Assembly (NCBI RefSeq): GCF_011440375.1
Contig: NZ_JAAOIR010000001.1
Span: 496,001 to 560,000 of the forward strand
Direction of reading: 5' to 3'
Origin: Halorubellus sp. JP-L1
Lineage (GTDB): Archaea; Halobacteriota; Halobacteria; Halobacteriales; Natrialbaceae
DNA: 64,000 nt
Part shown: one piece after another, positions 1-64,000 of the stretch
How positions within the stretch are numbered: position 1 is the first letter of the stretch
Layout: the number at the start of each line of letters is the position of its first letter
Translations under genes and position numbers: made by a program
The notes under the pieces: generated by a model
Database searches by the model: none
What the model saw: only the letters and a program-made list of their open reading frames with translations
Told to the model about the DNA's origin: nothing

Positions 1-6
1 GAGTGC

Positions 7-486
7 TCAGACAAGGTTGCTCACCACCGCGCCCTCGATGACGAATTCGTGCGGGTTCCCGCACTTCGGGCACTCCCAGCGGAATCCCGGGAGCGTGATC
101 CGTTCGCCGTACTCGTCGAGCGTAGCCGGTTCGTCGAGCTCGACTGTGTCCGTCCAGGCGCAGGATGGACTGGTGCACTCCGTCTCGACCTCGGTCTTCC
201 CGGCTATCTTCTCCAGCGGGTTCTGGTAGGTATCGCTTGCGGGCGTGCCGCCGTCGGTGCTGACACAGTGATCGGGCCAGGTAGCGCAGTCACCGCAGGG
301 GTCGTATCCCTTGTACCACGCTGCGCTCTTGTCCCATCCGACGACGGTCCGGTCGTCCAGGTGGTAACAGTCGCGGTCATCGTGGTAGTTCGCGCCGTTC
401 GGGGTGGCGAAAACTCTGGTCCCGTCGTGGTCCCCGGATGACGGCCACTCGCGTGAGATAGCGTCCGTCGTCTGCTCACTCGGCAT
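7..486 (-). CDS. Viral Cys-rich protein, 159 aa
   Basis: Function not recognised. The protein contains several Cys pairs (CGDC, then CTSPSC, then WECPKCGNPHEF near the C terminus) that look like one or two zinc ribbons. It is the last complete gene of a minus-strand operon starting near 4376. The start ATG overlaps the end of the 108-aa gene upstream by 11 bases. Such small zinc proteins are common in haloviral early regions; a nucleic-acid or protein-binding role is inference only. Confidence 0.7.
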   Translation of the reverse strand: MPSEQTTDAISREWPSSGDHDGTRVFATPNGANYHDDRDCYHLDDRTVVGWDKSAAWYKGYDPCGDCATWPDHCVSTDGGTPASDTYQNPLEKIAGKTEVETECTSPSCAWTDTVELDEPATLDEYGERITLPGFRWECPKCGNPHEFVIEGAVVSNLV

Positions 487-802
487 CGTGCTGTCCTCCG
501 TCGGCGTGGATTCGGGTGGCGCGCTCGCAGATGACGGGGTCCTTGAGGAGCTGCTGAGCGTCCCGGATCGTATTCGTGATGCCCTCGTGGGTGGCGAGCG
601 TGTCGGCCTCCTGGAGGAACTCGTCGGCCTCCTGGAGCCAGCGCTCGCGCGTGATAGGTGTCCCGCGCTCGCTGTCCGACAGGCACGCCAGCCGCGACCT
701 GGCGTGACAGAGTCGGAGACGGAGTCCCGGCTCGTGTGATTCTGGGCCCTGCATGGCGCCCTCGACGAGCTCCTGTGCGTGCTCGAATCGCTCGAGGGAC
801 AT
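476..802 (-). CDS. Small viral helical protein, 108 aa
   Basis: Not recognised. The predicted protein is mostly helical and charged, with Leu-rich heptad-like stretches around 'LQEADEFLQEADTL' and no membrane segment. I chose the ATG at 802, which overlaps the TGA of the upstream gene (ATGA style); a GTG one codon earlier is also possible. It sits in a tightly packed operon of small genes. Function unknown. Confidence 0.65.
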   Translation of the reverse strand: MSLERFEHAQELVEGAMQGPESHEPGLRLRLCHARSRLACLSDSERGTPITRERWLQEADEFLQEADTLATHEGITNTIRDAQQLLKDPVICERATRIHADGGQHDAE

Positions 803-948
803 CACGCCTCACCTCGGAGTGCGCGGACCTGCTGGAGGCGTCCCTTCGCGTCGTCGAGTGCGGTTTCGACGTCCTCGAGGTCGGCGTCGCCGGCGACGGC
901 GGTCTCGAGTGCGCGGTCGAGTTGGTCGCGGAAGTCTTCCGCGCTCAT
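802..948 (-). CDS. Very small acidic viral protein, 48 aa
   Basis: A 48-residue acidic, probably helical protein (starts MSAEDFRDQLDRALETAV). Start and stop codons overlap both neighbours, which is the strongest evidence that it is real. The composition (many Asp, Glu, Leu, Ala) suggests a short coiled coil. No family recognised. Confidence 0.6.
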   Translation of the reverse strand: MSAEDFRDQLDRALETAVAGDADLEDVETALDDAKGRLQQVRALRGEA

Positions 949-1052
949 GATCCACCTCGCTTCGACAGGATGGGGATGGTGAGGCCGAACTGGAACTGGA
1001 ACTGGATGCCGTCACCGGTTCGGGTGACGTCGACGAGGTCGGGGCCCGGCAT
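945..1052 (-). CDS. Tiny viral protein, 35 aa
   Basis: A 35-residue frame joined to both neighbours: its ATG overlaps the end of the 258-aa gene, and its TGA overlaps the next ATG. It contains an alternating 'QFQFQF' beta-like stretch and a basic end. Not recognised. Its reality rests on operon continuity. Confidence 0.5.
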   Translation of the reverse strand: MPGPDLVDVTRTGDGIQFQFQFGLTIPILSKRGGS

Positions 1053-1828
1053 CAGGCCTCACTCCCGTCTTCGTCAGCCCGATCTCGGCAGACGATGCAG
1101 AGACCGTCCTTGAGGCCGCGCTCTGGCTCGTTCCCGCAACGATCGCACGTCGGCCCCTCGGGGAGAGCAACGTGGGGAAGGACCTCCTCACGGAGCCAGC
1201 GCCCCCACGTCGCAGCCTGGGTGGCGCCGGCATACACGGCGACGTATCCGCTCTCGGTGATGGTGCCGCGGACGACCGTGCTGTTCCACGGGTAGACGAA
1301 TCCGAGCTGGACGACGTGACTCCCGCCAGAGGGTGGGTGGGCGGCGTCGTGGTAGTCGATGCTGACGTACCCGTTCTCGCTCGCCTGCTCTTCGCCGACC
1401 TGCCAGACGTCCGCGTCTTCGTCTTCGAGCGCACCAGCGAACGAGTTCAAGTCGATCACGGCACGCTCGATCCACGTATCCTTCGCGGCAGACAGGTGCT
1501 CCCAGAGGAACTCGCCGTCCGTACTGGAGACCGCGACGAACCCAGGGTCCGCGGTGAGGTCGGCGGTGAAGTCCACCGCGACTTCGCGTCGTGCCGGCTC
1601 GCTGGAGGTGAAGATGTCGATGATGTCACCGTCGCTGCTGACGGCGGTCTCGACGAACTGTTTCGTCGTGTCGACGTGTCCAGCGGCGGTACCTTCGTAG
1701 ATCTCGGTCTCTCCACTCAGATACGTGATTGCTTCGCTCGCGATGGTGACGCCACCGCCCTTCTTGCCGGTCGTGACGGCGGGCTCGTCGATGAGGTCGT
1801 CAGTGATACCGAGGATGCCTGCCTGCAT
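1052..1828 (-). CDS. Viral protein with C-terminal zinc ribbon, 258 aa; paralogue of the 8514-9218 product
   Basis: Function unknown. The core (about residues 60-225) resembles the 234-aa product encoded at 8514-9218. Both have a 'GFVAV...FLWEHL' type strand-helix, an 'IDLNSF'-like motif, then 'SGYVxxY' and an 'EEVLPH' motif near the end. This copy adds a C-terminal CxxC...CxxC zinc ribbon (CDRCG...CIVCRD). The start was chosen at 1828 because that ATG overlaps the upstream TGA. The paired paralogues at two provirus sites suggest a domain reused for two roles. Confidence 0.7.
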   Translation of the reverse strand: MQAGILGITDDLIDEPAVTTGKKGGGVTIASEAITYLSGETEIYEGTAAGHVDTTKQFVETAVSSDGDIIDIFTSSEPARREVAVDFTADLTADPGFVAVSSTDGEFLWEHLSAAKDTWIERAVIDLNSFAGALEDEDADVWQVGEEQASENGYVSIDYHDAAHPPSGGSHVVQLGFVYPWNSTVVRGTITESGYVAVYAGATQAATWGRWLREEVLPHVALPEGPTCDRCGNEPERGLKDGLCIVCRDRADEDGSEA

Positions 1829-2028
1829 CACGCCCACCCCCGGAGGTCGACGGTCGGACCACTCAACCACTCGCCGGCCTCGAGCGCCTCGACGGGGAAG
1901 TCGGGGTCGGAGTCAGTGGGCGTGAACATCGTGCGGCCGCCGGTCGTCGGATGCTCGCGGAGCTCTGGGATGTCGGGCGTCCTCTCGTCGCGCTCGAGGG
2001 TACGGCCGAGGACGAGTCCGAACGGCAT
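1828..2028 (-). CDS. Small viral protein, 66 aa
   Basis: Not recognised. This is an acidic protein ending 'GPTVDLRGWA'. Its ATG at 2028 overlaps the TGA of the 562-aa gene and its TGA overlaps the ATG of the 258-aa gene, so it is probably translationally coupled in the same operon. No membrane segment or Cys cluster is visible. Confidence 0.6.
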   Translation of the reverse strand: MPFGLVLGRTLERDERTPDIPELREHPTTGGRTMFTPTDSDPDFPVEALEAGEWLSGPTVDLRGWA

Positions 2029-3716
2029 CACGCACCACCTCCGGCGACTGCGTACTTCGCGTCCGTCTTCGCTTCTGGTTCGGGGAGGCCGTCGTACGCG
2101 CCGGCGAAGTAGGTGATGCGGCGGAGGTCGTCGAGGTCGCGTTCCCAGCCGATATCGTGAGCGAGCTCGCGGATCGAGTCGGCGTCGCCGGCGGCGACGT
2201 GGAAGCTGGCTTCGTCCATCCACGCGGGGATGTCGGCCTCGGCGGCGATCTCTTCGAACGTCATCTCGCCGGACTGGCGGGCTTCGGGAACGACCTGGTC
2301 GTGGACGGCTTCGAGGTCGGGCTTCCGTCCGCGCCAGTTGCCGAGCTGAACGGTGTTCCCGATGATGCTGAAGAGCGCATGCTTGTCCTTGAGCTGGAGT
2401 GAGTCGGGGTCTCGGTCGTCGAGCTTGGCGGCGATGTCGCGCGCGACGCGATGCGTCACCGTGCCCGAGTCGTTCTCGGGCGGTGCGACGCCGAGCGCCA
2501 GACAGACGTCGTCGAGGATCTCCTCCTTCGGAGCGTACATCGTGGACTCCGGGGCGTCTGAGTCGTCGGTCTCCTCGGATTCGTGTTCAGCGGACTCGGT
2601 GGTGTCAGACGTCGCTTCGTCCGCGTCTTCTCCACTTGCAACCGTGGGGTCCCTTCCCTCGGCGGTGTCCTCGACATTGTCCTCCTCGCTGGAGTCGTCC
2701 TGGAGAGCGTCGAGGATGATCTGGGCGTCGTCCTTGAGTGGGGCGCCGCTCCGTGAGCTGTCGAGATCGAGTGTGTCGTGGATGGCCCCGATGACGTCGT
2801 CCTTCGTGTCGGCGTCCTCGCGGTCGACGTCGAGCCTGTCGGCGAGCGTCTCCCAGGTACCCTTGGTCCAGTTGACGCACGGGCTGGACTCCTCGACGCC
2901 GAGCTCGTCGATGATGTCCGCGACGATCTCAGGCTTCGTCCGCTCGCCCTCAGCTTCCGCCTCGGGCGTGCTCGAGACGGAGTCGTCGTCAGCTTCTCCA
3001 GCGTCGCTGTCGTGGGTGGGGGTGTTGTCGACGGTCTCGAGACCATCAAGTTCCTCGTCGACGGTGTCGATCTCGAGGTCGCCACGGTCCTCGGTGCTCC
3101 GTTCCTCGACGGTGGCGTCGTCGATCGCCTCTTCGACATCTTCGTCCGTGGGGCCGTCGACGGGGGTGTCCGCGGTCTCGGCGCCGGGGTTGATGTCGTC
3201 GAGGGGGTCGCTGGTGGCGTCGTCGAGGCGCTGGTCGAGGTGGTCGCAGCGCTTCGAGATCGCATCGACGTGTGCTTCCAGGCCCTGGATGCTGGACTCG
3301 ATGTCCCGGAGACGATCGGCCTCGTGCCCGGTATCGAGGTCGTCGAGGCGCTCCTCGAGGTCGAGGACGTCCTCGTGGAGGGTGTCGAGTCCGGAGTCGA
3401 GTTCGGCGACGTAGTCATCGAGGAAGTCCACAGCCTCCTCGGGCGTCACGGGACTGGGGACAATCTTGTTGACGAGCCCGCGCTCCTGGGCGCTCGGGAT
3501 TGGGTCGACGACGTCCTGAAGGCCGCCGGCGGGGACGACGACGTCGAGGTAGACGGGCGTGCCGTCGGTGTCGGACTCGTTGCTGATGGAGGCCTCGCGG
3601 AGCTGGATGCCGCGGTCGGCGAGCAGCTCCAGGAGTGCGACCTGGCGCTGGCGTGCTTCGAGGTCGTCGCGAGCGCGACCGAGCGGCGAATACTCCGGGG
3701 AAGAGTCGGTCGACAT
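2028..3716 (-). CDS. Large acidic coiled-coil viral protein, 562 aa
   Basis: Function unknown. The N-terminal ~100 residues look folded. Residues ~105-175 have strong coiled-coil character (repeated 'LDxLxxDVLDLEERLDDL'-type heptads). A long, very Asp/Glu-rich middle (about 180-420) probably is disordered and contains two SAP/HeH-like helical patches. The last ~130 residues look globular, with 'MTFEEIAAEADIPAWMD' possibly a helix-turn-helix. I chose the ATG at 3716, just after the stop of the upstream 75-aa gene; an in-frame start 12 bases earlier is possible. The length and coiled coil suggest a scaffold or DNA-associated role, but this is inference. Confidence 0.7.
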   Translation of the reverse strand: MSTDSSPEYSPLGRARDDLEARQRQVALLELLADRGIQLREASISNESDTDGTPVYLDVVVPAGGLQDVVDPIPSAQERGLVNKIVPSPVTPEEAVDFLDDYVAELDSGLDTLHEDVLDLEERLDDLDTGHEADRLRDIESSIQGLEAHVDAISKRCDHLDQRLDDATSDPLDDINPGAETADTPVDGPTDEDVEEAIDDATVEERSTEDRGDLEIDTVDEELDGLETVDNTPTHDSDAGEADDDSVSSTPEAEAEGERTKPEIVADIIDELGVEESSPCVNWTKGTWETLADRLDVDREDADTKDDVIGAIHDTLDLDSSRSGAPLKDDAQIILDALQDDSSEEDNVEDTAEGRDPTVASGEDADEATSDTTESAEHESEETDDSDAPESTMYAPKEEILDDVCLALGVAPPENDSGTVTHRVARDIAAKLDDRDPDSLQLKDKHALFSIIGNTVQLGNWRGRKPDLEAVHDQVVPEARQSGEMTFEEIAAEADIPAWMDEASFHVAAGDADSIRELAHDIGWERDLDDLRRITYFAGAYDGLPEPEAKTDAKYAVAGGGA

Positions 3717-3718
3717 CG

Positions 3719-3946
3719 CTACCACCACCCCTCGTCTTCGAGGTGTTTCGTGTACGTGTTGATGCCACGGACGCGGTCGGCGGGCCAGACGTCGAGCTGA
3801 TAGCCCTGCTTATTGATGCAGTGGACGAACCGGCCGTGGAACTCGATTCGGTCGTATACGCGCACGTCGTCGAAGCCTTCGATCTCGACCTCGCCACCGT
3901 TCGGTAAAATTGAACGGTCCTGGTGGTTGCCGAATTGCTCGGACAT
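3719..3946 (-). CDS. Small viral protein, 75 aa
   Basis: A 75-residue protein rich in beta-like segments (VEIEGFDDVRVYDRIEFHGRF...), without Cys clusters or membrane segments. The start overlaps the PadR stop (ATGA) and the stop lies two bases before the next ATG. Not recognised. Being directly co-transcribed with a PadR-type regulator places it in the early part of this operon. Confidence 0.65.
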   Translation of the reverse strand: MSEQFGNHQDRSILPNGGEVEIEGFDDVRVYDRIEFHGRFVHCINKQGYQLDVWPADRVRGINTYTKHLEDEGWW

Positions 3947-4281
3947 CAGGCGTCACCTCCGGCGCCGTCGATCTGGTCGTGCATCCAGTCGAGTTCGTCC
4001 TCGATGACGCCGTACCCGCGCGTGGTGAGTTCGTACTGGTTCGTCCGGCGGTCGAGCTCGCTCTTCTCGAGGAGGTCGGCGTCGACGAGCTGGTCGAGGT
4101 TCGGGTAGAGCCGGCCGTGGTTGACCTCCTTGCCGTAGTACTCCTCGAGGGCGCGCTTGATACCGAGTCCGTAGTCGGGGTCCTCGTGGAGGACCAGGAG
4201 GATTCGCGTCTGGAACTTCGTGAGATCCGCGCCGGTCGGGCTGGGGCCGGGGTCGGCGCCGCCTCTGGTGTCGGCGCTCAT
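3946..4281 (-). CDS. PadR-family winged-helix transcriptional regulator
   Basis: A 111-residue winged-helix protein. Residues ~20-105 match the PadR pattern: 'LTKFQTRILLVLHEDPDYGLGIKRALEEYYG', then 'NHGRLYPNLDQLVDADLLEKSE', then a wing with 'RRTNQYELTTRGYGVIEDELDW'. PadR proteins usually bind operators near their own genes. It heads the leftward operon, and a divergent PhiH1-type repressor gene lies about 350 bases away, so it is a likely partner in the lysogeny switch. The basic/Pro-rich first 18 residues are not part of the fold. Family assignment is secure; targets are inferred. Confidence 0.9.
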   Translation of the reverse strand: MSADTRGGADPGPSPTGADLTKFQTRILLVLHEDPDYGLGIKRALEEYYGKEVNHGRLYPNLDQLVDADLLEKSELDRRTNQYELTTRGYGVIEDELDWMHDQIDGAGGDA

Positions 4282-4376
4282 GCGCCCGCACCTCCGGGAA
4301 GCGGCTGGTTACTGGACTGTGATACTGCTCGGGTCGTGGCCTGAATCTTAAGTAGGCCGTGGACGTTCGTTGACAT
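4278..4376 (-). CDS. Leader peptide-sized ORF upstream of PadR, 32 aa
   Basis: A 32-residue frame (MSTNVHGLLKIQATTRAVSQ...) whose TGA overlaps the PadR ATG. The coupling and position at the head of the operon suggest a translated leader. No family recognised, and coding status is uncertain because it is so short. Confidence 0.45.
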   Translation of the reverse strand: MSTNVHGLLKIQATTRAVSQSSNQPLPGGAGA

Positions 4377-4627
4377 GGCTTCTCGTTCGCGCGTCCCAGA
4401 TCGGGACGACAGGGTGGGAAGCCACGCCGCGGGTGTTGGCGCACCCGGGGCATCTTTCGTTCTACCCCCATAGCGGCGCGTTGCGTGGCTTCCACCTGTA
4501 TGGTTACCCCCCAGGCACAAATAAGTTACCCAGCGGGTAGGTAGCGTTTACTGACGCACGGTGCTGGTTCCAGTAGGAGAAGGATAAAGTCCCGATGGGT
4601 CATATTGGTGCTCGTTACACGGGAATT
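4377..4627. promoter_or_regulatory. Divergent lysogeny control region with repeated operator-like motifs
   Basis: This is the divergent gap between the leftward PadR operon and the rightward repressor gene. It holds an inverted pair of a GTGGAAGCCACGC-type motif: one arm with an extra G at 4414-4427, the exact reverse complement at 4483-4495. It also holds GTTACCCC at 4503-4510 and a TACCC-AGC-GGGTA palindrome at 4527-4539. The exact 13-mer occurs again at 35282-35294 and a shortened form near 34572. Likely promoters and operators for both directions; which regulator binds which motif is unknown. Confidence 0.6.
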
Positions 4628-4930
4628 ATGAGTACTGCCCACCCAGCAACCGATGACATGCGTCAGTCCGCGGACTGGATGACCAAAGCCGACGACCGTA
4701 TACTGGAGTCGATTCGCGATGATGGCAATCTGACTCCGAAAGCGGTTAGCCGGGAAGGCATGGTCCCGCGGGTTGACATCGGGCGCAAGTGGGCAGGTCA
4801 ACGGTGCAGGAAACTCGCCGAGTATGGACTCCTCTACATGGTCGACGAAGGCTTGTACGGAATCACCGAGCAGGGCGAGGCCTATCTCGATGAGGAGCTG
4901 GACGCGTCGACCCTGGAGCCCGAGTCCTGA
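4628..4930 (+). CDS. PhiH1 repressor-like winged-helix protein
   Basis: A 100-residue winged-helix protein of the haloarchaeal PhiH1 repressor type: 'SADWMTKADDRILESIRDDGNLTPKAVSREG', then 'GRKWAGQRCRKLAEYGLLYMVDEGLYGITEQGEAYLDEEL'. The ATG at 4628 follows a short AT-richer stretch suited to a leaderless start. It is the only rightward gene in this region, is divergent from the PadR operon, and ends four bases before the end of the convergent 127-aa gene. This is the expected place for the lysogeny repressor. Family match confident; role inferred from context. Confidence 0.85.
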   Translation: MSTAHPATDDMRQSADWMTKADDRILESIRDDGNLTPKAVSREGMVPRVDIGRKWAGQRCRKLAEYGLLYMVDEGLYGITEQGEAYLDEELDASTLEPES

Positions 4931-4933
4931 CAT

Positions 4934-5317
4934 CTATTCGTTCTGGCCCGTGGTCAGTTCTCGCCAGTCCATCGTCCGATCGATCGACAGATCCGTGAGC
5001 AACGTCGCCACCCACGGCGGGACACCCGGCCGATAGTTCCCCTGCGATGTGACGCGAGCGCTCTCTCGCGCAACCTCAATCGTCCAGGAGTCCCGCAGCG
5101 TCCGCACCCGCACCGCGAGTTGGTCGCCACGCTGATTGACCTCCACGCGCACGCGCTCCACATCACACGCCGTCGGAAGCTGGCGCTCGTCGAGCTCGCG
5201 CGCTCGCGCCGGCCGCAACCGCACACCCGAGAACCCCTTCTTGGAGTCCTCGTCCTGCTCTTCCGGGCCCGCTATGAGCTCCTGGCGATGAGACCGCGAA
5301 TCGTCGGACTCGGACAT
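4934..5317 (-). CDS. Viral protein, 127 aa (tandem paralogue of next gene)
   Basis: Not recognised. It resembles the adjacent 126-aa product: both have 'xxxVRVRxxxxSWxxxV' followed by a segment ending 'WVAxLLxxLxxDRxxDWxxLT'. The ATG at 5317 overlaps the upstream TGA. The two genes are therefore a tandem duplication. The beta-rich middle and short C-terminal helical part suggest a small globular protein. It converges on the repressor gene. Confidence 0.65.
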   Translation of the reverse strand: MSESDDSRSHRQELIAGPEEQDEDSKKGFSGVRLRPARARELDERQLPTACDVERVRVEVNQRGDQLAVRVRTLRDSWTIEVARESARVTSQGNYRPGVPPWVATLLTDLSIDRTMDWRELTTGQNE

Positions 5318-5697
5318 CACGCCCCACCCCCGCTGGTGAGCGCCAGCCAGTCGAACGATCGGTCCGTCGACGCGAGCTCCGCGACAATGAGCGCGCACGC
5401 GACCCACTCCGCGAGCGGCTGGTCCTCGTACCCGCCGGGGTCCTGGATCCACGCGTCCTCAAGGCCGCCGTCATGCGCGCCCGGCCCAATCGGAACCTGA
5501 ACCTCCCAGGACTCGAACGCCGAGCGGACGCGCACCCGGAACACGTGCTCGTCCTCCTGACTCTCGACACTCACCCAGTCGTACGGGCACCCACTGGGGA
5601 GGTCGCGCCCGCTGAGCGTCTCAGTGTCGGCCGCCGCAGCGAGCGGCAGCCCTGCCAATCCATCGCGCTGCTGTCGACGTCGTGGTGCAGTTCCCAT
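5317..5697 (-). CDS. Viral protein, 126 aa (tandem paralogue)
   Basis: The upstream copy of the tandem pair; it has 'HVFRVRVRSAFESWEVQVPIG' and 'AEWVACALIVAELASTDRSFDWLALT', matching the shape of the 127-aa neighbour. Start chosen at the ATG at 5697, because upstream sequence has no coding character. It is the first gene of a two-gene leftward unit; the GTTACCCCAC inverted repeat lies about 110 bases upstream. Function unknown. Confidence 0.65.
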   Translation of the reverse strand: MGTAPRRRQQRDGLAGLPLAAAADTETLSGRDLPSGCPYDWVSVESQEDEHVFRVRVRSAFESWEVQVPIGPGAHDGGLEDAWIQDPGGYEDQPLAEWVACALIVAELASTDRSFDWLALTSGGGA

Positions 5698-6106
5698 TGC
5701 AACCGGAGTGTTGCGTGGCGACCACTTAGCCCGTTCAGGGGGTATGCGAACCATGCGAACCACCGAAACAAGACGTGAAACGGCGTCTCGAGGTGGATTC
5801 AAATAATTGTTACCCCACGGGCGAGAGTGTTCGAACGAGTGGGGTAACTCTGGTGCCAGCGCAAGATTTTTGCCGTTCGGTTGAGAACTCTGGGTTGCAC
5901 CTGGGCCTACCCATGGTGCACAGCTGTATGTCACTCGATATTGTATCCTCTCGATAAGGTGAGATCGAGTGTCTGACAGTTGTCAGCCTGCGTAGGCCGG
6001 TGGCTTGCAACCTCCGAAACAGGTTGCCAGCCTCATGTCTTGCTATGGAAGATTCACAGATAGCGGTAAGTCAGAGCGGATGAGTAGGGGCCGGTGGCCC
6101 GGCCTC
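5698..6106. other. 409-base intergenic region with inverted repeats and origin-like repeats
   Basis: I see no convincing gene here. The stretch holds the GTTACCCCAC inverted repeat (5809-5848), a CTGACA-GT-TGTCAG palindrome (5973-5986) and the first copy of the GTTGCCAGCCTCATG repeat (6023-6044). It is the probable promoter region of the leftward 126/127-aa genes and part of a candidate replication origin. Confidence 0.5.
5809..5848. promoter_or_regulatory. Perfect 10-base inverted repeat GTTACCCCAC / GTGGGGTAAC
   Basis: Arms at 5809-5818 and 5839-5848 are exact reverse complements separated by 20 bases, two helical turns between arms. The GTTACCCC core also occurs at 4503-4510 beside the repressor. 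It lies upstream of the leftward 126-aa gene. A dimeric-regulator operator is the most likely reading. Confidence 0.55.
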
Positions 6107-6261
6107 CTACTGCACAGTCGTCCCGAACATCGACCCGATCGAGAGCGCCACAAGGGGCTCGCCCATCGGATGGCCGACGACTGCGAGAATCGTTCCAACC
6201 ACCAACACCAGACGGGTGTTGGTCATCGTGTCTGATTCTGTTGTCAGCCTCATGTCTTGCT
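5973..6261. repeat. Direct repeats and palindrome next to orc1/cdc6: candidate viral origin
   Basis: Two 22-base direct repeats (6023-6044 and 6240-6261) differ at one base; both contain GTTGYCAGCCTCATGTC. A third partial copy (TTGTCAGCCTG, 5981-5991) forms half of a CTGACA-GT-TGTCAG palindrome at 5973-5986. The cluster lies about 110 bases beyond the 3' end of the Orc1/Cdc6 gene. Archaeal origins typically sit beside their Orc gene with repeated binding boxes. No match to the haloarchaeal chromosomal ORB sequence is claimed. Confidence 0.45.
6107..6253 (-). CDS. Small single-span membrane protein, 48 aa
   Basis: A 48-residue frame with a hydrophobic stretch 'TRLVLVVGTILAVVGHP' and a second weaker one near the C terminus ('LVALSIGSMFG'). 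The start at 6253 lies inside one of the 22-base repeats; a second ATG at 6226 would give 39 residues. No Cys and no known family. It could be a small viral membrane protein, or chance coding over an origin region. Confidence 0.45.
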   Translation of the reverse strand: MRLTTESDTMTNTRLVLVVGTILAVVGHPMGEPLVALSIGSMFGTTVQ

Positions 6262-6373
6262 TTAATACGAGACCACCCAGCTCGGCGGCCCCGGGCTTTC
6301 GCCACCCAATACGACAGATGCCACCTACAAAACAGTTCTCAACTCTTCGGTATGTCACCCCTCAGCACAAATC

Positions 6374-7381
6374 TTAAGTACTCCGTTGGTACCACGCCTT
6401 CCCGCCGCCCTCGTGAACGCTCCCGACCAGGCCGTACTCCTCGAGCTTCCCCAGATGCTTCATCACGGTCCGCCGCGCCATCGGATCCGCAACCCGACTC
6501 TGGTACTCACCCACCAACGCCTCCGTCAGCACACGCCCCTGCTCAACGATCACGTCATACAGCGCGCGCTGGTGGTCGTTGATCCGCTCCAAGTGCTCGG
6601 CGCGCACCAATTCGTGCGCCTCTAATACTGCGTCCTCGACGTCTACCGCAGCCACCTCGCCCCGATCGGCGTTGATCGCGCTCTCAGCGGCGACCCGCAG
6701 CGCCGCGATCGCGATGCGAGCGTCACCGTTCGCCGCCTGCGCCAGCTCATCCAGGACACCCTCCGGGACGTCCCCGCGGTCGATGCCGTACTCGGCGCGG
6801 CGTGCGAGGATCTCCACGAGTTCCGCTGTTGCGTAGTTCTCGAAGTCCAGGCGGTGCGCGGCGGCGAACCGCGATCGGATGCGGTCGTCGACGCCCTGGA
6901 GGAGCGCGCCCTCCGTGTTTGCGATCGCGATCACGCCCGTCCGCGGCGCATCAACGAGATCGTAGAGCACGCCCGGCTCCTGGAGCTGGTCGGCCTCGTC
7001 GAGGATCACGATCCGAGGCTCGCCGGGGTCGTCGTCGAGGCGCTGCTGGAGCTCCGCGACTGGCGTCGACGACGCATGCACGGCCTTGGGGTGCGTGTCG
7101 TCGACGACCTCGAGGAGGACGTCACGCTTCGACGAGTAACGCCAGCAGTTCACGAACGCCGAAGTGATGCTCGCTCGCTCCTGAGCCTGCCGGAGCGATA
7201 CCTGGGCGGTCATCGTCTTCCCGACACCAGAGGGACCGAGCAGGTAGATGGATGACGGCGTGCCGCCCTCTTCGGCACGACTGAGGAGCTGGCGGAGGGT
7301 CGCGAGTTCGTCGCTTCGGTGGACGACGAGCTCCTGTCGCGGGATCTCGCGGTGGTCGAGGACGCGCGAGTCGATCTGCAT
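6374..7381 (-). CDS. Orc1/Cdc6-type replication initiator (viral)
   Basis: A 335-residue AAA+ protein. Walker A 'GPSGVGKT' spans residues 49-56 and Walker B 'IVILDEAD' about 124-131. A sensor-1-like 'IAIANTEG' and a sensor-2 region 'GDARIAIAALRVAAE' follow, and the C-terminal ~80 residues form the winged-helix DNA-binding domain of Orc1/Cdc6 ('LYDVIVEQG...PMARRTVMKHLGKLEEYGLVGS'). It is shorter than chromosomal Orc1/Cdc6 (about 370-410). It should load replicative helicase at the viral origin; repeats just downstream support that. The gene is monocistronic, with a TATA-like AT stretch upstream. Confidence 0.92.
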   Translation of the reverse strand: MQIDSRVLDHREIPRQELVVHRSDELATLRQLLSRAEEGGTPSSIYLLGPSGVGKTMTAQVSLRQAQERASITSAFVNCWRYSSKRDVLLEVVDDTHPKAVHASSTPVAELQQRLDDDPGEPRIVILDEADQLQEPGVLYDLVDAPRTGVIAIANTEGALLQGVDDRIRSRFAAAHRLDFENYATAELVEILARRAEYGIDRGDVPEGVLDELAQAANGDARIAIAALRVAAESAINADRGEVAAVDVEDAVLEAHELVRAEHLERINDHQRALYDVIVEQGRVLTEALVGEYQSRVADPMARRTVMKHLGKLEEYGLVGSVHEGGGKAWYQRST

Positions 7382-7462
7382 ACCGAGGGTGTCACCGTGT
7401 GATGGTATAAGCCCAGTGGGGGGTGTGCGAACCGTGCAGAGGTGTGCAAAAGGTAGAGTTTG

Positions 7463-8128
7463 CTACGTGAAACGATCACGTAAACTCCTTAAAAGATAGA
7501 GGATAGGTCTTTGGCCGTCAAAGGGTTCAGCCGAAAACCTCCCTCGTTGGTAGAATATTTCTCCTATACCCCCTCCAAGCTTCCCCAAGAAAGCACCAAA
7601 TAGACTGGCCAGAGCAAACCAGACTACGACTCCTGATACTATATTTGGGACATCTTGAGAGAAGGTTGTTGCGAGTAAGATAGATAGTGCAAAAAGTCCT
7701 ACTCCGAGGAACATGAGTTGATTTCCGAGTGACTCTAATGAGTCCCAGTAGGTAGATTCGTAGCCCGGAATCACAGTTTGAGCTATCTCTCGGCCTTTAT
7801 CCTCCGAGAATTTCTCTGGGTCGAGTTCCTCATACTCAACTAAATCCTCTAACGAGGGGAGTCCTTCGGGTGATTTGTCTCCTTCCCCAATCCACCACAT
7901 GTGCCTTCCGGAAGCCTTCTGGTGACCAAGAACGCCTTGCTCGTTGAGCGTCTCCAGACGGTTGTTCAAGCCAGTACTGGAGTAATCGTATTCCCCAATC
8001 TCGTTGATTTGGGAGGTCAACAGCGCTGGAGGATCGTCGTCCTTCGTTGCACGCATGATTAAATCGATCAACTCGCCATCGGTGGCCTTCGAGTCGGAGG
8101 CTTGTTTCTCGGTATCGGACTTCGCCAT
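7463..8128 (-). CDS. Winged-helix protein with two membrane segments, 221 aa
   Basis: The N-terminal ~90 residues look like a winged helix ('ALLTSQINEIGEYDYSSTGL', 'RLETLNEQGVLGHQ'). Two hydrophobic spans follow at about residues 137-155 ('LMFLGVGLFALSILLATTF') and 160-182. It has a basic tail. Base composition is lower in GC than its neighbours, hinting at a separate origin. It is not in an operon with orc1/cdc6, which starts 81 bases away. A membrane-tethered regulator is plausible but not established. Confidence 0.7.
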   Translation of the reverse strand: MAKSDTEKQASDSKATDGELIDLIMRATKDDDPPALLTSQINEIGEYDYSSTGLNNRLETLNEQGVLGHQKASGRHMWWIGEGDKSPEGLPSLEDLVEYEELDPEKFSEDKGREIAQTVIPGYESTYWDSLESLGNQLMFLGVGLFALSILLATTFSQDVPNIVSGVVVWFALASLFGAFLGKLGGGIGEIFYQRGRFSAEPFDGQRPILYLLRSLRDRFT

Positions 8129-8513
8129 GGATGAAGTTCGGGCTATTTCACGAAACCGGTGTCGTATGGTGATTTGGAGTAGCCCAACTCTCTTCTATTT
8201 CGATTAATCCAAGTGTGCCCTTTAATACTTGTTGGCTGCATATAAAGAGATACAGCAACACACACGAACCAGATACTATTGCACGAGTAGTCTGGTACCG
8301 ACCGTAGAAAGCCCCCGACCGGGAGAAACCCCCCAGCCGAGGACCCTTCCAAAGATCCGGATGGAGTGTTCCTCCCGCGTCGGAGAACCGCGGGGTGGAG
8401 CTCACCGATGCTCCTGCATACAGGGTTACGTGCTCACCTACCCTAAACGGACCTGTTCGTTTAGGCCAAGTGGCCCACCGCAGGCGTCCACCCCATTGCA
8501 GCAACAGATATCC
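8129..8513. other. 385-base divergent intergenic region
   Basis: Divergent gap between the membrane winged-helix gene and the 234-aa gene. It includes AT-rich promoter-like sequence around 8215-8250 and the CCTAAACG/CGTTTAGG palindrome at 8442-8465. No gene is seen on either strand that I trust. Confidence 0.5.
8442..8465. promoter_or_regulatory. CCTAAACG / CGTTTAGG inverted repeat
   Basis: Perfect 8-base arms at 8442-8449 and 8458-8465, separated by 8 bases, about 50 bases upstream of the ATG at 8514. The position suits an operator or promoter-proximal site for that gene. Confidence 0.45.
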
Positions 8514-9218
8514 ATGAAAGCTGGAGCTATCAACCTCGTCACGACGCCTGGGGACGGGTTCACGAGTCCGAACTCTCCCCTCGAACGAATCGAACACGAA
8601 CACAAACTACGATCGACGCTCGACCCACGGTCAGACGGATTCCAGACCTCTCTCGATGGCCCATCCTTCGCCGAAGGGACCATCTACCGGGAAGAGCTGG
8701 TCGATATCAAGACCAAGCGAATCACTGAGACCGGGAAGCTCGAGGTCGACGAGGAACGGAAAGAACGGCAGATCAACGAGACGCCGTTCCTCTACATCAA
8801 AGGCGAAGCCTGGATTCCGCGAAGCACGGGATCGCCAGCAGCGCGAAACATCTTCGAACAGATCACGGGGTCGAACATTATGGAAGCAAGAATCGACACC
8901 GAGTCCTTCGCCCGCGAGCATTCAGAGGCCACTCTGCGAGACGTTATCGGTCCAGATACGGAGGGCCAACTATCGTCGATTCGAGCATCAGGCCCCAACG
9001 CAGGCTCAGATAGCCTGACCAAGCGAATTGGAGATTCGAGGGTTCAGACTAGCTACGAGAACCTCGAATGGCGTGACCGGCGCCTCTACATGACGCTCAC
9101 GAAGAGCGGGTACGTCGAGATCTACAGAGATCAGAGCGGAGGTGACATAACCAGCAGCGAGTTCGCGCACTTCATAGTAGACGAAGTGTTGCCACACGCC
9201 TACATCCCAGACGAATAG
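8514..9218 (+). CDS. Viral protein, 234 aa; paralogue of the 1052-1828 product
   Basis: Function unknown. The second half (about residues 90-232) resembles the 258-aa protein near the left edge, with matched 'FLYIKGEAW', 'NIFEQI', 'ARIDTESFARE', 'SGYVEIY' and 'VDEVLPHAYIP' blocks. It lacks the zinc ribbon of that paralogue. Start ATG at 8514 chosen because upstream sequence in this frame loses coding character and contains the palindrome. It is one of few rightward genes in the provirus and is alone in its unit, perhaps followed by the small ORF at 9320. Confidence 0.65.
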   Translation: MKAGAINLVTTPGDGFTSPNSPLERIEHEHKLRSTLDPRSDGFQTSLDGPSFAEGTIYREELVDIKTKRITETGKLEVDEERKERQINETPFLYIKGEAWIPRSTGSPAARNIFEQITGSNIMEARIDTESFAREHSEATLRDVIGPDTEGQLSSIRASGPNAGSDSLTKRIGDSRVQTSYENLEWRDRRLYMTLTKSGYVEIYRDQSGGDITSSEFAHFIVDEVLPHAYIPDE

Positions 9219-9319
9219 ACCACGAGTAGCACAGGGATCCTCTCTCAGGGTCCACCCCTTCATCGCCATACAAGTACCTCGCGGCCATCTACTCGGATAG
9301 CAAACGGAGGTGATACACC

Positions 9320-9460
9320 CTGAAGAGAACAACACTGGACGTCTTACCGCCATACGGCAAGCCCGAAGTGACAACCACGAGCGAGAGCGCGAATACCGTC
9401 GCTCTCGTCGGATCGCTGGTCGTCGGCGCAATTGCGCTGAAGGCCGTCTTTACGAAATAG
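9320..9460 (+). CDS. Possible small membrane protein with non-standard start, 46 aa
   Basis: The frame encodes a polar N terminus then 'SANTVALVGSLVVGAIALKAVF', a convincing single membrane helix with a Lys at the end. There is no ATG, GTG or TTG upstream: a stop at 9311-9313 precedes it. A strong ribosome-binding sequence (GGAGGTGAT, 9306-9314) ends 5 bases before a CTG at 9320, so CTG initiation is proposed. A GTG further in (at 9368) would leave a shorter product. The remaining gap 9219-9319 shows nothing. Confidence 0.4.
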   Translation: MKRTTLDVLPPYGKPEVTTTSESANTVALVGSLVVGAIALKAVFTK

Positions 9461-9470
9461 ACGCGAATGG

Positions 9471-9701
9471 TTACTGCTGGCTGCGGTAGTATCGCGAATG
9501 GACGTGGCGTTGGGGGCACGTCGATTCGTGCTCGATTTCGTCAACGTTCATGTGGCTCTCCCAGCAGGCGACGCAGACGACCTCGCCGGTCGGTTCCCCA
9601 TTGTGGATACCCGCACTCGAGTACGTCCGTGGATAGCTCGGCAGGTAGAACTCCGTGTTCGGATGTGCGAACGAGAGCTCGCGCGCCTCTCCGAGCACCA
9701 T
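9471..9701 (-). CDS. Small viral Cys/His protein, 76 aa
   Basis: A 76-residue protein with CVACW and a following His/Cys-rich region (HMNVDEIEHESTCPQRHVH) that may bind one zinc ion. The ATG at 9701 overlaps the upstream TGA; a GTG one codon before is possible. It is the last gene of the leftward small-protein operon. Not recognised. Confidence 0.6.
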   Translation of the reverse strand: MVLGEARELSFAHPNTEFYLPSYPRTYSSAGIHNGEPTGEVVCVACWESHMNVDEIEHESTCPQRHVHSRYYRSQQ

Positions 9702-9982
9702 CACTCGCCACCCCCGAATTGGTCAGGTCCCGGTGTGGACTTACCAGACCGTTCACCGCCGTCCGTAGCCGCAACTAAGGTCGTCTGCTCGCCGGGAATC
9801 TCCTCGGAGCAGTCGTGTTCCACCCCGTTGTGCGCCGCCCCGGTGAACCAGCCGCAGGCATCGCAGCGCCAGGGGTTCCAGGGCCAGCTCTCGTCGACGC
9901 CCTTGCAGTCAAAGCAGAGTCCACTCGGGTCGCCGCGCTCAACGTCGTCGAGCCACGCGCCGCATCGGTCGCAATCGCTCAT
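9701..9982 (-). CDS. Viral double zinc-ribbon protein, 93 aa
   Basis: Three Cys pairs are visible: CDRC near residue 4, CFDC near 23 and CDAC near 40, the last followed by a Trp-flanked segment and 'HNGVEHDC'. This gives one or two zinc ribbons and an acidic C-terminal tail. Such proteins are frequent in haloarchaeal viruses and plasmids. The start overlaps the upstream gene. Role unknown. Confidence 0.65.
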   Translation of the reverse strand: MSDCDRCGAWLDDVERGDPSGLCFDCKGVDESWPWNPWRCDACGWFTGAAHNGVEHDCSEEIPGEQTTLVAATDGGERSGKSTPGPDQFGGGE

Positions 9983-10182
9983 CGGTCGACCTCCTTCATC
10001 TCGTGGTCGACCGCGTAGGAGCACATCCAGTGGCTCTCGCGGTTCAGTCGATTCTTCTCCTTGATCGCGGCTGTGACCTTGTCGAACGGCCCCGCTTCGA
10101 TTCGCCCTTCATCGGCCCCGCCATCGGAGACGACCAGGTACCGACCGGTGGGAACGAACCGTGAAGTTCCGTCCTCAGACAT
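9979..10182 (-). CDS. Small viral protein, 67 aa
   Basis: Starts MSEDGTSRFVPTGRYLVVSDGG; an in-frame start 12 bases upstream is also possible. The beta-rich first half with 'FDKVTAAIKEKNRLNRES' helix and a single Cys gives no recognisable family. The stop overlaps the start of the zinc-ribbon gene. A TATA-like AT stretch near 10300-10315 could drive it separately from the upstream gene. Confidence 0.6.
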   Translation of the reverse strand: MSEDGTSRFVPTGRYLVVSDGGADEGRIEAGPFDKVTAAIKEKNRLNRESHWMCSYAVDHEMKEVDR

Positions 10183-10347
10183 ACCAATCACCACCCACGG
10201 CTACGCGTTCACCGTCTACAGGACGTGGGAGGGGGCAGAGTGGGGGGAGTTCCCACGCCCCCTCAGACATGTTGCCTAACTCACTGATGCTATTTCGGAA
10301 AGGGGTAAAATTTGCGGTGCCGCTCGTAGATGTAGCAGTCTGGTCGG

Positions 10348-10626
10348 TCATGCGTTGTGGCCTCCGATGTCGTCGGCGCTGTAGTCGTTCCGGAGCGTTG
10401 CCGCGAGCGTCGGCCGCGTCCCGGCCCGCTCCGCCGGGCTCCCGCACGATCCACACAGCTCGAGGCCGCGAAGCACCCGGTGCGTCACCGGCACCGCCTT
10501 CGACCCGCGGTGCGAGCGCTGGAGCGGCTCGCAGTCCTCGTCGACGTGATACCGCGTGTGCTCCCCGCCACCCTTCACGACGTAGACCTCGTCCTGGTCG
10601 ACGTCGTCCGCGAACACTTCAGGCAT
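10348..10626 (-). CDS. Small viral protein with CxxC motif, 92 aa
   Basis: Contains 'TRYHVDEDCEPLQRS' and 'LELCGSCGSPAE', a likely single zinc site made from separated Cys/His residues. The start at 10626 overlaps the end of the SWIM gene by eight bases. Function unknown. Confidence 0.6.
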   Translation of the reverse strand: MPEVFADDVDQDEVYVVKGGGEHTRYHVDEDCEPLQRSHRGSKAVPVTHRVLRGLELCGSCGSPAERAGTRPTLAATLRNDYSADDIGGHNA

Positions 10627-10960
10627 CCTCACCCACCACACTGTCGAGCGCGTCGACGAGCCGCGGATCCATATCGTGCTCTTTGATACAACCGGGGATC
10701 TCGCGCTCGCCGAGCTCGAACTCGACGCGCCGCCGATGCTTGCACCCACCGTCGGGACACCGGTACTGCGCATCCTCGCACGTGCACATCCCGCTGCGGA
10801 GGTCGACGAAGTACTGCGCGCCACTTTCGCCGTAGACGTGATAGCACCCGGGCGTGTCCCGGAGGGAGTGTACGAAGAGGTACTCGCAGGCGGCGCGGAT
10901 GTCGCGCTCGGTGACTGCGACGATCGTGTTCGTGTCGCCGCCGCTGGTGGTGGCGCTCAT
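10619..10960 (-). CDS. SWIM zinc-finger protein, 113 aa
   Basis: Residues ~50-80 carry the SWIM pattern CxC...CxH ('GMCTCEDAQYRCPDGGCKHRRRVEFELG'-type arrangement), preceded by a beta hairpin (QYFVDLRSG). SWIM fingers bind DNA or proteins and occur in many haloarchaeal mobile elements. The N-terminal helix region and acidic tail are extra. The protein is encoded in the middle of a string of overlapping small genes, so it is probably an early accessory factor. Confidence 0.75.
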   Translation of the reverse strand: MSATTSGGDTNTIVAVTERDIRAACEYLFVHSLRDTPGCYHVYGESGAQYFVDLRSGMCTCEDAQYRCPDGGCKHRRRVEFELGEREIPGCIKEHDMDPRLVDALDSVVGEDA

Positions 10961-11181
10961 GGCTGGGGCCCCGTGGCGACCGCTGGAGCGTCCATCTCGA
11001 GGCTGACGTCGTCGACGCGCTCGCGGTCCAGGATCCGCCACCCACACCCGGTCAACTCTTCGGTGGTCTGCCACCACGTGCCTGGCGTCCTACGCTCGAT
11101 GCGCGTGAACCGCAGGCGCTTCTTCGGCCCGCGAGGCTCCTCGAACGTGACTGCGAACGTGCCGCGTGGCGCAGGAGTCAT
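10957..11181 (-). CDS. Small viral protein, 74 aa
   Basis: Beta-rich small protein (TFAVTFEEPRGPKKRLRFTRIERRTPGTWWQTTEE). Its ATG overlaps the upstream TGA and its stop overlaps the SWIM gene start. No Cys pair, no membrane helix. Not recognised. Confidence 0.6.
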   Translation of the reverse strand: MTPAPRGTFAVTFEEPRGPKKRLRFTRIERRTPGTWWQTTEELTGCGWRILDRERVDDVSLEMDAPAVATGPQP

Positions 11182-11459
11182 AGCTCACGCACCTCCTGGC
11201 ACCCGGGCGAGATCTCATCGGTAGCGGCGACCTTGTCGAGGACGGGGACGAAGTCGGTCTCCTGGCAGAGCTGGGAGACCGCCCACTGGAGGCGTTGACG
11301 GTCGGATTCGAACGCGCTCTCGTTCTCGAGGCTGTCCGCGACGAGCTCCAGGAGGTACATGATGTCGTTGTCGACGCCGTCGGTCGCCTCGCGGAGGTCG
11401 CTCGCGAGCTGGTCGCGCGTCGCCGCACTCATCTCGTACTCAGGTAGGTGCGCGGGCAT
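11178..11459 (-). CDS. Small helical viral protein, 93 aa
   Basis: Mostly helical, acidic protein (ATRDQLASDLREATDGVDNDIMYLLELVADSLENES...). Start at 11459, where the ATG overlaps the upstream TGA. No family recognised. Confidence 0.6.
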   Translation of the reverse strand: MPAHLPEYEMSAATRDQLASDLREATDGVDNDIMYLLELVADSLENESAFESDRQRLQWAVSQLCQETDFVPVLDKVAATDEISPGCQEVREL

Positions 11460-11653
11460 CAGTCGCTTCCCTCCGGGAGAGCGGCCTCGAGGCCGCGAGC
11501 GCAGCCCGCGCACAGTGCGAACGCGCGCTTGTCGATGTCGTCGACGTCGTGCGGGCTCACCGAGTAGGAGACGAACATGCCGTCGGTCGGTTCGTCTTCG
11601 CCGACGGTGTACTCGGTCTCGCAGCCGGGGCGGTCGCACGTGTAGTGCCCCAT
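11459..11653 (-). CDS. Small viral zinc-binding protein, 64 aa
   Basis: Cys residues at 'MGHYTCDRPGCETEY' and 'FALCAGCARGLE' form a two-pair zinc site with ~36 residues between them. The acidic linker is typical of halophilic ribbons. Starts and stops overlap both neighbours. Confidence 0.65.
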   Translation of the reverse strand: MGHYTCDRPGCETEYTVGEDEPTDGMFVSYSVSPHDVDDIDKRAFALCAGCARGLEAALPEGSD

Positions 11654-12000
11654 CAGTCGTCACCTCCGGTACTCCAGGCCTGCTCGATCGGGACGTGCGC
11701 GAGGCGGCCGCGCGGGAAGTCGTACGTCTGCGTGTCTCCCCACGTGTGGACGCCGTCGATTGTGATGTCGGAGAGGTAGACGCACTCGTAGACGGTGTCG
11801 TCCGCACGCACCGGCAGGTACGGATGCGTCTTGTACCCGAGGAGATCGAAGTCCTCCTCGTCGTGGTACTCGGCGAGGCCGTCCGCGACCTCGCGAACGA
11901 CGAACAGCGGCTGGCGCGTGACGAGGTCGAACGCGATCCCGCCCGACATCGGCTCGGTCTGCACGCCCTCGAGTCCGAGTTCGGTGTTGTGCTCGGGCAT
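11653..12000 (-). CDS. Viral protein, 115 aa
   Basis: Not recognised. A soluble acidic protein with 'GIAFDLVTRQPLFVVREVADGLAEYHDEEDFDLLGYKTHPYLPV' and later 'TQTYDFPRGRLAHVPIE'. The pattern suggests a small beta-barrel-like fold. ATG at 12000 overlaps the upstream TGA. Confidence 0.6.
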   Translation of the reverse strand: MPEHNTELGLEGVQTEPMSGGIAFDLVTRQPLFVVREVADGLAEYHDEEDFDLLGYKTHPYLPVRADDTVYECVYLSDITIDGVHTWGDTQTYDFPRGRLAHVPIEQAWSTGGDD

Positions 12001-12323
12001 CAGTCGTCGCCTCCGTTGCGCTTCCGGCGGTCGTCCTCGCTGATCCCGATCTCGCTGTGCGGGCCGTGACTCCGCCACCCGCGCTTGCCTTCGATGTAGC
12101 GCTCCCAGGCTTCGAGCCGGCGGCCGTCCAGGTGCTCGACGTGGTCGAGTTCGCGGCCGTCGAAGACGACGACGGCGTCGGCGGGCCGGTAGTAGTGGTG
12201 CGTGTAGCCCTCGGCGTCAGTGCCGAGGGTGAACGAGCGCGCGATCTGGTCGACGACGTCCTGCGTGACCTGGCGCTGGGTCGATGCGATACCGTTTTTC
12301 TGTTGGGGGTTCGTAGCTGACAT
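12000..12323 (-). CDS. Viral protein, first gene of the small-protein operon, 107 aa
   Basis: Starts MSATNPQQKNGIASTQRQV. A helical N-terminal part is followed by 'HHYYRPADAVVVFDGRELDHVEHLDGRRLEAWERYIEGKRGW', which looks like a compact domain. The ATG at 12323 was preferred over a farther upstream start because the region upstream is promoter-like. It heads about ten overlapping leftward genes down to 9471. Function unknown. Confidence 0.6.
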   Translation of the reverse strand: MSATNPQQKNGIASTQRQVTQDVVDQIARSFTLGTDAEGYTHHYYRPADAVVVFDGRELDHVEHLDGRRLEAWERYIEGKRGWRSHGPHSEIGISEDDRRKRNGGDD

Positions 12324-12409
12324 TGCTTCCTCACTTCCTGTGAAGAAGCGCGGTCGGGCGTGTTCCAGCACGCCCCGGCCTTTCTGCGACCGGCGTCCCG
12401 CGCCTCCTA

Positions 12410-12480
12410 TAGTATACACTATGCTGTATATCCATAAAGGTTAGCATCATAGCCGCAACGTTGACAGTATATCCGCAATC
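12410..12480. promoter_or_regulatory. AT-rich divergent promoter with repeated C(A/T)GTATATCC boxes
   Basis: Between the leftward small-protein operon and the rightward 12511 gene lies an AT-rich stretch in GC-rich DNA. It contains CTGTATATCC at 12424-12433 and CAGTATATCC at 12465-12474, plus TATAGTATACACTATG just upstream. These look like TATA/BRE elements, or operators for a shared regulator, serving both directions. The second box is about 37 bases before the ATG at 12511. Confidence 0.5.
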
Positions 12481-12510
12481 CCTTTGGCAGCAGGGTACAC
12501 AAGATACTGT

Positions 12511-12756
12511 ATGGGCGACGCACAACCCAGTGTCATGGCCGACCGCCGTGCACTCCTCACCGACCGCGAACGCGAGATCATCTCCGGCGAAGACGAAGAC
12601 ATCAGCGACGACTACCGATACCAGACCATCAGCCGCATCCGAAAGCGCCTCGACCGCCTCGAGGGCGACCTCGAAGCCCTCGACGCCCACGGCGACCTCG
12701 GCGACGAACTCCGCGACATCGTCTGCAACGGTGGTGAAGATGCCGAGTCCGAGTAA
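12511..12756 (+). CDS. Haloarchaeal small helical protein, 81 aa
   Basis: Contains 'ADRRALLTDREREIISGEDEDISDDYRYQTISRIRKRLDRLEGDLEALDAH', a type of short acidic helical protein I recognise as common in haloarchaeal genomes and proviruses without a known function. ATG at 12511 preferred; ATG at 12535 would remove eight residues. It overlaps the J-domain gene by 17 bases, so the two are co-transcribed. Confidence 0.7.
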   Translation: MGDAQPSVMADRRALLTDREREIISGEDEDISDDYRYQTISRIRKRLDRLEGDLEALDAHGDLGDELRDIVCNGGEDAESE

Positions 12757-13390
12757 GATCGACCGGACGGGGGGCGAGATCGACTGGCCACCCACGCTCG
12801 ATCGAACATCCGACGGCGAACGCGCGTCCACGAGCAAGTTCTCGGTGACGCTCGCCTCGGCGCTCTCCGGGATTGAGACGGAGCTCGAGGACCGCCTCGA
12901 CGTCGACGACTACCGGATCAGTACCGCCGCCCCACACCGCAAGCGAGACGGCCGCCCGTACGCGGACGCGAGCCCGGACGACCCCGGGATCGTCGTGCGC
13001 TGGTCGATGGATGGCGAACAGTACGCGATCGCCGCCGACCACTACACTGGTCTCCGCGACAACGCCCGTGCGCTCGGGCTCTACCTCACCGAGAAGCGGA
13101 AGATGGACGACCGACCGGTCCGCACTGGACAGAGCGAGTTCGCGACCGCCCGCCTCCCGCCCGCCGATGGCGAGCCCGATGCGGTCGCGGCGCCGCTCGC
13201 TCGGTCGTCAAACGGGATGCCGGAAGCGGAGGCCCGCGAGGTGCTCGGCGTGACCGCGGACACGGATCCGGACGTCGTCGAGGCGAGTGTGCGTCGCCTC
13301 AGTCGGAAGCACCATCCCGATAGCGGGGAAGTCCCTGATCGGGAGACGTTTGCGCGAGTGCGGAAAGCGGAATCCATTCTGCTCGACTGA
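12740..13390 (+). CDS. J-domain (DnaJ-like) viral protein, 216 aa
   Basis: The C-terminal ~60 residues form a J domain: 'EAREVLGVTADTDPDVVEASVRRLSRKHHPDSGE' with the diagnostic HPD, followed by helix IV. The first ~150 residues are a different, unassigned domain with 'SGIETELEDRLDVDDYRIS' and 'WSMDGEQYAIAADHY'. J domains stimulate Hsp70 (DnaK) ATPase, so the protein may recruit host DnaK to a viral substrate. The start overlaps the upstream gene. J-domain call secure; the role is inferred. Confidence 0.8.
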   Translation: MPSPSKIDRTGGEIDWPPTLDRTSDGERASTSKFSVTLASALSGIETELEDRLDVDDYRISTAAPHRKRDGRPYADASPDDPGIVVRWSMDGEQYAIAADHYTGLRDNARALGLYLTEKRKMDDRPVRTGQSEFATARLPPADGEPDAVAAPLARSSNGMPEAEAREVLGVTADTDPDVVEASVRRLSRKHHPDSGEVPDRETFARVRKAESILLD

Positions 13391-13612
13391 CGCCGATCTC
13401 TCCCCGGCTAACTAGCTACTGGGGCTAGTTCTGGTCCAGAACGCTGGGACCTACTGCTGGAAATCTTGCTTATTGAGGTTCATTTCAGAGCTGATGGAGC
13501 AAATTTGGTGAGTAGGTATCCATATGACTTGCTCAGGTCTATCCAAATATCAGTCTTGGTAATCGCGGTGGGTCTCCGATACGCTTATCTCCACAAGTTT
13601 TCAACGCGGATT

Positions 13613-13855
13613 ATGGCAACTACAGACAGCCTCTCCGTTACCATGCGGGTTCTTCAGTCCGTATCAGCGCAGACGGGCGTCGAGACGTTGGAGTTACCTC
13701 CCTTGTATGATTCTGTTGATCCTGAAGCACTAGATGCGATAGTGGATGATTTAGATGAAGGAGTAATCCAATTTCAGTACGCTGGGCAGAAGGTGATTGT
13801 TCAAAACGACGGAACGGTCAGTATCTCTGAAATCGCGGACTGTTCCCCCGAATAG
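13613..13855 (+). CDS. HalOD1 output-domain protein, 80 aa
   Basis: The protein is almost entirely a HalOD1 domain: 'LSVTMRVLQSVSAQTGVETLELPPLYDSVDPEALDAIVDDLD' then a short beta part 'VIQFQYAGQKVIVQNDGTVSI'. HalOD1 is a haloarchaeal domain of unknown function often found alone or fused to receiver domains. The ATG at 13613 lies about 25 bases after a TATA-like sequence (CTTATC region near 13585), fitting a leaderless transcript. A longer frame upstream lacks coding character. Confidence 0.8.
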   Translation: MATTDSLSVTMRVLQSVSAQTGVETLELPPLYDSVDPEALDAIVDDLDEGVIQFQYAGQKVIVQNDGTVSISEIADCSPE

Positions 13856-13921
13856 GAGATCGTTGCCACCGTCTCGACGCCCGAGTGAAACTGCTGTACG
13901 AAGAGTAACCTCAAACCGAAT

Positions 13922-13959
13922 TCACACCCGACGGCTGGTCGCCTCGACCCGTCGCTCGA
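13922..13959 (-). pseudogene. Remnant of a tail-gene 3' end
   Basis: On the minus strand this stretch encodes LERRVEATSRRV followed by a stop, identical to the last 12 residues of the 901-aa tail protein that ends at 14264. The DNA copies differ by several bases over about 36. It looks like the original gene end left behind after a recombination replaced the coding part, or a partial duplication. Confidence 0.6.
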
Positions 13960-13984
13960 GTCCGTTCCGACCCAGGGCTATAGA

Positions 13985-14032
13985 CCTCGAAAGAAAACGG
14001 TCGGAGGCTACCATGTCAGGTCCCTCCGACCG
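13985..14032 (-). terminator. Hairpin terminator of the leftward tail operon
   Basis: CGGTCGGAGG (13998-14007) pairs perfectly with CCTCCGACCG (14023-14032) across a 15-base loop. Reading leftward, the stem is followed directly by TTTTCTTTC. It lies about 230 bases past the last tail gene and before the convergent HalOD1 gene. Confidence 0.6.
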
Positions 14033-14263
14033 GAAATGGGGCTTGGGGGTGGGGTGCCTCTGTAGGCCGGTGAGAGGTGGGCCGTCTTGTTTCCCCCTAG
14101 GGAGCTCTTACTCAGTCAGTCGTGGTGGGCCTGTCCCCATCTGGGATTTGGGAGCGACGGCCCTGGTCTCACCAGTAGGAACAGTCATGCGAATGGGGTT
14201 AAGCCTGGGCACAAAGATATTAGGCTGGTCAGTAACCCCCTCACACAACTTCAACCGACGACA

Positions 14264-16969
14264 CTACACACGGCGGCTCGTCGCCTCGACCCGGCGCTCG
14301 AGGCGATCGACGACCTCCGACAGCCGCGGCCGCGAGCCCAGGAATAGCCGGACGCCCTGCGGCGACGCCTCCACGGACCACACCTCGAGCGCTTCGTCGC
14401 CCGGGAGGACGTCGGGGTTGATCGCCTCGACGAGCCGCCACCCGACCTGATTCTCGACCGTGACCTCGGCCTCCCAGAGCGGCTCGCTCGTCTCCTGAAC
14501 GATCCGGAGCGCACCCTGCTGGCACGCCCGATCCGTCGTCAACCCCGGGAACGTCTGCTTCGTGAGCTCGCGCGCATCCCCCGACCACTGCCCACTCGCG
14601 TACTCGCCGCGGGTCTCGAACGGGTAGTCGACCGCCACCTCCTGCCCGTCCGTGATCGACCCTGACGAGAGCGCCTTCAGCTCCCCGTCGAGGTTGTCGA
14701 TCTCGTAGTCCGCCCCCCGCGTGTACTCGTCGCCCGTACTCGGGTCACGGACCGCCTCCTTCCCAGGCTTGACTCGGTCGTGATCGAGCGCGACCCACGT
14801 GCCGTGGGGGAGGGAGACGCGCTCCCCGCTCCGCTGCTGCGCGGAGCCTTCGACGATCGCCTTCGTCGTGAATTGGCCGGTCTGCTTCGTCACGCTCGCG
14901 TTCGTGACGGCGCCGCGGAGCTCGCCCGAGCGCTGGCCGGGTTGGGTCCACTCCACGCTCTCGGTGCCGTCCGCGTTGCGGCGGTACTCCCAGATGTAGT
15001 CGCCGTCCCGCGCGATCTCCGAGAGGACGTCGACGAGGCTCCCCTCGAGGCGCCGGTTCTCCACGACTGGGATGTCTTCGAGCTCGGCGTAGACGTTGAT
15101 GGAGTCGATCGCCTGCCCCTGCGTCCCCTGCGTCGGCGTCGTCGACGACGAACCATACCTGGATAGCGTCACCCGAGCACGGATGCTGCTGCCAGCGCTC
15201 CCGAACGTTGTGTCGAGAGTCTCGGTGTTGGATGCTTCCGTCCACGTCGACCCACCGTCGTTCGAGGCCGCAACTGCCTGTGCACCCGATACGTCATCCA
15301 TCTCAAGAACCACACGGCCGTCCGTCACGGAATACACACTCGTCGCGACATCGAACACGACATCGAACTCGTCGGGTTTCTTCTCCGGCCCCGCGAGGGC
15401 GTCATTGCTATCGAGCGTGTTGTCGAACGTGTACGAGAATCGGGAGTCGTGGGGCGCGATGACGTCCACGAACAACTCCTCGTCGGAGGCAGCAGAGTCG
15501 ACCTCGAGGCGGAACGTGTGCGGGTTCCCGCCCGGGGTGAGGTCCGGGCCGTCGTAGCCGTCGCCGTCGAACGTCGACCCGTCGAGGAAGTCCCAGTCCT
15601 TGTTGATCCCGACGCCACCCGAGACGGTGTCGATCGGGTCACCGTTCAAGTACGCCGTCCACGCCGGCGACCCACTATCCTCCCACATCCGGACGGCGAC
15701 CGCGATCGCTGACGCGGGCACGCGGTAGTCGACATCGAAGTCCAGCTCCAGGTACTCGCCGGCGGCGTCGAGCTGGTGGACGGCGCCGTTCGACGCCCCA
15801 CTCAGGGGGATGTTCCCGCCGCCCTGGACGGTCGCGTTCTCGCCTTCGGTCACCCAGCACGACTGCGCGAGCGCCAGCTCGCCACCCTCGATCACGACCG
15901 GGTCCGTCGACGACAGTGTCGTCACGCCCGAGAAGTCCGCCGAGGAGTCCGCGGCCTGCATCAGCGTCTCGCCCTGACTGTTCGACGCGGGGTCGTCGAC
16001 GTTCGCCGCATACGGCGTGTTGTCCGTGATGAGGTCGGTGGCGAGGTCGTGCCCGGGCTGGGAGTCGACCGACACCTCCACGGTCTGCTCGAGTTCGGTG
16101 CCGCCGACGCCCTCCAGGACGGCCGTCGCCTCGCCGACGTCGACGTCGATGTCCGTGACCTCGTCGATCGGCTCCCGCCTGCCGTCGTGCCAGACGCGCA
16201 TCGCGGCCTGCTCCCACCCCGACGCGGTCCAGTCCCGGTCGTCCTCCACGGGGATCCGCACCGTCGGCAGACCGTTCAACGCGGGGGACCGCTCGGGGTC
16301 GCCCGCGACCGTCGGCCGCACCGTCCGCCCGTCGGGATGCTCGAGCTCGACGTGCCAGCCGCTCGCCGGGACGCGGCCCTGCTCGAGCCCGATCGACCCC
16401 GCCGTGATCTCCTCGACGCCGCTGTCGGCGAAGACGTGCTCGGTCCGGACGCGGACCTTGTACCGGTACGTCTCGCCCGGCACCAGCGCGGTGTCCGTGT
16501 ACGCCGTCGTGTCGGGGGCGAGGACGGTGTGCTCGCGGTACGGTTCGAAGCCATCGGCGTACTCGCGAGCGCGCAGCAGGACGTAGTCATCCTCGGTGGT
16601 GGTGTTGTCCGTCCAGGAGAGGTCGACGCTTGATGCCGTCACGGTGTCTGTGGAGAGGTCGGTAGGGCCGGCAATCAATCTGACCGGTGAGATTTCTACG
16701 TACGCCGTGATTGCGTGTTCGGTTTCGGTGCGGGCTCGAATCGCGTACTCCTCGCCGACAGTCAGCCCCGTGATGGCCAGGTCGTTGGTATCGTGGTCAG
16801 TAGTGCCGAGTTCCGTCCAGTCGTCGCCGGAGTTGTAGACACGGTACTGCCAGCGGTACGTGCCGTGCGTGATAGTGTCGTCGACGAGGGCGGTGAGTAA
16901 ACTCGATTCTGAGGCATCTGCTCGTAGGTTCTGGACGCCCGGTAGCTCTGTTTGAGTTGTAACTGGCAT
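14264..16969 (-). CDS. Large tail-tip/baseplate protein with fibronectin type III domains, 901 aa
   Basis: Residues ~10-100 and ~105-195 form two fibronectin type III repeats ('DLSTDTVTASSVDLSWTDNTTTEDDYVLLRA...GETYRYKVRVRTEH'). The middle ('PTVRIPVEDDRDWTASGWEQAAMRVWHDGRREPIDEVTDIDVDVGEATAVLEGVGG') resembles hub/tail-lysozyme-type proteins that make a central ring. Residues ~330-580 look like a carbohydrate-binding beta-sandwich, and the end looks structural again. It is the last gene of the late operon. Position after the fibre and the domain mix suggest a tail-tip or receptor-binding protein. The exact end was altered relative to a duplicated remnant at 13922. Confidence 0.7.
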   Translation of the reverse strand: MPVTTQTELPGVQNLRADASESSLLTALVDDTITHGTYRWQYRVYNSGDDWTELGTTDHDTNDLAITGLTVGEEYAIRARTETEHAITAYVEISPVRLIAGPTDLSTDTVTASSVDLSWTDNTTTEDDYVLLRAREYADGFEPYREHTVLAPDTTAYTDTALVPGETYRYKVRVRTEHVFADSGVEEITAGSIGLEQGRVPASGWHVELEHPDGRTVRPTVAGDPERSPALNGLPTVRIPVEDDRDWTASGWEQAAMRVWHDGRREPIDEVTDIDVDVGEATAVLEGVGGTELEQTVEVSVDSQPGHDLATDLITDNTPYAANVDDPASNSQGETLMQAADSSADFSGVTTLSSTDPVVIEGGELALAQSCWVTEGENATVQGGGNIPLSGASNGAVHQLDAAGEYLELDFDVDYRVPASAIAVAVRMWEDSGSPAWTAYLNGDPIDTVSGGVGINKDWDFLDGSTFDGDGYDGPDLTPGGNPHTFRLEVDSAASDEELFVDVIAPHDSRFSYTFDNTLDSNDALAGPEKKPDEFDVVFDVATSVYSVTDGRVVLEMDDVSGAQAVAASNDGGSTWTEASNTETLDTTFGSAGSSIRARVTLSRYGSSSTTPTQGTQGQAIDSINVYAELEDIPVVENRRLEGSLVDVLSEIARDGDYIWEYRRNADGTESVEWTQPGQRSGELRGAVTNASVTKQTGQFTTKAIVEGSAQQRSGERVSLPHGTWVALDHDRVKPGKEAVRDPSTGDEYTRGADYEIDNLDGELKALSSGSITDGQEVAVDYPFETRGEYASGQWSGDARELTKQTFPGLTTDRACQQGALRIVQETSEPLWEAEVTVENQVGWRLVEAINPDVLPGDEALEVWSVEASPQGVRLFLGSRPRLSEVVDRLERRVEATSRRV

Positions 16970-17014
16970 TTTTAAGTAGTATTGAGGAATGGGACAGCTG
17001 TTCAGTGAGCTTCA

Positions 17015-18394
17015 CTACTTTCCGAATGTGTATCCGTAGACGTCCATGCGCCCTACCATGTCCGTGTTCGACCAAATTCTCAGACTGTCGACTTCTGGTT
17101 GGAGTCTGTTTAATTTCGCAACCTGCATCGTATCGCTCCCCGCGCTGAACCCGTTCGACTGGGCGACGCTGACGTACTTGTCACCTGATAGAATCGAATT
17201 TGCAGACGAGACCAGCAACTGCCCATACGCGGATTCGTTTCCGCCGAATCCACCAAGCTTAATCTCGCTCTCCCCGGTACTCGTCGTTCCGGATATGTCC
17301 GTATATAGGTAGTCCGAGGCACTTACACCATTGACCCGCATATCGACAGTTCCCGACGATGTGCTGGGCGTCTCTAAGTATAGATCGACGAGCATCGCTT
17401 CAGGTGATTCTGGTAGGGACCCGGTGTCGACGTCAAACGTGGTCGTATCGTCAGTATCGGTCGTTGTGAACAGGCTGTACCAGTTCCGCTCTCGCTGGGA
17501 ATCTCGATATAGACGCCGGTTATCGATGTCGTACGCAGTCGACCCAAACCACGACCCAGGGGGATCGGGAGCAGATGCAGAACTCTCGGAGATAATTATC
17601 GTCGAGGATTCGGTTGCATTATGCGCTTTTTCGTTCGCGTTTCCGGTGGTTCGTTGACATTGGATATGCCCTCCTCGCTTGGAGGACAGTCCGATGTCAC
17701 AGTTGGACACATCCACATCCCTGACATCAAGACCCGACGCGTACGCCAGTACACCGCGCGTGAACGTCGTCCCGCCGTCAAATTCGACGTTCCAGACTGA
17801 CCCCTCTTCTGTTCCGTAAAACGCAATGCCATTCAGCTCCTCGTAATAAGGGCCTTCCCGAAGAATGTGAACGCCATCAATCCTGGGGGTAGCCGTGCCG
17901 ACACAGCTACCGACAGTTATACTCCCGACTTCGACGTTGCTGGGGGTGTCGCTATCCCCGTCAAGTAGCAGGTTTACGACCGGGCCTGCCTCATCTGCCA
18001 AGCTGTCATTGATACCTCCTTGTCCAGTCCCGATAACCGAGTCAATCAGGACATCCTCATCGTACGTCACCGGGAGAGATGGCGACGTTGTCAGATCGAC
18101 CGTGTACTGATGGCGCAGGTAAATCGGGCACCGGTCGACCGCTTCCTGGATTGTCGCGATTGGATTTGATTGAGTCCCATCGCCGGTGTCGCTGCCGTTG
18201 ACTGGGTCGACGTAAACGGTGGTATTTTGGTTCGACACGACCGGGCGACTTACTGGCGACGATCCGACCGATGCTTCGTCTGTACTTACCGAATCAAACG
18301 CTCCGTCTTCGAAGGTAACGGGGACCTTGTTTCCATTACTGTCGTAGCCGACGATCTTGCCGTTCTCGTTCCGAAGTTCGATGTCGTTAGTCAT
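17015..18394 (-). CDS. Tail fibre/adhesin with right-handed beta-helix, 459 aa
   Basis: After a short N-terminal anchor segment ('NDIELRNENGKIVGYDSNGNKVPVTFEDG') comes 'TTVYVDPVNGSDTGDGTQSNPIATIQEAVD', the hallmark start of a pectate-lyase-type right-handed beta-helix, which continues to about residue 275. The C-terminal ~170 residues are a separate beta-sandwich-like domain. Viral beta-helix proteins of this type bind host surface glycans. The start ATG at 18394 overlaps the stop of the lipoprotein gene. The N-terminal peptide is repeated in a truncated frame at 18919, so the region is duplicated. Confidence 0.75.
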   Translation of the reverse strand: MTNDIELRNENGKIVGYDSNGNKVPVTFEDGAFDSVSTDEASVGSSPVSRPVVSNQNTTVYVDPVNGSDTGDGTQSNPIATIQEAVDRCPIYLRHQYTVDLTTSPSLPVTYDEDVLIDSVIGTGQGGINDSLADEAGPVVNLLLDGDSDTPSNVEVGSITVGSCVGTATPRIDGVHILREGPYYEELNGIAFYGTEEGSVWNVEFDGGTTFTRGVLAYASGLDVRDVDVSNCDIGLSSKRGGHIQCQRTTGNANEKAHNATESSTIIISESSASAPDPPGSWFGSTAYDIDNRRLYRDSQRERNWYSLFTTTDTDDTTTFDVDTGSLPESPEAMLVDLYLETPSTSSGTVDMRVNGVSASDYLYTDISGTTSTGESEIKLGGFGGNESAYGQLLVSSANSILSGDKYVSVAQSNGFSAGSDTMQVAKLNRLQPEVDSLRIWSNTDMVGRMDVYGYTFGK

Positions 18395-18759
18395 TCTGTC
18401 TCCGTGAGGCCGATGCCAGCGCCGTTCTCTATGACGAGCCGGCCAGTTGCTTCCCACACGATACGCTCGTAGAACTCTGACGAACCAATTTTCGTCTCGC
18501 CATTTTGGATTACGAGATCGTTTGATTGCGTTCTCGTAGCCGATGTTGGCTGTGCCGACGTGGATTTCGTCGATACGGTGGTTGTATTGTCGGCGGTGAT
18601 GTCGAGTGTCTCTGTAGGAGATTGTGGCTTAGTTGACACCGTCGCTTCAGTACTCGAGACTTGGCTCTCCGTTTCATTACATCCGGCAACCGCGACGGCA
18701 ACACTTGTCCCAGTAACAGCCAAAAGCGTCCGCCGAGAAAGGGATACCGAATTTCGCAT
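18391..18759 (-). CDS. Predicted Tat/Sec lipoprotein with a tail-protein C terminus, 122 aa
   Basis: The N terminus 'SLSRRTLLAVTGTSVAVAVAGC' has a twin-arginine motif, hydrophobic core and lipobox Cys at residue 27. Thr/Ser-rich linker sequence follows (28-85). The last ~35 residues (SEFYERIVWEATGRLVIE...IGLTE) closely match the end of the fibronectin protein at 18919-19584. It thus looks like a host-type lipoprotein gene joined to a copy of a tail gene's end. A perfect palindrome lies 13 bases upstream, so it may have its own promoter. An infection-excluding surface lipoprotein is plausible but unproven. Confidence 0.65.
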   Translation of the reverse strand: MRNSVSLSRRTLLAVTGTSVAVAVAGCNETESQVSSTEATVSTKPQSPTETLDITADNTTTVSTKSTSAQPTSATRTQSNDLVIQNGETKIGSSEFYERIVWEATGRLVIENGAGIGLTETE

Positions 18760-18919
18760 AGTGACCTGTACCTACCAATTGGTAAAAAGGTTCGCCCATA
18801 AGCAATGTCTCTTTGACGTGAACGGCCACCGCTTCTCCAGAGTACACCGCAGACGGCCCCACCGCTGCCCCGCCGGCAACTGTACCATTCTCGTTCCGAA
18901 GGTCAATGCAGTGGATCAT
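18677..18919 (-). pseudogene. Truncated copy of the fibre N terminus
   Basis: Starts MIHCIDLRNENGTVAGG, matching the fibre start (MTNDIELRNENGKIVG) at 18394. The match ends after about 20 residues, and the frame then runs into sequence that overlaps the lipoprotein gene in another phase with no sensible protein (ends in a Cys/Arg-rich tail). The start codon overlaps the stop of the fibronectin gene, just as the intact fibre start overlaps the lipoprotein stop. This marks a duplication with the lipoprotein segment between the copies. Confidence 0.6.
18773..18784. promoter_or_regulatory. Perfect palindrome TACCAATTGGTA
   Basis: A 12-base perfect palindrome ending 13 bases upstream of the lipoprotein ATG (18759), next to an AT-rich run that reads CCTTTTTACC on the minus strand. 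It is a likely TATA/operator for a separate promoter inside the late operon. Confidence 0.5.
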
Positions 18920-19584
18920 TATATCTCCGTGAGGCCGATAGTAGCGGCGTCCTCGATGACGAGTTGGCCAGTTTCTTCCCACACGATCTGGGCATAGAAC
19001 TCAGTGCTATCGTCGTTCACAACCGGCTCAGTTTCGCCAGCGAGCACGTAAAGCGTGCCGTCGACCCGTTCGAGGTGCTCGGTGATCGCAAGGGCGCGAA
19101 CTTTGTACTCTTCGCCAGTTCGAAGCCCAGTGAGGGTGGCCGTGGAGTCGTCGTCGACGTCGACGGTAGGGCCCTGCGTCCAGGTGTCGACGTCTGACGG
19201 CCGGTACTCAACTCGCGTCCACCCAGCGTCGTGATTCGTCGTCCACGACACGTCAATCGAGGTTGATCCCGGTGCGGCAGCGAGGTCCATCGGCGTCGGG
19301 AGTCTCGTGACTGTGTCCGCCTCATTCGAAAGCGTCGACCGTGTTCCGTTTGTAACGCCAGCGACGCGGTAGTACAGGCGCTCCCCGTCACGGCGGTCCG
19401 TGTCCGTGTACGCCTCCGTCGTGCCGTCCACGACCTCCGCGAGCTCGTAGTCGTCGACAACCGAGCCCGGCGTCGCCGAACGATACACTTCGACGGTTTC
19501 GTAGGTCTCGGTATTCGTCCAGGCGAGGGCGATCTCGCCGATGCCGCCGCGACTGGCCGCCAGATTACTGGGTGCAGTAGGCAT
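18919..19584 (-). CDS. Fibronectin type III tail protein, 221 aa
   Basis: Two fibronectin type III domains: residues ~3-92 ('APSNLAASRGGIGEIALAWTNTETYETVEVYRS...LYYRVAGVTNG') and ~95-180 ('PMDLAAAPGSTSIDVSWTTNHDAGW...GEEYKVRALA'). The last 30 residues (EFYAQIVWEETGQLVIE...IGLTEI) are shared with the lipoprotein product. Such domains decorate phage tails and help attach to cell surfaces. Its stop shares a base with the start of the truncated fibre copy. Confidence 0.75.
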   Translation of the reverse strand: MPTAPSNLAASRGGIGEIALAWTNTETYETVEVYRSATPGSVVDDYELAEVVDGTTEAYTDTDRRDGERLYYRVAGVTNGTRSTLSNEADTVTRLPTPMDLAAAPGSTSIDVSWTTNHDAGWTRVEYRPSDVDTWTQGPTVDVDDDSTATLTGLRTGEEYKVRALAITEHLERVDGTLYVLAGETEPVVNDDSTEFYAQIVWEETGQLVIEDAATIGLTEI

Positions 19585-19595
19585 GAGGACAGGGG

Positions 19596-20750
19596 TTATT
19601 CGCGAGTGCTACGACGCGAATGCAGCTGCTTCGACTCCGACGCGTCAATGACGCGCGGCGACGCGGTCGGGTCCAGGAGGTCATCAAGCCCCGAGGGAAC
19701 TGGCCCCGACGAGTTCCCGGGAATTGTCCAGAGAACATCCTCGAGACCGCGCTTGATCGCGGCATCAAGTGCGAAGATGTCGCCCGTCGATAAGTTGCTG
19801 AAGAGGACGTACGCGTCGACACGTTCTAGGCCGATGCCGACGACGTCGACGTCCAGGACCTCCCAATCGGTCGTGCTCGGACTAACACTCTCCCAGGCCT
19901 CCGATACCGCGTTCCAGCGCTGGGCGCTGATCCCGGGCGACCCCTCTTCGTCGAACGTGACCCGGAGCCGCCCGGTGTCCGCGACGAGATTTCCCGAGTA
20001 GTCGTGGTCCGGCGAGAAGACCTTCGACCACTGGACGTCACCGTCGCTGTCGAGCTTCGAGTCGTGACCGCGGGTATCCCAGACGCGGACGTCCACGCCC
20101 TCCTCGACGTCGTACGGGACATCGTAGATGAGCGCCGGCTCCGACGCGCCGAGCGGGTCGTCGGTGTAGGGGTCGAAGAGGTCGACGTCCGCCCACTCGC
20201 CGCTGGCGGTCGCGACGACGTCCCCGCTCGCGAGCGCCGTCTCGCCCGTCTCCCGATCGACCCACTGCACCTTCGACGCCGCACCCGGGACGGCCACGCG
20301 CGACGCCTGCGTGCTCCCGAAGTCGTTCTGGACCTGAGTGGGGTTCGTCGCGACCATCCGCCAGTGCTTGTTCCGAGTGCCCTTCTGGGTGAGGCCGACG
20401 TCGAACCGCTGGAGGCTGTCGCTCTGCGCGGTCTCCGGGTTGGTCCGGCCACTCTCGAGGACGTAGTAGCCCGCGAGCGACGTCTCGCCGTCTGGCGCGA
20501 ACACGGGGATCGGACCGATGTCCGGCGAGCTCACGAGCTCGTCGAGCTCGTCGGTCTGCTTCTTGGCGTAGTCGCCGAGGTAGGCCCCGCTCAGCGTCTG
20601 CTCGCCGGGGAGACTCGAGATGTCCTCAACGATGCTGGCGCCGCCAGCGAGCGCGCCCTCCGCGGCGATGTTCTGTCGATTCGAGCGCTCCTGCCGGTCA
20701 CGCCCGGCTTGTGGGAAGACGAGCGTCGAAAACTGGAGTGTCTCAGGCAT
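19596..20750 (-). CDS. Tail protein, 384 aa
   Basis: Position after the distal tail gene and before the fibronectin/fibre genes marks it as a tail-tip component. The first ~90 residues are helical and polar; the middle ('KVQWVDRETGETALASGDVVATASGEWADVDLFDPYTDDPLGAS...') and the rest are beta-rich with no recognised domain. The C-terminal part includes 'GIGLERVDAYVLFSNLSTGDIFALDAAIKRG'. Family not identified. Confidence 0.65.
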   Translation of the reverse strand: MPETLQFSTLVFPQAGRDRQERSNRQNIAAEGALAGGASIVEDISSLPGEQTLSGAYLGDYAKKQTDELDELVSSPDIGPIPVFAPDGETSLAGYYVLESGRTNPETAQSDSLQRFDVGLTQKGTRNKHWRMVATNPTQVQNDFGSTQASRVAVPGAASKVQWVDRETGETALASGDVVATASGEWADVDLFDPYTDDPLGASEPALIYDVPYDVEEGVDVRVWDTRGHDSKLDSDGDVQWSKVFSPDHDYSGNLVADTGRLRVTFDEEGSPGISAQRWNAVSEAWESVSPSTTDWEVLDVDVVGIGLERVDAYVLFSNLSTGDIFALDAAIKRGLEDVLWTIPGNSSGPVPSGLDDLLDPTASPRVIDASESKQLHSRRSTRE

Positions 20751-20753
20751 AAG

Positions 20754-21353
20754 TTACTGGGGTGACTGCGGGGTACCGGAGGTGTAGGACTCGATGTCGA
20801 GGGTCTCGACGAACGTCATGGAGCCGTCCCAGACGCTGGACTCCTCGACGGAGTCGAACGTGAAGTTCGGGTCGCGAACGACCACGGATAGTGGCTCGTA
20901 GCGACCAGGCTCCGAGTATTCGGCGATCTCGAGTGTTGCGGGGTTTCCCGAGTCGATCTCGGTCTTCATCAGGTAGCGGTCGAGAACTGAGACTTGTGCG
21001 TGAATATCTTCGCTCGTGGCGTCGGTGGTGGTGCCGCCGTTGCCGGTGTCGCCCCACTGGTGTGGACTCCCAGTGTAGCCTTGGAAGTCCAAGGTGACGG
21101 TGTGGAGGCCGAGGCCTTTGTCGAGGGAGAGCTGCTGTCGGTTGCTTTCGCCGAGGCTGACGTCGTCGTCGCCCTCGAGGTAGTCGAGGACGAGACTGGA
21201 AATTGCGCGGATCGTGCCGGAGTCCTGGATGACTGGGTCGACCTCGGCACCAATCTCATACCGAACATTGGTAGGAAAAACGAACTTTCCTGTGACTGTC
21301 TGGCCGTCGATCTTGGCGTCCGGGATGGTAAGGGTCGGGTTGACGTAGGTCAT
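20754..21353 (-). CDS. Distal tail-type protein, 199 aa
   Basis: A beta-rich soluble protein encoded after the tape measure (MTYVNPTLTIPDAKIDGQTVTGKFVFPTNVRYEIG... and 'KGLGLHTVTLDFQGYTGSPHQWGDTG'). Size and position fit the distal tail (Dit-like) or tail-completion protein, but no diagnostic motif is seen. Only three bases separate it from the next leftward gene. Confidence 0.6.
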   Translation of the reverse strand: MTYVNPTLTIPDAKIDGQTVTGKFVFPTNVRYEIGAEVDPVIQDSGTIRAISSLVLDYLEGDDDVSLGESNRQQLSLDKGLGLHTVTLDFQGYTGSPHQWGDTGNGGTTTDATSEDIHAQVSVLDRYLMKTEIDSGNPATLEIAEYSEPGRYEPLSVVVRDPNFTFDSVEESSVWDGSMTFVETLDIESYTSGTPQSPQ

Positions 21354-21419
21354 CTTTTAAGGGAGTGCTGTCTGGCTTTGCGCTTAGATTTATCAACCGG
21401 GCGGCCGACCTCGGCAAGT

Positions 21420-21593
21420 ATGCCCGTAAGCCGTCCAATCAGACTTCTAATATATACTCTAGCAGCTGTGGGGGTGACGCTACTGTTCTACTCGTGGTGG
21501 GGGGTCGAAGGTGCCGGAATTGGCCTAATATCCTCCGCTCTCGGGCTGGGGGTAGGTGAATGGGACAACATGCGAAAACGCGAAGCGGATTAG
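21420..21593 (+). CDS. Small two-span membrane protein on the opposite strand, 57 aa
   Basis: Reads MPVSRPIRLLIYTLAAVGVTLLFYSWW... then 'GAGIGLISSALGLGVGEW', two closely spaced hydrophobic segments with a basic N terminus and charged end. It lies on the plus strand in a gap between the tape measure and distal tail genes, which are both leftward. A TATA-like GATTTATCAA at about 21387-21396 lies some 25 bases before the ATG, fitting leaderless expression. It behaves like an independently expressed accessory gene. Function unknown. Confidence 0.6.
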   Translation: MPVSRPIRLLIYTLAAVGVTLLFYSWWGVEGAGIGLISSALGLGVGEWDNMRKREAD

Positions 21594-22858
21594 ACTCGTC
21601 TGGAGTTTTTGATGCGTTCGAGGTCGCGACGCACCTGTTCCATCTCACGCTTTAGCTCGCGTTCGAGTTTCGAGAGGCTCTGGGCATCGATGGTGATCTT
21701 GTTCGTGACGTCGATCGTCGTGTTCCCGCTTTCTCGAGACTCACGAGCTCGGTTCCCACCGAACGCGCCGGTGCGTCGACGCCGGATGTCGTCCCGGTAG
21801 ACGTCCGAGTTACTCTGCCGGGCTTCGCGGATGGTGTCGACGGTCCCGCGACTGTAGCCTGACGTGAGGAACGACGGGATATTCGCCTGTGCACGTTCCT
21901 GCGCCTGCCCTGTCGGGTTCACGCGCTGCTGAGTCCCATTGGAGTCACCATTCCCGCCGAACATCTCCACCAGATTCGGCGGCTTGATCCCGAACGTCAT
22001 CGTGCCCTGACCCAGGACGCTATTCCGAGGGGTTTTCTCGTCGCCTGCCTTCCACGGCGCTTGCATCTGTGACCCCGCAACCGCCGGCGCCGCGATACCC
22101 AGAACACTGAGAAGCGATCCGGTTCCAGCCGTAGCACTTGCTGAAGCTCCAAGGCCGCTTGACGCACTTCCGCCGAGTGCCTTCGCGAGTAGGGCGAGTC
22201 CACCACCAGCAGCGCCTGCCGCTGCCAACTTTGTCGCACCCGACCCACTCCCGTCGCCACTGGGGAGGTTGACGGTGATTGGGAGCCAATCAGGCTCCTC
22301 GATCCCGAGCGCTGGGAGATCCGGCGTCACATCCAGCTTCGGCGGGTTGTCGACAACGTCGAGATCAGGGAACGCGCTGCCGTCTGGAATCCTGATCTTC
22401 GGCGCATCCGGCATCTCGAGCGACGGGAGATCCGGCCACGAAAACGACGTCAGGGCGCCGACGATAGCCGCAGCACCCAGGAGCATCCCTCCCCCGAGCA
22501 GACCACCGCCACCACCGCTGCCACTCCGAGGACGAAGCGAGCTTCCCGCACCTCCACCTGCAGCGGTCTCGACGAGCTCCTCGAGGAGCTCGTTCCGGTC
22601 GTGCGCGAGCTCGACGAGGTCGTCGGAGTCCGCCGCAATCGACTCCGCCGAGTCCGCCTGGTCCGAGAGCAGCTGGCGGCTCATCGCCCGTTCTTTCGAC
22701 GCACGCCCATTCGCGCTCGAGGCGAGCTGGCCGGACGTCGACGTGTCGACGTCGACCGACACGCCACCGAGTTCGTCCTCAATCTCGGCGCGTGCGTTCC
22801 GGATGCTGGCGTCGCTCACCTCGAGGTCCAGGACGGCCTTCGTGCCGAACTCAGTCAC
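21590..22858 (-). CDS. Short tail tape-measure protein, 422 aa
   Basis: Helical, low-complexity protein directly after the tail chaperone frames. The N-terminal region ('AVLDLEVSDASIRNARAEIEDELGGVSVDV') begins as many tape measures do, and residues ~90-110 are coiled coil. A Gly/Ala-rich hydrophobic segment follows ('GGGLLGGGMLLGAAAIVGAL', ~118-137), with another around 215-230. The last ~40 residues are again coiled coil. The start codon is GTG (22858), overlapping the stop of the frameshift frame. At the usual 1.5 angstrom per residue it would set a tail of roughly 60 nm, an inference. Confidence 0.75.
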   Translation of the reverse strand: MTEFGTKAVLDLEVSDASIRNARAEIEDELGGVSVDVDTSTSGQLASSANGRASKERAMSRQLLSDQADSAESIAADSDDLVELAHDRNELLEELVETAAGGGAGSSLRPRSGSGGGGGLLGGGMLLGAAAIVGALTSFSWPDLPSLEMPDAPKIRIPDGSAFPDLDVVDNPPKLDVTPDLPALGIEEPDWLPITVNLPSGDGSGSGATKLAAAGAAGGGLALLAKALGGSASSGLGASASATAGTGSLLSVLGIAAPAVAGSQMQAPWKAGDEKTPRNSVLGQGTMTFGIKPPNLVEMFGGNGDSNGTQQRVNPTGQAQERAQANIPSFLTSGYSRGTVDTIREARQSNSDVYRDDIRRRRTGAFGGNRARESRESGNTTIDVTNKITIDAQSLSKLERELKREMEQVRRDLERIKNSRRV

Positions 22859-22995
22859 AGGAGGTCACCTCCCAGATCTGGCATGAGCATCTTCAGTGCG
22901 AGGTAGCGTTCGACGTCCCGCCACCGGTATTCGCGAATCTGGCGCGGATCATGCCCATCGGACATGAGGAGAGCGCAGGCGTACTGCGTGGTCAC
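22855..22995 (-). CDS. Tail chaperone second frame (T part), reached by -1 frameshift
   Basis: This -1-phase frame runs on past the stop of the 169-aa chaperone. It encodes 'QYACALLMSDGHDPRQIREYRWRDVERYLALKMLMPDL', the short Trp/Arg-rich type of sequence seen in phage GT-like extensions. A GTG at 22995 could start it independently (46 aa). The frame is open from two codons before the slippery site at 23055-23061, so a -1 shift would give a 215-residue fusion (149 + 66). Its stop overlaps the tape-measure GTG. Chaperone role is inferred from gene order and frameshift architecture. Confidence 0.7.
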   Translation of the reverse strand: MTTQYACALLMSDGHDPRQIREYRWRDVERYLALKMLMPDLGGDLL

Positions 22996-23501
22996 TCGTC
23001 GGTCGACGTCGTCTGGCGTTGCTTCTCCGCGAGCAACTCGGCGAAGCTCTTCGAGTTTCCCGCATCAGGCGTCGTCACCTCGTTGATCTCGGCCTCGAGG
23101 AACTGCACGAGCGCCGGACTCTGATCGCTCACGACGGCGATCGTCTCCTCGTGACTCTGACCGGACTCGAGGAACGGAGCGTCCTGAAGGCCGGTCGCGA
23201 CGAACACAATCCGACTGACGCCGTCGGCAGCGTCGCTGTCGTCGTCGACGGAGGCCTTTATGTAGTCCTCGGCACGACCGTACTCGCCGGCGGTGAGCGC
23301 CCCGATTGTGATCATGGCGTCCTCGCCGTGCTCGCGTGCGACCTCGGCGAGCGCGTCCCGGTGCGTCTCGATGCGCGTCGCCTCCTGGAGCGTGTCCTGA
23401 TCGGCGTCGCCAGCCGCGGTCTGTTCGGCGAGCTCGTCGAGGCGCGCGTCGAGCTCGTCGTGCTTCTCTCCGACGTCGATCGTGCGGGTCTTCCGGGGCA
23501 T
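22992..23501 (-). CDS. Tail assembly chaperone (G-like), 169 aa
   Basis: Encoded between the tail tube and the tape measure, the standard position. Residues ~8-45 form a helical, acidic segment; 'DAMITIGALTAGEYGRAEDYI' and 'VSDQSPALVQFLEAEINEVT' look like the compact chaperone domain. The mRNA contains G-GGA-AAC in the correct phase at codons 147-149 (23055-23061), a canonical -1 slippery heptamer like lambda's GGGAAAG. The ordinary product stops at 22992; the shifted product continues. These proteins bind the tape measure before tube polymerisation. Confidence 0.75.
   Translation of the reverse strand: MPRKTRTIDVGEKHDELDARLDELAEQTAAGDADQDTLQEATRIETHRDALAEVAREHGEDAMITIGALTAGEYGRAEDYIKASVDDDSDAADGVSRIVFVATGLQDAPFLESGQSHEETIAVVSDQSPALVQFLEAEINEVTTPDAGNSKSFAELLAEKQRQTTSTDE
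23055..23061 (-). promoter_or_regulatory. Programmed -1 frameshift slippery site GGGAAAC
   Basis: Reads G-GGA-AAC in the zero frame (GGA is codon 148 of the chaperone). Tandem slippage would re-pair as GGG-AAA. The new frame's previous stop is only two codons upstream. A GTTGCT/AGCAAC hairpin (23018-23037) lies 17 bases downstream and a shorter AACTCG/CGAGTT stem overlaps the site; either might stimulate slippage. Confidence 0.65.
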
Positions 23502-23507
23502 GGTGAG

Positions 23508-24437
23508 TTAGGGCGTGGAGACGGACACGCCACCGTTCACGTGGAACGTGGTCGGGTCCGTGAGGTCGGCCTCCCCGATGAGGTCCGACCACGAGTACGT
23601 CGCCGGCTTCAGCTTCGGGAGACTGAACGTCGCGACGTCCGACCCGCCCACGGAGAGCGTGACGGTCCCAGTGACCGAGGACATCGACGCCTGCGGCGAC
23701 GAGGAGCCACTCCCGCCGTACGCGAGTTCGAGCCGCGACGGCCCGCTGAAGATGGCGGTCGCGTCGAGCGTCGATTCCGGGCGCGCCATCACGGCTTCCT
23801 CCGCGATCTCGCTCGCTCCCCACTGGTAGCGACTGATATTCGAGATCGACAGGGTCGTCGTCGAGAGCTTGGAGACGGTGGTACCGTCGATGTCGAGGCT
23901 GAAGCCGTGAAACGGGACGTCGTTCCCGTCGGTCGGCCCCGTGATGCTCGTCGGGTCGATCGTCGAGTCGTTGCTTTCGTCCGCGTAGAGGAACGAGACG
24001 CTGTACGTGACGGTGTTGTTCTCGTCGTCGTACGCGATCTCGAAGTCCACGGGCGTAACACCCTCGAGCTCGCGCTCGCAGGTGCCGCCGATGTAGTCGA
24101 CCCCGGCGAAGATCCGCCCCGTCTGGGCGAGACCGTCCGTGAACGCAGTGCCGCCGTCGTTGAACACCCAGTCGAGGACCTCCCCGAAGGTGTCCTTCGA
24201 GACGACCGCCGTGACGCCCACGGCGCCATCGACCTTCCCGGCGATCGAGTCCACCGACTCGACGACGCCGTCCTCGACGAGGCGTTCGAGCTGGCGGTCC
24301 AGGTCGAGCTCGTCGAGCTGGGGGTTCCGGCCGAACTTGTAGTAGTCCGTGTTGCCGTCGGAGTCCTCGTCGCGAAGATCGCCGAGGAAGCTCTGTTCGA
24401 GGGCGAACGCCAGGCTCGCGGAGCCGGCGCCCGTCAT
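23508..24437 (-). CDS. Tail tube (major tail) protein, 309 aa
   Basis: A beta-rich protein of the size and position of a major tail protein, with 'LAFALEQSFLGDLRDEDSDG', 'TPVDFEIAYDDENNTVTYSVSFLYADES', and 'GFSLDIDGTTVSKLSTTTLSISNISRYQ'. A strong GGAGGT lies about 8 bases before the ATG, fitting high expression. It follows the tail terminator and precedes the chaperone. The C-terminal half may be a surface-exposed extra domain. Family assigned by synteny and fold type rather than a diagnostic motif. Confidence 0.75.
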   Translation of the reverse strand: MTGAGSASLAFALEQSFLGDLRDEDSDGNTDYYKFGRNPQLDELDLDRQLERLVEDGVVESVDSIAGKVDGAVGVTAVVSKDTFGEVLDWVFNDGGTAFTDGLAQTGRIFAGVDYIGGTCERELEGVTPVDFEIAYDDENNTVTYSVSFLYADESNDSTIDPTSITGPTDGNDVPFHGFSLDIDGTTVSKLSTTTLSISNISRYQWGASEIAEEAVMARPESTLDATAIFSGPSRLELAYGGSGSSSPQASMSSVTGTVTLSVGGSDVATFSLPKLKPATYSWSDLIGEADLTDPTTFHVNGGVSVSTP

Positions 24438-24471
24438 GCTGTACCTCCGTCAGTGCTGGTGGTTACGTAAC

Positions 24472-25020
24472 TCATAGTGCTTCGAAGCCGCTGAAGACGA
24501 CGTCGACGTCCCAGCGATAGAAGTCGCGCCAGTTGCTCGACGTGTCCGCCTGGTTCGCGAGCATCAGGTGCGTGAAGTCGACGCTCGCATGGCCGGCGTC
24601 GGGCCACGTCCGCTGGTCGTACAGCGCCGATCGGACGCGCTGCTTGAGTACCTCCCACGGGACGCCGTCTGCCCCCTCGGGGTCGACGTGCCCGGCCTTC
24701 GAGGCGTGGAGGCCCTCGAGGCGGACGCCGACGACGTGCTCGACGTCCAGGTCGAACTCGGTCCCGATCGGGGACTGCGCGACGTCCACGTTCGCGGCGC
24801 CGACGTAGCAGCCCGCCTCGAGCGCGCCCTGGCGCTTGTGCAGCGGCTCGCTCATGTCGAGGGTGTCCGAGCCGTCGTAGAGCCGGCTGTTGTCCCGATC
24901 CACGCGCCGAAGCCGGACGGGGTCCTCGTTGAACTCCGTGGCGAGCGAGTAGTCCGTCGAGACGCTATCGACGACGGCGCCGAGACGATTCAGGACCCAC
25001 TCGACGTCGGGGGCTGTCAC
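24472..25020 (-). CDS. Tail terminator/completion-type protein, 182 aa
   Basis: Sits between the HK97-gp10-like neck gene and the tail tube, where tail terminators are encoded. It has an N-terminal helix ('PDVEWVLNRLGAVVDSVS') and repeated beta segments ('DLDVEHVVGVRLEGLHAS', 'FYRWDVDVVFSGFEAL'), in line with that alpha/beta fold. ATG at 25020 overlaps the upstream TGA. Assignment by position and shape. Confidence 0.65.
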   Translation of the reverse strand: MTAPDVEWVLNRLGAVVDSVSTDYSLATEFNEDPVRLRRVDRDNSRLYDGSDTLDMSEPLHKRQGALEAGCYVGAANVDVAQSPIGTEFDLDVEHVVGVRLEGLHASKAGHVDPEGADGVPWEVLKQRVRSALYDQRTWPDAGHASVDFTHLMLANQADTSSNWRDFYRWDVDVVFSGFEAL

Positions 25021-25502
25021 GCCTGCATCACCCGACGGAGGCCGTTCAGGGCGTCACGGATCGCGCGCGACTCCTCGATCCCCGATGGCTCGGTCTCCTG
25101 GAGGAACACGCGGTACCCCGACTCGAACTGGCCCCCACCGCCGCGGGCCTGATCGAACTCCTCGCGCACCCACTGGGGTGGGTCGTGCCAGACGAAGCTC
25201 AGGGGGTCGCCCTCGACCGTGTGGTCGCTCGTGCCGAACTCCCAGCGCGCCATCTGCTCGGACTCCCACCCGATCGTGACTTCGATCCGCCCCTCGGACC
25301 GGTCGACCTCGGGCTGTCCGAGTGAGTCGATCGTCGACTCGACGTCGTAGCCGTGACGCTCACCGTACGACCGGAGTCTGGCGTGGACGAGCTCGACGAA
25401 CTCGTAGACGAGGTTCGCTTCCTCGCCGACGAGCGTCGCCTCGACGTCGTCCATCACGGCCTCGCGGAGATCGTCCTCGAAGCCGCGTTCGAGCGTCGCC
25501 AT
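25017..25502 (-). CDS. HK97 gp10-like neck protein, 161 aa
   Basis: Pattern matches head-tail joining proteins of the gp10 type: N-terminal helix ('LREAVMDDVEATLVGEEANLVYEFVELVHARLRSYG'), beta region with 'RIEVTIGWESEQMARWEFGT', and Trp-rich 'HDPPQWVREEF', then a C-terminal helix. The ATG at 25502 overlaps the connector stop; a GTG just before is possible. Neck-region role from family and position. Confidence 0.7.
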   Translation of the reverse strand: MATLERGFEDDLREAVMDDVEATLVGEEANLVYEFVELVHARLRSYGERHGYDVESTIDSLGQPEVDRSEGRIEVTIGWESEQMARWEFGTSDHTVEGDPLSFVWHDPPQWVREEFDQARGGGGQFESGYRVFLQETEPSGIEESRAIRDALNGLRRVMQA

Positions 25503-26326
25503 CACGGACCCCCGCTATCAGCGAGATGGATTTCGAGCAACTCGCTGGCACGATCCTCCATCGCCTGCTTCTTCGACTCGGCGGCCACCAGCTGGCTGTT
25601 CTCGGGGATCCCGAGTGCGGCCTGATCGTCCATCAGCAACTCGGACCCAGCGCGGAACGCGACGGCCCGTCGCACTGTCTGTGGGATGCCTTCGATGCCA
25701 TAGTCGTACGTCGCCAGCACAGCCCCCGCGTAATTCTCGAGGTCGGAGTCCAGGCTGTTCGTGTCGAGATACAGTTGCGTCAGGCCAGAGGAGCCGTCGA
25801 CGTGCAGGTAGTAGTCGCCGGCCTTCCCTTCCGTGTAGTCGTCGCTGGCGACCCAGTCCTCGTAGCCGGTCGACGAGAGCACGAACAGCTCCGAGAGTGT
25901 CTGGACGTCTCGCCGGAAGAGCGAGACGCGTGTGAACGGCCCGCGGTGCTGCTGTGGAGACAGTCCGTCCATCTCCCCGTAGTTCGGGTCGGGGTTGTCG
26001 TCGGGGTCGTAGTCGACCCACGTTGGCGGGTAGTAACTGGACCGGTCGGTCTCCGTGGTCGTCAGGAACGCGCGCGTCGGGATGTCCTGCTCGTCCTCGG
26101 TGTGCGTCAGCGGGCCGGAGGGGAGGACGTTCTCGTCGTCCTCGGAGACCTCCGTGGATTCGTACCAGTGCCGGTGGGTGGACTCTTGGACCCACTCGGT
26201 CTGGCCGGTGATCGCGTCGACGACGACCTGATGGTTGGAAGCCCCCCAGGCTCCGCTGTCGAACTCGGTGACGGTCTCCTGGAGCGCTCGCCGGACATCG
26301 TCGACCGTACAGTACCCCGTGGGCAT
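25502..26326 (-). CDS. Head-tail connector (adaptor), 274 aa
   Basis: Starts 'MPTGYCTVDDVRRALQETVTEFDSGAWGASNHQVVVDAITGQTEWVQESTHRHWYES', the typical helical adaptor opening where a virion protein docks on the portal. Later segments include 'FTRVSLFRRDVQTLSELFVLSS' and 'AVLATYDYGIEGIPQTVRRAVAFRAGSELL'. It is longer than most gp6-like connectors because of a central beta insertion. It lies after the capsid genes. Confidence 0.75.
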   Translation of the reverse strand: MPTGYCTVDDVRRALQETVTEFDSGAWGASNHQVVVDAITGQTEWVQESTHRHWYESTEVSEDDENVLPSGPLTHTEDEQDIPTRAFLTTTETDRSSYYPPTWVDYDPDDNPDPNYGEMDGLSPQQHRGPFTRVSLFRRDVQTLSELFVLSSTGYEDWVASDDYTEGKAGDYYLHVDGSSGLTQLYLDTNSLDSDLENYAGAVLATYDYGIEGIPQTVRRAVAFRAGSELLMDDQAALGIPENSQLVAAESKKQAMEDRASELLEIHLADSGGP

Positions 26327-26332
26327 CGCTGG

Positions 26333-26704
26333 TTAGTCCTCCAGGCGTACGTCGAGGGCGCCACGCACACCCTTCCGGTTCTTCCCCTGGGCCTCCGCGG
26401 CGCGGATCACGGTGAGGTCGTCGTCGCTGTAGTCGGCGTCGTCGATCTGGGCTTCGAGCTCGCCCACGGTATAGTCGCTCGGGTCGATCGGCGCCGACGC
26501 AGCGTCTGGCGGGCCGTCCTCCTCGTGGACATCGTCGTCCGCTGTCCCGGCCTCGTCGACGCGCTCGAACTGCCCGGTCTCCTCCAGGAGGTACGACGCA
26601 GTCTCCTCGTCGACATCGACCTCGGGATCGTCCTCGTGGACGTCGACATCGCTGTTCGTGAGTCGGTACCGACGAGCGTTCCCAGTGTAGCGGACGCGCG
26701 CCAT
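26333..26704 (-). CDS. Acidic head-associated protein, 123 aa
   Basis: N-terminal ~45 residues form a compact part ('ARRYRLTNSDVDVHEDDPEVDVDEETASYLLEETGQFE'), followed by a disordered acidic linker. A small helical HeH/LEM-like end is centred on 'YTVGELEAQIDDADYSDDDLTVIRAAEAQGKNRKGV'. Such modules appear in phage head-completion proteins and may bind DNA ends. ATG overlaps the upstream TGA. Function inferred from location. Confidence 0.65.
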   Translation of the reverse strand: MARVRYTGNARRYRLTNSDVDVHEDDPEVDVDEETASYLLEETGQFERVDEAGTADDDVHEEDGPPDAASAPIDPSDYTVGELEAQIDDADYSDDDLTVIRAAEAQGKNRKGVRGALDVRLED

Positions 26705-27009
26705 CAGGACCGCCCCTTAACGCGCACGCGGACCACTTCACCGTCGACGGCGGCCGCACCAGCGGCCTGCTCGCTGTGGGAGCCGTCGTAGACGACCAGC
26801 ACCTCGTTGTCGTCGTCCCACTCGACGGGGAGCCCGCCGTCGGTCAGCGCGGACTCGATGGTGAGGTTCTCGATCGTCGAGAGCCCGAAGTCGCTCGCCG
26901 AGAGAGGTTCACCGCCGTTGGTGTACGATGCGTCGAAGGTGACGTCAGCCGTGACTTCCCGCTGGTTGCCGACCCAGCGATGGTCGTCACGGGTTACGGT
27001 GGTTCCCAT
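26704..27009 (-). CDS. Small beta-rich virion protein, 101 aa
   Basis: Beta-rich protein next to the major capsid gene ('EVTADVTFDASYTNGGEPLSASDFGLSTIENLTIESALTDGG', 'EVLVVYDGSHSEQAAGAAAVDGEVVRVRVKG'). The size and place fit a capsid decoration or stabilising protein; no diagnostic motif. Confidence 0.65.
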   Translation of the reverse strand: MGTTVTRDDHRWVGNQREVTADVTFDASYTNGGEPLSASDFGLSTIENLTIESALTDGGLPVEWDDDNEVLVVYDGSHSEQAAGAAAVDGEVVRVRVKGRS

Positions 27010-27021
27010 CTGTCACCCTCG

Positions 27022-27954
27022 TTAGCTGGTCGCGATGTTCTGGCCGAGCGCGACCGCGTCGGCGGCCTCGACCTTGTAGTCGGTGCGAGCGAGCAGGTTG
27101 TAGATCCCGTAGAGGTCGCGCTTCACGACCGCCTCGCCCTCCTGGGTGACGCGCATGTTGACGTCACGGTGGACGCCCCAGACGAGGTTCATGGGCGTGG
27201 TGAGCATCGCACGGTCGTCGGGGAACCCGACGGGCGTGACGATCGGGCGCCCGTACGGCGTCGGCTCCTCGCCCGTCATCAGCATCGCGTCACCGGCCGC
27301 CGTCGACCGGTCGGTGAGGTAGTCCTTGTAGTTCTGCTTCTGGTTGAGGCTCGTGATGAACACGAGGTCCTCGGGGTTCCGGCGGTACTTCGCGTCCAGC
27401 GACGTCATCAGGTTGTTGAACACCGACTTGTCGATGGTCGCGTTCTGATGGTCGACGTTCGCCGCCGGCCCCTGCTGTTCGGCGTCCCTGATCCAGCCGT
27501 CGTTGATCGAGAGGAACGCGTCGCCGCTCGTGGTGTCGCCGTTGAACGCGAGGTCCTCGGAGTCGACACCGAACTGGCGGGCGAACTTCTCGACGAGGAT
27601 GTCCGCGGTGCCCTCGCCTTCGATGGTGTCCTCGACGGTCTCCATCGAGACCTCCCACGGGAGTTCCATCTTCACTGCGTCCATGTCGATGGACTCCGTG
27701 CTCGGCGTGTTCAGCGAGCCCGCGGTGGCCTCGGTGGCCTCCCGGAGGAGGCGTTCGCCGACGCCGATGCGGTCGATCTGCTGCTTCGGGCCCTTCAGGC
27801 GCTCGAAGCGGACATCGTCCATGATCTGCGCGGAGTCCTGGGCGATCTGGAAGAACTCGTCGAACTGCTGGCGGTTCAGGAGACCGCCACCGCTGAAGTC
27901 ACTCGTGGTGACCTTGTTGAGCGACCGCTCGCTCGAGATGCGCTCGCCCGACAT
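27022..27954 (-). CDS. Major capsid protein (HK97 fold), 310 aa
   Basis: The N-terminal region ('GGGLLNRQQFDEFFQIAQDSAQIMDDVRFERLKGPKQQIDRIGVGERLLREA') followed by the E-loop region, then 'PWEVSMETVEDTIEG', 'LAFNGDTTSGDAFLSINDGWIRDA' and a C-terminal 'NLVWGVHRDVNMRVTQEGEAVVKRDLYGIYN' match the HK97-type capsid protein of P2/PBSX-like tailed viruses. No extra scaffold is fused here; that role likely lies in the upstream protease protein. ATG overlaps the protease stop. Confidence 0.88.
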   Translation of the reverse strand: MSGERISSERSLNKVTTSDFSGGGLLNRQQFDEFFQIAQDSAQIMDDVRFERLKGPKQQIDRIGVGERLLREATEATAGSLNTPSTESIDMDAVKMELPWEVSMETVEDTIEGEGTADILVEKFARQFGVDSEDLAFNGDTTSGDAFLSINDGWIRDAEQQGPAANVDHQNATIDKSVFNNLMTSLDAKYRRNPEDLVFITSLNQKQNYKDYLTDRSTAAGDAMLMTGEEPTPYGRPIVTPVGFPDDRAMLTTPMNLVWGVHRDVNMRVTQEGEAVVKRDLYGIYNLLARTDYKVEAADAVALGQNIATS

Positions 27955-29171
27955 CAGGCGTCACCACCGTTGGGGAGGCCGAGGGTCTTGTCCCAGTCGC
28001 TCGAGTACTTCCGGTTGGACGGCTGGCTCGCGCCGGCGCCGTCGATCTGCTGGCTGGTGCCGGACGCCATCGCGACGTCGTCGATCCGCTGGGCGTTCTT
28101 CTCGGTCTCCTCCTTGAGCGCCTTCGCCCACTCCGGGGCCTCGGCGAATGCGTCCTTCTCGCCGCCCTCCTCGCCTTCACCGCCGGCGTTCTTCTCACCG
28201 CCGTCGTCGTCGCTGGCCTCGAGGGCGTCCTCGATCCGCTCGCTGTTTGCTTCGATGCTGTCCTGCAGGTCCTTGGCCCACTCAGGGGGCTCGTTCTCGT
28301 CGTTCGTCATGTCTTCGTCGGCGGCGTCTTTGCCACCGTCAGAACTGCCGCCATCCGTGGCGGCCGTCTCGTCTGTCACACTGTCCGTCTTACCGGCGGG
28401 CGCGCCGGGGCCCTTCGTGAAGAACGCCTTCGCGCGAGCGATCCAGCCCGCTGACTCCTCGTCGACGCTGTCGACGTCGACGTCTTCGTCGACGGCGCGC
28501 TGGAGGTAGTTCCAGAGGCGCTCGGCCTCGCCGTCGGAGTGGCCACGCTCGGCCATCTCCGCCATGAAGCCCTCACGGTCGCCGAGGTAGTCTGCGACAC
28601 GCTTCTCGGTCGCGTCCTTGGTCTGGAGGATCTCCGCGTCCGGCACTGCCGGGATGTCGACCGCCGACACCTCACCGACGGCCGCATCCTCGAGCTCCCA
28701 GACCGGTTCGTCCTCAGGATAGCCCTCTGCGACAGCAACGTCGTCCGGGAGGTCGTCCTGTGCCATGGGGTCGCTCCACTCGACCTGGTTCGCGCCGATC
28801 GAGTACCCCGAGAGGATGCCGTCGCGGACGAGCGTCCAGAGCTCGCTATCGTCGAACTTCCAGCTCTGCACCCACGCGCCGGCGGGCACGTCTTCGCCCC
28901 CGATCTCGCGTGGTTCGTCCAGGACGGTGTTCTCGACGAGCGTCGAGTGGTCCGGGAAGGCCGCGTGCATCACACCGCCTTCGGAGTCGCCGCTCGAAAG
29001 GCGCGTCATGAAGCCCTCCGCGAGGTCGCGGATGGTATCGGGGCGCTCGTAGTCGCCCTGGAGGTCCACCTTGTCGGGGACCATCACGACGCCGGTCGCG
29101 ATCTGGCGGTCGTCGTCGGCCTCTTTGAACGCGACGCGCTTGGTGAGCTGTTCGCTCTTCTGCTCGGTCAT
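27954..29171 (-). CDS. XkdF-type prohead protease with scaffold-like C terminus, 405 aa
   Basis: Residues ~10-185 match the XkdF protease family: 'ATGVVMVPDKVDLQGDYERPDTIRDLAEGFMTR', the His region 'HAAFPDHSTLVENTVLDEP', and the Ser region 'DGILSGYSIGANQVEW'. The remaining ~200 residues are acidic, helical and repetitive ('EWAKDLQDSIEANSERIEDAL', 'EWAKALKEETEKNAQRID'), as expected of a scaffold that is removed during capsid maturation. Two similar copies of the EWAKxL helix suggest internal duplication. It lies between portal and capsid genes. Confidence 0.85.
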   Translation of the reverse strand: MTEQKSEQLTKRVAFKEADDDRQIATGVVMVPDKVDLQGDYERPDTIRDLAEGFMTRLSSGDSEGGVMHAAFPDHSTLVENTVLDEPREIGGEDVPAGAWVQSWKFDDSELWTLVRDGILSGYSIGANQVEWSDPMAQDDLPDDVAVAEGYPEDEPVWELEDAAVGEVSAVDIPAVPDAEILQTKDATEKRVADYLGDREGFMAEMAERGHSDGEAERLWNYLQRAVDEDVDVDSVDEESAGWIARAKAFFTKGPGAPAGKTDSVTDETAATDGGSSDGGKDAADEDMTNDENEPPEWAKDLQDSIEANSERIEDALEASDDDGGEKNAGGEGEEGGEKDAFAEAPEWAKALKEETEKNAQRIDDVAMASGTSQQIDGAGASQPSNRKYSSDWDKTLGLPNGGDA

Positions 29172-29174
29172 GTG

Positions 29175-29294
29175 TCAGTCCTCACTGTCCTCGTCGTCGG
29201 CAGCGTCCGCGACGGCGTCCTCTGTCTTCCGGGCTCGACCGGTGGCGAGGACGCCGCGCTTCTCGCTGCGCTCTTTGTCGCTGTTGTCGGTCAT
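29175..29294 (-). CDS. Tiny charged viral protein, 39 aa
   Basis: A 39-residue frame (MTDNSDKERSEKRG...) ending in an acidic tail, located between portal and protease genes and ending three bases before the protease ATG. It could be a small head factor or leader. No family. Confidence 0.5.
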   Translation of the reverse strand: MTDNSDKERSEKRGVLATGRARKTEDAVADAADDEDSED

Positions 29295-29362
29295 GAATCA
29301 GCTCCCGGTCGAGCCTCGCTCAGGGGAGTCGGGGATCTCCCTGGGTCATCGGCAGCCGCCAG

Positions 29363-31156
29363 CTACGTCTCGATGAACCGCCTCACGGTGGCGTTCTCGG
29401 ATGGCGCCGCGCGCCCGGTCTGGGGCCACTCGCCCATCCCGATGCGCTCGTAGGGGTACGCCATCCGGATGTTGTGGTAGTGGTAGCTCCCGTGCGACGT
29501 GGCGTCCTTGAGTTCCTCCCACGTCGACGGCGTCACGAACCGGTAGATGTAGATCGGGTCCATGCCCTCGTCGCGCCGGAACTTGATGTAGAGGTCGTTC
29601 GACGACCGATCGTAGAGCCCGGCGCGGAGATTCGAGGAGTCGAACTGCATCGTCTCGACCTGGCCTTTCAACGTGACATCCGTGCGCTTCCCGAGCGAGT
29701 TCGATTCCGGCGGCGTCACCGCCTCAAGGGACTTCGCTCGATTCGGGTCGCGGCGTGGATCCGTGCTGGTGTCCTCGATGTTCGCGAGCAGCGTCTCCCC
29801 CATCTCCTCGTCGTCGAGCGGCTCCAGGTCGAGCTCGGCGCGGGCTTCGTTCACCGTCATCGCGCCACGGGCGGCCGCGATGCGTGTCTGGGCGACGTTC
29901 GCGTCCGTCAGTCGGCTGTCGACGCCGCGCGTCTGGAACTCGATCGTGTAGTCGGTGACGCCGAGCGCGTCGTGGACCGTCTCGTAGAGGAGCTGTGCGA
30001 ACTGGTCTTGCTTCGGCTGGATGACCGTCTCGATGTAGCCCTTGCGCTGGGCCTCCGCGTCCGTCGAGAACGCCCCGCTCTTGATCTGGCCGGCCTCGAT
30101 CGGCGGGACGTCGTGGGTCTTCAGGATCTCGTGCTCGTTGCGATCGCGGAACTCCTGGAAGCTCGCGTCCTCGTTGATGCCGACCGTCAGCGGCTCGACG
30201 CGGATCTTCAGGTCGTCCGCGTCCTCGTCCATCCGGATCTGGCCCGTGTCCTCGAGGAGTTTTTCCGCCTCCAGGACGACTGTCCGGTGATCTTCCTCCT
30301 TCATCCCGTGGAGGAGGTCGTGGATGTCCTTGCGGGCGCCCTCGGTGAGCTCGCCGCCCTCGACGATGACGGCCATCCGGGGGACGGCGTTGTTCTCGAA
30401 GAAGTCGATGTTGAACTCCCGGGCCGCGTCGTCGCCCTGGACGGTAGGGATTGCGGGGACGATGTCGGGCGCGCCGTAGTGCGTGTAGAGCGGACTGTGG
30501 TTGCGCTTGAAGATGAGTTCGTTCGCGGGGTTCGCGACCGAGCGCCCGCTCTCACCGGTCTCGCTGTCGACGAACGCCCCCGGACTCTCGTAGCGATCGC
30601 CGGCGTTCCCGAAGTACTGGAGGCGGTTCCGCCGCAGCTGCACGTATCCGGGCTTATCGCGACGGCGGCGGATGGTCATCGCGGGCACCCACGCCAGCCC
30701 GGTCGGCGTTCCGTCCGTGCTGGTAAGGAGTTCGATGGAGAGCCACCCGATCGCTTCGTAGTCAGTCCACGCCATCTCGAGGACGTCCGCGGGCGTGGAG
30801 CGTTCGGAGTCGACAGGGCCGACCTGCCACGTCGAGTCCTCGTTATGCCAGAAGTCCTCGGCGATCTGGCGCTGGCTCTCGTCGGGCTCGTCGACGTCGG
30901 GATGCGGCACGATCTCGAGGCCGTAGCCGGCGACGTTCCGAGACTTCGAGAAGCAGCACTTCGCGTGCGTGGGGTTGATCTCGAGGAGTCGCGCCATCTG
31001 CGGCGGGTAGAACGGCGGCTGGATGGCACCGCCGCGGATCTTCTCCTTGTACTTATCGTCGAGCTGCTGGGTCTCCTCGGCCTTCGCCGCGACGTCCTTG
31101 GTGATCGACCGGTACGACCCCTCGCTGTATGCGCCAGTTTCGATGTCGTCAGTCAT
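29363..31156 (-). CDS. Portal protein (PBSX type) fused to a KTSC domain, 597 aa
   Basis: Residues ~45-450 form the PBSX/SPP1-type portal: 'IQPPFYPPQMARLLEINPTHAKCCFSKSRNVAGYGLEIVPH', the wing-stem region with 'NELIFKRNHSPLYTHYGAPDIVPA' and 'GIIEFFENNAVPRMAVIVEGGELTEGARKDI'-like helices, then 'DVPPIEAGQI'. After a linker a second domain appears (about 505-578): 'MQFDSSNLRAGLYDRSSNDLYIKFR...YIYRFVTPSTWEELKDATSHGSYHYHNIR', which is a KTSC domain. KTSC occurs in phage and tRNA-synthetase tails. The portal is the DNA-packaging channel. Confidence 0.85.
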   Translation of the reverse strand: MTDDIETGAYSEGSYRSITKDVAAKAEETQQLDDKYKEKIRGGAIQPPFYPPQMARLLEINPTHAKCCFSKSRNVAGYGLEIVPHPDVDEPDESQRQIAEDFWHNEDSTWQVGPVDSERSTPADVLEMAWTDYEAIGWLSIELLTSTDGTPTGLAWVPAMTIRRRRDKPGYVQLRRNRLQYFGNAGDRYESPGAFVDSETGESGRSVANPANELIFKRNHSPLYTHYGAPDIVPAIPTVQGDDAAREFNIDFFENNAVPRMAVIVEGGELTEGARKDIHDLLHGMKEEDHRTVVLEAEKLLEDTGQIRMDEDADDLKIRVEPLTVGINEDASFQEFRDRNEHEILKTHDVPPIEAGQIKSGAFSTDAEAQRKGYIETVIQPKQDQFAQLLYETVHDALGVTDYTIEFQTRGVDSRLTDANVAQTRIAAARGAMTVNEARAELDLEPLDDEEMGETLLANIEDTSTDPRRDPNRAKSLEAVTPPESNSLGKRTDVTLKGQVETMQFDSSNLRAGLYDRSSNDLYIKFRRDEGMDPIYIYRFVTPSTWEELKDATSHGSYHYHNIRMAYPYERIGMGEWPQTGRAAPSENATVRRFIET

Positions 31157-31159
31157 GGA

Positions 31160-32755
31160 TTAGATCCCTGAAACCCCTGTATCGTCCGCGTCGTCATCGG
31201 CGCCGTCGAGCGCGCCGATCTCCTCGAGGCGCCGGATTCCCTGCTCGGCCATGTACCAGGCCGCGATGTAGTCCGGCGTGTGCCCCTCAAGCCGCCCACC
31301 CTGGAGGGTCAGCGAGAGTGCGGCCTGGATGAAGTCCTCGGTCGGGCCGTGGCCGCGGTAGAACTGGATTCCGCCCTGTTCGACGAGCGTCCGCAATCGC
31401 GGGATTCCGTTCTCCCACGAGTGCTTCCTGCCTGTGGTGGGGATGCCGGTCACCTTCGCGCGCAGCGACGGACTAAACTCGACGGCGTCGTTCGCGACGT
31501 ACTGCTGCATCCCGTTCGACTCGATCACGACCACGGCCGGGTCGAAGCGGTCGTCGAAGTCCATCAGGGTCGCGCGGATCTCGCTGGGCTGCATGCCTTG
31601 GGCGGCGTGGGCGTCCAGGAGGCGTCGGCGGCCATCGCGACCGACGCGGAACGCGACGAACGCCGCCAGGTCGCCCGTGTCGCTCTGCGCGGGGTCGTGC
31701 GCGACGACGGTCGCCTCGCCGGCACCAGGCGTCAGCTCCCGTGGAGGTTCGCGGCCACGGATCGAGCAGCCGTCGTCGTCGACGAGCTGGTCGACGTCGC
31801 TCTTCTCGATGAGGTTCCCGCTCGCGCCCTGGATGGTGAGGGTGTACTCGCGCCAGAAGAGGTAGTCCGCCATCTTCGTGCGCTTGTCCGCGAGCCACTC
31901 TGGGCCGCGAGCCTCAGGCCAGAGGAGTTGGAGCGTCTCCCCGTCGCGCCACGGACTGTTGACCTCCGTGTAGTACGCGGGATCGGGGCGGCGGGCCTGC
32001 CAGTCGTCGTCTTCTCGGAACTCCTGGTCCCACGTGTCGAGGATGGCGGGGAACTCGCGGAGCGCGTAGCCTTCGTAGTCGCGGTAGTGGTTGTAGATGT
32101 CGTCCGGGCGCTTCCGGGTGCCGACCATCACGGTGCGACCGTCGTCCTTGACCATCGGCTGGGCGACGCCGTCCACCCAGTTAAGCACGCTCTCGGTCTC
32201 CCCGTCACCCTGCTCCTTGATTATGTCGTCCAGGATTAGGAGATGCGCGCGGGCCCCCTCGATTGCGCCCTTCAGCCAGCCCGTCGTGAGCGATGAGCCG
32301 TTCGCGAACTCCTTGGTCTTCTTCGAGTCCGTGTCCCGGGGCTTGTTGAGGTTCAGCAGCCACGGATTTCGGTCGATGAACTTGTTGAGTTCGCGGTCGG
32401 CCTTCTCGTAGGCCTGATCCATCGTGTTCATCGCCCAGATCACGCGGTAGCCGTCGAGGTACTCGAGGCACGCCACCGCGAACGCGGTGATGATCGTGGT
32501 CTTCAGGCCGTCGCGGTGACAGAGGAGTGCGAGGTCGCCGTCGACGTCGGCCTCGCCGGCCAGGTGTCGGAGCCACTGTTCGTGGTGGTCGCCGAGTGGA
32601 CTCCAGTCGTCGTACTCCGCCTGCATGTAGCCTTGGGTGAGTTTGTTCGCGAAGTCCAGCCAGCACCCGTGCTCGAAGGGGTTGTACGCCGCGCGGATCT
32701 CCGCACGCGACAGCTCCACCTCCGTCTGCGAGGGGTCGCCGGCTGTGCTACTCAT
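31160..32755 (-). CDS. terL: Terminase large subunit (packaging ATPase/nuclease), 531 aa
   Basis: The ATPase part has a Walker A-like 'HRDGLKTT' (residues 80-87) preceded by 'GDLALLC', and Walker B 'HLLILDDIIKE' with Asp176/Asp177. The RNase H-type nuclease part has 'VVAHDPAQSDTGDLAAFVAF' (Asp354), 'VVVIESNG' (Glu412) and a C-terminal Asp/Glu region. The start overlaps the small subunit stop by 8 bases. It pumps viral DNA through the portal and cuts it. All essential motifs are present, supporting a functional provirus. Confidence 0.93.
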   Translation of the reverse strand: MSSTAGDPSQTEVELSRAEIRAAYNPFEHGCWLDFANKLTQGYMQAEYDDWSPLGDHHEQWLRHLAGEADVDGDLALLCHRDGLKTTIITAFAVACLEYLDGYRVIWAMNTMDQAYEKADRELNKFIDRNPWLLNLNKPRDTDSKKTKEFANGSSLTTGWLKGAIEGARAHLLILDDIIKEQGDGETESVLNWVDGVAQPMVKDDGRTVMVGTRKRPDDIYNHYRDYEGYALREFPAILDTWDQEFREDDDWQARRPDPAYYTEVNSPWRDGETLQLLWPEARGPEWLADKRTKMADYLFWREYTLTIQGASGNLIEKSDVDQLVDDDGCSIRGREPPRELTPGAGEATVVAHDPAQSDTGDLAAFVAFRVGRDGRRRLLDAHAAQGMQPSEIRATLMDFDDRFDPAVVVIESNGMQQYVANDAVEFSPSLRAKVTGIPTTGRKHSWENGIPRLRTLVEQGGIQFYRGHGPTEDFIQAALSLTLQGGRLEGHTPDYIAAWYMAEQGIRRLEEIGALDGADDDADDTGVSGI

Positions 32756-33464
32756 TGGTGTCCTCCTGGAGGGTTGCTTCGCGGATGGCCGCGGCAGTCT
32801 CCTCGGGGAGCTCCACGGAGTGATCGACGTCGCCGTCCACCTGCATGTTGATGTCCGTCTGGTAGACGCCGAGGACGTCCGCCTTCGCCTCGAGGTGCGA
32901 GCTCTGTTCCTGGCGCGCCATCGCCTGCCCCTTGAGATCGGGCTGGTCGCGACGCACCCCGCAGAACTCGCTCGTGTACTTCGGCGACCCGTCGATCGCC
33001 TTCACCGGCATCGACTCGCCAGGATGAACCTGGCGACGCTCGTCGGTGAACCGGATGATGACGTCCCGGGGCTCCGCCCACTCCAGGTAATCCTCGTCCT
33101 CTGGGTCGACGCGCTCCCAGCCCGGCGCCTTCACTGGGCCGTCGGCGTCGAGCGGGACTTGCTGGGTCTGCGGGACCACGCGCTTGATCGGCTCGTCCTC
33201 GGTGGCCTGGGTTTCGGCGTCGCGAGCGCGCTGGTACATGCGCTCCTCGCGCTCGGCGACCTGGAGGCGGACGTCCGCGTTCTCCTTCTCGATCTGCTCG
33301 ATGACCGCCTCCTTCGGCTCCTCGTTGAGGTAGCCGCGGATGGTGGATGCCGCGTAGGAGCCGATTCCCTCGGCCTCGAAGCGCTCCTGGATGTCACTGA
33401 CGTCGAGGTTGTCGAGGTAGTGCCATTTGAGGGCGAGCGTGACACGGCGGTCGCGGGTTGACAT
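32748..33464 (-). CDS. terS: Terminase small subunit, 238 aa
   Basis: Encoded directly before terL. The N-terminal helix-turn-helix ('ALKWHYLDNLDVSDIQERFEAEGIGSYAASTIRGYLNEEPKEAVIEQI') recognises viral DNA; a coiled coil ('ENADVRLQVAEREERMYQRARDAETQ') and beta/C-terminal part follow. Family is assigned from synteny with the clear terL and from the helix-turn-helix plus coiled-coil layout. It begins the late operon. Confidence 0.85.
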   Translation of the reverse strand: MSTRDRRVTLALKWHYLDNLDVSDIQERFEAEGIGSYAASTIRGYLNEEPKEAVIEQIEKENADVRLQVAEREERMYQRARDAETQATEDEPIKRVVPQTQQVPLDADGPVKAPGWERVDPEDEDYLEWAEPRDVIIRFTDERRQVHPGESMPVKAIDGSPKYTSEFCGVRRDQPDLKGQAMARQEQSSHLEAKADVLGVYQTDINMQVDGDVDHSVELPEETAAAIREATLQEDTNE

Positions 33465-33497
33465 GGTAGGGGAGAGTGTTCTGGGGTGTTCTGACTG

Positions 33498-33514
33498 GAC
33501 TTATACTTTAAGTG
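33498..33514 (-). promoter_or_regulatory. Likely late-operon promoter
   Basis: On the minus strand, TTAAAGTATAAG lies about 38-50 bases before the TerS ATG (33464), in a short gap after the 54-aa gene. It resembles an archaeal BRE/TATA element. Confidence 0.5.
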
Positions 33515-33523
33515 GCTCTCGAG

Positions 33524-33688
33524 TCAGCCGGTGATCCGCCAGGGGAGGTCGGCTTCGGCGTCCTTGGTGCGGCGTTTCGCCTCGGTCGCGCAGGGTCCGC
33601 AGGCGTCTTCGCCGTCGACCGAGTGGGGTGCGTCGAAGAGCCCGCTCTCGCGGCAGTCCTCGACGAGGCGGAGTGAGCATTCCCACAT
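33524..33688 (-). CDS. Small viral Cys protein, 54 aa
   Basis: Starts MWECSLRLVEDCRESGLFDA and has CGPC near residue 30, a likely four-Cys zinc site. It begins three bases after the stop of the 181-aa gene, so is co-transcribed. Not recognised. Confidence 0.55.
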   Translation of the reverse strand: MWECSLRLVEDCRESGLFDAPHSVDGEDACGPCATEAKRRTKDAEADLPWRITG

Positions 33689-33690
33689 GG

Positions 33691-34236
33691 TTACTGGAAG
33701 CCGCGGGGGTCGAGGCCGTTCCCAGCGTCGTAGGCGTCGGTGACCCAGGCGGTGGCGTCCTGCATGTCGACTTCGCGAAGGTGTGCTCGTGGGTGCTGGA
33801 GTGGTGCGGGTTCCTCGTGGGCGTCGATCGCGACGTGGTCGCCGCGGTCCCAGCCTCGGATGTGGAGTTGGCGGTGTGGGTACTCGAGGCTGGGGTCGTA
33901 GAAGTAGCGTCGCGCGTTGAGATCCTCGCCCTTGTAGTGATAGGAGAGGAGCCAGCCTGGTTCGTAGGACTGCTGCCCGAGCGCCACTCGGACGTCCTCG
34001 AGGTTGCCCTGGATGGCGCCGAGGGCATCTATCGGGGGCTTCGGCGTGCTGAAGAAGCGCCGGCGAAGGTGGTAGCCGAGCCGGCGGAGGGCGCGCCACG
34101 GGAGACTCGACAGGGGGACGCGCCCCGTCTTCCGGTAGTGGCGGGCGGCGCCGGCGCTCCCGGCGAGGGCGGTCGCGACGGTCGCCGTCAGGTCGGGGTG
34201 GGCGAGGAGCCAGATGAGGACGTCCGCGGGGGTCAC
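33691..34236 (-). CDS. Viral protein with N-terminal hydrophobic segment, 181 aa
   Basis: The first ~30 residues ('PADVLIWLLAHPDLTATVATALAGSAGAARHY') are amphipathic or hydrophobic. A basic region follows, then a domain (about 85-165) with 'WLLSYHYKGEDLNARRYFYDP' and 'PHRQLHIRGWDRGDHVAIDAHEE' that resembles a family seen in haloarchaea without known function. The start overlaps the upstream membrane gene's end. A role near packaging or lysis cannot be assigned. Confidence 0.6.
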   Translation of the reverse strand: MTPADVLIWLLAHPDLTATVATALAGSAGAARHYRKTGRVPLSSLPWRALRRLGYHLRRRFFSTPKPPIDALGAIQGNLEDVRVALGQQSYEPGWLLSYHYKGEDLNARRYFYDPSLEYPHRQLHIRGWDRGDHVAIDAHEEPAPLQHPRAHLREVDMQDATAWVTDAYDAGNGLDPRGFQ

Positions 34237-34520
34237 GATCTGTCTCCGTCGTCGTTGTTCTGGGTGGGGCCTTGGCCTTCGATGAGGTACTCGATGGATT
34301 CGGGGCCGACGATGATGGCGCCGGTGATCGCGAAGGCTGTCATGGGGTCGGCGCCGAGGTGCATCGCGTAGATGCCGGCGATGGCGCCGACCAGTTGGAC
34401 GAGTGCCTTCAGGGTCTTGAACGTCTTGAGCGTCATCCGGTATCGGCTCCGTAGGCAGTAGTCGAGGCGCGAGTTGTACTCGGCGAGCTCTTGTTTGAGG
34501 GTTGGTCTGTGCGTGGACAT
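34233..34520 (-). CDS. Small membrane protein, possible holin, 95 aa
   Basis: Charged N terminus ('TLKQELAEYNSRLDYCLRSRYRMTLKTFKTL'), then hydrophobic segments 'LVQLVGAIAGIYAMHLG' and 'MTAFAITGAIIVGPESIEYLI', then a charged tail. Two spans and this size would suit a holin or membrane anchor. The gene overlaps the next by four bases. No family match; lysis role is speculation. Confidence 0.55.
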   Translation of the reverse strand: MSTHRPTLKQELAEYNSRLDYCLRSRYRMTLKTFKTLKALVQLVGAIAGIYAMHLGADPMTAFAITGAIIVGPESIEYLIEGQGPTQNNDDGDRS

Positions 34521-34536
34521 GGTCGCATCCGTCAGG

Positions 34537-34625
34537 CCCGGAGGCGGAGTTGAACCGCCTGCCGCCCAGGGGTGGAAGCCATGATCAGAGAAGGAGTCTC
34601 GGGCGGTGTCCGGTCTCGGTCCGGG
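34537..34625 (-). other. tRNA-like structure (T-arm plus acceptor, non-canonical anticodon part)
   Basis: On the minus strand a perfect T-arm (GGCGG-TTCAACT-CCGCC, 34543-34559) is followed immediately by TCCGGG, which pairs with CCCGGA at 34620-34625 as an acceptor-like stem. Inside, a 6-base stem (34562-34567 with 34601-34606) encloses a 33-base loop. The loop has no proper anticodon context and the variable region is only two bases, so this is not a normal tRNA gene. It may be a decayed or viral tRNA-like element. Confidence 0.4.
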
Positions 34626-34684
34626 TACTATGGTGGTGTCAGTAAGTCACAACCGCTTTGCTTCTGGGTGATCTATTATGGGGG

Positions 34685-35023
34685 ATGACCTCGCTGGACC
34701 AGCTTTTTGACCTCCTGAGCAAAGAACGGTGCCGGTACGCCCTCTACTACCTTGAGGAGCAGGAGGGCCCGGTTTCCGTAGGGGATCTAGCAGCACAGGT
34801 CGGCGAGTGGGAGGCGGATCCAGGGCAAGTGCCCATCACCGAGGAGAAGTTTCGGGATGTAAAGGTGGAGTTACACCACGATAGCCTCCCGAGAGTCAGC
34901 GAGGCCGAATATGTCAGGTATGACGCCGATGAAGGGGTTGTTGAGATTACTGACGAACCGCCTGATTTCAGGGCGATAACCTCAGTTGCGAAAGTCATCG
35001 AGCGTCCAGACCGGAATCCGTAA
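34685..35023 (+). CDS. DUF7344-type haloarchaeal winged-helix protein, 112 aa
   Basis: Matches the haloarchaeal pattern 'LDQLFDLLSKERCRYALYYLEEQEGPVSVGDLAAQVG...' followed by 'VKVELHHDSLPRVSEAEYVRYDADEGVVEIT', a winged-helix domain of the DUF7344 type. It is on the plus strand, alone among leftward genes, with an AT-richer promoter-like stretch at about 34640-34680. It is probably an autonomous regulator. Start ATG at 34685 preferred over the weak upstream frame. Confidence 0.75.
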   Translation: MTSLDQLFDLLSKERCRYALYYLEEQEGPVSVGDLAAQVGEWEADPGQVPITEEKFRDVKVELHHDSLPRVSEAEYVRYDADEGVVEITDEPPDFRAITSVAKVIERPDRNP

Positions 35024-35281
35024 CAAATTCTCCAAAACCGGAATGGCCGGCGCGGGGTTTCACCGCGCGTCGCGGTCTCTCGCGGTCGCATCCCAGGTTA
35101 TCCCCGGGGCAGCGCCACTCAAGTGCGACGCCCAGTCGATTGCCGACCCGTGGCAGGCAGCTGGTCCTGTGAAGAAGCGGTCGCGTGTCGTGACATGCGA
35201 ACCCGACGTCCAGGGATGATGGTTCGCCGCGGCCGCCTGCCTCGATCGCGGGAGCGGTCAGTAGCCCTCGGGCCGTGCGAT

Positions 35282-35294
35282 GTGGAAGCCACGC
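35282..35294. promoter_or_regulatory. Copy of the GTGGAAGCCACGC motif
   Basis: An exact copy of the 13-mer found in inverted orientation at 4483-4495 in the lysogeny control region. It lies just downstream of the leftward 226-aa gene, in the 278-base gap 35024-35301, which otherwise shows nothing. The surrounding CCACGCGTGG is palindromic. Confidence 0.4.
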
Positions 35295-35301
35295 GTGGCC
35301 G

Positions 35302-35982
35302 TCATCGGGATGCCAGTCCGCGACCGTGCTTGATGCCGAGCGCAGCGGCCGCCCGGAAGATGTCCATGTCCTTGCCAGCGTGCTCGTCCAGGGACTTGCC
35401 GTGACGGACGGCCGTTCGCATCGCTCGCTCGCACACCAGGAGCCCATGCTCCTCGAGGCGCCGGGCGAGGGTGGACACACGCGCGAGTGCCTCCCGTCGG
35501 GAGAGCGTCTCCGAGGGTGACCGGCCCGCGATCGCGCCGCACTCTCCGCAGACGGTCCGCGGGGGGTACGTCGAGAGTTCGCCGTGCGTGCCGGTTGCCT
35601 CTAGGACGAGGTCTTCCATCCCGTCGTCGTCCTCGTTGTCGGTGTTGAAGCGGAGGCGGGCTCCGGTCTCGCCGTGCTCGACTTCGTCGTGCCCGCTCTG
35701 GCCGGCGCCGACACGGCGGTGGTCGCGCTTGATGACGGCGAAGCACGAGTTGCAGACGTCGGGCTCGTCGAGGACGAGCTCGTCGAACGCTTCGTCGGGC
35801 TCGAAGCCGAGACTTGAAGGTTCGGGCACGAACTCGGTGAGTGCGGTCTGCTGGCTGGTGGTGGTCGTTGACATCTCGGAGAACGGACGCAGGGCTATCT
35901 GGGAGCCCGCCGCGTCACAGGTGGCCTCGACGACGGACTGTGTCGGTGCGTCGTTACCAGATGATGGTGGATTGTGTGGCAT
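35302..35982 (-). CDS. Viral zinc protein, 226 aa
   Basis: Contains 'VCNSCFAVIKRDHR' and 'VCGECGAIAG', likely zinc ribbon halves separated by ~90 residues, and a helical C-terminal domain ('LSRREALARVSTLARRLEEHGLLVCERAMRTAVRHGKSLDEHAGKDMDIFRAAAALGIKHG'). Related proteins are common in haloarchaeal proviruses; function unknown. It ends six bases from the next upstream gene, so is probably co-transcribed with it. Confidence 0.65.
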   Translation of the reverse strand: MPHNPPSSGNDAPTQSVVEATCDAAGSQIALRPFSEMSTTTTSQQTALTEFVPEPSSLGFEPDEAFDELVLDEPDVCNSCFAVIKRDHRRVGAGQSGHDEVEHGETGARLRFNTDNEDDDGMEDLVLEATGTHGELSTYPPRTVCGECGAIAGRSPSETLSRREALARVSTLARRLEEHGLLVCERAMRTAVRHGKSLDEHAGKDMDIFRAAAALGIKHGRGLASR

Positions 35983-35987
35983 AAGCG

Positions 35988-36275
35988 TTAGGAACCCCCA
36001 GTTCTCCCCCCTCCCCCGTCGGGGGATTCAGAGGGCGCGTAGCTCTTCCGCGGGCGCATGGTGCCGGGTTCGAGTCCGTCGCACTGCTCGAGGTCGCCCT
36101 GTTTGGTGAGGTCGCGGAGACGGTCGGTCGCGGTGGCGTGGGCGATCCCGAGGTGGGATGCGACGGTCTGTGGGGCGACGCCGCCCTCGGCACGGTCGCG
36201 GTTCTCGGGGTCGGCGTACAGCTCCTCGACGGTCTGGATGATCTCGTGGTCGTGTGTGGTGTTGGGCGCTGGCAT
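35988..36275 (-). CDS. Winged-helix DNA-binding protein, 95 aa
   Basis: Central 'IIQTVEELYADPENRDRAEGGVAPQTVASHLGIAHATATDRLRDLTKQGDLEQCDGLEPGTMRPRKSY' is a MarR/ArsR-like winged helix with a clear recognition helix. The disordered tail is Gly/Ser-rich. It is co-directional with the 226-aa gene and lies beside the 21-base inverted repeat (36311-36540), which could be its operator. Confidence 0.8.
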   Translation of the reverse strand: MPAPNTTHDHEIIQTVEELYADPENRDRAEGGVAPQTVASHLGIAHATATDRLRDLTKQGDLEQCDGLEPGTMRPRKSYAPSESPDGGGGRTGGS

Positions 36276-36310
36276 CTGGGGTTGCTGGGTTGTCTCGATC
36301 CGCGTGAGTT

Positions 36311-36540
36311 TGCGTCAGAATCTGACGACGAGGAGAACGTCCGCGTCACCAGCTCGACGCGTCGATTCCACGACGCTCCGCTACGCTCTCGCTAACGCAC
36401 CCACCGCTACCGAACACATGTTTACAGAGAGTGGTTGGGTGGAGGTTAGAGCATGTCGAGAGGCGGAGGTTTCCCGACCCGTGATCGAGGCATCTGTTAG
36501 GCCCCCTCCTCGCTATCTTTCGTCGTCAGATTCTGACGCA
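36311..36540. repeat. Perfect 21-base inverted repeat, each arm containing CGTCAGAWTCTGACG
   Basis: Arms at 36311-36331 and 36520-36540 are exact reverse complements; each contains a 15-base palindrome (36313-36327 and 36524-36538). They flank 188 bases, the gap between the winged-helix gene and the 362-aa gene plus its last codons. A half-site recurs near 37132. Paired operators are likely; a small invertible segment is the alternative. Confidence 0.6.
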
Positions 36541-37585
36541 CCTCTCCACCCGTCGCATCAGACAGATCCATCACCACGCAACTCTGCTGGTTCCGGCGCT
36601 CGCCACGCACGAACTGGATGCTCTCGACTGGCTCCAGCGACGTCGCCCCGTTGATCGGGCGATAACCGAGCTCGTCGTGGTCGCTCGACGCGTCGTGTCC
36701 GTCCGCGGCACGCTTCATCGCGTCCAGGACCGTGTCGCGGTGGAGACCGCCGCCAAGACGCGAGTCTACGCCGTCTCGCGTGAGGGTGGCCTCGCCAGAG
36801 TCCTTGCTGGACGCCTTGTTGTAGAGCGTCTGCCGGATGATCCGTGCCCGCCCGTCGGGATCGTCGGCGGTCCCGCTCCCATCGCTACGGACCATCGCGA
36901 CACGTTGCTCGAGATCCGTGACGCGCTCGTCGAGGTCACGCGAGCGCGTCCACACGTCAGTCATCGAATCAGCGTCCACCGCAGTGGAGACGGTGTCCTC
37001 GCCGACGATGACCTGGGCGAGCTGGCGATTCTGCTTGTGGAGGGCATCGGTGAGCGCGGCGAGCTCCGTCACCTGCGATTCGAGCTTGTCGACGCGCTCC
37101 CGGAGTTCGCCCTGGTTGGCCTGGCCGTCCGATTCTGACGCCGGGTCCTCGGACGTCTCATCCTGGGCCTCATCCCCTGGGCTTGGACTGGACGCTGGCT
37201 GCTGGTCCGCTTCGACTGGCTCCGGCTCAGGGGCTGGGTCGGGTGCCTCCTGTTCGCGGCGCTTGTGGAACGGGACGTCTCCGTCGGACGAATCGTCCTC
37301 GGCGCCGTTCGTGGTGTCCTCAGTGGTATCAACGTCGACGTCGTCGACGGCGGGGAAGTCCTCGAGGACGACGCCAGTGGTGTCGCCGGACGCGAGGGCG
37401 TTCTGGATTGCCCTCCCGACGAGGCGCTCGGCGGTGGCGTCGTCGACGTCGGAGTAAGCGTCGGCGATCTGCTCGACCGTGGTCTCCGGGGTGAGCTTGA
37501 CCTTGCTGCTGTCGACGCGACGCTCCCACGCCTCCAGGGGCGTCTCGTCGTCGACGGCCGGGTCGAAGTCTATGCTGAACGTCAT
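36497..37585 (-). CDS. Viral coiled-coil-type protein, 362 aa
   Basis: N-terminal ~85 residues are structured ('DETPLEAWERRVDSSKVKLTPETTVEQIADAYSDVDDATAERLVGRAIQNALASGDTTGVVLEDF'). A long acidic disordered region follows (to ~175). A coiled coil covers ~180-250 ('LRERVDKLESQVTELAALTDALHKQNRQLAQ...TRSRDLDERVTDLEQRV'). The C-terminal part has 'GTADDPDGRARIIRQTLYNKA', 'GLHRDTVLDAMKRAADGH'. The true start is the ATG at 37585, overlapping the upstream TGA. A DNA-binding or replication-associated role is possible; I do not recognise the family. Confidence 0.65.
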   Translation of the reverse strand: MTFSIDFDPAVDDETPLEAWERRVDSSKVKLTPETTVEQIADAYSDVDDATAERLVGRAIQNALASGDTTGVVLEDFPAVDDVDVDTTEDTTNGAEDDSSDGDVPFHKRREQEAPDPAPEPEPVEADQQPASSPSPGDEAQDETSEDPASESDGQANQGELRERVDKLESQVTELAALTDALHKQNRQLAQVIVGEDTVSTAVDADSMTDVWTRSRDLDERVTDLEQRVAMVRSDGSGTADDPDGRARIIRQTLYNKASSKDSGEATLTRDGVDSRLGGGLHRDTVLDAMKRAADGHDASSDHDELGYRPINGATSLEPVESIQFVRGERRNQQSCVVMDLSDATGGEVRQNLTTKDSEEGA

Positions 37586-37728
37586 CGGGCGACCACCTCG
37601 TCCAGGCGGTGGACGCGATTGCAGTGCGGACACTCGACGCGGGCGTCCTGAAGCCGCCAGCCTGGTGCGATGATCCGGCCGGTGTCGGGGCAGACCATCG
37701 TTGGCGTGCAGCCCGTACGGGCGCTCAT
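37582..37728 (-). CDS. Tiny viral zinc protein, 48 aa
   Basis: Reads MSARTGCTPTMVCPDTGRIIAPGWRL... with C-x6-C and later CPHC, giving one likely zinc site. Overlaps both neighbours by ATGA. Not recognised. Confidence 0.6.
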   Translation of the reverse strand: MSARTGCTPTMVCPDTGRIIAPGWRLQDARVECPHCNRVHRLDEVVAR

Positions 37729-37844
37729 CGGGGCACCTCCTGCTCGGCGGTCGTGGTGCTGGTTTCGTCGACGAGGTCATTCCCGCAGTCTTCGCAGCGA
37801 TAACAGCAGTCGCCTCGGTGGCCACAGGCGGGACACTCGATCAT
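37725..37844 (-). CDS. Tiny viral zinc-ribbon protein, 39 aa
   Basis: Reads MIECPACGHRGDCCYRCEDCG..., with CPAC and CEDC pairs that form a complete zinc ribbon. It is the first gene after the tRNA-proximal end of the provirus and is followed by overlapping starts. A short ribbon like this probably binds nucleic acid or partner proteins. Confidence 0.65.
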   Translation of the reverse strand: MIECPACGHRGDCCYRCEDCGNDLVDETSTTTAEQEVPR

Positions 37845-37976
37845 GCGGCCACCCCGCTCCGGCTGGTGACGGCTTGAGAACTATCTATTGCGTGATGTGA
37901 TTCATCAGGCCCGTAATGCCTTCCTACTGGCGTTTTCTCTCGAGATGCCGCGTTGAATTGTAAGCAGAACGAGAGA
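37845..37976. other. Provirus end and attachment region
   Basis: Short non-coding stretch between the last viral gene and the 3' end of tRNA-Thr. The attachment core should lie within the 3' part of the tRNA (37977 to about 38000), as in other archaeal tRNA-targeting elements. No second copy is in the window to define it. Confidence 0.5.
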
Positions 37977-38050
37977 AGCCAGGAGGGGGATTCGAACCCC
38001 CGAAGTCTCGATTACAAGTCGAGTGCATGAACCGCCCATGCTCTCCTGGC
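37977..38050 (-). tRNA. tRNA-Thr (anticodon TGT)
   Basis: A full cloverleaf of 74 bases can be drawn: 7-base acceptor (GCCAGGA/TCCTGGC), D stem GCAT/ATGC, anticodon stem CTCGA/TCGAG with loop CTTGTAA, and T-arm GGGGG-TTCGAAT-CCCCC. The discriminator is T and no CCA is encoded. No intron. Its 3' end faces the provirus, marking the integration site. Confidence 0.95.
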
Positions 38051-38057
38051 GCGTGAT

Positions 38058-38603
38058 TCACTCTCCGTCATTGCCCTTTGTATCCGTTTCGACATCGAGT
38101 CGCTTCTCGACGACGACGCGGTGGTCGCCGTAGCCCTCGCGCTCGTAGAACGATCGCGCGCGGTCGTTCGCCGCGAGCACCTGGAGCGACACCGCCTCGA
38201 CGCCACGGAACGCGAGTTCCGCCTCCGCCGCCGACAGCAACCTCGCACCGACGCCCCGACCACGCCACTCGCTCGCGACGTAGAGATTCTCGACCGCACC
38301 TCGGTCCACGTCCATCTCGTAGCCGTCCGGGTCGACGGCGAACGTCACGAACCCCACCACGTCCGGCAGCGACGCACCGTCCTCGGCGTCGTCGCCCGAT
38401 CCGGACGCCAGCACGTCACCCGATCCAGGGCGTGCGACCAGACACGTGTCCTCGACGAGGTGATGCGCCATCGACTCGCGGATGCGGTCGCGGTTCGCTG
38501 CGGCGTGCAAGTGCGAGCCGTGCTGGCGTTGTTCCGCCGCGAGCGCCACCCACGCGTCCACGAGCGCCGTCAGGTCGGCTGTCTGCGCCCGCTCGACGCG
38601 CAT
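38058..38603 (-). CDS. GNAT-family N-acetyltransferase
   Basis: 181 residues with the GNAT core: 'VVGFVTFAVDPDGYEMDVDRGAVENLYVASEWRGRGVGARLLSAAEAELAFRGVEAVSLQVLAANDRARSFYEREGYGDH'. The RGRGVGARL loop binds acetyl-CoA; 'ANDRARSFYEREGY' is motif B. The substrate cannot be told from the sequence. It is the first chromosomal gene beyond the tRNA and starts 3 bases past the pgk stop, so it is probably co-transcribed with pgk. Confidence 0.9.
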   Translation of the reverse strand: MRVERAQTADLTALVDAWVALAAEQRQHGSHLHAAANRDRIRESMAHHLVEDTCLVARPGSGDVLASGSGDDAEDGASLPDVVGFVTFAVDPDGYEMDVDRGAVENLYVASEWRGRGVGARLLSAAEAELAFRGVEAVSLQVLAANDRARSFYEREGYGDHRVVVEKRLDVETDTKGNDGE

Positions 38604-38606
38604 CCG

Positions 38607-39827
38607 CTACGCCTCACGCGCCGCGGGTGCGTGACGGAGCGCCTCGACCGCCGGCAACTCGCCGTTCGTCAACATCTGGAGGCAGGCACCGCCACCCGTC
38701 GACAGGTGATCGAACCCCTCCAGGTCGAACTTCCGGATGGCCGCCGCGGTGTCGCCGCCGCCGACGATGCTGTACGTCGGGTTGCTCGCGGCCGCGTAGA
38801 GCTCTCGCGTTCCGTTCTCGAACAGCGAGTCCTCGAACACGCCAGCCGGCCCGTTCAGGACGACGGTCTCCGCAGACTCGAGGACGTCGCGGTACATGCG
38901 GATCGTCTCGCTCCCGACGTCCATCGCCGCCTCGTCCTCGCGACCCGGGAGTGCGTTCAACCCGAGTTCGTGGCGTTCGCCGTCGCGTTCCACGGCGACG
39001 TCCTGCGGGAACCGGATTGCGTCCCCGTGCGCATCGAGGAGGTCCGCCGCCCGATCGATCTCGTCCCAGTACCCCTGATCGTAGATGAAGTCCGAGGAGG
39101 CGTCGCCGACGTCGACGCCGTCCGCGAGCAGGAAGACGTTCCCGACGACGCCCGTCGTCAGGACCGAGTCCGCCATCCCGGACTCGAGGACGTCCCACGC
39201 CACGTCGATGGAGTCACTCACCTTCGCGCCCCCGAGCAAGTACACGCGCGGGCGCGGCGTCTCGTCGACGTTCCCGAGGACGTCGATCTCGGCCTCCATC
39301 ACGCGACCCATGTAACTCGGGAGGTGCTGCGGGAACCCGACGAGCGACGGCTGGGAGCGATGCGCGGCCGCGAACGCGTCGTTCACGTAACAGTCGAGGA
39401 CGGGAACGAGGCCGGTGACGAGGTGCGTGTCGCCCGCCGCCGCGGGCTCGAACTCCATGTACTCCTCGCTGTAGAAGCGCGTGTTCTCGAGGACGAGCAC
39501 CTCGCCGGCCTCGAGCGCGTCGACGCGATCGCGAGCCTGCTGGTTGCAGGTCGCGTCGAGGTAGGAGACGGGTGCGTCGAGGAGGTCGTCGAACCGGTCG
39601 GCGTGCGGCCGCAGTCGCCCGAACTGGTCGCCGCCAGGGCGACCCTGGTGGGCGAGGACGACGACGCGGCCGCCGCGGCCGGCGATCTCTGCGAGCGTGT
39701 CGTGGTGGGCCTGGAGGCGCGCGTCGTCGGCGAGCGCGCCGTCCGCTTCGAGTGGACTGTTCACGTCCACGCGGACCGCGACGGCGGCACCGTCGAGGGT
39801 GGCGTCGTCCAGGGTCTCCAACGGCAT
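38607..39827 (-). CDS. pgk: Phosphoglycerate kinase
   Basis: 406 residues, the family's normal length. Conserved blocks: 'VRVDVNSPLE' (substrate site, haloarchaeal version), 'VLAHQGRPGG', 'VLENTRFYSEE', 'DCYVNDAFAAAHRSQPS', 'PRVYLLGGAKVSDSI', 'SIVGGGDTAAAI' and 'HLSTGGGACLQML' (hinge/ATP site). The enzyme moves phosphate between 1,3-bisphosphoglycerate and ADP. Start taken at the ATG at 39827, where the protein begins at the expected domain; longer upstream frame lacks conservation. Confidence 0.95.
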   Translation of the reverse strand: MPLETLDDATLDGAAVAVRVDVNSPLEADGALADDARLQAHHDTLAEIAGRGGRVVVLAHQGRPGGDQFGRLRPHADRFDDLLDAPVSYLDATCNQQARDRVDALEAGEVLVLENTRFYSEEYMEFEPAAAGDTHLVTGLVPVLDCYVNDAFAAAHRSQPSLVGFPQHLPSYMGRVMEAEIDVLGNVDETPRPRVYLLGGAKVSDSIDVAWDVLESGMADSVLTTGVVGNVFLLADGVDVGDASSDFIYDQGYWDEIDRAADLLDAHGDAIRFPQDVAVERDGERHELGLNALPGREDEAAMDVGSETIRMYRDVLESAETVVLNGPAGVFEDSLFENGTRELYAAASNPTYSIVGGGDTAAAIRKFDLEGFDHLSTGGGACLQMLTNGELPAVEALRHAPAAREA

Positions 39828-40240
39828 GATTGGGGTTCCGCGGGGGCCGGTGAAAGACCTTTCTTTGTTCGACCAGGGGATATGACAGAAGCTACCGAGG
39901 GGTGTGACAGCACGCTGAACGAACGACCGGTGACGGCGGCGGTCGTACGGGTCCTTCGTGGGGGTATTCGGCAGTTCTGGGCGTCTCGCTGCCGACGGTC
40001 GGTTCGACGGACCGTCGAGAGATCTCGTCTGAATCTGATACGTCCTGTCCAGGAGCGGCTGTCGTGACCGCCTCGCAGCCACCGGGCAGGCGTCAGAAAC
40101 CCGACGTAGTAAGCGGGCGGAATCGAATGGGCCGGAGTTCGAAAAGCGCCGCACTCACAGCCACCAGCTATGCGCTTTTCCTGATAGGTCGGGCAAGACT
40201 TAACTATCTCCTTGTCGCGCATTCTTTGTAAGACACACAC
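39828..40240. other. 413-base divergent promoter region (pgk / livH)
   Basis: No gene seen. The AT-rich CTTAACTATC at about 40199-40208 lies 33 bases before the livH ATG and is a good TATA candidate. The rest holds the leftward pgk promoter and nothing else I can support. Confidence 0.5.
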
Positions 40241-41359
40241 ATGGGAGCATCCGAATCGGTAACCAGAGGCAGAGAGCTCATCCTCGAGAAGCCGATGACA
40301 GCCGCGCTCGTCTTCATCGGCGTCGTCCTGCTGCTGGACATGCTACGCCAGCTCGTCACCGGTGACCTCGCCATCTCCGGCGTCATCGGCCTCGTCAAGG
40401 ACGGCCTCATGCGGGGGCTCGTCATCGGCCTGGCGGGCATCGGCCTCTCGATGACGTACAGCATCCTGAACTTCGCGAACTTCGCGCACGGTGACTACAT
40501 CACCGCCGGCGCGTTCTCCGGCTGGTCCGTAACGTACCTCATCGCCGGCGGATTCGGCGCCGAAGCGAACATCGGTTCGCTCGCGCTCGTCGGTGCAGGC
40601 GGCTCCGTCTTCGGTGGCGCGCTCGGCATCAACGTCGTCGACACGCCGATCGCAGTCCTCGTCGGGCTCCTGGTCGCCGGCGGACTCACCATCGGCCTCG
40701 CGCTGTTCATCGACCGGTTCATGTTCAAGCCGATACGCGACGCCGGCGGCATCCCGCTGCTCATCACGAGCATCGGCGTGGCGTTCGCGCTCCGGTACCT
40801 CATCCTGTTCGTGTTCGACTCGAGCACGCGCGGCACGACCGCCGCCGGGAGCGTCCCCGGCATCCGGCCGCTCGTCCTCGACGGTACCGTCCCGCTCACG
40901 CTCCACGACGGCTTCCTCGTCCTCGTCGCGGGCGGACTGATGCTCGGCGTGCACGTCCTCCTGCAGCGCACGAAGCTCGGGAAGGCGATGCGTGCGATGT
41001 CCGACGACGAATCGCTCGCCCGCATCACGGGCATCCCGACTGAGCGCGTCGTCCGCTCGACGTGGATCATCGGCGGCGGCCTCACCGGCATCGCGGGATA
41101 CATGTTCGTGCTCTGGAAGGGCACCCTGAGCTGGAACGACGGCTGGCTGCTGCTCCTGCTCATCTTCGCAGCGGTCATCCTCGGCGGCATCGGGTCCGTC
41201 TACGGCGCGATCCTCGGCGGCCTCGTCATCGGCCTCACGGCGTCGACGGCCGTCATCTGGATCCCGTCCGGGTTCGCGCGCGCTGCCGCGTTCGTCGTCA
41301 TGATCCTCGTCCTGGTCGTCCGTCCACAGGGGCTGTTCTCAGGGAGGTCGACAGCATGA
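40241..41359 (+). CDS. livH: Branched-chain-type amino-acid ABC transporter permease LivH
   Basis: 372 residues with about eight hydrophobic spans and the LivH motif 'LMRGLVIGLAGIGLSMTYSILNFANFAHGDYITAGAFSGW'. The C-terminal coupling region 'GTLSWNDGWLLLLLIFAAVILGGIGSVYGAILGGLVIGL' contacts the ATPase. Start chosen at the ATG at 40241 after a TATA-like sequence. First gene of livHMGF, with ATGA overlaps along the operon. Substrate is not certain: Leu/Ile/Val, glutamate or similar; the nearby glutamate-degrading operon is suggestive but not proof. Confidence 0.92.
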   Translation: MGASESVTRGRELILEKPMTAALVFIGVVLLLDMLRQLVTGDLAISGVIGLVKDGLMRGLVIGLAGIGLSMTYSILNFANFAHGDYITAGAFSGWSVTYLIAGGFGAEANIGSLALVGAGGSVFGGALGINVVDTPIAVLVGLLVAGGLTIGLALFIDRFMFKPIRDAGGIPLLITSIGVAFALRYLILFVFDSSTRGTTAAGSVPGIRPLVLDGTVPLTLHDGFLVLVAGGLMLGVHVLLQRTKLGKAMRAMSDDESLARITGIPTERVVRSTWIIGGGLTGIAGYMFVLWKGTLSWNDGWLLLLLIFAAVILGGIGSVYGAILGGLVIGLTASTAVIWIPSGFARAAAFVVMILVLVVRPQGLFSGRSTA

Positions 41360-42765
41360 GCGACACCGAAGACGGGGGTGGGTACGGGCAGTCCGAGGAG
41401 GAGCAGCGAGCCGTCGTCATGGGCATCGACTTCGGGAACGACTCGAACATGCTCATCACGCTCCTCGTCGGCGTGTTCGCGCTCTACCTGATCGGCGGCG
41501 TCGTCATCGGTCTCCCGTTCCGCGGGCTCATGAACCAGATCGGTCAGTTGACGTTCTGGATCGCGGTGTTCGCGATGGCGGCACTCGCCCTCAACCTCCA
41601 CTGGGGGTACACGGGCCTGTTCAACATCGGTATCGTCGGGTTCATGGCGACCGGCGTCTACATCACCGGCGTCCTCTCCAAGCCCGTGTTCGGGTCGGGG
41701 ACGAGCGCCGCCGAGGTCGGCGGCTTCGGACTGCCGCTGATCGTCGGGATCGCCGGCGGGATGGCCGCGGCAGCGATCCTCGGCCTCATCACTGCGCTGC
41801 CCGCACTCAGACTCCGCGCGGACTACCTCGCGATCGTCACGATCGCGCTCTCGGAGATCGTCCGGTTCTCACTGCTCTCGGACACCCTGAGCGGCGCGGA
41901 CGTCGCCGGCTACCGGGTCGGTCTCGGTGGCGGTGACGGCCTCATCCTCGACTACGGCGACCCGCTCGAGATCTTCGTTCGCACCCTGAGTTACCCGTTC
42001 GACTTCGTGTTCGGTCAATCCGGGTGGCTCTGGGAGGAGGTGTACATCAACGGGATCGTCGGGTTCGTCAGTAACTACATCCCGACGAATCCAAAGCCCG
42101 TCGTGGACAACTTCGCGTACGCCGCGTTCCTCCTGGTCGTCCTCGGCGGCTTCTACCTCCTCATCACGCGGATCGGGAGTTCGCCGTTCGGTCGCGTCCT
42201 GAAGGCGATCCGCGAGGACGAGGACGTGACGAACGCACTCGGGAAGAATACGAACGTCTTCAAGATCAAGTCGTTCATGGTCGGCTGTGCGCTCATGGGC
42301 CTCATCGGCATCCTCTGGTTCGGGACGCAGGGGTCGGTGACGCCGAACACGTTCCGGCCACGGATCACGTTCTACATCTGGATCGCACTCATCATCGGCG
42401 GTGCCGGGTCGAACACCGGGAGCGTCATGGGTGGCGCGATCTTCGCCGCGTTCCTCTTCCAGGGACCGCGGTACTTCAAGAACATCGTGGAGACGGTGCT
42501 CGGCAACCCGCCGGCACCGTCGAGCTTCGGGCAGGCGCTCCTCCCCATCAGCACGAGCGGGGACGTCTTCCCGCTGCTCATGTACACGCTGGACTCGATC
42601 CGGCAACTCCAGCTGTTCCTGATGGGCGCGGTCCTCATCGTCCTCATGCACCGGCGCCCCGACGGCTTGCTCGGTCATCGCAAGGAGGCCGCGGCGAGCA
42701 TCCCGCTCGGGCGGCCCGGGAAGAAGCAGAAAGAGGTCGCGACGGACGGAGGTGAAGAGCAGTGA
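41356..42765 (+). CDS. livM: Branched-chain-type amino-acid ABC transporter permease LivM
   Basis: 469 residues. A charged N-terminal tail (~30 residues) precedes about eight spans with the LivM pattern 'ALALNLHWGYTGLFNIGIVGFMATGVYITGVLS', the coupling helix 'GKNTNVFKIKSFMVGCALMGLIGILW', and 'IALIIGGAGSNTGSVMGGAIFAAFLF'. The insertion between spans ('VGLGGGDGLILDYGD...') is typical of archaeal members. ATG overlaps livH stop. Confidence 0.92.
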   Translation: MSDTEDGGGYGQSEEEQRAVVMGIDFGNDSNMLITLLVGVFALYLIGGVVIGLPFRGLMNQIGQLTFWIAVFAMAALALNLHWGYTGLFNIGIVGFMATGVYITGVLSKPVFGSGTSAAEVGGFGLPLIVGIAGGMAAAAILGLITALPALRLRADYLAIVTIALSEIVRFSLLSDTLSGADVAGYRVGLGGGDGLILDYGDPLEIFVRTLSYPFDFVFGQSGWLWEEVYINGIVGFVSNYIPTNPKPVVDNFAYAAFLLVVLGGFYLLITRIGSSPFGRVLKAIREDEDVTNALGKNTNVFKIKSFMVGCALMGLIGILWFGTQGSVTPNTFRPRITFYIWIALIIGGAGSNTGSVMGGAIFAAFLFQGPRYFKNIVETVLGNPPAPSSFGQALLPISTSGDVFPLLMYTLDSIRQLQLFLMGAVLIVLMHRRPDGLLGHRKEAAASIPLGRPGKKQKEVATDGGEEQ

Positions 42766-43634
42766 GCGACACCGAGTCCTCCGACGCGCCCGACGGCGAC
42801 GGTAGCGTGACGGTCCCGGACGCCGAGTCGGACGTCGAACTCGACGCCGCCTCAGGGACGGCGGACATGGCTGACGTCCCACTAAAGGTTCGGGACCTCC
42901 GGAAGACGTTCGGCGGCATCACCGCCGTCGACGGCGCCAGCTTCGAGATCGAGAAGGGCAGCATGACGGGTCTCATCGGGCCGAACGGTGCGGGGAAGTC
43001 GTCGACGTTCAACTGCATCACGGGCACGTACACGCCGGACTCCGGCGTCGTGGAGTTCAACGGCGAGGACATCACGGGGCTGGAGCCGTACGAGGTCGCC
43101 GAACGCGGCCTCGTGCGGACGTTCCAGATCGCACGCGAACTCTCGGAGATGACGGTCCTCGAGAACATGATGGTCGCGCCGATGCACCAGCGCGGCGAGT
43201 CGCTCTGGCGGTCGGTGTTCTCCAGGGACGACGTGAAGGCTCAGGAGTCGGAGATCCTCGAGCGCGCGTGGGACACGCTCGAGTTCTTCGACATCGAGCA
43301 CCTCGCGAACGAGTACGCGGGGAACCTCTCCGGCGGGCAACGGAAGCTCCTCGAGCTCGCGCGAGCGCTCTTGACGGACCCGGAGATGCTGCTGTTGGAC
43401 GAACCGTTCGCGGGCGTCAACCCCACGCTCGAGGAACGGCTGCTGGAGCACATCCACGAACTGCGGAACCAGGGGTACACGTTCCTCATCGTCGAGCACG
43501 ACATGGACCTCATCATGCAGAACTGCGAGAAAGTCATCGTGATGCACCAGGGTCGCATCCTCACGGAGGGGACGCCCGAGCACGTCCGGAACAACGAAGA
43601 CGTCATCGAGGCCTACCTCGGAGGTGAGGTATGA
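42762..43634 (+). CDS. livG: Branched-chain-type amino-acid ABC transporter ATPase LivG
   Basis: 290 residues; Walker A 'GPNGAGKSS', Q-loop region, signature 'LSGGQRKLLELARAL', Walker B 'MLLLDEPFAGVNP' and switch His 'IVEHDMDLI'. The first ~40 residues are an acidic extension before 'LKVRDLRKTFGG'. The start at GTG 42762 overlaps livM stop; an internal ATG closer to the domain is possible. It hydrolyses ATP to drive uptake together with LivF. Confidence 0.93.
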   Translation: MSDTESSDAPDGDGSVTVPDAESDVELDAASGTADMADVPLKVRDLRKTFGGITAVDGASFEIEKGSMTGLIGPNGAGKSSTFNCITGTYTPDSGVVEFNGEDITGLEPYEVAERGLVRTFQIARELSEMTVLENMMVAPMHQRGESLWRSVFSRDDVKAQESEILERAWDTLEFFDIEHLANEYAGNLSGGQRKLLELARALLTDPEMLLLDEPFAGVNPTLEERLLEHIHELRNQGYTFLIVEHDMDLIMQNCEKVIVMHQGRILTEGTPEHVRNNEDVIEAYLGGEV

Positions 43635-44455
43635 GCGACGACGCGACCGCGGACGCGACGGACCAGCCGGCGAACGCGAACGAGCCGGCGGGGTCGCCCG
43701 CGGACTCGACGTCCGGGACGAACGCGGCGACGGACGTCACGTTGTACGAGGACAGCATCCTCTCCGTTCGCAACCTGGACGCCGGCTACGGCGACCTCCA
43801 GATCCTCACGGACGTGGACCTGGACGTGAACGACGAGGAGTACGTCACGATCGTCGGCCCGAACGGCGCGGGGAAGTCGACGGTTATGAAGTCCGTGTTC
43901 GGGTTGACGAGCCACATGGGTGGAACCGTCCAGTTCCAGGGCGACGACATCACGGCGATGCGGCCGGAGAACATCATCCACCTGGGTCTCGGGTACGTCC
44001 CGCAGAACGACAACGTGTTCGGGACGCTGACGGTCCGCGAGAACCTGGAGATGGGCGCGTACATCCTCGACGAGGTCCCCCAGGACGCGCTCGAGGAGGT
44101 GTTCGAGCGCTTCCCGATCCTCGAGGAGCGCCAGACCCAGAAGGCGGGGACGCTCTCGGGCGGTCAACAGCAGATGCTCGCGATGGGGCGCGCGCTCATG
44201 CTCGACCCGGAGCTGCTCCTGCTCGACGAGCCGTCGGCCGGACTGGCGCCGGACCTGGTCGCGGAGATGTTCGACAAGATCGACGAGATCAACGAAGCCG
44301 GGACGGCGATCCTGATGGTCGAGCAGAACGCGAAGGAGGCACTCAGTCGCTGCGACCGCGGGTACGTGCTCGTCGACGGGAAGAACCGCTACGAGGACGA
44401 GGGGACGACGCTCCTGAACGACCCGCAGGTCCGCCAGGACTTCCTCGGCGGATAG
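43631..44455 (+). CDS. livF: Branched-chain-type amino-acid ABC transporter ATPase LivF
   Basis: 274 residues, with a ~40-residue acidic N-terminal extension then 'LSVRNLDAGYGDLQILTDVDLDVNDEEYVTIVGPNGAGKSTVMKSVFG'. Signature 'LSGGQQQMLAMGRALMLDPELLLLDEPSAGLAP' and 'ILMVEQNAKEAL' identify LivF. ATG overlaps the livG stop. The binding-protein gene of the set lies beyond a divergent surface-protein gene. Confidence 0.93.
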   Translation: MSDDATADATDQPANANEPAGSPADSTSGTNAATDVTLYEDSILSVRNLDAGYGDLQILTDVDLDVNDEEYVTIVGPNGAGKSTVMKSVFGLTSHMGGTVQFQGDDITAMRPENIIHLGLGYVPQNDNVFGTLTVRENLEMGAYILDEVPQDALEEVFERFPILEERQTQKAGTLSGGQQQMLAMGRALMLDPELLLLDEPSAGLAPDLVAEMFDKIDEINEAGTAILMVEQNAKEALSRCDRGYVLVDGKNRYEDEGTTLLNDPQVRQDFLGG

Positions 44456-44572
44456 CAGTTCAGCCGCCGTTCGCGGCGACTATAACGGAGCCGTCCCACG
44501 CCGCGACCACGGCGCGGCGACTGCCAGTTCGCGACCTCGACGCGGTGACTCCGGTCGCGATGCAATCGCCGT

Positions 44573-45670
44573 TCAGTTCTCGACGATCGTCTCAGCTTCT
44601 TCGGTCGTCGTCTCTTCCTCAGTGGTCGTCTCTGCTTCTTCGGTCGTCGTCTCTTCCTCAGTGGTCGTCTCTGCTTCTTCGGTCGTCGTCTCTTCCTCAG
44701 TGGTCGTCTCTGCTTCTTCGGTCGTCGTTTCCTCCTCAGTGGTCGTCTCAGCTTCTTCGGTCGTCGTCTCTTCCTCAGTGGTCGTCTCGGCTTCCTCGGT
44801 GGTCGTTTCCTCCTCGGTCGTCGTCTCTGCGTCTTCGGTGGTCGTTTCCTCCTCGGTCGTCGTCTCGTTCGCCGGTTCGTCCTCGCCGGGAAGCTGGAGC
44901 GAGAAGGTGGCGTCTTCGGTGACGAGAACCTCGAACGGCGTCTCTGCGGGCGCATCCTCGACGTTCAGGTAGCCGACGGCGAACGCGGAGTACGCCTCGC
45001 CGGCGTCGAGGGAGACGTTGGCGGAGTAGACGACCGGTCCGTCGTCGGTCGCGGTCGCGGGCCGAATCTCGACCGTGTAGTTCCCCGCCGGCACGGCGAC
45101 GTAGTCAGAGCCGTTCTGGAACGTGACGTTGTCCGCGAGGACGACGCTCCCGTTCGCGGCCGTCACGTCGACCGCCGGAGCGTCCGGCGAGAGGTGGACG
45201 ACGCTGATCGCGCTCGTGTCGTTCGCGGGCGTGAACGCATCGTCCTGGTAGCGGACGGGCTCGAAGGACGTGTTCGCGCCCTCGCTAATCTCCCCGGACG
45301 CAGCGATCGTGGTCACGGTCCGCGGTTCGAACGCCACCTCGTCATCGAAGACGACCGTGCTCGCGTTCTCCGCGGCAACGATGCTCACGTTGTACGTCCC
45401 CGCCTGGAGTTCGAGGTACTCGCTGACCGTCCCGAACGAGACGTTCGACGCGACGGTCTCGTTCTCGACGCGCACGTCGACCGCCGGCGCGTCAGGCGAG
45501 GCGTGCAGCACGCGGACGAACGTCGAATCCTGGGTCTCGCCGACCTGCGTCACCTGGTTCGCGTCGGCGTTCGACGGCGCCGATGTCGTCGCGAACGCGA
45601 CGCTACTGCCGACGAGTCCGACGGCGATCAGTATGATCAGTAACTTCCGTGACGTTGGTGTCGATAGCAC
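44573..45670 (-). CDS. DUF4397 surface protein with Thr/Glu repeat tail, 365 aa
   Basis: A signal peptide ('KLLIILIAVGLVGSSVAFA') is followed by two DUF4397 domains (~45-150 and ~150-255), each with 'VxHxSPDAPAVDVxxxN' at the start and beta-strands with 'GTYNVSIVAA...' / 'GNYTVEIRPA...'. The final ~90 residues are seven copies of a 13-residue Thr/Glu unit. No C-terminal membrane segment is seen, so the protein is probably secreted or wall-associated. DUF4397 domains are extracellular, function unknown. It is on the opposite strand to livHMGF. Confidence 0.85.
   Translation of the reverse strand: MLSTPTSRKLLIILIAVGLVGSSVAFATTSAPSNADANQVTQVGETQDSTFVRVLHASPDAPAVDVRVENETVASNVSFGTVSEYLELQAGTYNVSIVAAENASTVVFDDEVAFEPRTVTTIAASGEISEGANTSFEPVRYQDDAFTPANDTSAISVVHLSPDAPAVDVTAANGSVVLADNVTFQNGSDYVAVPAGNYTVEIRPATATDDGPVVYSANVSLDAGEAYSAFAVGYLNVEDAPAETPFEVLVTEDATFSLQLPGEDEPANETTTEEETTTEDAETTTEEETTTEEAETTTEEETTTEEAETTTEEETTTEEAETTTEEETTTEEAETTTEEETTTEEAETTTEEETTTEEAETIVEN
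44591..44863 (-). repeat. Seven tandem 39-base repeats encoding TTTEEETTTEEAE
   Basis: In-frame 39-base units, six nearly identical at the protein level and the first with Asp instead of Glu. The last copies differ slightly in DNA, so some drift has occurred. Copy number could change by slippage without loss of frame. Confidence 0.85.
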
Positions 45671-46075
45671 ACGTACGACAGAGAACGGCGCTACCTTTGT
45701 TATAGAGCGATAAGGCGGACTCCGATTTCGAGCACTCCAGCATAAGTGACCGATACCAGAGATGCGGTGTAACGCCGTCTCGTGCGCCCGCGCCCCGCGG
45801 TCGAACGCGAGTCGGTAACGCGCCGTTCATTCCACCCTCACGAGGGATTTCGCTCAGCCACCAGTCCAGGGCTGCGACTATCTCGTCCGGACCGAACGGG
45901 CGAGTAACGCGACCGTATCGAGCCACGGTCCCTCGACAGCGACCGCTGATCCCTCGACAGCGACCGCACCTGAAGACTCGGGGCGTGCGAGGGCTGCGTA
46001 CTCGGCGAGGCCGTCGCTCCTGGAGACCAGCGGTCGAAAGAAGTACGGGATTCGGTGCGTCGAGTCGTCGCGCGT
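45671..46075. other. 405-base intergenic region
   Basis: No gene seen. A direct repeat TCCCTCGACAGCGACCGC occurs at 45929-45946 and 45950-45967. The DUF4397 promoter should lie at the left side. Nothing continues the binding-protein frame after its stop at 46076. Confidence 0.5.
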
Positions 46076-47371
46076 CTACTGCGAACTCATCGCGTCGCTG
46101 ACGACGGAACTGTACGAGGACTCGCCCTGGTTGAACGCGGTCTGACGGAAGACCTCGCCGTCGAACTCGTCCTCGAACACGCCCGAGAACCGCTCGGAGA
46201 GCTGCTGGCCGTAGTCGTTGTTGACGTACAGCGTCGAGCAGGTTTCGGCTTCGAGCTCCTCGGACGCGAGCTGGGCCATGACGCGACCCTGCAGGCGGTC
46301 CGAGGGCGCGGTCCGGAAGATGAAGTCGTTGTCCTCGAGGTTCGTCACGGACAGCGCGGTCGAGGATGGCGAACAGCCGACGATCTCGTTCGGGATGAGA
46401 ACCTCCTGGCTCACCGGGACGTTCACGCCGGAGGACGCCGTCCCACAGATGTAGGGGTACCCGGCGTTCACAAGGGAGTTCGCCGCGGAGACACCGGACT
46501 GGGAGTTCGTCTCCGTGTCCTCGAGTTGCGTGTCGACCGTGAGGTCGATGTCGGCGTCGTTCACCTGGATCGCGGGGATCTGTGCGGCGTTGATCATCGA
46601 TTCGCCCGTCGATGCGAGCGCGCCCGTCTCCGGCAGGAGGATTCCGACCATGATCTCGCGACCCATACCGCCGGGCATCTCGTCGGCCGACGGCCCGGCA
46701 CCGTCGGGGTTCGAGCCCTCGAAGTTCGAGGTTCCGGTCGTCTCCGTACCGCCGCCCTCGACGAACTCCCACGTCGCGTACGCGGCAGAAGCGGGGTCGC
46801 CGTTCTCGTCGAAGTTAGTCGAACTGGACGCTCCCTGGTAGTTGATGTTCTCGCCGTTCGCGGCCGCCTCGACGCCCTCGACGAAGTTGCCGGGGCCGAC
46901 CTCCATCCCGCCGGGGTTGCACACGTTCCGCATCTGGTCGCGGATCGCCGGCCCGGAGTTCTCGCCGGCTGCGGCGTTCGCGAGGATGCCGATCGCGGTC
47001 GAGTCGTACGACTGCGAGGAGAACACGCCGGGCGATTCGCCGTACTCGTCCTCGTACAGGCTCGTGTACGCTTCCTGGTTCGGGCCGCCCGCTGCCGGTG
47101 CGGTCCCGGTGATGTTGCTCATGTCGTTCCCGACCTGACCCGGGAGGTCGCCGTCGCGGAGGCCGTCCGGGATGAGGATGTCGGTGTCGTCGCTGTAGGA
47201 ACTGTAGTAGTCCCGGAACAGCTGGATGCCGTCCTCTGGGTAGCCGACGACCGTGAGCATGTCCGGACCACCGCCGCCGCCACCGAGCCCACCGATACAG
47301 CCGGCGGTGCTCGCGAGTCCAGCCGCTCCAATGCCACTCAGTACGTCACGTCTTCGCACGTTCCGTGCCAT
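46076..47371 (-). CDS. livJ: Branched-chain-type amino-acid-binding lipoprotein, halves in reversed order
   Basis: 431 residues. Tat-type lipoprotein signal 'RRRDVLSGIGAAGLASTAGC'. The following segment (36-205: 'PDMLTVVGYPEDGIQLFRDYYSSY', 'VFSSQSYDSTAIGILANAAAGENSG', 'NFDENGDPASAAYATWEF') is what the family normally has as its SECOND half. A Gly/Pro/Ser linker (206-238) then leads to the usual FIRST half (239-431: 'IMVGILLPETGALASTGESM', 'CGTASSGVNVPVS', 'FRTAPSDRLQGRVMAQLA', 'LYVNNDYGQQLSERF'). It ends exactly where the normal protein would continue into 'PDMLTVVGYP'. This is a circular permutation of a type I binding protein. It should deliver ligand to LivHMGF. Confidence 0.85.
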   Translation of the reverse strand: MARNVRRRDVLSGIGAAGLASTAGCIGGLGGGGGGPDMLTVVGYPEDGIQLFRDYYSSYSDDTDILIPDGLRDGDLPGQVGNDMSNITGTAPAAGGPNQEAYTSLYEDEYGESPGVFSSQSYDSTAIGILANAAAGENSGPAIRDQMRNVCNPGGMEVGPGNFVEGVEAAANGENINYQGASSSTNFDENGDPASAAYATWEFVEGGGTETTGTSNFEGSNPDGAGPSADEMPGGMGREIMVGILLPETGALASTGESMINAAQIPAIQVNDADIDLTVDTQLEDTETNSQSGVSAANSLVNAGYPYICGTASSGVNVPVSQEVLIPNEIVGCSPSSTALSVTNLEDNDFIFRTAPSDRLQGRVMAQLASEELEAETCSTLYVNNDYGQQLSERFSGVFEDEFDGEVFRQTAFNQGESSYSSVVSDAMSSQ

Positions 47372-47611
47372 GAGACACGATTACAAACCCCGGTGTAATA
47401 AGTCTGACCCCCGAAAACCACGGGCCGTGCGGGGGTTCGTGGAGCACGAATTATCTAGGGTTGTAACCGCGTACGCACGTGTCTGGTAAACTCACCGACG
47501 TGAACTGGTGCAGGGACCGAATTCCATTGCGGCCAGCGAGCGCCCGTCGTCGCGGTTCCGCGGCGACGATTCGACTCCGGCGATCGGACGTCGACTGGCG
47601 GACGTCGCCGG

Positions 47612-48199
47612 TCAGACGTCGACGCAGTTGTCGCAGACGAGCTGGCCGTTGCGGTCCGTGAGCGAATCCGAGAGCGCGCCGCAGACCTCGCAGATGCTCT
47701 GGGGATCGTACGTGGCGTCCGCGCCGGGCGTGCTCCGGTCGTCGACGAGCTCCATGCCGCCGTTCTGGATGAGGTCGCCAGCGGTCGGCTCGGTACCGGA
47801 TTTGCTGCCGGTCGGGCTGCCGGCGGCGCGAGCGCCGAGGACGTCGTTCGCGGAGAGCACGCCGAACAGTTCGTCGTCGTCGGTGACGACGAGGTGCCTT
47901 ATCGTCTCGGAGCCCATGCGGTCGGCGGCGACGTCGAGGGACTCCGCGGCGTCGACGGTGACGACGGGGTCGCTCATGATGACGCTCACCTCCGTGTTCG
48001 TCGGGTCGCCGTCCTCGGCGACGAGGCCGACGACGTCGCGCTCTGTGACGATGCCGACGGGCTCGGAGCCCCGGAGGACGACGGCGCTACTGGCGTCGTC
48101 GTCGTACATGAGTTTCGCCGCGCCACTGACGGAGTCGGTCTCCGTGACGCCGACGAAGTTTCGGGCTGCCACGTCACGAATCGACACGTCCGCGTTCAT
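47612..48199 (-). CDS. CBS-domain pair with C-terminal zinc ribbon, 195 aa
   Basis: Two CBS domains: residues ~8-60 ('VAARNFVGVTETDSVSGAAKLMYDDDASSAVVLRGSEPVGIVTERDVV') and ~70-125 ('VIMSDPVVTVDAAESLDVAADRMGSETIRHLVVTDDDELFGVLSANDVL'). A C-terminal ribbon (ICEVCG...VCDNCVDV) follows. CBS pairs bind adenosyl nucleotides and regulate a partner; the ribbon may bind it. Monocistronic. Confidence 0.88.
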   Translation of the reverse strand: MNADVSIRDVAARNFVGVTETDSVSGAAKLMYDDDASSAVVLRGSEPVGIVTERDVVGLVAEDGDPTNTEVSVIMSDPVVTVDAAESLDVAADRMGSETIRHLVVTDDDELFGVLSANDVLGARAAGSPTGSKSGTEPTAGDLIQNGGMELVDDRSTPGADATYDPQSICEVCGALSDSLTDRNGQLVCDNCVDV

Positions 48200-48323
48200 A
48201 CGTGAACGATTGGCACGGTCGTTCTAAAAGGTACCTCCAGCAGACTTAAGCACGCACCACCGGAATTCGTATGGGCGTCGACCCGGAGCTGCGTCGATCG
48301 CCGCCGATCGCCGTCGATCGCCG

Positions 48324-49082
48324 TCAGTGGAATTCGACGGTCGTGTTCTTGGCGCGGCAGTCCTCGAGCGCGTGCTTGGCGTCCATCCCGGCCTCGTGCG
48401 CGGTGGGGCCGGAGCCGACGCCGACCTTGAGTTCCACGTCGGCGTCCTCGCGGACGTGCTCGATGGCGGCCTCGTACTCGCGCTCGTCCATGTCCGGGCA
48501 GGTGGCGATGACGTTGTCGCCGCCGACGAAGAACGCGAGCGCGTCGTGCTCGGTGTAGAGCTCTCGCATGAGCGACGCGTACCCCTGCTCGATGTGCGTG
48601 AACACCTCGAACGCGTCGAGTTCGTCCGTGTACTTCTCGGTGGCGTCGTTCACGTCGAAGTGCGCGACGTGGACGTCGTCGTCGCGACGGTGCTCGTCGC
48701 CGACCGTTCGGCCGGCGAGCACCTCGCGCCGGGACTTGTCCTGCGCGCTCCCCTCCTCTTGCACGAGTGCTGTGGAGTCCGCGAGCGCCTGCGCGGGCGT
48801 GACGCCGGTGGCGACGGCGACGCTCAGCGTGACGGGGTAGCGGTTCCGCACCGACTCCTGGAGGAGTTCGTGGTCGGCCTCGTCGAGGCCGTTCGTGACC
48901 GCGACCATGTTGTCGAAGCGCGTGAAGAAGACGTAGCCGTCGCGGTTCCCGACGAACTGCGAGAGATCGGCGTACAGTCGCGACTGGAGCGTCTGGAGGT
49001 CGACCTCGCGGCGCGGTTCCGGCGTCACCGTCCAGGGCCCGTAGTTGTCGATCTGGAAGAGAGTGACCTGTGTGTTCGTCAC
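48324..49082 (-). CDS. gch3: GTP cyclohydrolase III (archaeal type)
   Basis: 252 residues, the usual length. Two related halves are visible: 'TLFQIDNYGPWTVTPEPRREVDLQTLQSRLYADLSQFVGNRDGYVFFTRFDNMVAVTNGL' and 'HFDVNDATEKYTDELDAFEVFTHIEQGYASLMRELYTEHDALAFFVGGDNVIATCPDM'. Both are typical of ArfA/GTP cyclohydrolase III, which converts GTP to a formamidopyrimidine for riboflavin and F420. 'GGDN' and 'QIDNYG' are active-site regions. Family confident from these motifs. Confidence 0.9.
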   Translation of the reverse strand: MTNTQVTLFQIDNYGPWTVTPEPRREVDLQTLQSRLYADLSQFVGNRDGYVFFTRFDNMVAVTNGLDEADHELLQESVRNRYPVTLSVAVATGVTPAQALADSTALVQEEGSAQDKSRREVLAGRTVGDEHRRDDDVHVAHFDVNDATEKYTDELDAFEVFTHIEQGYASLMRELYTEHDALAFFVGGDNVIATCPDMDEREYEAAIEHVREDADVELKVGVGSGPTAHEAGMDAKHALEDCRAKNTTVEFH

Positions 49083-49247
49083 GTTGGCGTGGTCTAACGG
49101 AGCCCGTGGCTTAAGTCACCCTAAACGGAACGTCCGCGAGACGCGAGTGGCGAGTGCGAAGCAGTCGGTGATTTCCATGCGAACGCCGCGTGCGGCGCCG
49201 TGGCCGGGGTATACTTGTAGGACGACCCCGTACGTTTCGAGAATCAC

Positions 49248-51119
49248 ATGACGGAGCGTCCCCGGATCCTGGTCGTCGACGAGCCGGGTGTCGTCGACGA
49301 CCTCGCAGTCGCGAGCGACGACCGAGCGACGTCGGTCGCGTTCGAGCGCGCGACGTCGGCGAGTGCCGCCGTGGACGCACTCGAAGCGGAGAATCCACCG
49401 GTGGGAGTGGTGACGGAGTACGACGTTTCCGACGACGCGTTCGCGGACGGCGTGGCGCTCGTCGACGACATCCGCGACCGATCTACCGTCCCGGTGGTCG
49501 TCTACACGGACGGCGGATCGGAATCGGTCGCGTCGCGTGCGACGGTCGCCGGCGCGAGTGCGTACGTCTCGAAGGACGGCGCCGACGCCGCGGCGAACGT
49601 CGTGGACGTGCTCGCGGACGAACTCGGCGGCGTCGACCGGACGCGCGAGAAGATCGAGACCCTGCACGACGTCGCGACTGACCTGGCGGCGTGCGAGACC
49701 GAGGCGGCGGTGTACGAGCGGACGATCGACGCCGCCGAGCAAGTCCTCGAGTTCGACCAGTGCCTGCTGGACGTGATCCGCGACGACCGGCTCGTCCCCG
49801 TCGCGAAGTCCTCGGGGCTCCCCGAGGGCGGCGCGCAGGAGGTGGCGATCGACGCGGAGAACGTCGCCGCTCGAGTCGCCCGGACGCGCAAGGCGACGAT
49901 CAACAACGACTTGAGCGAGGTGACGGACGCGGACCCGGCGGAGATGACGTACCGGTCGGGGTTCACGGTCCCGGTGAGCGACGTCGGCGTGTTCCAGGCG
50001 GTCGCGGAGGAGACGGCCGCGTTCGACGCCGACGACCTCGAACTCGCGCAGTTGCTGGCCGCACACGTCGCGGAGAGCCTCAAGCGCGTGCGGAACCGGC
50101 AGGACCTCCGCGAGGAACGCGACCGGTTCGCGGCGCTGTTCGAGAACGTCCCGGACCCGGCGGTTCGTGCGTCGTTCGGCGATGACGGGACGCTCGCGGT
50201 GGATTCGGTGAACGCGGCGTTCGCGCGAACGTTCGACTGCGACCAGGACGCGGTCCGCGGACGGGCGCTCTCGACCGTGGTCGAGGCCCCGAACGGGTCG
50301 GACGTCGGCGCGTTCCTCGACGTGGAGGCCGACGGGGAGGCGGTGGCGCGCGAGGTGCAGCGGACGGCCGCGGACGGCGTCCGGGACTTCATCCTGCACG
50401 TCATCCCGATCGACGGTCGCGCGGACGAAGTGTACGGGATCTATACCGACATCACGGAGAACAAAGAACGTCAACGCGCGCTCCAGCGGCAGAACGACCG
50501 CCTGGACGAGTTCGCGGGCATCGTGAGTCACGACCTCCGGAATCCGCTGAACGTCGCGGAGGGCCACCTCGTGAACTACCGGGAGACGGGCGACGAGGCG
50601 AGTCTCGACGAGGTGTCGGCCGCCCACGAGCGGATGCGGTCGCTCGTCGACGATCTCCTGGACCTGGCACGGTCGGGGGACGTCGTCTCCGAGACGTCGT
50701 CGGTCGTCCCCGGCGAGGCTGCGCGTCGCGCCTGGGCGTCGCTTCCCACGCCGGACGCCGAGCTCGTCGTCGAGGAGACGACGCCGGTACTCGCGGACGT
50801 CGGCCGGCTCGTGGACGTGTTCGCGAACCTGTTCCGGAACGCGCTCGATCACGTCGGCGACGCGGTGACGGTCCGCGTCGGCGACCTCCCCTCGAGGGAT
50901 GGGTTCTACGTCGCGGACGACGGTCACGGCATCCCGGAGAGCGAGCGCGAGGCGGTCTTCGAGACGGGGTACACGAACGCGACGGACGGCTCCGGGTTCG
51001 GGCTCGCGATCGTCGAGCAGGTCGCGAGCGCGCACGGCTGGACGGTGTCGATCGTTGACGGCGAATCGGGCGGTGCGCGCTTCGAGTTCCGTGGCGTCGA
51101 CCGGCCCGGGACGGAGTAG
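49248..51119 (+). CDS. Sensor histidine kinase with degenerate receiver, GAF and PAS domains, 623 aa
   Basis: Order: receiver-like (residues ~5-125), GAF (~130-285), PAS (~290-410), HisKA and HATPase. The receiver's phospho-acceptor Asp is replaced by Glu57 ('VVTEYDVS'), while the later Thr and Lys positions ('VYTDGG', 'VSKDG') remain. The H-box is 'FAGIVSHDLRNPLN'; N, G1 and G2 boxes are 'NLFRNALDH', 'VADDGHGIP', and 'GSGFGLAI'. Soluble; no membrane spans. Such haloarchaeal kinases are orphans; the cue is unknown. Confidence 0.9.
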   Translation: MTERPRILVVDEPGVVDDLAVASDDRATSVAFERATSASAAVDALEAENPPVGVVTEYDVSDDAFADGVALVDDIRDRSTVPVVVYTDGGSESVASRATVAGASAYVSKDGADAAANVVDVLADELGGVDRTREKIETLHDVATDLAACETEAAVYERTIDAAEQVLEFDQCLLDVIRDDRLVPVAKSSGLPEGGAQEVAIDAENVAARVARTRKATINNDLSEVTDADPAEMTYRSGFTVPVSDVGVFQAVAEETAAFDADDLELAQLLAAHVAESLKRVRNRQDLREERDRFAALFENVPDPAVRASFGDDGTLAVDSVNAAFARTFDCDQDAVRGRALSTVVEAPNGSDVGAFLDVEADGEAVAREVQRTAADGVRDFILHVIPIDGRADEVYGIYTDITENKERQRALQRQNDRLDEFAGIVSHDLRNPLNVAEGHLVNYRETGDEASLDEVSAAHERMRSLVDDLLDLARSGDVVSETSSVVPGEAARRAWASLPTPDAELVVEETTPVLADVGRLVDVFANLFRNALDHVGDAVTVRVGDLPSRDGFYVADDGHGIPESEREAVFETGYTNATDGSGFGLAIVEQVASAHGWTVSIVDGESGGARFEFRGVDRPGTE

Positions 51120-51130
51120 CCGGCGTCTTC

Positions 51131-51168
51131 GCTGGGTGGAGGCCACGCTGGGTGGAGGCCACGCTGGG
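51131..51168. repeat. Tandem 16-base repeat GCTGGGTGGAGGCCAC
   Basis: Two exact copies (51131-51146, 51147-51162) plus the first six bases of a third, just past the kinase stop. No hairpin obvious. Meaning unknown; probably slippage. Confidence 0.7.
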
Positions 51169-51203
51169 CGGCGAAGCGCCGAACGGAGGACGAGAGACCG
51201 CGT

Positions 51204-51527
51204 TTAGGCGTGTTTGACGTTCGATTCGCCCGCCTTGGGCTGGTACTCCCAGAAGTTCCCGGAGCGCATCGCGCGCCCGACGGTCTTGTGGAAGTCCACG
51301 ATGTCGTCGAACTCGCCCTTGTCGACGTGCTCGAAGACGTCCGCGACGCTCACGATCCGCTTGTGGTTGAGGCGGACGGGTTCGTCGCCGTGTTCCTCCA
51401 CGAACGCCGCGGCCGTCAGCGGGAAGTCCTCGTCCTCGTCGAGTCGCTTGGCGAGGATCGCCATCCCGTACTTCCGCATGCCCTCGCTGCCCTCGTCGCC
51501 GTCGGGGTCGTGCGGCCAGTCTGTCAT
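51204..51527 (-). CDS. DUF5785-type protein, 107 aa
   Basis: Haloarchaeal conserved small protein ('MTDWPHDPDGDEGSEGMRKYG'...), with 'FPLTAAAFVEEHGDEPVRLNHKRIVSVADVFEHVDKGEFDDIVDFHKTVGRAMRSGNFWEY'. It is of the DUF5785 type by pattern. The acidic helical protein has no known function. Start ATG at 51527. Confidence 0.8.
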   Translation of the reverse strand: MTDWPHDPDGDEGSEGMRKYGMAILAKRLDEDEDFPLTAAAFVEEHGDEPVRLNHKRIVSVADVFEHVDKGEFDDIVDFHKTVGRAMRSGNFWEYQPKAGESNVKHA

Positions 51528-51654
51528 GCCCGAACGTCCGGATGGGAGGCGCAAAAGGGTTTCTCTCCCCGGCGCGCTGGCGGCCCGCGGCGCATCGGTC
51601 CCTATTGGATTTGGCGTGTGACTTGGGGAAGTGAGCGCAGTACGTCGAGGTACG

Positions 51655-51933
51655 ATGTCGAGGACCGTGTTGCCGTCCGGCGGACAGGGGGACGCGACGA
51701 CGAACCACGAGGCGATCCGCCGCTGGGCAGCGGCGCGCGACGCGACGCCGGCGCGGGCGGGTCCGAACGCCGAGGGCGTTCTCCGCTTTACGTTCCCGGA
51801 CACCGATCGCTTCGCGGCGATTACCTGGAGCGAGTTCTTCGCGACGTTCGAGCGCGAGCGCCTCGCGTTCGTCTACGAGCCCACGGACGACGCGAGTCGC
51901 TTCTACAAGTTCGTGGACCGAGACGCGGTCTGA
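51655..51933 (+). CDS. Haloarchaeal small conserved protein, 92 aa
   Basis: Contains 'FPDTDRFAAITWSEFFATFERERLAFVYEPTDDASRFYKFVDRDAV', a pattern I know from short haloarchaeal proteins with unknown function. ATG at 51655 chosen; a GTG 24 bases upstream is possible. Confidence 0.7.
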   Translation: MSRTVLPSGGQGDATTNHEAIRRWAAARDATPARAGPNAEGVLRFTFPDTDRFAAITWSEFFATFERERLAFVYEPTDDASRFYKFVDRDAV

Positions 51934-51984
51934 ATCGGTCTCGAGGGCGAGCGGTCCGCGGTCGGTCCCGTCGGGCGCGCGACG

Positions 51985-53274
51985 TCAGTCGTCGCCGCTG
52001 GCGCGCGGGCGTTCGCGGTCGCCGAGCAGTTCCTCGTGGTGTTCGTCGAGGAGCGGGGCGCGGCCGCGGGGGCCGGTGGGTGCGTCGCCGAACTTGATTG
52101 GGCAGCCGGCGACGGTGACATCGCGGTCGGCGCCGGGCTGGGCGACGTCGGCGAGCATCCCTCGGTCGGCGACGTGCGGGTCGTCGAAGACGTCGGCGGC
52201 GTCCTGGACGGGGGCGGCGGGGACGCGACCGTCGAGGCGGTCGACTATGTCGTCGGCGTCGTGCTCGCGGGTCCACGCGGCGATTTCGGGGCGGAGGTCC
52301 TCGCGGGCGCGGACGCGACTGGCGGCGTCGGGGTAGTCGGCGGCGAGGTCGGGGCGGTCCATCGCCTCGCAGAGCGCGCGCCAGTGGCCGTCGGAGAACG
52401 CGGCGATTACGACGTACCCGTCGTTCGCTTCGAACGCGTTGTACGGGAACAGCGTCGGGTGACTGTTGCCCTGACGCGTGAGGACGTCGTCGTCGTACGA
52501 GTAGTGGTAGACGGCGCGCTCGCACATGGAGACCATCGCGTCGTACATCGCGGTGTCGACGTAGCTCCCCTCGCCGGTGCGTTCGCGGCGGTGGACGGCG
52601 GCGAGGATGCCGACGGCCTCGAGGACGGCGGTGAAGAGGTCGCCGATGCCGGGGCCGACCTTCGTCGGCGGACCGTCTTCCTGGCCCGTTATCTCCATGA
52701 CGCCGCCGAGCGCTTGCGCGACGAGGTCGAAGCTCGGCTGGCCTTGCCTGTGCGTCTCGCCCGTGCGCGGGTCGCCAAAGCCGCGGATGCTCGCGTAGAT
52801 GAGCTCCGGGTTGACCTCCCTGAGGGTCTCGTACTCGCAGTCGAGTCGTTCCATGGTGCCGGCGCGGTAATTCTCGACGACGACGTCCGCGGATTCGACG
52901 AGATAGAGGAACTCCTCGCGGTCGGCATCGTCGCCGAGGTCGAGTTCGACGCTGCGCTTGCCGCGGTTGACGCTCTGGAAGTAGCCGCCGTAGGGTTCGT
53001 CGGCGGCGTCGCCGACGTGCGGGGGGTTCGAGCGGATGAGGTCGCCGCCGGGCCGTTCGACCTTCACTACGTCCGCGCCGAGGTCCGCGAGGAGCATCGT
53101 GCAGTACGGGCCGGCGAGCACCTGCGTGAGGTCGACGACGCGGAGGTCCGAGAGCGGGCCGTCGCCGCCGTCGTGGCTGGCGTCCGCGGCGGCGTCGTGG
53201 CTGGCATCCGCGGCGGCTTCGCCGTCGGAATCGCCGTCCGCGGCCGCTCCGTCGTCGACGTCGCTTGCTGGCAT
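51985..53274 (-). CDS. mct: Succinyl-CoA:mesaconate CoA-transferase (CaiB/BaiF family)
   Basis: 429 residues. The family III CoA-transferase pattern is clear: 'SDLRVVDLTQVLAGPYCTMLLADLGADVVKVERPGGDLIRSNPPHV', 'DVVVENYRAGTMERLDCEYETLREVNPELIYASIRGFG', 'TAMYDAMVSMCERAV'. The conserved active-site Asp lies in the 'PGIGDLFTAVLEAVGILAA' region. The N terminus has a ~35-residue Asp/Ala/His-rich extension ('DASHDAAADASHDGGDG'). It is divergent from the glutamate mutase operon, so it is assigned to activation of mesaconate. Family is certain; substrate from context. Confidence 0.85.
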   Translation of the reverse strand: MPASDVDDGAAADGDSDGEAAADASHDAAADASHDGGDGPLSDLRVVDLTQVLAGPYCTMLLADLGADVVKVERPGGDLIRSNPPHVGDAADEPYGGYFQSVNRGKRSVELDLGDDADREEFLYLVESADVVVENYRAGTMERLDCEYETLREVNPELIYASIRGFGDPRTGETHRQGQPSFDLVAQALGGVMEITGQEDGPPTKVGPGIGDLFTAVLEAVGILAAVHRRERTGEGSYVDTAMYDAMVSMCERAVYHYSYDDDVLTRQGNSHPTLFPYNAFEANDGYVVIAAFSDGHWRALCEAMDRPDLAADYPDAASRVRAREDLRPEIAAWTREHDADDIVDRLDGRVPAAPVQDAADVFDDPHVADRGMLADVAQPGADRDVTVAGCPIKFGDAPTGPRGRAPLLDEHHEELLGDRERPRASGDD

Positions 53275-53325
53275 GGCCGGTTCGCACGACGGCCCCAGGC
53301 AAAAACCTTCCCTATTGATAATGAA

Positions 53326-53346
53326 GGTGTGGTTTATTACCACACC
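53326..53346. promoter_or_regulatory. GGTGTGG / CCACACC palindrome in divergent mct-glmS region
   Basis: Perfect 7-base arms at 53326-53332 and 53340-53346 with a TTTATTA loop, 52 bases upstream of the mct ATG. A CTTTAACTA TATA-like element at 53392-53400 lies 25 bases before the glmS ATG, indicating a leaderless start. The palindrome may be an operator for both directions. Confidence 0.55.
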
Positions 53347-53424
53347 CACGCTTCAACGTGTATAAGGAATATTATCATGATAGACCATTATCTTTAACTA
53401 TTGTTCATCGTACTCTCTGGGTAC

Positions 53425-53859
53425 ATGCCCGCGACAGTCACACTCGGTGTCATCGGGTCCGACGCGCACGTCGTCGGTATCACCATCCTCGAACAGGCCC
53501 TCTCGGCCGCAGGGTTCGAGGTTCACAACCTCGGCGTCCAGTCCTCCCAGGAGGAGTTCGCCGAGTCCGCAGCCGCCCACGACGCCGACGCCGTACTCGT
53601 CTCCTCGCTCTACGGGCACGCCGAGCAGGACTGCCGCGGCTTCCACGAGACCCTCCGCGACCACGACGTCGACTCGGTCACCTACATCGGCGGCAACCTC
53701 GCCGTCGGCCAGGACGACTTCGCGGAGACGCGGGAGACGTTCCGCGAGATGGGATTCGATCGCGTCTTCGACAGCGAGACCAGTCCCGAGGAGGCGATCC
53801 GCGCGCTCGAACGGGACTGCTCGCACAGCGAACGCGACACCGAACGGGTCACGGCCTGA
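53425..53859 (+). CDS. glmS: Glutamate mutase small (B12-binding) subunit
   Basis: 144 residues, standard size. The cobalamin-binding motif DxHxxG is present as Asp13-His15-Gly18 in 'GSDAHVVGITILEQALSAAGFEVHNLGVQSSQEEF', followed by the Rossmann-like strands ('DADAVLVSSLYGHAEQDCRGF', 'YIGGNLAVG'). It pairs with GlmE to convert glutamate to 3-methylaspartate. Start ATG at 53425 matches the TATA position; the TTG at 53401 is unlikely. Confidence 0.93.
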   Translation: MPATVTLGVIGSDAHVVGITILEQALSAAGFEVHNLGVQSSQEEFAESAAAHDADAVLVSSLYGHAEQDCRGFHETLRDHDVDSVTYIGGNLAVGQDDFAETRETFREMGFDRVFDSETSPEEAIRALERDCSHSERDTERVTA

Positions 53860-53863
53860 GTCG

Positions 53864-55372
53864 ATGTTGCGCGACGAACGCATCCCGGCCGAGCAGTTGC
53901 GACGCACAGACGAGGCCATCAGGGGGAACTATCCCACGGGCGCAGACGTCGACTTCGAGGACGCGATCGAGTTCCACGAGTCCCTGCCCGACGAAAAGCG
54001 GTTCGCGGACGTCCTCGAGTCCGCGGACCGACCGCTCCTCCAGCCGCGAGCCGGCGTCGCCCGCCTCGACGAACAGATCTCGCTCCTCTCTCACCTCCAG
54101 GAGGAGGGGAACGCGGACCTCCTGCCGACGACGATCGACTCGTACACGCGCGACAACCAGTACGAGAAGGCCCAGACGGGGCTCGAGGAGGCTCGCGACA
54201 CGGGAAAGGCGGCGCTCAACGGGTTCCCGGCGGTCAATCACGGCGTCGAGGGCTGTCGCGACCTGATCCGCGCGCTCGACGCGCCCATCGAGGTCCGACA
54301 CGGCACGCCCGACGCACGCTTGCTCGCGGCGGTGACGTTCGCGGGCGGGTTCCAGAGCTTCGAGGGCGGCCCGATCAGCTACAACATCCCCTACTGCAAG
54401 GACGACGACCTCGCGGAGACGATCGAGCACTGGCAGTTCGTCGACCGGCTCGCGGGCGCGTACACCGAACGCGGCGTCACCATCAACCGCGAGCCGTTCG
54501 GGCCGCTGACGGGGACCCTGGTCCCGCCGAGCATCGCGATCGCGGTGATGCTCGTCGAGGGCAAGCTCGCCGCCACGCAGGGCGTCCGCTCGCTCACGCT
54601 CGGGTACGGGCAGGTCGGGAACCTCGTGCAGGACGTCGCGGCCCTGCGCGCGCTCAAGAGCCTCGGCGAGTCGTACCTCCCGGATAGCGTCGAGGTGACA
54701 ACGGTGTTCCACGAGTGGATGGGCGGGTTCCCGCCGGACGAAGCGAGAGCCAACGGCGTCATCGGGCTCGGCGGAACGACGGCGGCGGTCGCGGAGCCGG
54801 ACAAGGTCATCACGAAGAGCCCGCAGGAGTTCCAGGGCGTCCCAACGAAGGAGGCCAACGCCGCCGGGCTGCGGACGACCCGGCAGATGCTCGATATGGT
54901 TCGCGAGCAGGCGATCGCGCTCGACGGCGTCGACGAGGAGCAGGAGTTGATAGAGCGGACGGCCATGGAGCTCGTCGAGACCGTCGAGCACTACGGCGAC
55001 GGCGACGTCGCGCTCGGCGTCGTCGACGCGTTCGCAGCGGGTGCGCTGGACGTCCCGTTCGCGCCGAGCGACGCCGCGATGGGCGCGGTCCTGCCGGCGC
55101 GCGACGACGACGGCCGCGTCCGCATCTTCGAGTTCGCGGACCTCGACGTGAGCGACGACCTGAAGGAGATCCACGGGAACTTCCTCGACGAACGCGCTCG
55201 CACGGAGGGCCGCGAGCGGTCGTTCGCGATGGTCGCGGACGACGTCGACGCCATCAGCGACGGCCGCCTCATCGGGCGCCCGAACCCGAACGGTAGCGGG
55301 ACGCGTGACGAGGACGGGACAGCGGACGACGCGACCGGCGCGGCCGACGGAGGTGAGTCGCGTGCGGATTGA
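53864..55372 (+). CDS. glmE: Glutamate mutase large (catalytic) subunit
   Basis: 502 residues, TIM-barrel type B12 mutase: 'LQPRAGVARLDEQISLLSHLQEEGNADLLPTTIDSYTRDNQYEKA', 'HGTPDARLLAAVTFAGGFQSFEGGPISYNIPYCKD', 'TLGYGQVGNLVQDVAALRAL', 'FHEWMGGFPPDEARANGVIGLG', 'TKSPQEFQGVPTKEAN'. It starts 4 bases after glmS. Acidic tail at the end. Produces (2S,3S)-3-methylaspartate, the first step of the cycle. Confidence 0.93.
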   Translation: MLRDERIPAEQLRRTDEAIRGNYPTGADVDFEDAIEFHESLPDEKRFADVLESADRPLLQPRAGVARLDEQISLLSHLQEEGNADLLPTTIDSYTRDNQYEKAQTGLEEARDTGKAALNGFPAVNHGVEGCRDLIRALDAPIEVRHGTPDARLLAAVTFAGGFQSFEGGPISYNIPYCKDDDLAETIEHWQFVDRLAGAYTERGVTINREPFGPLTGTLVPPSIAIAVMLVEGKLAATQGVRSLTLGYGQVGNLVQDVAALRALKSLGESYLPDSVEVTTVFHEWMGGFPPDEARANGVIGLGGTTAAVAEPDKVITKSPQEFQGVPTKEANAAGLRTTRQMLDMVREQAIALDGVDEEQELIERTAMELVETVEHYGDGDVALGVVDAFAAGALDVPFAPSDAAMGAVLPARDDDGRVRIFEFADLDVSDDLKEIHGNFLDERARTEGRERSFAMVADDVDAISDGRLIGRPNPNGSGTRDEDGTADDATGAADGGESRAD

Positions 55373-56633
55373 GCGCGTTCGCGCCGTCCCGACCGTCTCG
55401 GGGTTCTACTTCGACGACCAGCGCGCGATCAAGGAAGGGGCGACCCAGGACGGGTTCGCGTACGACGGCGAACCGGTCACGCAGGGGTTCGACGCGGTAC
55501 GCGAGGCCGGCGAGGCCCTGACCGTCGAACTCGACCTGAGCGACGGAACGACGGTGTCCGGGGACTGCTGTGCGGTCCAGTACTCGGGTGCCGGCGGCCG
55601 CGATCCGCTGTTCCGCGCGGAGCGCTATCGGCCGGTGGTCGCGGACCGCGTCGCGGACGCGTTCGAGGGCCGGGACGCGACCAAGTTCGGGACGAACGTC
55701 GCGGATCTCGCGGCGATGCCCGGCGAGGGCGAGCGCGAGCAGCTACACACGGCGGTCCGGTACGGCGTCTCGCAGGCGCTGCTCGCCGCGGCCGCGCACG
55801 CGAACCGGGAGCCGCGAGCGCGAACGCTCGCCGCCCACCTCGGGACGACGCCCGCGACCGAGCCCGTGCCCGTGTTCGGGCAGTCCGGCGACGACCGGTA
55901 CGCGAACGCCGAGAAGATGCTCATCAAGGGCGTCCCCGTCCTCCCACACGGGCTGTTCAACAGCGTCGAGAAACTCGGCGAGGACGGCGAGGGACTCCGC
56001 GAGTACGTCACTTGGATCGTCGAGCGCGCGACCGAACTCGGCGACGACGACTACCGGCCGCGGATCCACCTCGACGTCTACGGCGTCCTCGGCGACGTCC
56101 TCGGCGCACCGTACGACCGCACCGCGGTCGTGGACTACTTCCAGGAGCTCGCGGACGCCGCGGGCGAGCACCCGATCCAGATCGAGGGCCCGATGGACGT
56201 CGGCGGCCGCGCCGAACAGATCCACGCGATGACCGAACTGCGGGACGCGCTCGCGGACGCCGACGTCGACGTGGACCTCGTCGCCGACGAGTGGTGTAAC
56301 ACCCTCGCGGACGTGAAGGCGTTCGTGGACGCGGGCGCGGCGGACGTCGTCCAGGTGAAGACCCCCGACCTCGGCGGCATCCAGCGGTCCGGAGAGGCGG
56401 TCAAATACTGCGAGGGCACGGACGTCCGCGCGTACCTCGGCGGGACGTGCAACGAGACCGTCACGAGCGCTCGGGCGTGCGCGCACGTCGCGCTGGCGAC
56501 GGACGCCGCGCAGGTGCTCGCCAAGCCCGGGATGGGGTTCGACGAGGGCTACATGGTCGTCGAGAACGAGATGCGGCGCGCGCTCGCTCGCGACCGAACG
56601 AGCCGCACGACGACCGCGACCGCGGACGACTGA
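55362..56633 (+). CDS. mal: Methylaspartate ammonia-lyase
   Basis: 423 residues in the enolase superfamily. Metal ligands Asp238 ('RIHLDVYG'), Glu275 ('QIEGPMD') and Asp309 ('LVADEWCN'), the base Lys333 ('VVQVKTPDLGG') and His196 ('VLPHGLFN') are all present, closely matching the known Citrobacter-type enzyme. It eliminates ammonia from 3-methylaspartate to give mesaconate. GTG start at 55362 follows GGAGGTGAG and overlaps glmE by 11 bases. Confidence 0.95.
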   Translation: MRIERVRAVPTVSGFYFDDQRAIKEGATQDGFAYDGEPVTQGFDAVREAGEALTVELDLSDGTTVSGDCCAVQYSGAGGRDPLFRAERYRPVVADRVADAFEGRDATKFGTNVADLAAMPGEGEREQLHTAVRYGVSQALLAAAAHANREPRARTLAAHLGTTPATEPVPVFGQSGDDRYANAEKMLIKGVPVLPHGLFNSVEKLGEDGEGLREYVTWIVERATELGDDDYRPRIHLDVYGVLGDVLGAPYDRTAVVDYFQELADAAGEHPIQIEGPMDVGGRAEQIHAMTELRDALADADVDVDLVADEWCNTLADVKAFVDAGAADVVQVKTPDLGGIQRSGEAVKYCEGTDVRAYLGGTCNETVTSARACAHVALATDAAQVLAKPGMGFDEGYMVVENEMRRALARDRTSRTTTATADD

Positions 56634-56663
56634 CTTCGAGACCACATAGATGATGGATACGAC

Positions 56664-57782
56664 ATGACTGACGAATTCGATCTCTCCGACGACGAGACGT
56701 TCCGTGCGGCGCTCGACCGCGCCGCGACCAGACCGAAGGGGAACTGCTTCGAGGACTTCGCGGTGGGCGACGAACTCGATCACGCCCCCGGGTTGACGCT
56801 CACGCGGCACGCGAGCGAGACGTGGGCCGGCCAGACCCTGAACCACGACCCCGCGTACTGGCGGCCCGACGCCGCCGAATCCAGGGGGTTCGACGACGTG
56901 CCCGCGCACCCGGACTACCTGACGGCGGCCGTGATGGGCCCGACCGTCGAGGACCTCTCCGAGAAGGGCGGGTACTTCCTCGGCCGAACGAACCTCCGCT
57001 TCCACGAGCACGGCGTCCCGCTCGGGACGAACCTCCGGGTTCGCTCGGAAGTGCTCGACACCGCCACGTCGTCCTCGCGCCCCGACTACGGCATCGTCAC
57101 GTGGGAGACGACGGGGGTCGACGCCGACACGGGCGACCCGCTGCTGTCCTACGAGCGAACGAACATGATTCCGCGCCGGAACCCGCCCGCGAGCGACGGC
57201 GGCGAGCAGGAGGCGAAGAACGACGACCAGGCCGAAGGCGAGTCCTCGCCGGACCTCGGACTGCCGGGGACGTTCGTCGAACCCGACGGCGAGCACTACG
57301 AGGACTTCGCCGTCGCGCTCGCCGCCGTCGAGGACGAACACGGCGGAGACGCCGCGGTCGCGTACCGGCACGAGCGCGGGCGAACGATGGACGCCGTCAC
57401 CGTCAGCCAGCTGCCGCTGATGACGCTGAACACCGCGAAGCAGCACCACGACGCGAACGTGATGGCGGACTCGCCGAGCGGCGACCTCGTCGCGTACGGC
57501 GACGTCACGCGCTCGACCGCGCTCGGGCACGCCCGCAGCGACGAGGCGACGTGGCGCGAGGTCGGGTTCGACGACGAGCGCTTCCACGCGTTCGTCACGC
57601 CCGGCGACACCGTCTACTGCTTCACGCGCGTCCGCGACGCTCGCGACGACGACGGCGACGACAGGTACGGCACCGTCGAGTTCGAGCACGTCGCGTTCGA
57701 CCAGGACGACGAACCCGTCTACTCGGGGACTCGAACCGCACGCATTCGGAAGCGAACCGCCAGCCAGCAGACACCCAACTGA
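56664..57782 (+). CDS. mch: Mesaconyl-CoA hydratase (hot-dog type)
   Basis: 372 residues, a double hot-dog (MaoC-like) protein. The first half has 'CFEDFAVGDELDHAPGLTLTRHASETWAGQTLNHDPAYW'; the second has 'HYEDFAVALAAVEDEHGGDAAVAYRHERGRTMDAVTVSQLPLMTLNTAKQHHDANVM'. It hydrates mesaconyl-CoA to beta-methylmalyl-CoA. Placed between mal and the lyase, its assignment is strongly supported by operon order. Confidence 0.88.
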   Translation: MTDEFDLSDDETFRAALDRAATRPKGNCFEDFAVGDELDHAPGLTLTRHASETWAGQTLNHDPAYWRPDAAESRGFDDVPAHPDYLTAAVMGPTVEDLSEKGGYFLGRTNLRFHEHGVPLGTNLRVRSEVLDTATSSSRPDYGIVTWETTGVDADTGDPLLSYERTNMIPRRNPPASDGGEQEAKNDDQAEGESSPDLGLPGTFVEPDGEHYEDFAVALAAVEDEHGGDAAVAYRHERGRTMDAVTVSQLPLMTLNTAKQHHDANVMADSPSGDLVAYGDVTRSTALGHARSDEATWREVGFDDERFHAFVTPGDTVYCFTRVRDARDDDGDDRYGTVEFEHVAFDQDDEPVYSGTRTARIRKRTASQQTPN

Positions 57783-57788
57783 AGCTAT

Positions 57789-58826
57789 ATGAGAATCGCA
57801 CGCACCTTCCAGACCGCACCGGCCGCCGTCCCCAAGGAGAACACGGCGAAGTACCTCGACTCCGCGCTCGACGCCACCGGCTTCCAGGCGCCGGACTGGC
57901 TCGTCCCCGACATCGAGGACGGGACGGCACCGGACATGAAGGCCGAGGGCCTCGAGAACACCGTCGACCGCCTCGCGGGCGGCGTCGAGTTCCCCGGCGA
58001 GATCTGGCCGCGCGTCCAGTGGGCGTACGACGACGAACGCCTACGGAGCCAGGGCGAGACGGAGATCCGGACGCTCGTCGAGGAGGTCGGCGAGACCCTC
58101 ACCGGCGTCGTCGTCCCGAAGGTCGGCCGCGTCGCGGACGTCGAGCGCGCACTCGAGGTCCTGGCGGGCGCCGAAGCCGACGCCGGCCTCCCCGAGGGGT
58201 CGCTCGAACTCTCCGTCATCGTCGAGACCGCGGCGGCGCGCTCGGACCTCCGCGAGATCGCGATGCTCGGAGAGAGCGGCCGACTCGCGGGGATGATCTT
58301 CGGGCCCGTGGACTACACCGCGGAACTGGGCGGGCGCGCGATCGACGGCGACCGCCCGCGCTGGGACGGCCTGCTGGAGGCGCTCTCGAACGAGGCGAGC
58401 GCGAACGACGTCGTCGCCATCGGCGGCCCGTTCGACAAGCTGTTCGCGGAACGCGCCGGCGTCACGTACTACAACGCACCGGCGTACGCCGACCAGGTCG
58501 AGCGCGAGGCCGCGGTCGGCCTCGACGGCTCCTGGAGCCTGTACCCGAAGCAGACCGTGCAGGCGAATCGCGTCCACATGCCGACGGTCGAGGAACTCGA
58601 GCGCGACGTCTCGAAGATCGAGCGGTTCGACGCGGCGAAGGCAGAGGGGACTGGGGCGGTGACGGTCGACGGCCAGATGGTCGACGAGGCGACGTTCAAG
58701 AACTTCGCGAACACCGTCGAGGCCGTCCGGACGATCCACGCGCGCCACCCCGACCAGACCGGCGAGGTGTACGACGACGACCTGCTCTCCCGCGCGCTCG
58801 AACTCGACACCGACTGGCGACGATAG
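57789..58826 (+). CDS. mcl: Beta-methylmalyl-CoA lyase (CitE-like)
   Basis: 345 residues, TIM-barrel of the HpcH/HpaI-CitE family. Motifs: 'WLVPDIEDGTAPDMKAEGLENTV' (Asp/Glu metal site), 'VVVPKVGRVADVERALEVLAGAEA' , 'LELSVIVETAAARSDLREIA', 'GMIFGPVDYTAELGG'. It cleaves beta-methylmalyl-CoA to glyoxylate and propionyl-CoA. The gene lies seven bases after mch. A malyl-CoA activity is also possible for this family. Confidence 0.88.
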   Translation: MRIARTFQTAPAAVPKENTAKYLDSALDATGFQAPDWLVPDIEDGTAPDMKAEGLENTVDRLAGGVEFPGEIWPRVQWAYDDERLRSQGETEIRTLVEEVGETLTGVVVPKVGRVADVERALEVLAGAEADAGLPEGSLELSVIVETAAARSDLREIAMLGESGRLAGMIFGPVDYTAELGGRAIDGDRPRWDGLLEALSNEASANDVVAIGGPFDKLFAERAGVTYYNAPAYADQVEREAAVGLDGSWSLYPKQTVQANRVHMPTVEELERDVSKIERFDAAKAEGTGAVTVDGQMVDEATFKNFANTVEAVRTIHARHPDQTGEVYDDDLLSRALELDTDWRR

Positions 58827-58850
58827 GCCACTCCGTCGGGTCGCCTCGAG

Positions 58851-59435
58851 TCAGGCGGTGCGGCCGTCGTCGGCATCGTCGGCGTCGTACTTGAGACGGG
58901 CGTGCTCGACGAGCGTGTCGAGGAGGCCGTCGCGGAGTTCGTCGAGACGAGTTCTTAGCGCCTGGACGCGTTCGTCCTCGATCGCGGCCGGGTCCGGGTG
59001 GTCCTCCGAGATCGCGGTGTACTTCGACTGCAGGCGGAGGTACTCCTGGAGGGCGTCGTCGTAGTTCGCGCGCAGCAACTCCTGACGGACGACGGTCCGG
59101 AGTTCGTCGCGCCCGACGGGCTTGCAGACGTACTGCTCGAACTCCATGTCGACGACGTCGAAACCGGGATCGAGCGCCGTCACCATCACGACGCGGCCCT
59201 CGTAGCCGCGGTCGCGGAGGCGTTCGAGGACGACGTCGCCGTGCATCCCCGGCATGCGCCGGTCCAGGAGCACGAGATCGACGGCGTCGTCGACGACGTC
59301 GAGCGCCTCCTCGCCGGTGTACGCCGTCTCGACCGCGTGTTCGCCGGCGAGGAACGACGCGTAGACGTCCGCCACGCGCTCCTCGTCGTCCACCACGACG
59401 ACCCGACCCGACACGTCCTCACCCCCGGATTCCAT
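58851..59435 (-). CDS. HalX-type response regulator, 194 aa
   Basis: Receiver domain (residues ~10-125): acidic pair 'VDDEE', phospho-acceptor Asp58 in 'VLLDRRMPGMHG', Thr in 'VMVTALDPG' and Lys in 'VCKPVGRDEL'. The C-terminal ~65 residues are the HalX helical domain ('LLRANYDDALQEYLRLQSKYTAISED...LRTRLDELRDGLLDTLVEHARLKY'). Start ATG at 59435. Its gene converges on the methylaspartate operon end. Confidence 0.92.
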   Translation of the reverse strand: MESGGEDVSGRVVVVDDEERVADVYASFLAGEHAVETAYTGEEALDVVDDAVDLVLLDRRMPGMHGDVVLERLRDRGYEGRVVMVTALDPGFDVVDMEFEQYVCKPVGRDELRTVVRQELLRANYDDALQEYLRLQSKYTAISEDHPDPAAIEDERVQALRTRLDELRDGLLDTLVEHARLKYDADDADDGRTA

Positions 59436-59657
59436 GTGGTCGTGTAACGCACCAATCGGCAAGTAAGTGGCCCTTACCACGCGAAACCGAATCGTTACAT
59501 CAAACGAGCGATCGGCCGGAGCGAATCCGCGGACGAGCGAACGCGCTGCGCGGGCCGCGCGGGCGGCCCGGGCCGCGCAGGCCGGGCGGGCGCGACCGCG
59601 TTCGCGGGTGACCGCCGGTCGAAGGACGTAATGGTGCGGTCCGAGTAACCCCCCGGC

Positions 59658-60362
59658 ATGTCGACCGAAGCCGTCCTCTTCGACCTCGACGGGACGCTCT
59701 ACCCGTACCCGGAGTGCAATCGCGCTGGGAAGCGCGCCGCGTGGCGGACCGCGCACGAACTCGGGTACGACTTCGACCGCGAGGCCTTCGAAACCCTCTA
59801 CCAGGAGGGCCGGCGAGCGACCAAGCGCGAACTAGCGGGTACGGCCAGCGCACACGAGCGCTTCCTCTACTTCAAGCACGCCATCCAGATCCACGCGGAG
59901 ACCCACAGGTCCGAGCACGCGCTCGAACTCGGCGAAGCGTACTGGGACGCGTACGTCCACGAGATGGAGCTCTACGACGACGTCGAGAGGGTGTTCCGTG
60001 ACCTGCACGACGCCGACGTCGCCGTCGCCATCGTCACGAACCTCACGACGCGCATCCAGTTGAAGAAGATCCATCACCTCGGCATCGAACCGCACGTCGA
60101 CCTCCTCCTGACGAGCGAGGAGACCGGGCGCGAGAAGCCCTCCAGCGTGATGTTCACGTACCCGCTCGCGCAACTCGACTGTCGGCCGAGCGACGCCGCG
60201 TTCGTCGGCGACGATCCCGCGAGCGACGTCGAGGGCGGGAACGCCGTCGGCCTCGAGACCGTCCTGCTCGACCCCGGACGCGAGTACGACGCACTCGCCG
60301 GCCAGCAACGCCCGGACCACCACATTCACGACTTCGGGGACGTAACCGACGTGGTACTATGA
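59658..60362 (+). CDS. HAD-superfamily hydrolase, 234 aa
   Basis: Motif I '[13 protein letters not shown]', motif II 'IVTNLTTR', motif III Lys in '[10 protein letters not shown]' and motif IV '[13 protein letters not shown]'. The cap lies between motifs I and II and is helical. The substrate is unknown; family is clear. The stop overlaps the aldolase start (ATGA), so the two genes work as a pair, perhaps on a sugar phosphate. Confidence 0.9.
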
Positions 60363-61000
60363 CGCTCGAAGCGGCCCGCGACGCCGTCGTCTCGCACGCG
60401 CCCGAACTCGCCGCGCTCACGCCCGGTCGCACCGGGAACCTCTCCGTTCGCGACGGCGACGCGTTCGCCATCACGCCCACGGGCGTCCCCTACGACAGCT
60501 TCGACCGACCCGACGTCCCCGTCGTCTCCCTGGACGGCGAGCACCTCGACGGCGACATGGACCCGAGTAGCGAGGTCCCGATGCACCGCCACATCTACCG
60601 GTTCGACGAACCCGGTGCCATCGTCCACACGCACTCGCCGTACGCCACCACGCTCGCGACCCGCCACGACGAACTGCCACCCATCCACTACATGATCGTC
60701 GCCGTCGGCAAGCGCGTCCCCGTCGCCGAGTACGCGCCCTACGGGACGGAAGCGCTCGCGCGGAACGCCGTCGACGCGATGCGCGACGCCGAATCGACTG
60801 CCTCGCTCATCGAGAACCACGGCCTCGTCGTCACCGGCCCCGACCTCCCGACCGCCATCGAGAACACCGTCCACGTCGAATCTCTCTGCGAACTCTATCT
60901 GCGCGCCCGGAGCGTCGGTGGCGACCCCCACGAACTCACCGACGACCAGCTCGACGTCGTCCTCGAAAAGTTCGAATCCTACGGGCAGAGCGACGCCTGA
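60359..61000 (+). CDS. Class II aldolase/adducin family (fuculose-phosphate aldolase-like)
   Basis: 213 residues. The catalytic acid Glu72 ('[11 protein letters not shown]') and zinc ligands His90, His92 ('IVHTHSP') and His154 ('ENHGLVV') are present in their usual order. It probably cleaves a phosphorylated sugar or deoxysugar, but the exact substrate is not evident. Start overlaps the HAD gene. Confidence 0.9.
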
Positions 61001-61052
61001 ATTGGGCCGGTCGCACGAGAGAACTGCTGCTCGTGGGTCGTATCCGCCGACG

Positions 61053-62318
61053 CTACCCCTCCGAACCGTCGTCCGACGAAGGGGACGGCGCTCCCTCGGC
61101 CGCGAGGTCGTCCACGACCGACTGGTCGAGGCCACTCCCGTCCACGCGAGGGTGCGTCGCCGTCGCCTCGTCCGACTGTTCGACGACCTCCCCGGGCGCG
61201 TCGGTATCGGCCACCAGTCCCCCGGCACCATCTTCCGGTTCCTCGACGTCGTCGACCGGCGGCCGGTACGCGTACAGGTAGCCGTCGTGCACGACGTAGA
61301 ACGCGTCCTCGTCCGGGGATTCCATCACGCCGTTGTCCGTATCGATCGCGAAGTCGACGAGACTCCCGAGCGACGACGCCTCCGCCTCCGGCAGCTCGAA
61401 CGCCTGCGCTGGGAGCCGGATCGTCGAGATCCACTCGTCGAACTGCTCGCGGTCGTCGACGTACGTCAGGTACTCGCGTTCGGCTGCCGACAGCGCCAGC
61501 AGATCACGGCGTCGAGCGATGGCCAGACCGAGGAGGCCCGCGAGTCCGACGACCACCAGCAGCGGTCCGCCCAGGGTCCGAAGTGGCCCAAAAGAGCGTT
61601 CGCGGGCGACCGTCTCCGTCCGCTCGAACGACTCCGTCTCCGGCCCTGCTCCCGCGACGCGGTACGTTCCGTCGTCGAACGCGAACCCGAGCCGATGCGT
61701 CGCCGCCCGGTCCACTGGCTCCCCGTTCACCGACCCGTTCGCGTGGACGGTCGCTCGCAAGAACAGCTGCGTCCCGTCGGCGGGCTCCCCGAGCCCCTCC
61801 TCGATCGCCTCGCTCTCGCTCGCGAGCGCCGTCGCGTTCACGGAGAACGGAACCGCGACCGTCTCCCCCGGTTCCAGGGACTCGCGCGTCGTCGACTCCA
61901 GCGGCCGCGAGCGCTCCCAGAGCACCGTGACGTTCCCGCCACGCTCCGCCTCGTCGACGCCACGCATCACCACCGCCAGTTCCACGTCGCTGTCGACGTC
62001 GCCGCGCTCGCTCGCCCGATACGAGAACCGGTACTCGCCCTCGAACCGCGGCGACACCGCGGCGAAGTACGTCGAGCGATTCGAGAGCGTCGACCCGACG
62101 TCGAACAGCGGATTCGCCTCCGTCACGACCGCCCGATGCGAGAACTCGCTCTCCGTCCCCCACGTCGACGCAGTCCGCTCCACCTGTTCGGTTCCGGGAT
62201 CCACCAGCGTCGCATAGGCTACCCCAGTTCCAGCGAGCGTGACGACCAAGAGCGCGACTACCACGGGCACGAACTGCGCATCCAACAGGGCGCGAACACG
62301 CAACCACTGGTCGGTCAT
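61053..62318 (-). CDS. DUF5305-type membrane protein, 421 aa
   Basis: The N-terminal span 'FVPVVVALLVVTLAGTGVAYATLV' is followed by a beta-rich extracellular region (about 45-240) and a second span ('LLVVVGLAGLLGLAIA'), then a ~120-residue cytoplasmic part with 'DREQFDEWISTIRLPAQAFELPEAEASSLGSLVDFAIDTDNGVME'. This matches the DUF5305 layout. These proteins co-occur with a signal peptidase and small secreted beta-rich proteins in haloarchaea, as here. Start at MTDQW (62318) preferred over a frame 24 bases longer. Confidence 0.82.
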   Translation of the reverse strand: MTDQWLRVRALLDAQFVPVVVALLVVTLAGTGVAYATLVDPGTEQVERTASTWGTESEFSHRAVVTEANPLFDVGSTLSNRSTYFAAVSPRFEGEYRFSYRASERGDVDSDVELAVVMRGVDEAERGGNVTVLWERSRPLESTTRESLEPGETVAVPFSVNATALASESEAIEEGLGEPADGTQLFLRATVHANGSVNGEPVDRAATHRLGFAFDDGTYRVAGAGPETESFERTETVARERSFGPLRTLGGPLLVVVGLAGLLGLAIARRRDLLALSAAEREYLTYVDDREQFDEWISTIRLPAQAFELPEAEASSLGSLVDFAIDTDNGVMESPDEDAFYVVHDGYLYAYRPPVDDVEEPEDGAGGLVADTDAPGEVVEQSDEATATHPRVDGSGLDQSVVDDLAAEGAPSPSSDDGSEG

Positions 62319-62366
62319 CGACCCCCCATTGGCGGTTCGCACGTTTAGTTATCCGACCGTTGGAAA

Positions 62367-63524
62367 TCAGTACAGACTCGTTAGGTAGCCCCGCAGTCGC
62401 GCCGTTACGGATTCCGGCGACTCGCGAGCCCGCCGCCGCAATCGTTCGCGACCCACGAGCCTGACACCGGCCAGATAGAACGGGACGCCGATCGTCGCGT
62501 CGATGACGACGATCGGCACCCACGGATGGACGTGATAGAGCGCGCGAATCGTCGACTGCGGCAACACCGCGAGGTATCGATGTTCGGTGACGTAGCGGCG
62601 ATAGTACCCCGTCTCCGGCGGTGCGTGGAGCGTCACCGATGCATTCACCACGCCTCGCGCCGGAATCGCTGTCTCGCGTGGCTCGACGTCGACGCCGTCG
62701 CCCGACGGTTCGAGGAACGACACCACCGGCAAGAACCCACTATTACCGATCGCGTGGGTCACGGACACCGAGCCACCCCGTTGAACGACGGTCTGGCGCT
62801 CCGACTCGTAGTCCGCGCTGACGATCGAGTACTCGGTCGGCCCCGCGGGAACCAACATGGTCGCGGTCGCCGCCAGTACGACCAGCCCCACGACGCCGGC
62901 AACGTACAACCGAGCGTCGATACCCGTCGCTCGCCGAATAGATCGGGATCGTTCTCTCGCATGGCGACCCACTGCCCTCCCGAGGACGTACCAGACGAAC
63001 GCTACCGCGAAGAACGCGTAACTCAAGAACTGTGGCGTCTGGACGCCCTGGACTCCGAGCATCCCCGCGACGAGAGCCTGCACCTGCACGAGCACCGATC
63101 GAGTTCCCTCGACGACGGTCCCGAGTGCTGGAATCACGACGACGTCGCCGTCGACGCGCCAGGCCGTGGCGACGACCTGTTCGTGCTTCACGGGTGGCTC
63201 GCCCGCATCCTGATCCGTGACGGCGTTGCCGTCGCCACGCGTCACGAATCCCTCGTCGGTGCGTCCGACGATGCGGTGCGTCGTCAGTCCGCCGCCGCCG
63301 GTCTCCACCGCCCGAAAGACGACGACGTCGCCGGCTTCGATCGAATCGTCAAGTTGCACGGGTACGGCGACGAATCCATCGCCGGCATCGAGCGTCGGCG
63401 CCATGCTGTCGCTGGTGACGTAACTGAACAGCACGGGTTGCCCGAACATCGAACCGACGACCAGCGAGATCACGACGACGCTCAGCAGGGCGATAGCGGC
63501 ACGTTCGGCGACTCGTCGGAGCAT
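62367..63524 (-). CDS. Type I signal peptidase (S26 family, archaeal), 385 aa
   Basis: N-terminal span, catalytic Ser40 in 'SDSMAPTL', and His83 in 'LTTHRIVG', the archaeal Ser-His arrangement; 'TRGDGN' carries the conserved Asp. After the ~150-residue peptidase comes an unusually long membrane and extracellular part with spans near 175, 215 and a C-terminal span around 350, plus a beta domain ('SIVSADYESERQTVV...YRRYVTEHRYLAV'). The extra part may recognise the partner secreted protein encoded next. Confidence 0.85.
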   Translation of the reverse strand: MLRRVAERAAIALLSVVVISLVVGSMFGQPVLFSYVTSDSMAPTLDAGDGFVAVPVQLDDSIEAGDVVVFRAVETGGGGLTTHRIVGRTDEGFVTRGDGNAVTDQDAGEPPVKHEQVVATAWRVDGDVVVIPALGTVVEGTRSVLVQVQALVAGMLGVQGVQTPQFLSYAFFAVAFVWYVLGRAVGRHARERSRSIRRATGIDARLYVAGVVGLVVLAATATMLVPAGPTEYSIVSADYESERQTVVQRGGSVSVTHAIGNSGFLPVVSFLEPSGDGVDVEPRETAIPARGVVNASVTLHAPPETGYYRRYVTEHRYLAVLPQSTIRALYHVHPWVPIVVIDATIGVPFYLAGVRLVGRERLRRRARESPESVTARLRGYLTSLY

Positions 63525-63639
63525 TCGGATAGGTGCTGGTACGGCCGATGTTCGATGACGAAGACGGGACGCTGCGATATCCGGGCCGCCTCCCTCCGAA
63601 CGCGGCCAGCGCCCGTCGGCGGGTCGGTGTGGTTAACGA

Positions 63640-64000
63640 TTAGGCCTCGTCCGCGTGGATCGTGAACGCCCAGTCGCCGCCCCCATCGAAGGACCCGACA
63701 CCGTCGGTGGTGACGACGGTCGCACCGACGTCCACGTACTCTCCTGGAGCGATCGTCACGGAATCACTTATCAAACTGGTTCCGTCGACGACGTGCGGAC
63801 CATACGCCCGCGCGTCGTTGACCGCACTACTGAGTCCGCCACTCATGCTCGCAGAGATCTCGACCGGGTTGTTGCCACCGTCGTTGTGGATCCGGAAGAG
63901 CTGCTTGAAGGTGTACTCCGAGTCCTGGCTGAGATCCTGGATGGAGACCTTGAGCTTGCCACCAGACTGGGTGGCATGCTGACTGACGGACGGGTTCAGT
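63640..64000 (-). CDS. Secreted DUF1102-type protein, C-terminal part (cut by window edge)
   Basis: The frame continues through the right edge of the window (at least 119 codons). It contains 'SEYTFKQLFRIHNDGGNNPVEISASM' then 'GPHVVDGTSLISDSVTIAPGEYVDVGATVVTTDGVGSFDGGGDWAFTIHADEA', a beta-sandwich of the DUF1102/TasA-like kind seen beside S26 peptidases. The N terminus is missing here, so no signal peptide can be seen. It is probably a substrate of the adjacent peptidase. Confidence 0.72.
   Translation of the reverse strand, partial: LNPSVSQHATQSGGKLKVSIQDLSQDSEYTFKQLFRIHNDGGNNPVEISASMSGGLSSAVNDARAYGPHVVDGTSLISDSVTIAPGEYVDVGATVVTTDGVGSFDGGGDWAFTIHADEA

Follow-up and report, generated by a model that had tools for sequence, protein, structure and literature searches.

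A probable lambda-type G/GT frameshift in the tail assembly chaperone genes of a BJ1-like haloarchaeal provirus, and the near-invariance of its slippery heptamer

Background

Does a provirus in the genome of Halorubellus sp. JP-L1 produce its tail assembly chaperone in two forms, through a programmed -1 frameshift of the kind known from genes G and GT of phage lambda? The question arises from a 64,000-nt stretch of contig NZ_JAAOIR010000001.1 (hereafter the window, to which all coordinates refer), in which two overlapping ORFs lie between a tail tube-position gene and a gene in tape-measure position, as in the G/GT scheme. A first-pass annotation of the window had read this arrangement as a lambda-like -1 frameshift and regarded it as rarely documented in archaea. 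It is indeed little documented, yet already reported in haloviruses. For archaea, experimental demonstration of a programmed -1 frameshift comes from a single cellular gene, fucA1 of Saccharolobus (PMC8211752); in haloviruses it is only predicted, so far as the literature examined states. Frameshifting of the -1 G/GT type has been reported for HVTV-1, HCTV-1, HCTV-2 and HCTV-5, with G_GGA_AAC as the site in HCTV-1 (PMC5009743, PMC8211752). For Hardycor1 and a Natronolimnobius provirus, which we set beside the present locus on their published description, -1 sites (G_GGA_AAT and G_GGA_AAG) have been predicted before the tape measure gene (PMC7911831). Since HCTV-1, Hardycor1 and others have been so reported, the gene pair described here belongs to a kind already known.

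Results

All features of the locus are on the minus strand. The upstream ORF (22992..23501; 169 aa, ATG start) would encode a G-type tail assembly chaperone; its only family match is PHROG 19457, of unknown function. It contains the slippery heptamer G_GGA_AAC in phase at 23055..23061, to the base where the first-pass annotation had placed it, within the 0-frame sequence ...ACG CCT GAT GCG GGA AAC TCG AAG... GAC GAG TGA, 22 codons 5' of the 0-frame stop. The nearest -1 frame stop upstream is a TGA two codons away (23065..23067). From the heptamer the -1 frame is open for 68 codons counted from GGG AAA, or 66 past the site (22855..23061), reading GK-LEELRRVARGEATPDDVDRRVTTQYACALLMSDGHDPRQIREYRWRDVERYLALKMLMPDLGGDLL* and terminating at a TGA (22857-22855) within the GTG start (22858-22856) of a 422-aa ORF. 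A -1 shift at the heptamer would yield a G-T fusion of 215 aa, the size that had been expected. The extension had also been described as Trp/Arg-rich, which holds for arginine (10 in 66 residues) and fails for tryptophan, of which there is one.

A single sequence is weak evidence in such a case, because GGGAAAC is no commoner in the window than expected (4 observed versus 5.4 expected) and because 3-5% of synonymous shuffles of the G gene also contain an in-phase heptamer that opens into a long -1 ORF, so that the pattern is only mildly unusual. Moreover, two other tail genes carry an in-phase GGGAAAC or GGGAAAT with no long -1 ORF (20943-20949, and within the gene 19596-20750), so that the heptamer alone is not diagnostic. 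It is comparison among homologous sequences that decides the case for frameshifting.

The surrounding genes identify the element. The tube-position gene (23508..24437) matches PHROG 18409, minor tail protein, and is a homologue of BJ1 ORF60; the major capsid protein gene (27022..27954) is a homologue of BJ1 ORF53. The gene order is major capsid protein, tube, G, T and tape-measure position, and terminase and portal genes are also present. Because the capsid and tube genes are homologous to those of BJ1 and stand in the same order, the element is, by homology, a BJ1-like (Graaviviridae-related) haloarchaeal provirus. The 422-aa ORF (21590..22858), whose GTG start overlies the T stop, exhibits no Pfam or PHROG family match and a weak C-terminal similarity to BJ1 ORF62. 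The placement of the chaperone between tube and tape measure is correct as to gene position, and it is from its position that the 422-aa ORF takes the name "tape measure". Beyond the packaging genes, a tRNA-Thr gene (37977-38050) and a phosphoglycerate kinase gene (38607-40154) are found; this tRNA-Thr may be the provirus attachment site.

Related loci were collected by protein searches, the heptamer never being used as a DNA query. A search among 100 relatives returned 13 homologous places with 28-37% identity, in other genomes or elsewhere, and at the corresponding junction of each distinct one an in-phase G_GGA_AAC is present. Across 392 genomes of the order, a profile of G matched 43 genomes and a profile of T matched 42; the two sets are almost identical, and the strong T matches lie directly behind G. 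The 46 distinct Halobacteriales provirus loci thus assembled exhibit G_GGA_AAC (43 loci), G_GGA_AAT (L041), A_AAA_AAC (L044) and A_AAT_TTG (L054). The isolates BJ1 and CGphi46, both Halorubrum viruses, each have G_GGA_AAC and a 61-codon T. A scan with the T motif GHDPR brought in 12 more loci, one from Halobellus rufus and 11 from IMG/VR contigs, 10 of the 12 with G_GGA_AAC and 2 with G_GGA_AAT; two further hits (L090 and L091) are repeats of earlier loci. A scan of IMG/VR with a single G protein gave no relatives, and the sole match of a phylum-wide T search outside the order is probably due to chance, because it is weak and lies within a 3372-aa open frame.

In total, an in-phase X_XXY_YYZ heptamer is observed at the G-T junction in all of the 60 distinct haloarchaeal provirus and virus loci, 55 of them with G_GGA_AAC, 3 with G_GGA_AAT and one each with A_AAA_AAC and A_AAT_TTG. 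The lambda heptamer ends in AAG, whereas the second codon of the site here is that of asparagine (AAC or AAT) in 59 of the 60 loci. The first-pass annotation had looked to related haloviruses for a conserved GGGAAAC and frame, and had named as damaging the existence of relatives in which a second gene with its own start persists but the heptamer does not. The in-phase heptamer is kept throughout, and no such relative occurs among the 60 loci. The locus without an AAY second codon, L054, has a close relative (L101) with G_GGA_AAC. We dropped the reading that in L054 all seven bases of the heptamer have been cleanly exchanged while the flanks stayed identical, since the alignment of the two loci is uncertain by one codon. 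Our claim for L054 is limited to its still having an in-phase X_XXY_YYZ at the junction.

Could a requirement of the 0-frame protein for Gly-Asn at this point be the sole reason why the heptamer is kept? A Gly-Asn pair does occur within the C-terminal region of G in nearly all relatives. However, in 40 representatives sharing under 70% identity, GGA makes up 9.4% of the other glycine codons of the same genes and a G comes before glycine 22% of the time. Of the seven other Gly-Asn pairs in these genes, none is spelled G_GGA_AAC. From these codon usages GGGAAAC would be expected in 1.9% of cases per locus, versus 37 of the 40 representatives observed; the corresponding binomial probability, about 1e-60, is uncorrected for relatedness and therefore only indicative. 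The heptamer columns are 95-98% identical and the adjacent columns far less so. L044 and L054 have lost Gly-Asn but retain an X_XXY_YYZ in the right phase where G and T meet, and T-bearing relatives with Gly-Asn spelled GGC AAC and no slippery heptamer are absent among the 60 loci. An explanation by the 0-frame protein alone is thus highly improbable.

The extension itself is a real protein domain under purifying selection. In the portion past the G stop, dN/dS is 0.1-0.4 in most pairs, so the conservation of T at the protein level is directly observed. The predicted structure is a compact helical domain (mean pLDDT 81). A fold search with this model gave no match, and a sequence search of the PDB with the G and T profiles found no tail protein, the matches being mostly coiled-coil noise.

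A different origin for the T product would be a separate small gene, in which case the heptamer would be incidental. The locus offers an opportunity for this that had been overlooked: a GTGA (22992..22995) in which a -1 frame GTG (22995-22993) overlaps the 0-frame stop, and from which translation coupled to the end of G would give a peptide of 45-46 aa. GTGA or ATGA is found in 12 of the 40 representatives. However, a TGA stop always makes the overlapping -1 codon NTG, and the 26 representatives with a TGA stop comprise 14 CTG, 7 GTG and 5 ATG, with no enrichment of start codons. Three loci (L003, L023, L030) have no ATG, GTG or TTG throughout the -1 ORF, and in 11 of 48 loci no start lies within 35 nt past the stop. 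The T frame is also conserved 5' of the GTG (GK...LRR..RGE), and a separate gene leaves the conservation of the heptamer unexplained. As a general rule the separately started gene is excluded, because several relatives have no usable T start codon, and as the account of T at this locus we consider it very unlikely. A coupled start yielding a second product, in addition to the frameshifted one, is possible, if unsupported, at this locus, and possible in some other members.

Two further explanations have a negligible probability. The T frame at the locus opens just two codons 5' of the heptamer, as it might if G and T had been one frame split by a 1-nt deletion, either through a sequencing error or in a decayed provirus; this reading is already refuted by the comparative data, the two-frame layout being common to 60 distinct loci, the isolated viruses BJ1 and CGphi46 included. 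RNA polymerase slippage, instead of ribosomal frameshifting, would result in the same fusion. With three G followed by three A, however, the site falls far short of the run lengths on which transcriptional slippage is known, and the in-phase X_XXY_YYZ register is required only by tandem tRNA slippage.

The predicted fold of the G protein agrees with its assignment. The AlphaFold2 model has a mean pLDDT of 88, and its best match in the PDB is 2OB9, the tail assembly chaperone of HK97. Foldseek gives this match a probability of 0.96, and VIA aligns 89 residues with a Z of 7.1, a value below the level proving a shared fold by itself; YqbN 3KLU comes second (VIA Z 6.2). Among the matches in the viral structure library BFVD are the chaperone of HCTV-1 and several tail assembly chaperones from bacterial phages. 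With moderate scores and a predicted model, G is consistent with a tail assembly chaperone fold.

We found no conserved downstream hairpin or pseudoknot across the family. At this locus the region 3' of the heptamer folds no better than shuffled sequences (z +0.8), and, averaged over the family, the downstream region folds just a little more stably than the control. Strong stems about 5-6 nt 3' of the heptamer are seen in L009, L034, L033, L041, BJ1 (L087) and CGphi46 (L088), with z about -2 to -4. Most loci, this one included, are without a strong 3' stem, and downstream RNA structure as a common stimulator is thus unsupported. A Shine-Dalgarno-like GAGGTGA (23075..23081) located 13 nt 5' of the heptamer may be a local stimulator; no family-wide equivalent was found. 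The strongest signal of this type in the family (z about -4) lies right beside the heptamer, and we do not claim it as a stimulator because it is too close for a classical one and is uncorrected for phylogeny.

Discussion

We conclude that the gene pair is very probably a lambda-type G/GT, -1 frameshifted tail assembly chaperone of a BJ1-like haloarchaeal provirus. The proposal of the first-pass annotation is supported in passing every test possible from sequence alone. Most ribosomes would read the 169-aa G protein, and a minority would slip back one base on G_GGA_AAC, enter the -1 frame and make the 215-aa G-T fusion. In such a tandem slippage the P-site tRNA for Gly GGA would re-pair on GGG and the A-site tRNA for Asn AAC on AAA. 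By analogy with lambda, the products would be made in unequal amounts: many G and few G-T molecules would coat the tape measure protein, with the T domain recruiting the tail tube subunit. The occurrence and rate of slippage are inferred, as is the role in assembly.

The likeness to lambda extends to the gene position, a -1 shift near the end of G and an extension that stops before the tape measure gene (PMC5009743). Among archaeal viruses, HCTV-1 (Druskaviridae) has, in genes 122/123, an identical G_GGA_AAC behind a tube-position gene and an annotated joined -1 fusion (PMC5009743). Its chaperone aligns to our G family profile as a distant homologue (hhalign 94%). However, HCTV-1 belongs to another virus family, its T exhibits no obvious similarity to the one described here, and two ORFs separate that T from the tape measure gene. 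In the HF1-group and HSTV-2 a tail chaperone pair likewise precedes the tape measure gene, but there a +1 shift has been inferred (PMC7230728, PMC5009743).

The two Graaviviridae, BJ1 and CGphi46, have a homologous G, the same heptamer and a T of 61 codons; the tube and capsid of BJ1 are homologous to those of the provirus as well. They differ in that T is unannotated in both records, and the BJ1 paper does not mention frameshifting. In each record some 100 nt that follow the G gene carry no annotation, at 5451-5553 in BJ1 (AM419438.1) and at 2557-2659 in CGphi46 (HQ332141.1), and it is there that T, which a -1 frameshift would reach, is encoded. These missing T domains, which may now be flagged in the annotation of such isolated viruses, are new, as are the broad near-invariance of the site and its asparagine second codon.

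The nature of the site invites a more tentative proposal, to which we give well under even chances. Haloarchaeal ribosomes might slip efficiently on a bare G_GGA_AAY that presents a eukaryote-like asparagine codon to the A site and lacks any conserved mRNA structure, the family having kept this one site across deep divergence for the right ratio of G to G-T on the archaeal ribosome. The near-invariant heptamer in 60 haloarchaeal loci constitutes strong natural evidence for its use by archaeal ribosomes, and the same loci supply ready reporter constructs for a model host. In one of the IMG/VR contigs (L100, 2001-2010) the 0-frame stop directly follows the heptamer (GGG AAA CTG A), which should make -1 frameshifting more frequent.

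Follow-up and report, generated by a model that had tools for sequence, protein, structure and literature searches.

A Natural, Circularly Permuted LivJ-Type Binding Protein Beside livHMGF in Halobacteria and Its Probably Recurrent Rearrangement

The genome of Halorubellus sp. JP-L1 contains, next to the livHMGF importer genes, a gene for a LivJ-type substrate-binding lipoprotein whose two halves are swapped within one intact reading frame. The gene lies in a stretch of 64,000 nucleotides that we analyzed as a whole (the window; Table 1) and encodes, in this order, a Tat/lipobox signal, the old C-terminal half (B), a linker of about 19 residues and the old N-terminal half (A). We name this arrangement P1. 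In our judgment the product likely works as the type I substrate-binding lipoprotein of LivHMGF; its gene would have been circularly permuted recurrently and in situ, probably by duplication and trimming. Neither circular permutation nor LivJ is new in itself, and the case is of interest mainly because one orthologous gene seems to have been permuted repeatedly at its place.

Table 1. Features of the permuted gene and of the neighboring importer genes (positions in the window).
Feature	Position	Strand	Basis or remark
livH, BPD_transp_2 permease, presumed partner	40241..41359	+	synteny
livM, BPD_transp_2 permease, start approximate	41356..42765	+	synteny
livG, ABC ATPase with BCA_ABC_TP_C	42762..43634	+	synteny
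livF, ABC ATPase	43631..44455	+	synteny
Permuted LivJ-type substrate-binding lipoprotein gene, type P1	46076..47371	-	431 aa plus stop
Twin-arginine signal with lipobox, residues 1-25, RRRDVLSGIGAAGLASTAG-C25	47297..47371	-	sequence; kept in orthologues
Gly-rich tether, residues 26-35	47267..47296	-	sequence
Old C-terminal half (B), residues 36-218	46718..47266	-	Peripla_BP_6 profile from position 191; secondary structure
Linker between old C and N termini, residues 219-237	46661..46717	-	sequence; AlphaFold2 model
Old N-terminal half (A), residues 238-431	46079..46660	-	Peripla_BP_6 profile 2-189

The swap of the halves is directly visible in the profile alignment. Pfam Peripla_BP_6 (PF13458) matches the protein in two stretches that stand in reversed order, and the better of them, residues 240–430 against profile positions 2–189 of 343, reaches 83.7 bits at a cut-off of 31.7. 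The B half alone covers profile positions 191–311 with 24.5 bits. When the halves were swapped back in silico, a single match was obtained, in which residues 5–311 run along profile positions 2–311 with 103.6 bits. At the same time the best PDB match, which had included the old N-half only (1.1e-13), improved to 5.4e-17 and now spanned the join. A linear paralogue from the same genome aligns to residues 207–429 of the permuted protein and then directly to residues 35–198, with 36–37% identity. The score is above the curated cut-off, but the collinear N-to-C order of the profile is not kept. Because the two-stretch match is reversed, we regard the protein as a permuted relative of the Peripla_BP_6 family and not as a regular member. 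Homologous halves swapped, an intact frame and joined old termini are all present, as expected of a circularly permuted protein. The NCBIfam model for the high-affinity branched-chain amino-acid-binding protein (NF011933, PRK15404) has a curated cut-off of 477 bits and gives 55 bits for the permuted protein and 67 bits for a linear orthologue, so that both fall outside this subfamily.

The first 25 residues have the form of the Tat/lipobox signal of haloarchaeal lipoproteins. The B half then starts at residue 36 with PDMLTVVGYPEDG, and the A half starts at about residue 238 with EIMVGILLPETG and runs to the end of the protein at ...SYSSVVSDAMSSQ. An earlier note, made from the DNA alone, had proposed a circular permutation within one frame, with the signal followed by the second half from residue 36 and with a linker fusing the old C and N termini. 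The profile alignment, the linear paralogues and orthologues and the structure prediction all bear out the permutation; the B half indeed occupies residues 36–218, and the linker could be placed at residues 219–237. The alignment with normal LivJ is not collinear.

Structure prediction led to the same picture. AlphaFold2 gave a confident model of the permuted protein (mean pLDDT 85.5, pTM 0.82), in which the linker region is modeled at a pLDDT of about 80–95 and residues 1–33 stay below 50. The linear orthologue L095 was modeled with a mean pLDDT of 89.7 and a pTM of 0.87, and the two models have an identical list of secondary-structure elements, in rotated order. With Foldseek, the L095 model matches LivK from end to end (TM 0.79). 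The permuted model is matched to known structures only over residues of about 238–431 (Z 14.5, rmsd 2.1, 191 aligned), as expected of aligners that appear to be sequential; here the old N-half corresponds to the range 1–193 of 3ipc. For the ligand site we mapped candidate positions with the presumed residue numbers of LivJ. At the positions so aligned, S314, T338 and Y387 of the A half and D69 of the B half are invariant, and S313 (A half) and Y44 (B half) are nearly so.

The permuted gene is by no means restricted to one strain. At an E-value of 1e-107 or better, P1 is encoded in 167 of the 391 sampled Halobacteria genomes and in 33 of 86 genera, collinear with the gene of the window over the whole length. 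Named isolates of Haloferax, Halorubrum, Halorussus, Halostella, Halorubellus and other genera carry it. Relatives were also found at 25 public loci, 23 of which show the P1 order at full length; besides the genera just named, Haloarchaeobius, Halogeometricum, Halobellus and others are represented there. Comparison with five orthologues gave dN/dS values of 0.12–0.35 in both halves and mostly higher values in the linker; purifying selection acts on the permuted gene. Nothing was found in favor of an artefact of assembly or sequencing that would affect the junction of one genome only, and the conservation of the P1 junction refutes it: order, junction and end are the same in 167 of 391 genomes and many named isolates, and dN/dS lies well below 1 throughout both halves. 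We give this explanation practically no weight, and the conserved order excludes chance as well. Outside Halobacteria no permuted form was detected when 295 genomes of the phylum, Halobacteria among them, were sampled. A search of open-access literature yielded no ABC-transporter binding protein that is permuted in nature; subscription journals could hold such reports.

Among the fetched genes, three arrangements are present: P1 (B-A) in 74 cases, the linear order (A-B) in about 43 and a second permutant, P2 (A2-B-A1), in four. In P2 it is only the initial strand-helix unit of the linear form that has been relocated to the C-terminus. This form is found in two lineages, one consisting of the genomes G378 and G386 of the window's own family, the other of the metagenome genomes QS_4 and QS_8 together with G309. 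Counted per genome (n = 391), P1 without a close linear relative occurs in 124, both forms in 43, the linear form only in 134, P2 in three and none in 87, numbers that hold at the E-value cut-offs used. The P1, P2 and linear orthologues are roughly 50–75% identical. The new termini of P1 are situated in one and the same loop in all P1 groups; it connects the helix SYxSxLxxAL with the strand PDxLxVxGYP, and the site of the cut agrees within about two residues. The LivJ lobe borders and the 3ipc alignment assign the cut of P1 to lobe II and that of P2 to lobe I. In the main P1 clade the linker has the form NPDGxGPxADxxPGGxGR; the linkers of the other P1 groups look unrelated to it.

In all three arrangements the binding-protein gene and livHMGF face each other tail-to-tail. 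Genes for a CBS protein and a GTP cyclohydrolase III often adjoin the binding-protein gene, and pgk often flanks the locus at the opposite end. Because of this common syntenic place, P1, P2 and linear genes are positional orthologues. The earlier note had seen the gene of the window beside an intact livHMGF. The importer genes are indeed its neighbors, but the permuted gene is convergent with them and outside their operon, and a DUF4397 protein gene (44573–45670, minus strand) sits between it and livF. This DUF4397 protein ends in a C-terminal tract encoded by 39-nt repeats (ETTTEEAETTTEE units), and among the loci examined the only ones with its gene at this position are closely related to the window (L009, L033–L035).

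For the question of how often the permutation arose, we built a tree of 66 binding proteins with the halves placed in canonical order. It contains six arrangement changes, a number repeated in nearly all bootstrap trees (range 6–6): P1 appears at four positions, and P2 emerges twice from within P1. One clade for all permuted forms is rejected at a modest p of 0.019. Separate trees of the A half and the B half give a similar scattered picture with weaker support. A second tree, made from 1347 alignment columns of the neighboring LivH, LivM, LivG and LivF, tracks the transporter genes and not the binding protein. Here the P1 loci fall into three groups, and a single clade is rejected with p 3e-50. 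The main P1 group stands with the linear L094 and L095 (100/100), the P1 loci L075, L078 and L080 with the linear L092, L112 and L115 (100/99), and the P1 loci L076, L077 and L079 with the linear L105 (98/99); bootstrap support is 98–100% where each of the two minor groups joins its linear neighbors. The tree of the binding proteins agrees on the P1 groups. L068 shifts its position between the trees, and L077 either forms a P1 group of its own or joins L076 and L079, which leaves a fourth gain of P1 uncertain. Since the distant paralogues and the matched structures are linear, the simplest reading of the trees is that the permutation is not ancestral, and that P1 would have arisen at least three times, always by a cut in this one loop, and would have given rise to P2 on at least two occasions. 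The horizontal spread of one permuted allele was considered as well and was rejected: in the trees of the binding protein, of each half and of LivHMGF, P1 groups cluster with linear neighbors.

One could also think of a single early permutation in Halobacteria, with the interspersed linear forms explained as reversals or with recombination between paralogues having scattered the trait. The same loop is cut in every P1 lineage, as one origin would predict, and a tandem P1 pair, found in one genus, reads old N-half to old C-half over the intervening stretch, from which a linear gene could form anew. Nevertheless, we hold this history to be unlikely. One gain would need many reversals and is less parsimonious than three gains, the linear order is that of the distant paralogues and of the matched PDB relatives, the linkers of the P1 groups look unrelated, and A half, B half and LivHMGF genes concur on the scattered pattern. 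As to the route, recurrent permutation in situ is probably best fitted by permutation by duplication, a standard model of circular permutation (PMC3320104). A tandem duplication, followed by fusion and then by trimming at both ends, would yield the permuted genes at their place. Tandem P1 copies about 100 nt apart do exist at the locus in one genus, and in P2 about 2–3 residues are present at both termini, a weak sign. Fused tandem dimers or partial duplicates were not found in the fetched loci; decayed remnants of a second half were absent within 700 bp up- or downstream, except for the intact tandem copies at L066, and direct repeats at the ends of the permuted gene are short and weak. Gene fission with subsequent fusion of the halves in reverse order is the other of the two standard models (PMC3320104). 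We consider it improbable here, given that no gene for one half alone was seen in the fetched loci and that the 2–3 residues shared by the ends of P2 are, if weakly, what a trimmed duplicate would leave behind. The tandem pairs themselves are located at L066:5877-8692 (G123) and at G325:C1:890993-893629. Of the two L066 copies, one retains the lipobox cysteine, which is missing from the other (LMGSLQQDGG).

The probable mode of action of the permuted protein can be sketched as follows. After export by the Tat route it would probably receive a lipid at Cys25, which would hold it on the outer side of the membrane, and it should adopt the two-lobe clamp of linear LivJ with the old termini fused by the linker. 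Since the candidate ligand site is built from both halves, we infer that an amino-acid-type ligand would be caught in the clamp and passed on to LivHM. The P1 permutation would move the lipid anchor from lobe I to lobe II. Several members, permuted as well as linear (L050, L071, L066:5877-7205, L101 and L106), have a twin-arginine-like signal without the lipobox cysteine and are therefore possibly released instead of tethered. Such members, together with the convergent position outside the livHMGF operon, would also suit a sensor or a scavenging surface protein that is merely next to livHMGF and no longer a subunit of the transporter. We regard this role as rather improbable, given that the linear orthologues hold the same convergent place, that the candidate ligand-site positions are conserved and that no close linear copy which might replace it at the transporter is present in the same genome (at E 1e-85). 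For the likely role as the binding protein of LivHMGF, one may speculate, with considerable doubt, about an advantage: the recurrent convergent permutation, at least three times in one loop and twice at a second site, could be an adaptive switch in which the change of the tethered lobe alters the docking to the importer.

With linear LivJ and LivK (PF13458; PDB 3td9, 4n0q, 4gnr, 1z15, 2lbp) the permuted protein shares the family, the predicted fold, the conserved candidate ligand-site positions and the livHMGF neighbors; it differs by the swapped halves, the linker at the old termini and the location of the new termini, which is lobe II. Circular permutation in nature is usually known from single pairs of distantly related proteins. 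In our case, in contrast to the natural permutants saposin/swaposin and the DNA methyltransferases, which show the same kind of rearrangement with duplication and trimming as the likely route (PMC3320104), the linear form and two permutants are orthologous at one locus, and the cut recurs across lineages. That a periplasmic binding protein can stay functional when permuted is known from the engineered biosensor cpGltI (PMC6335823), which is man-made and derived from a different binding protein, whereas the permutant of the window is natural and widespread. The linear, P1 and P2 orthologues, from genera including the laboratory genus Haloferax, are a natural experiment on how much re-wiring a protein tolerates. 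They allow one to ask where a cut is tolerated, whether there are intermediates and whether the position of the lipid anchor makes a difference for ABC import. For practical work it matters that profile-based annotation and collinear alignments drop about half of each such permuted protein.

Some smaller observations concern individual genes. Just downstream of the permuted gene of the window there is an exact 18-nt direct repeat (45929–45946 and 45950–45967). The P1 member L075 (G068:C1:2821300-2822610) has one in-frame TAG inside the matched stretch. Finally, the linear members L084, L085, L088 and L089 of the f8 genomes carry long low-complexity Gly/Ser/Glu/Thr tracts at both ends, which were not seen in the other linear members.
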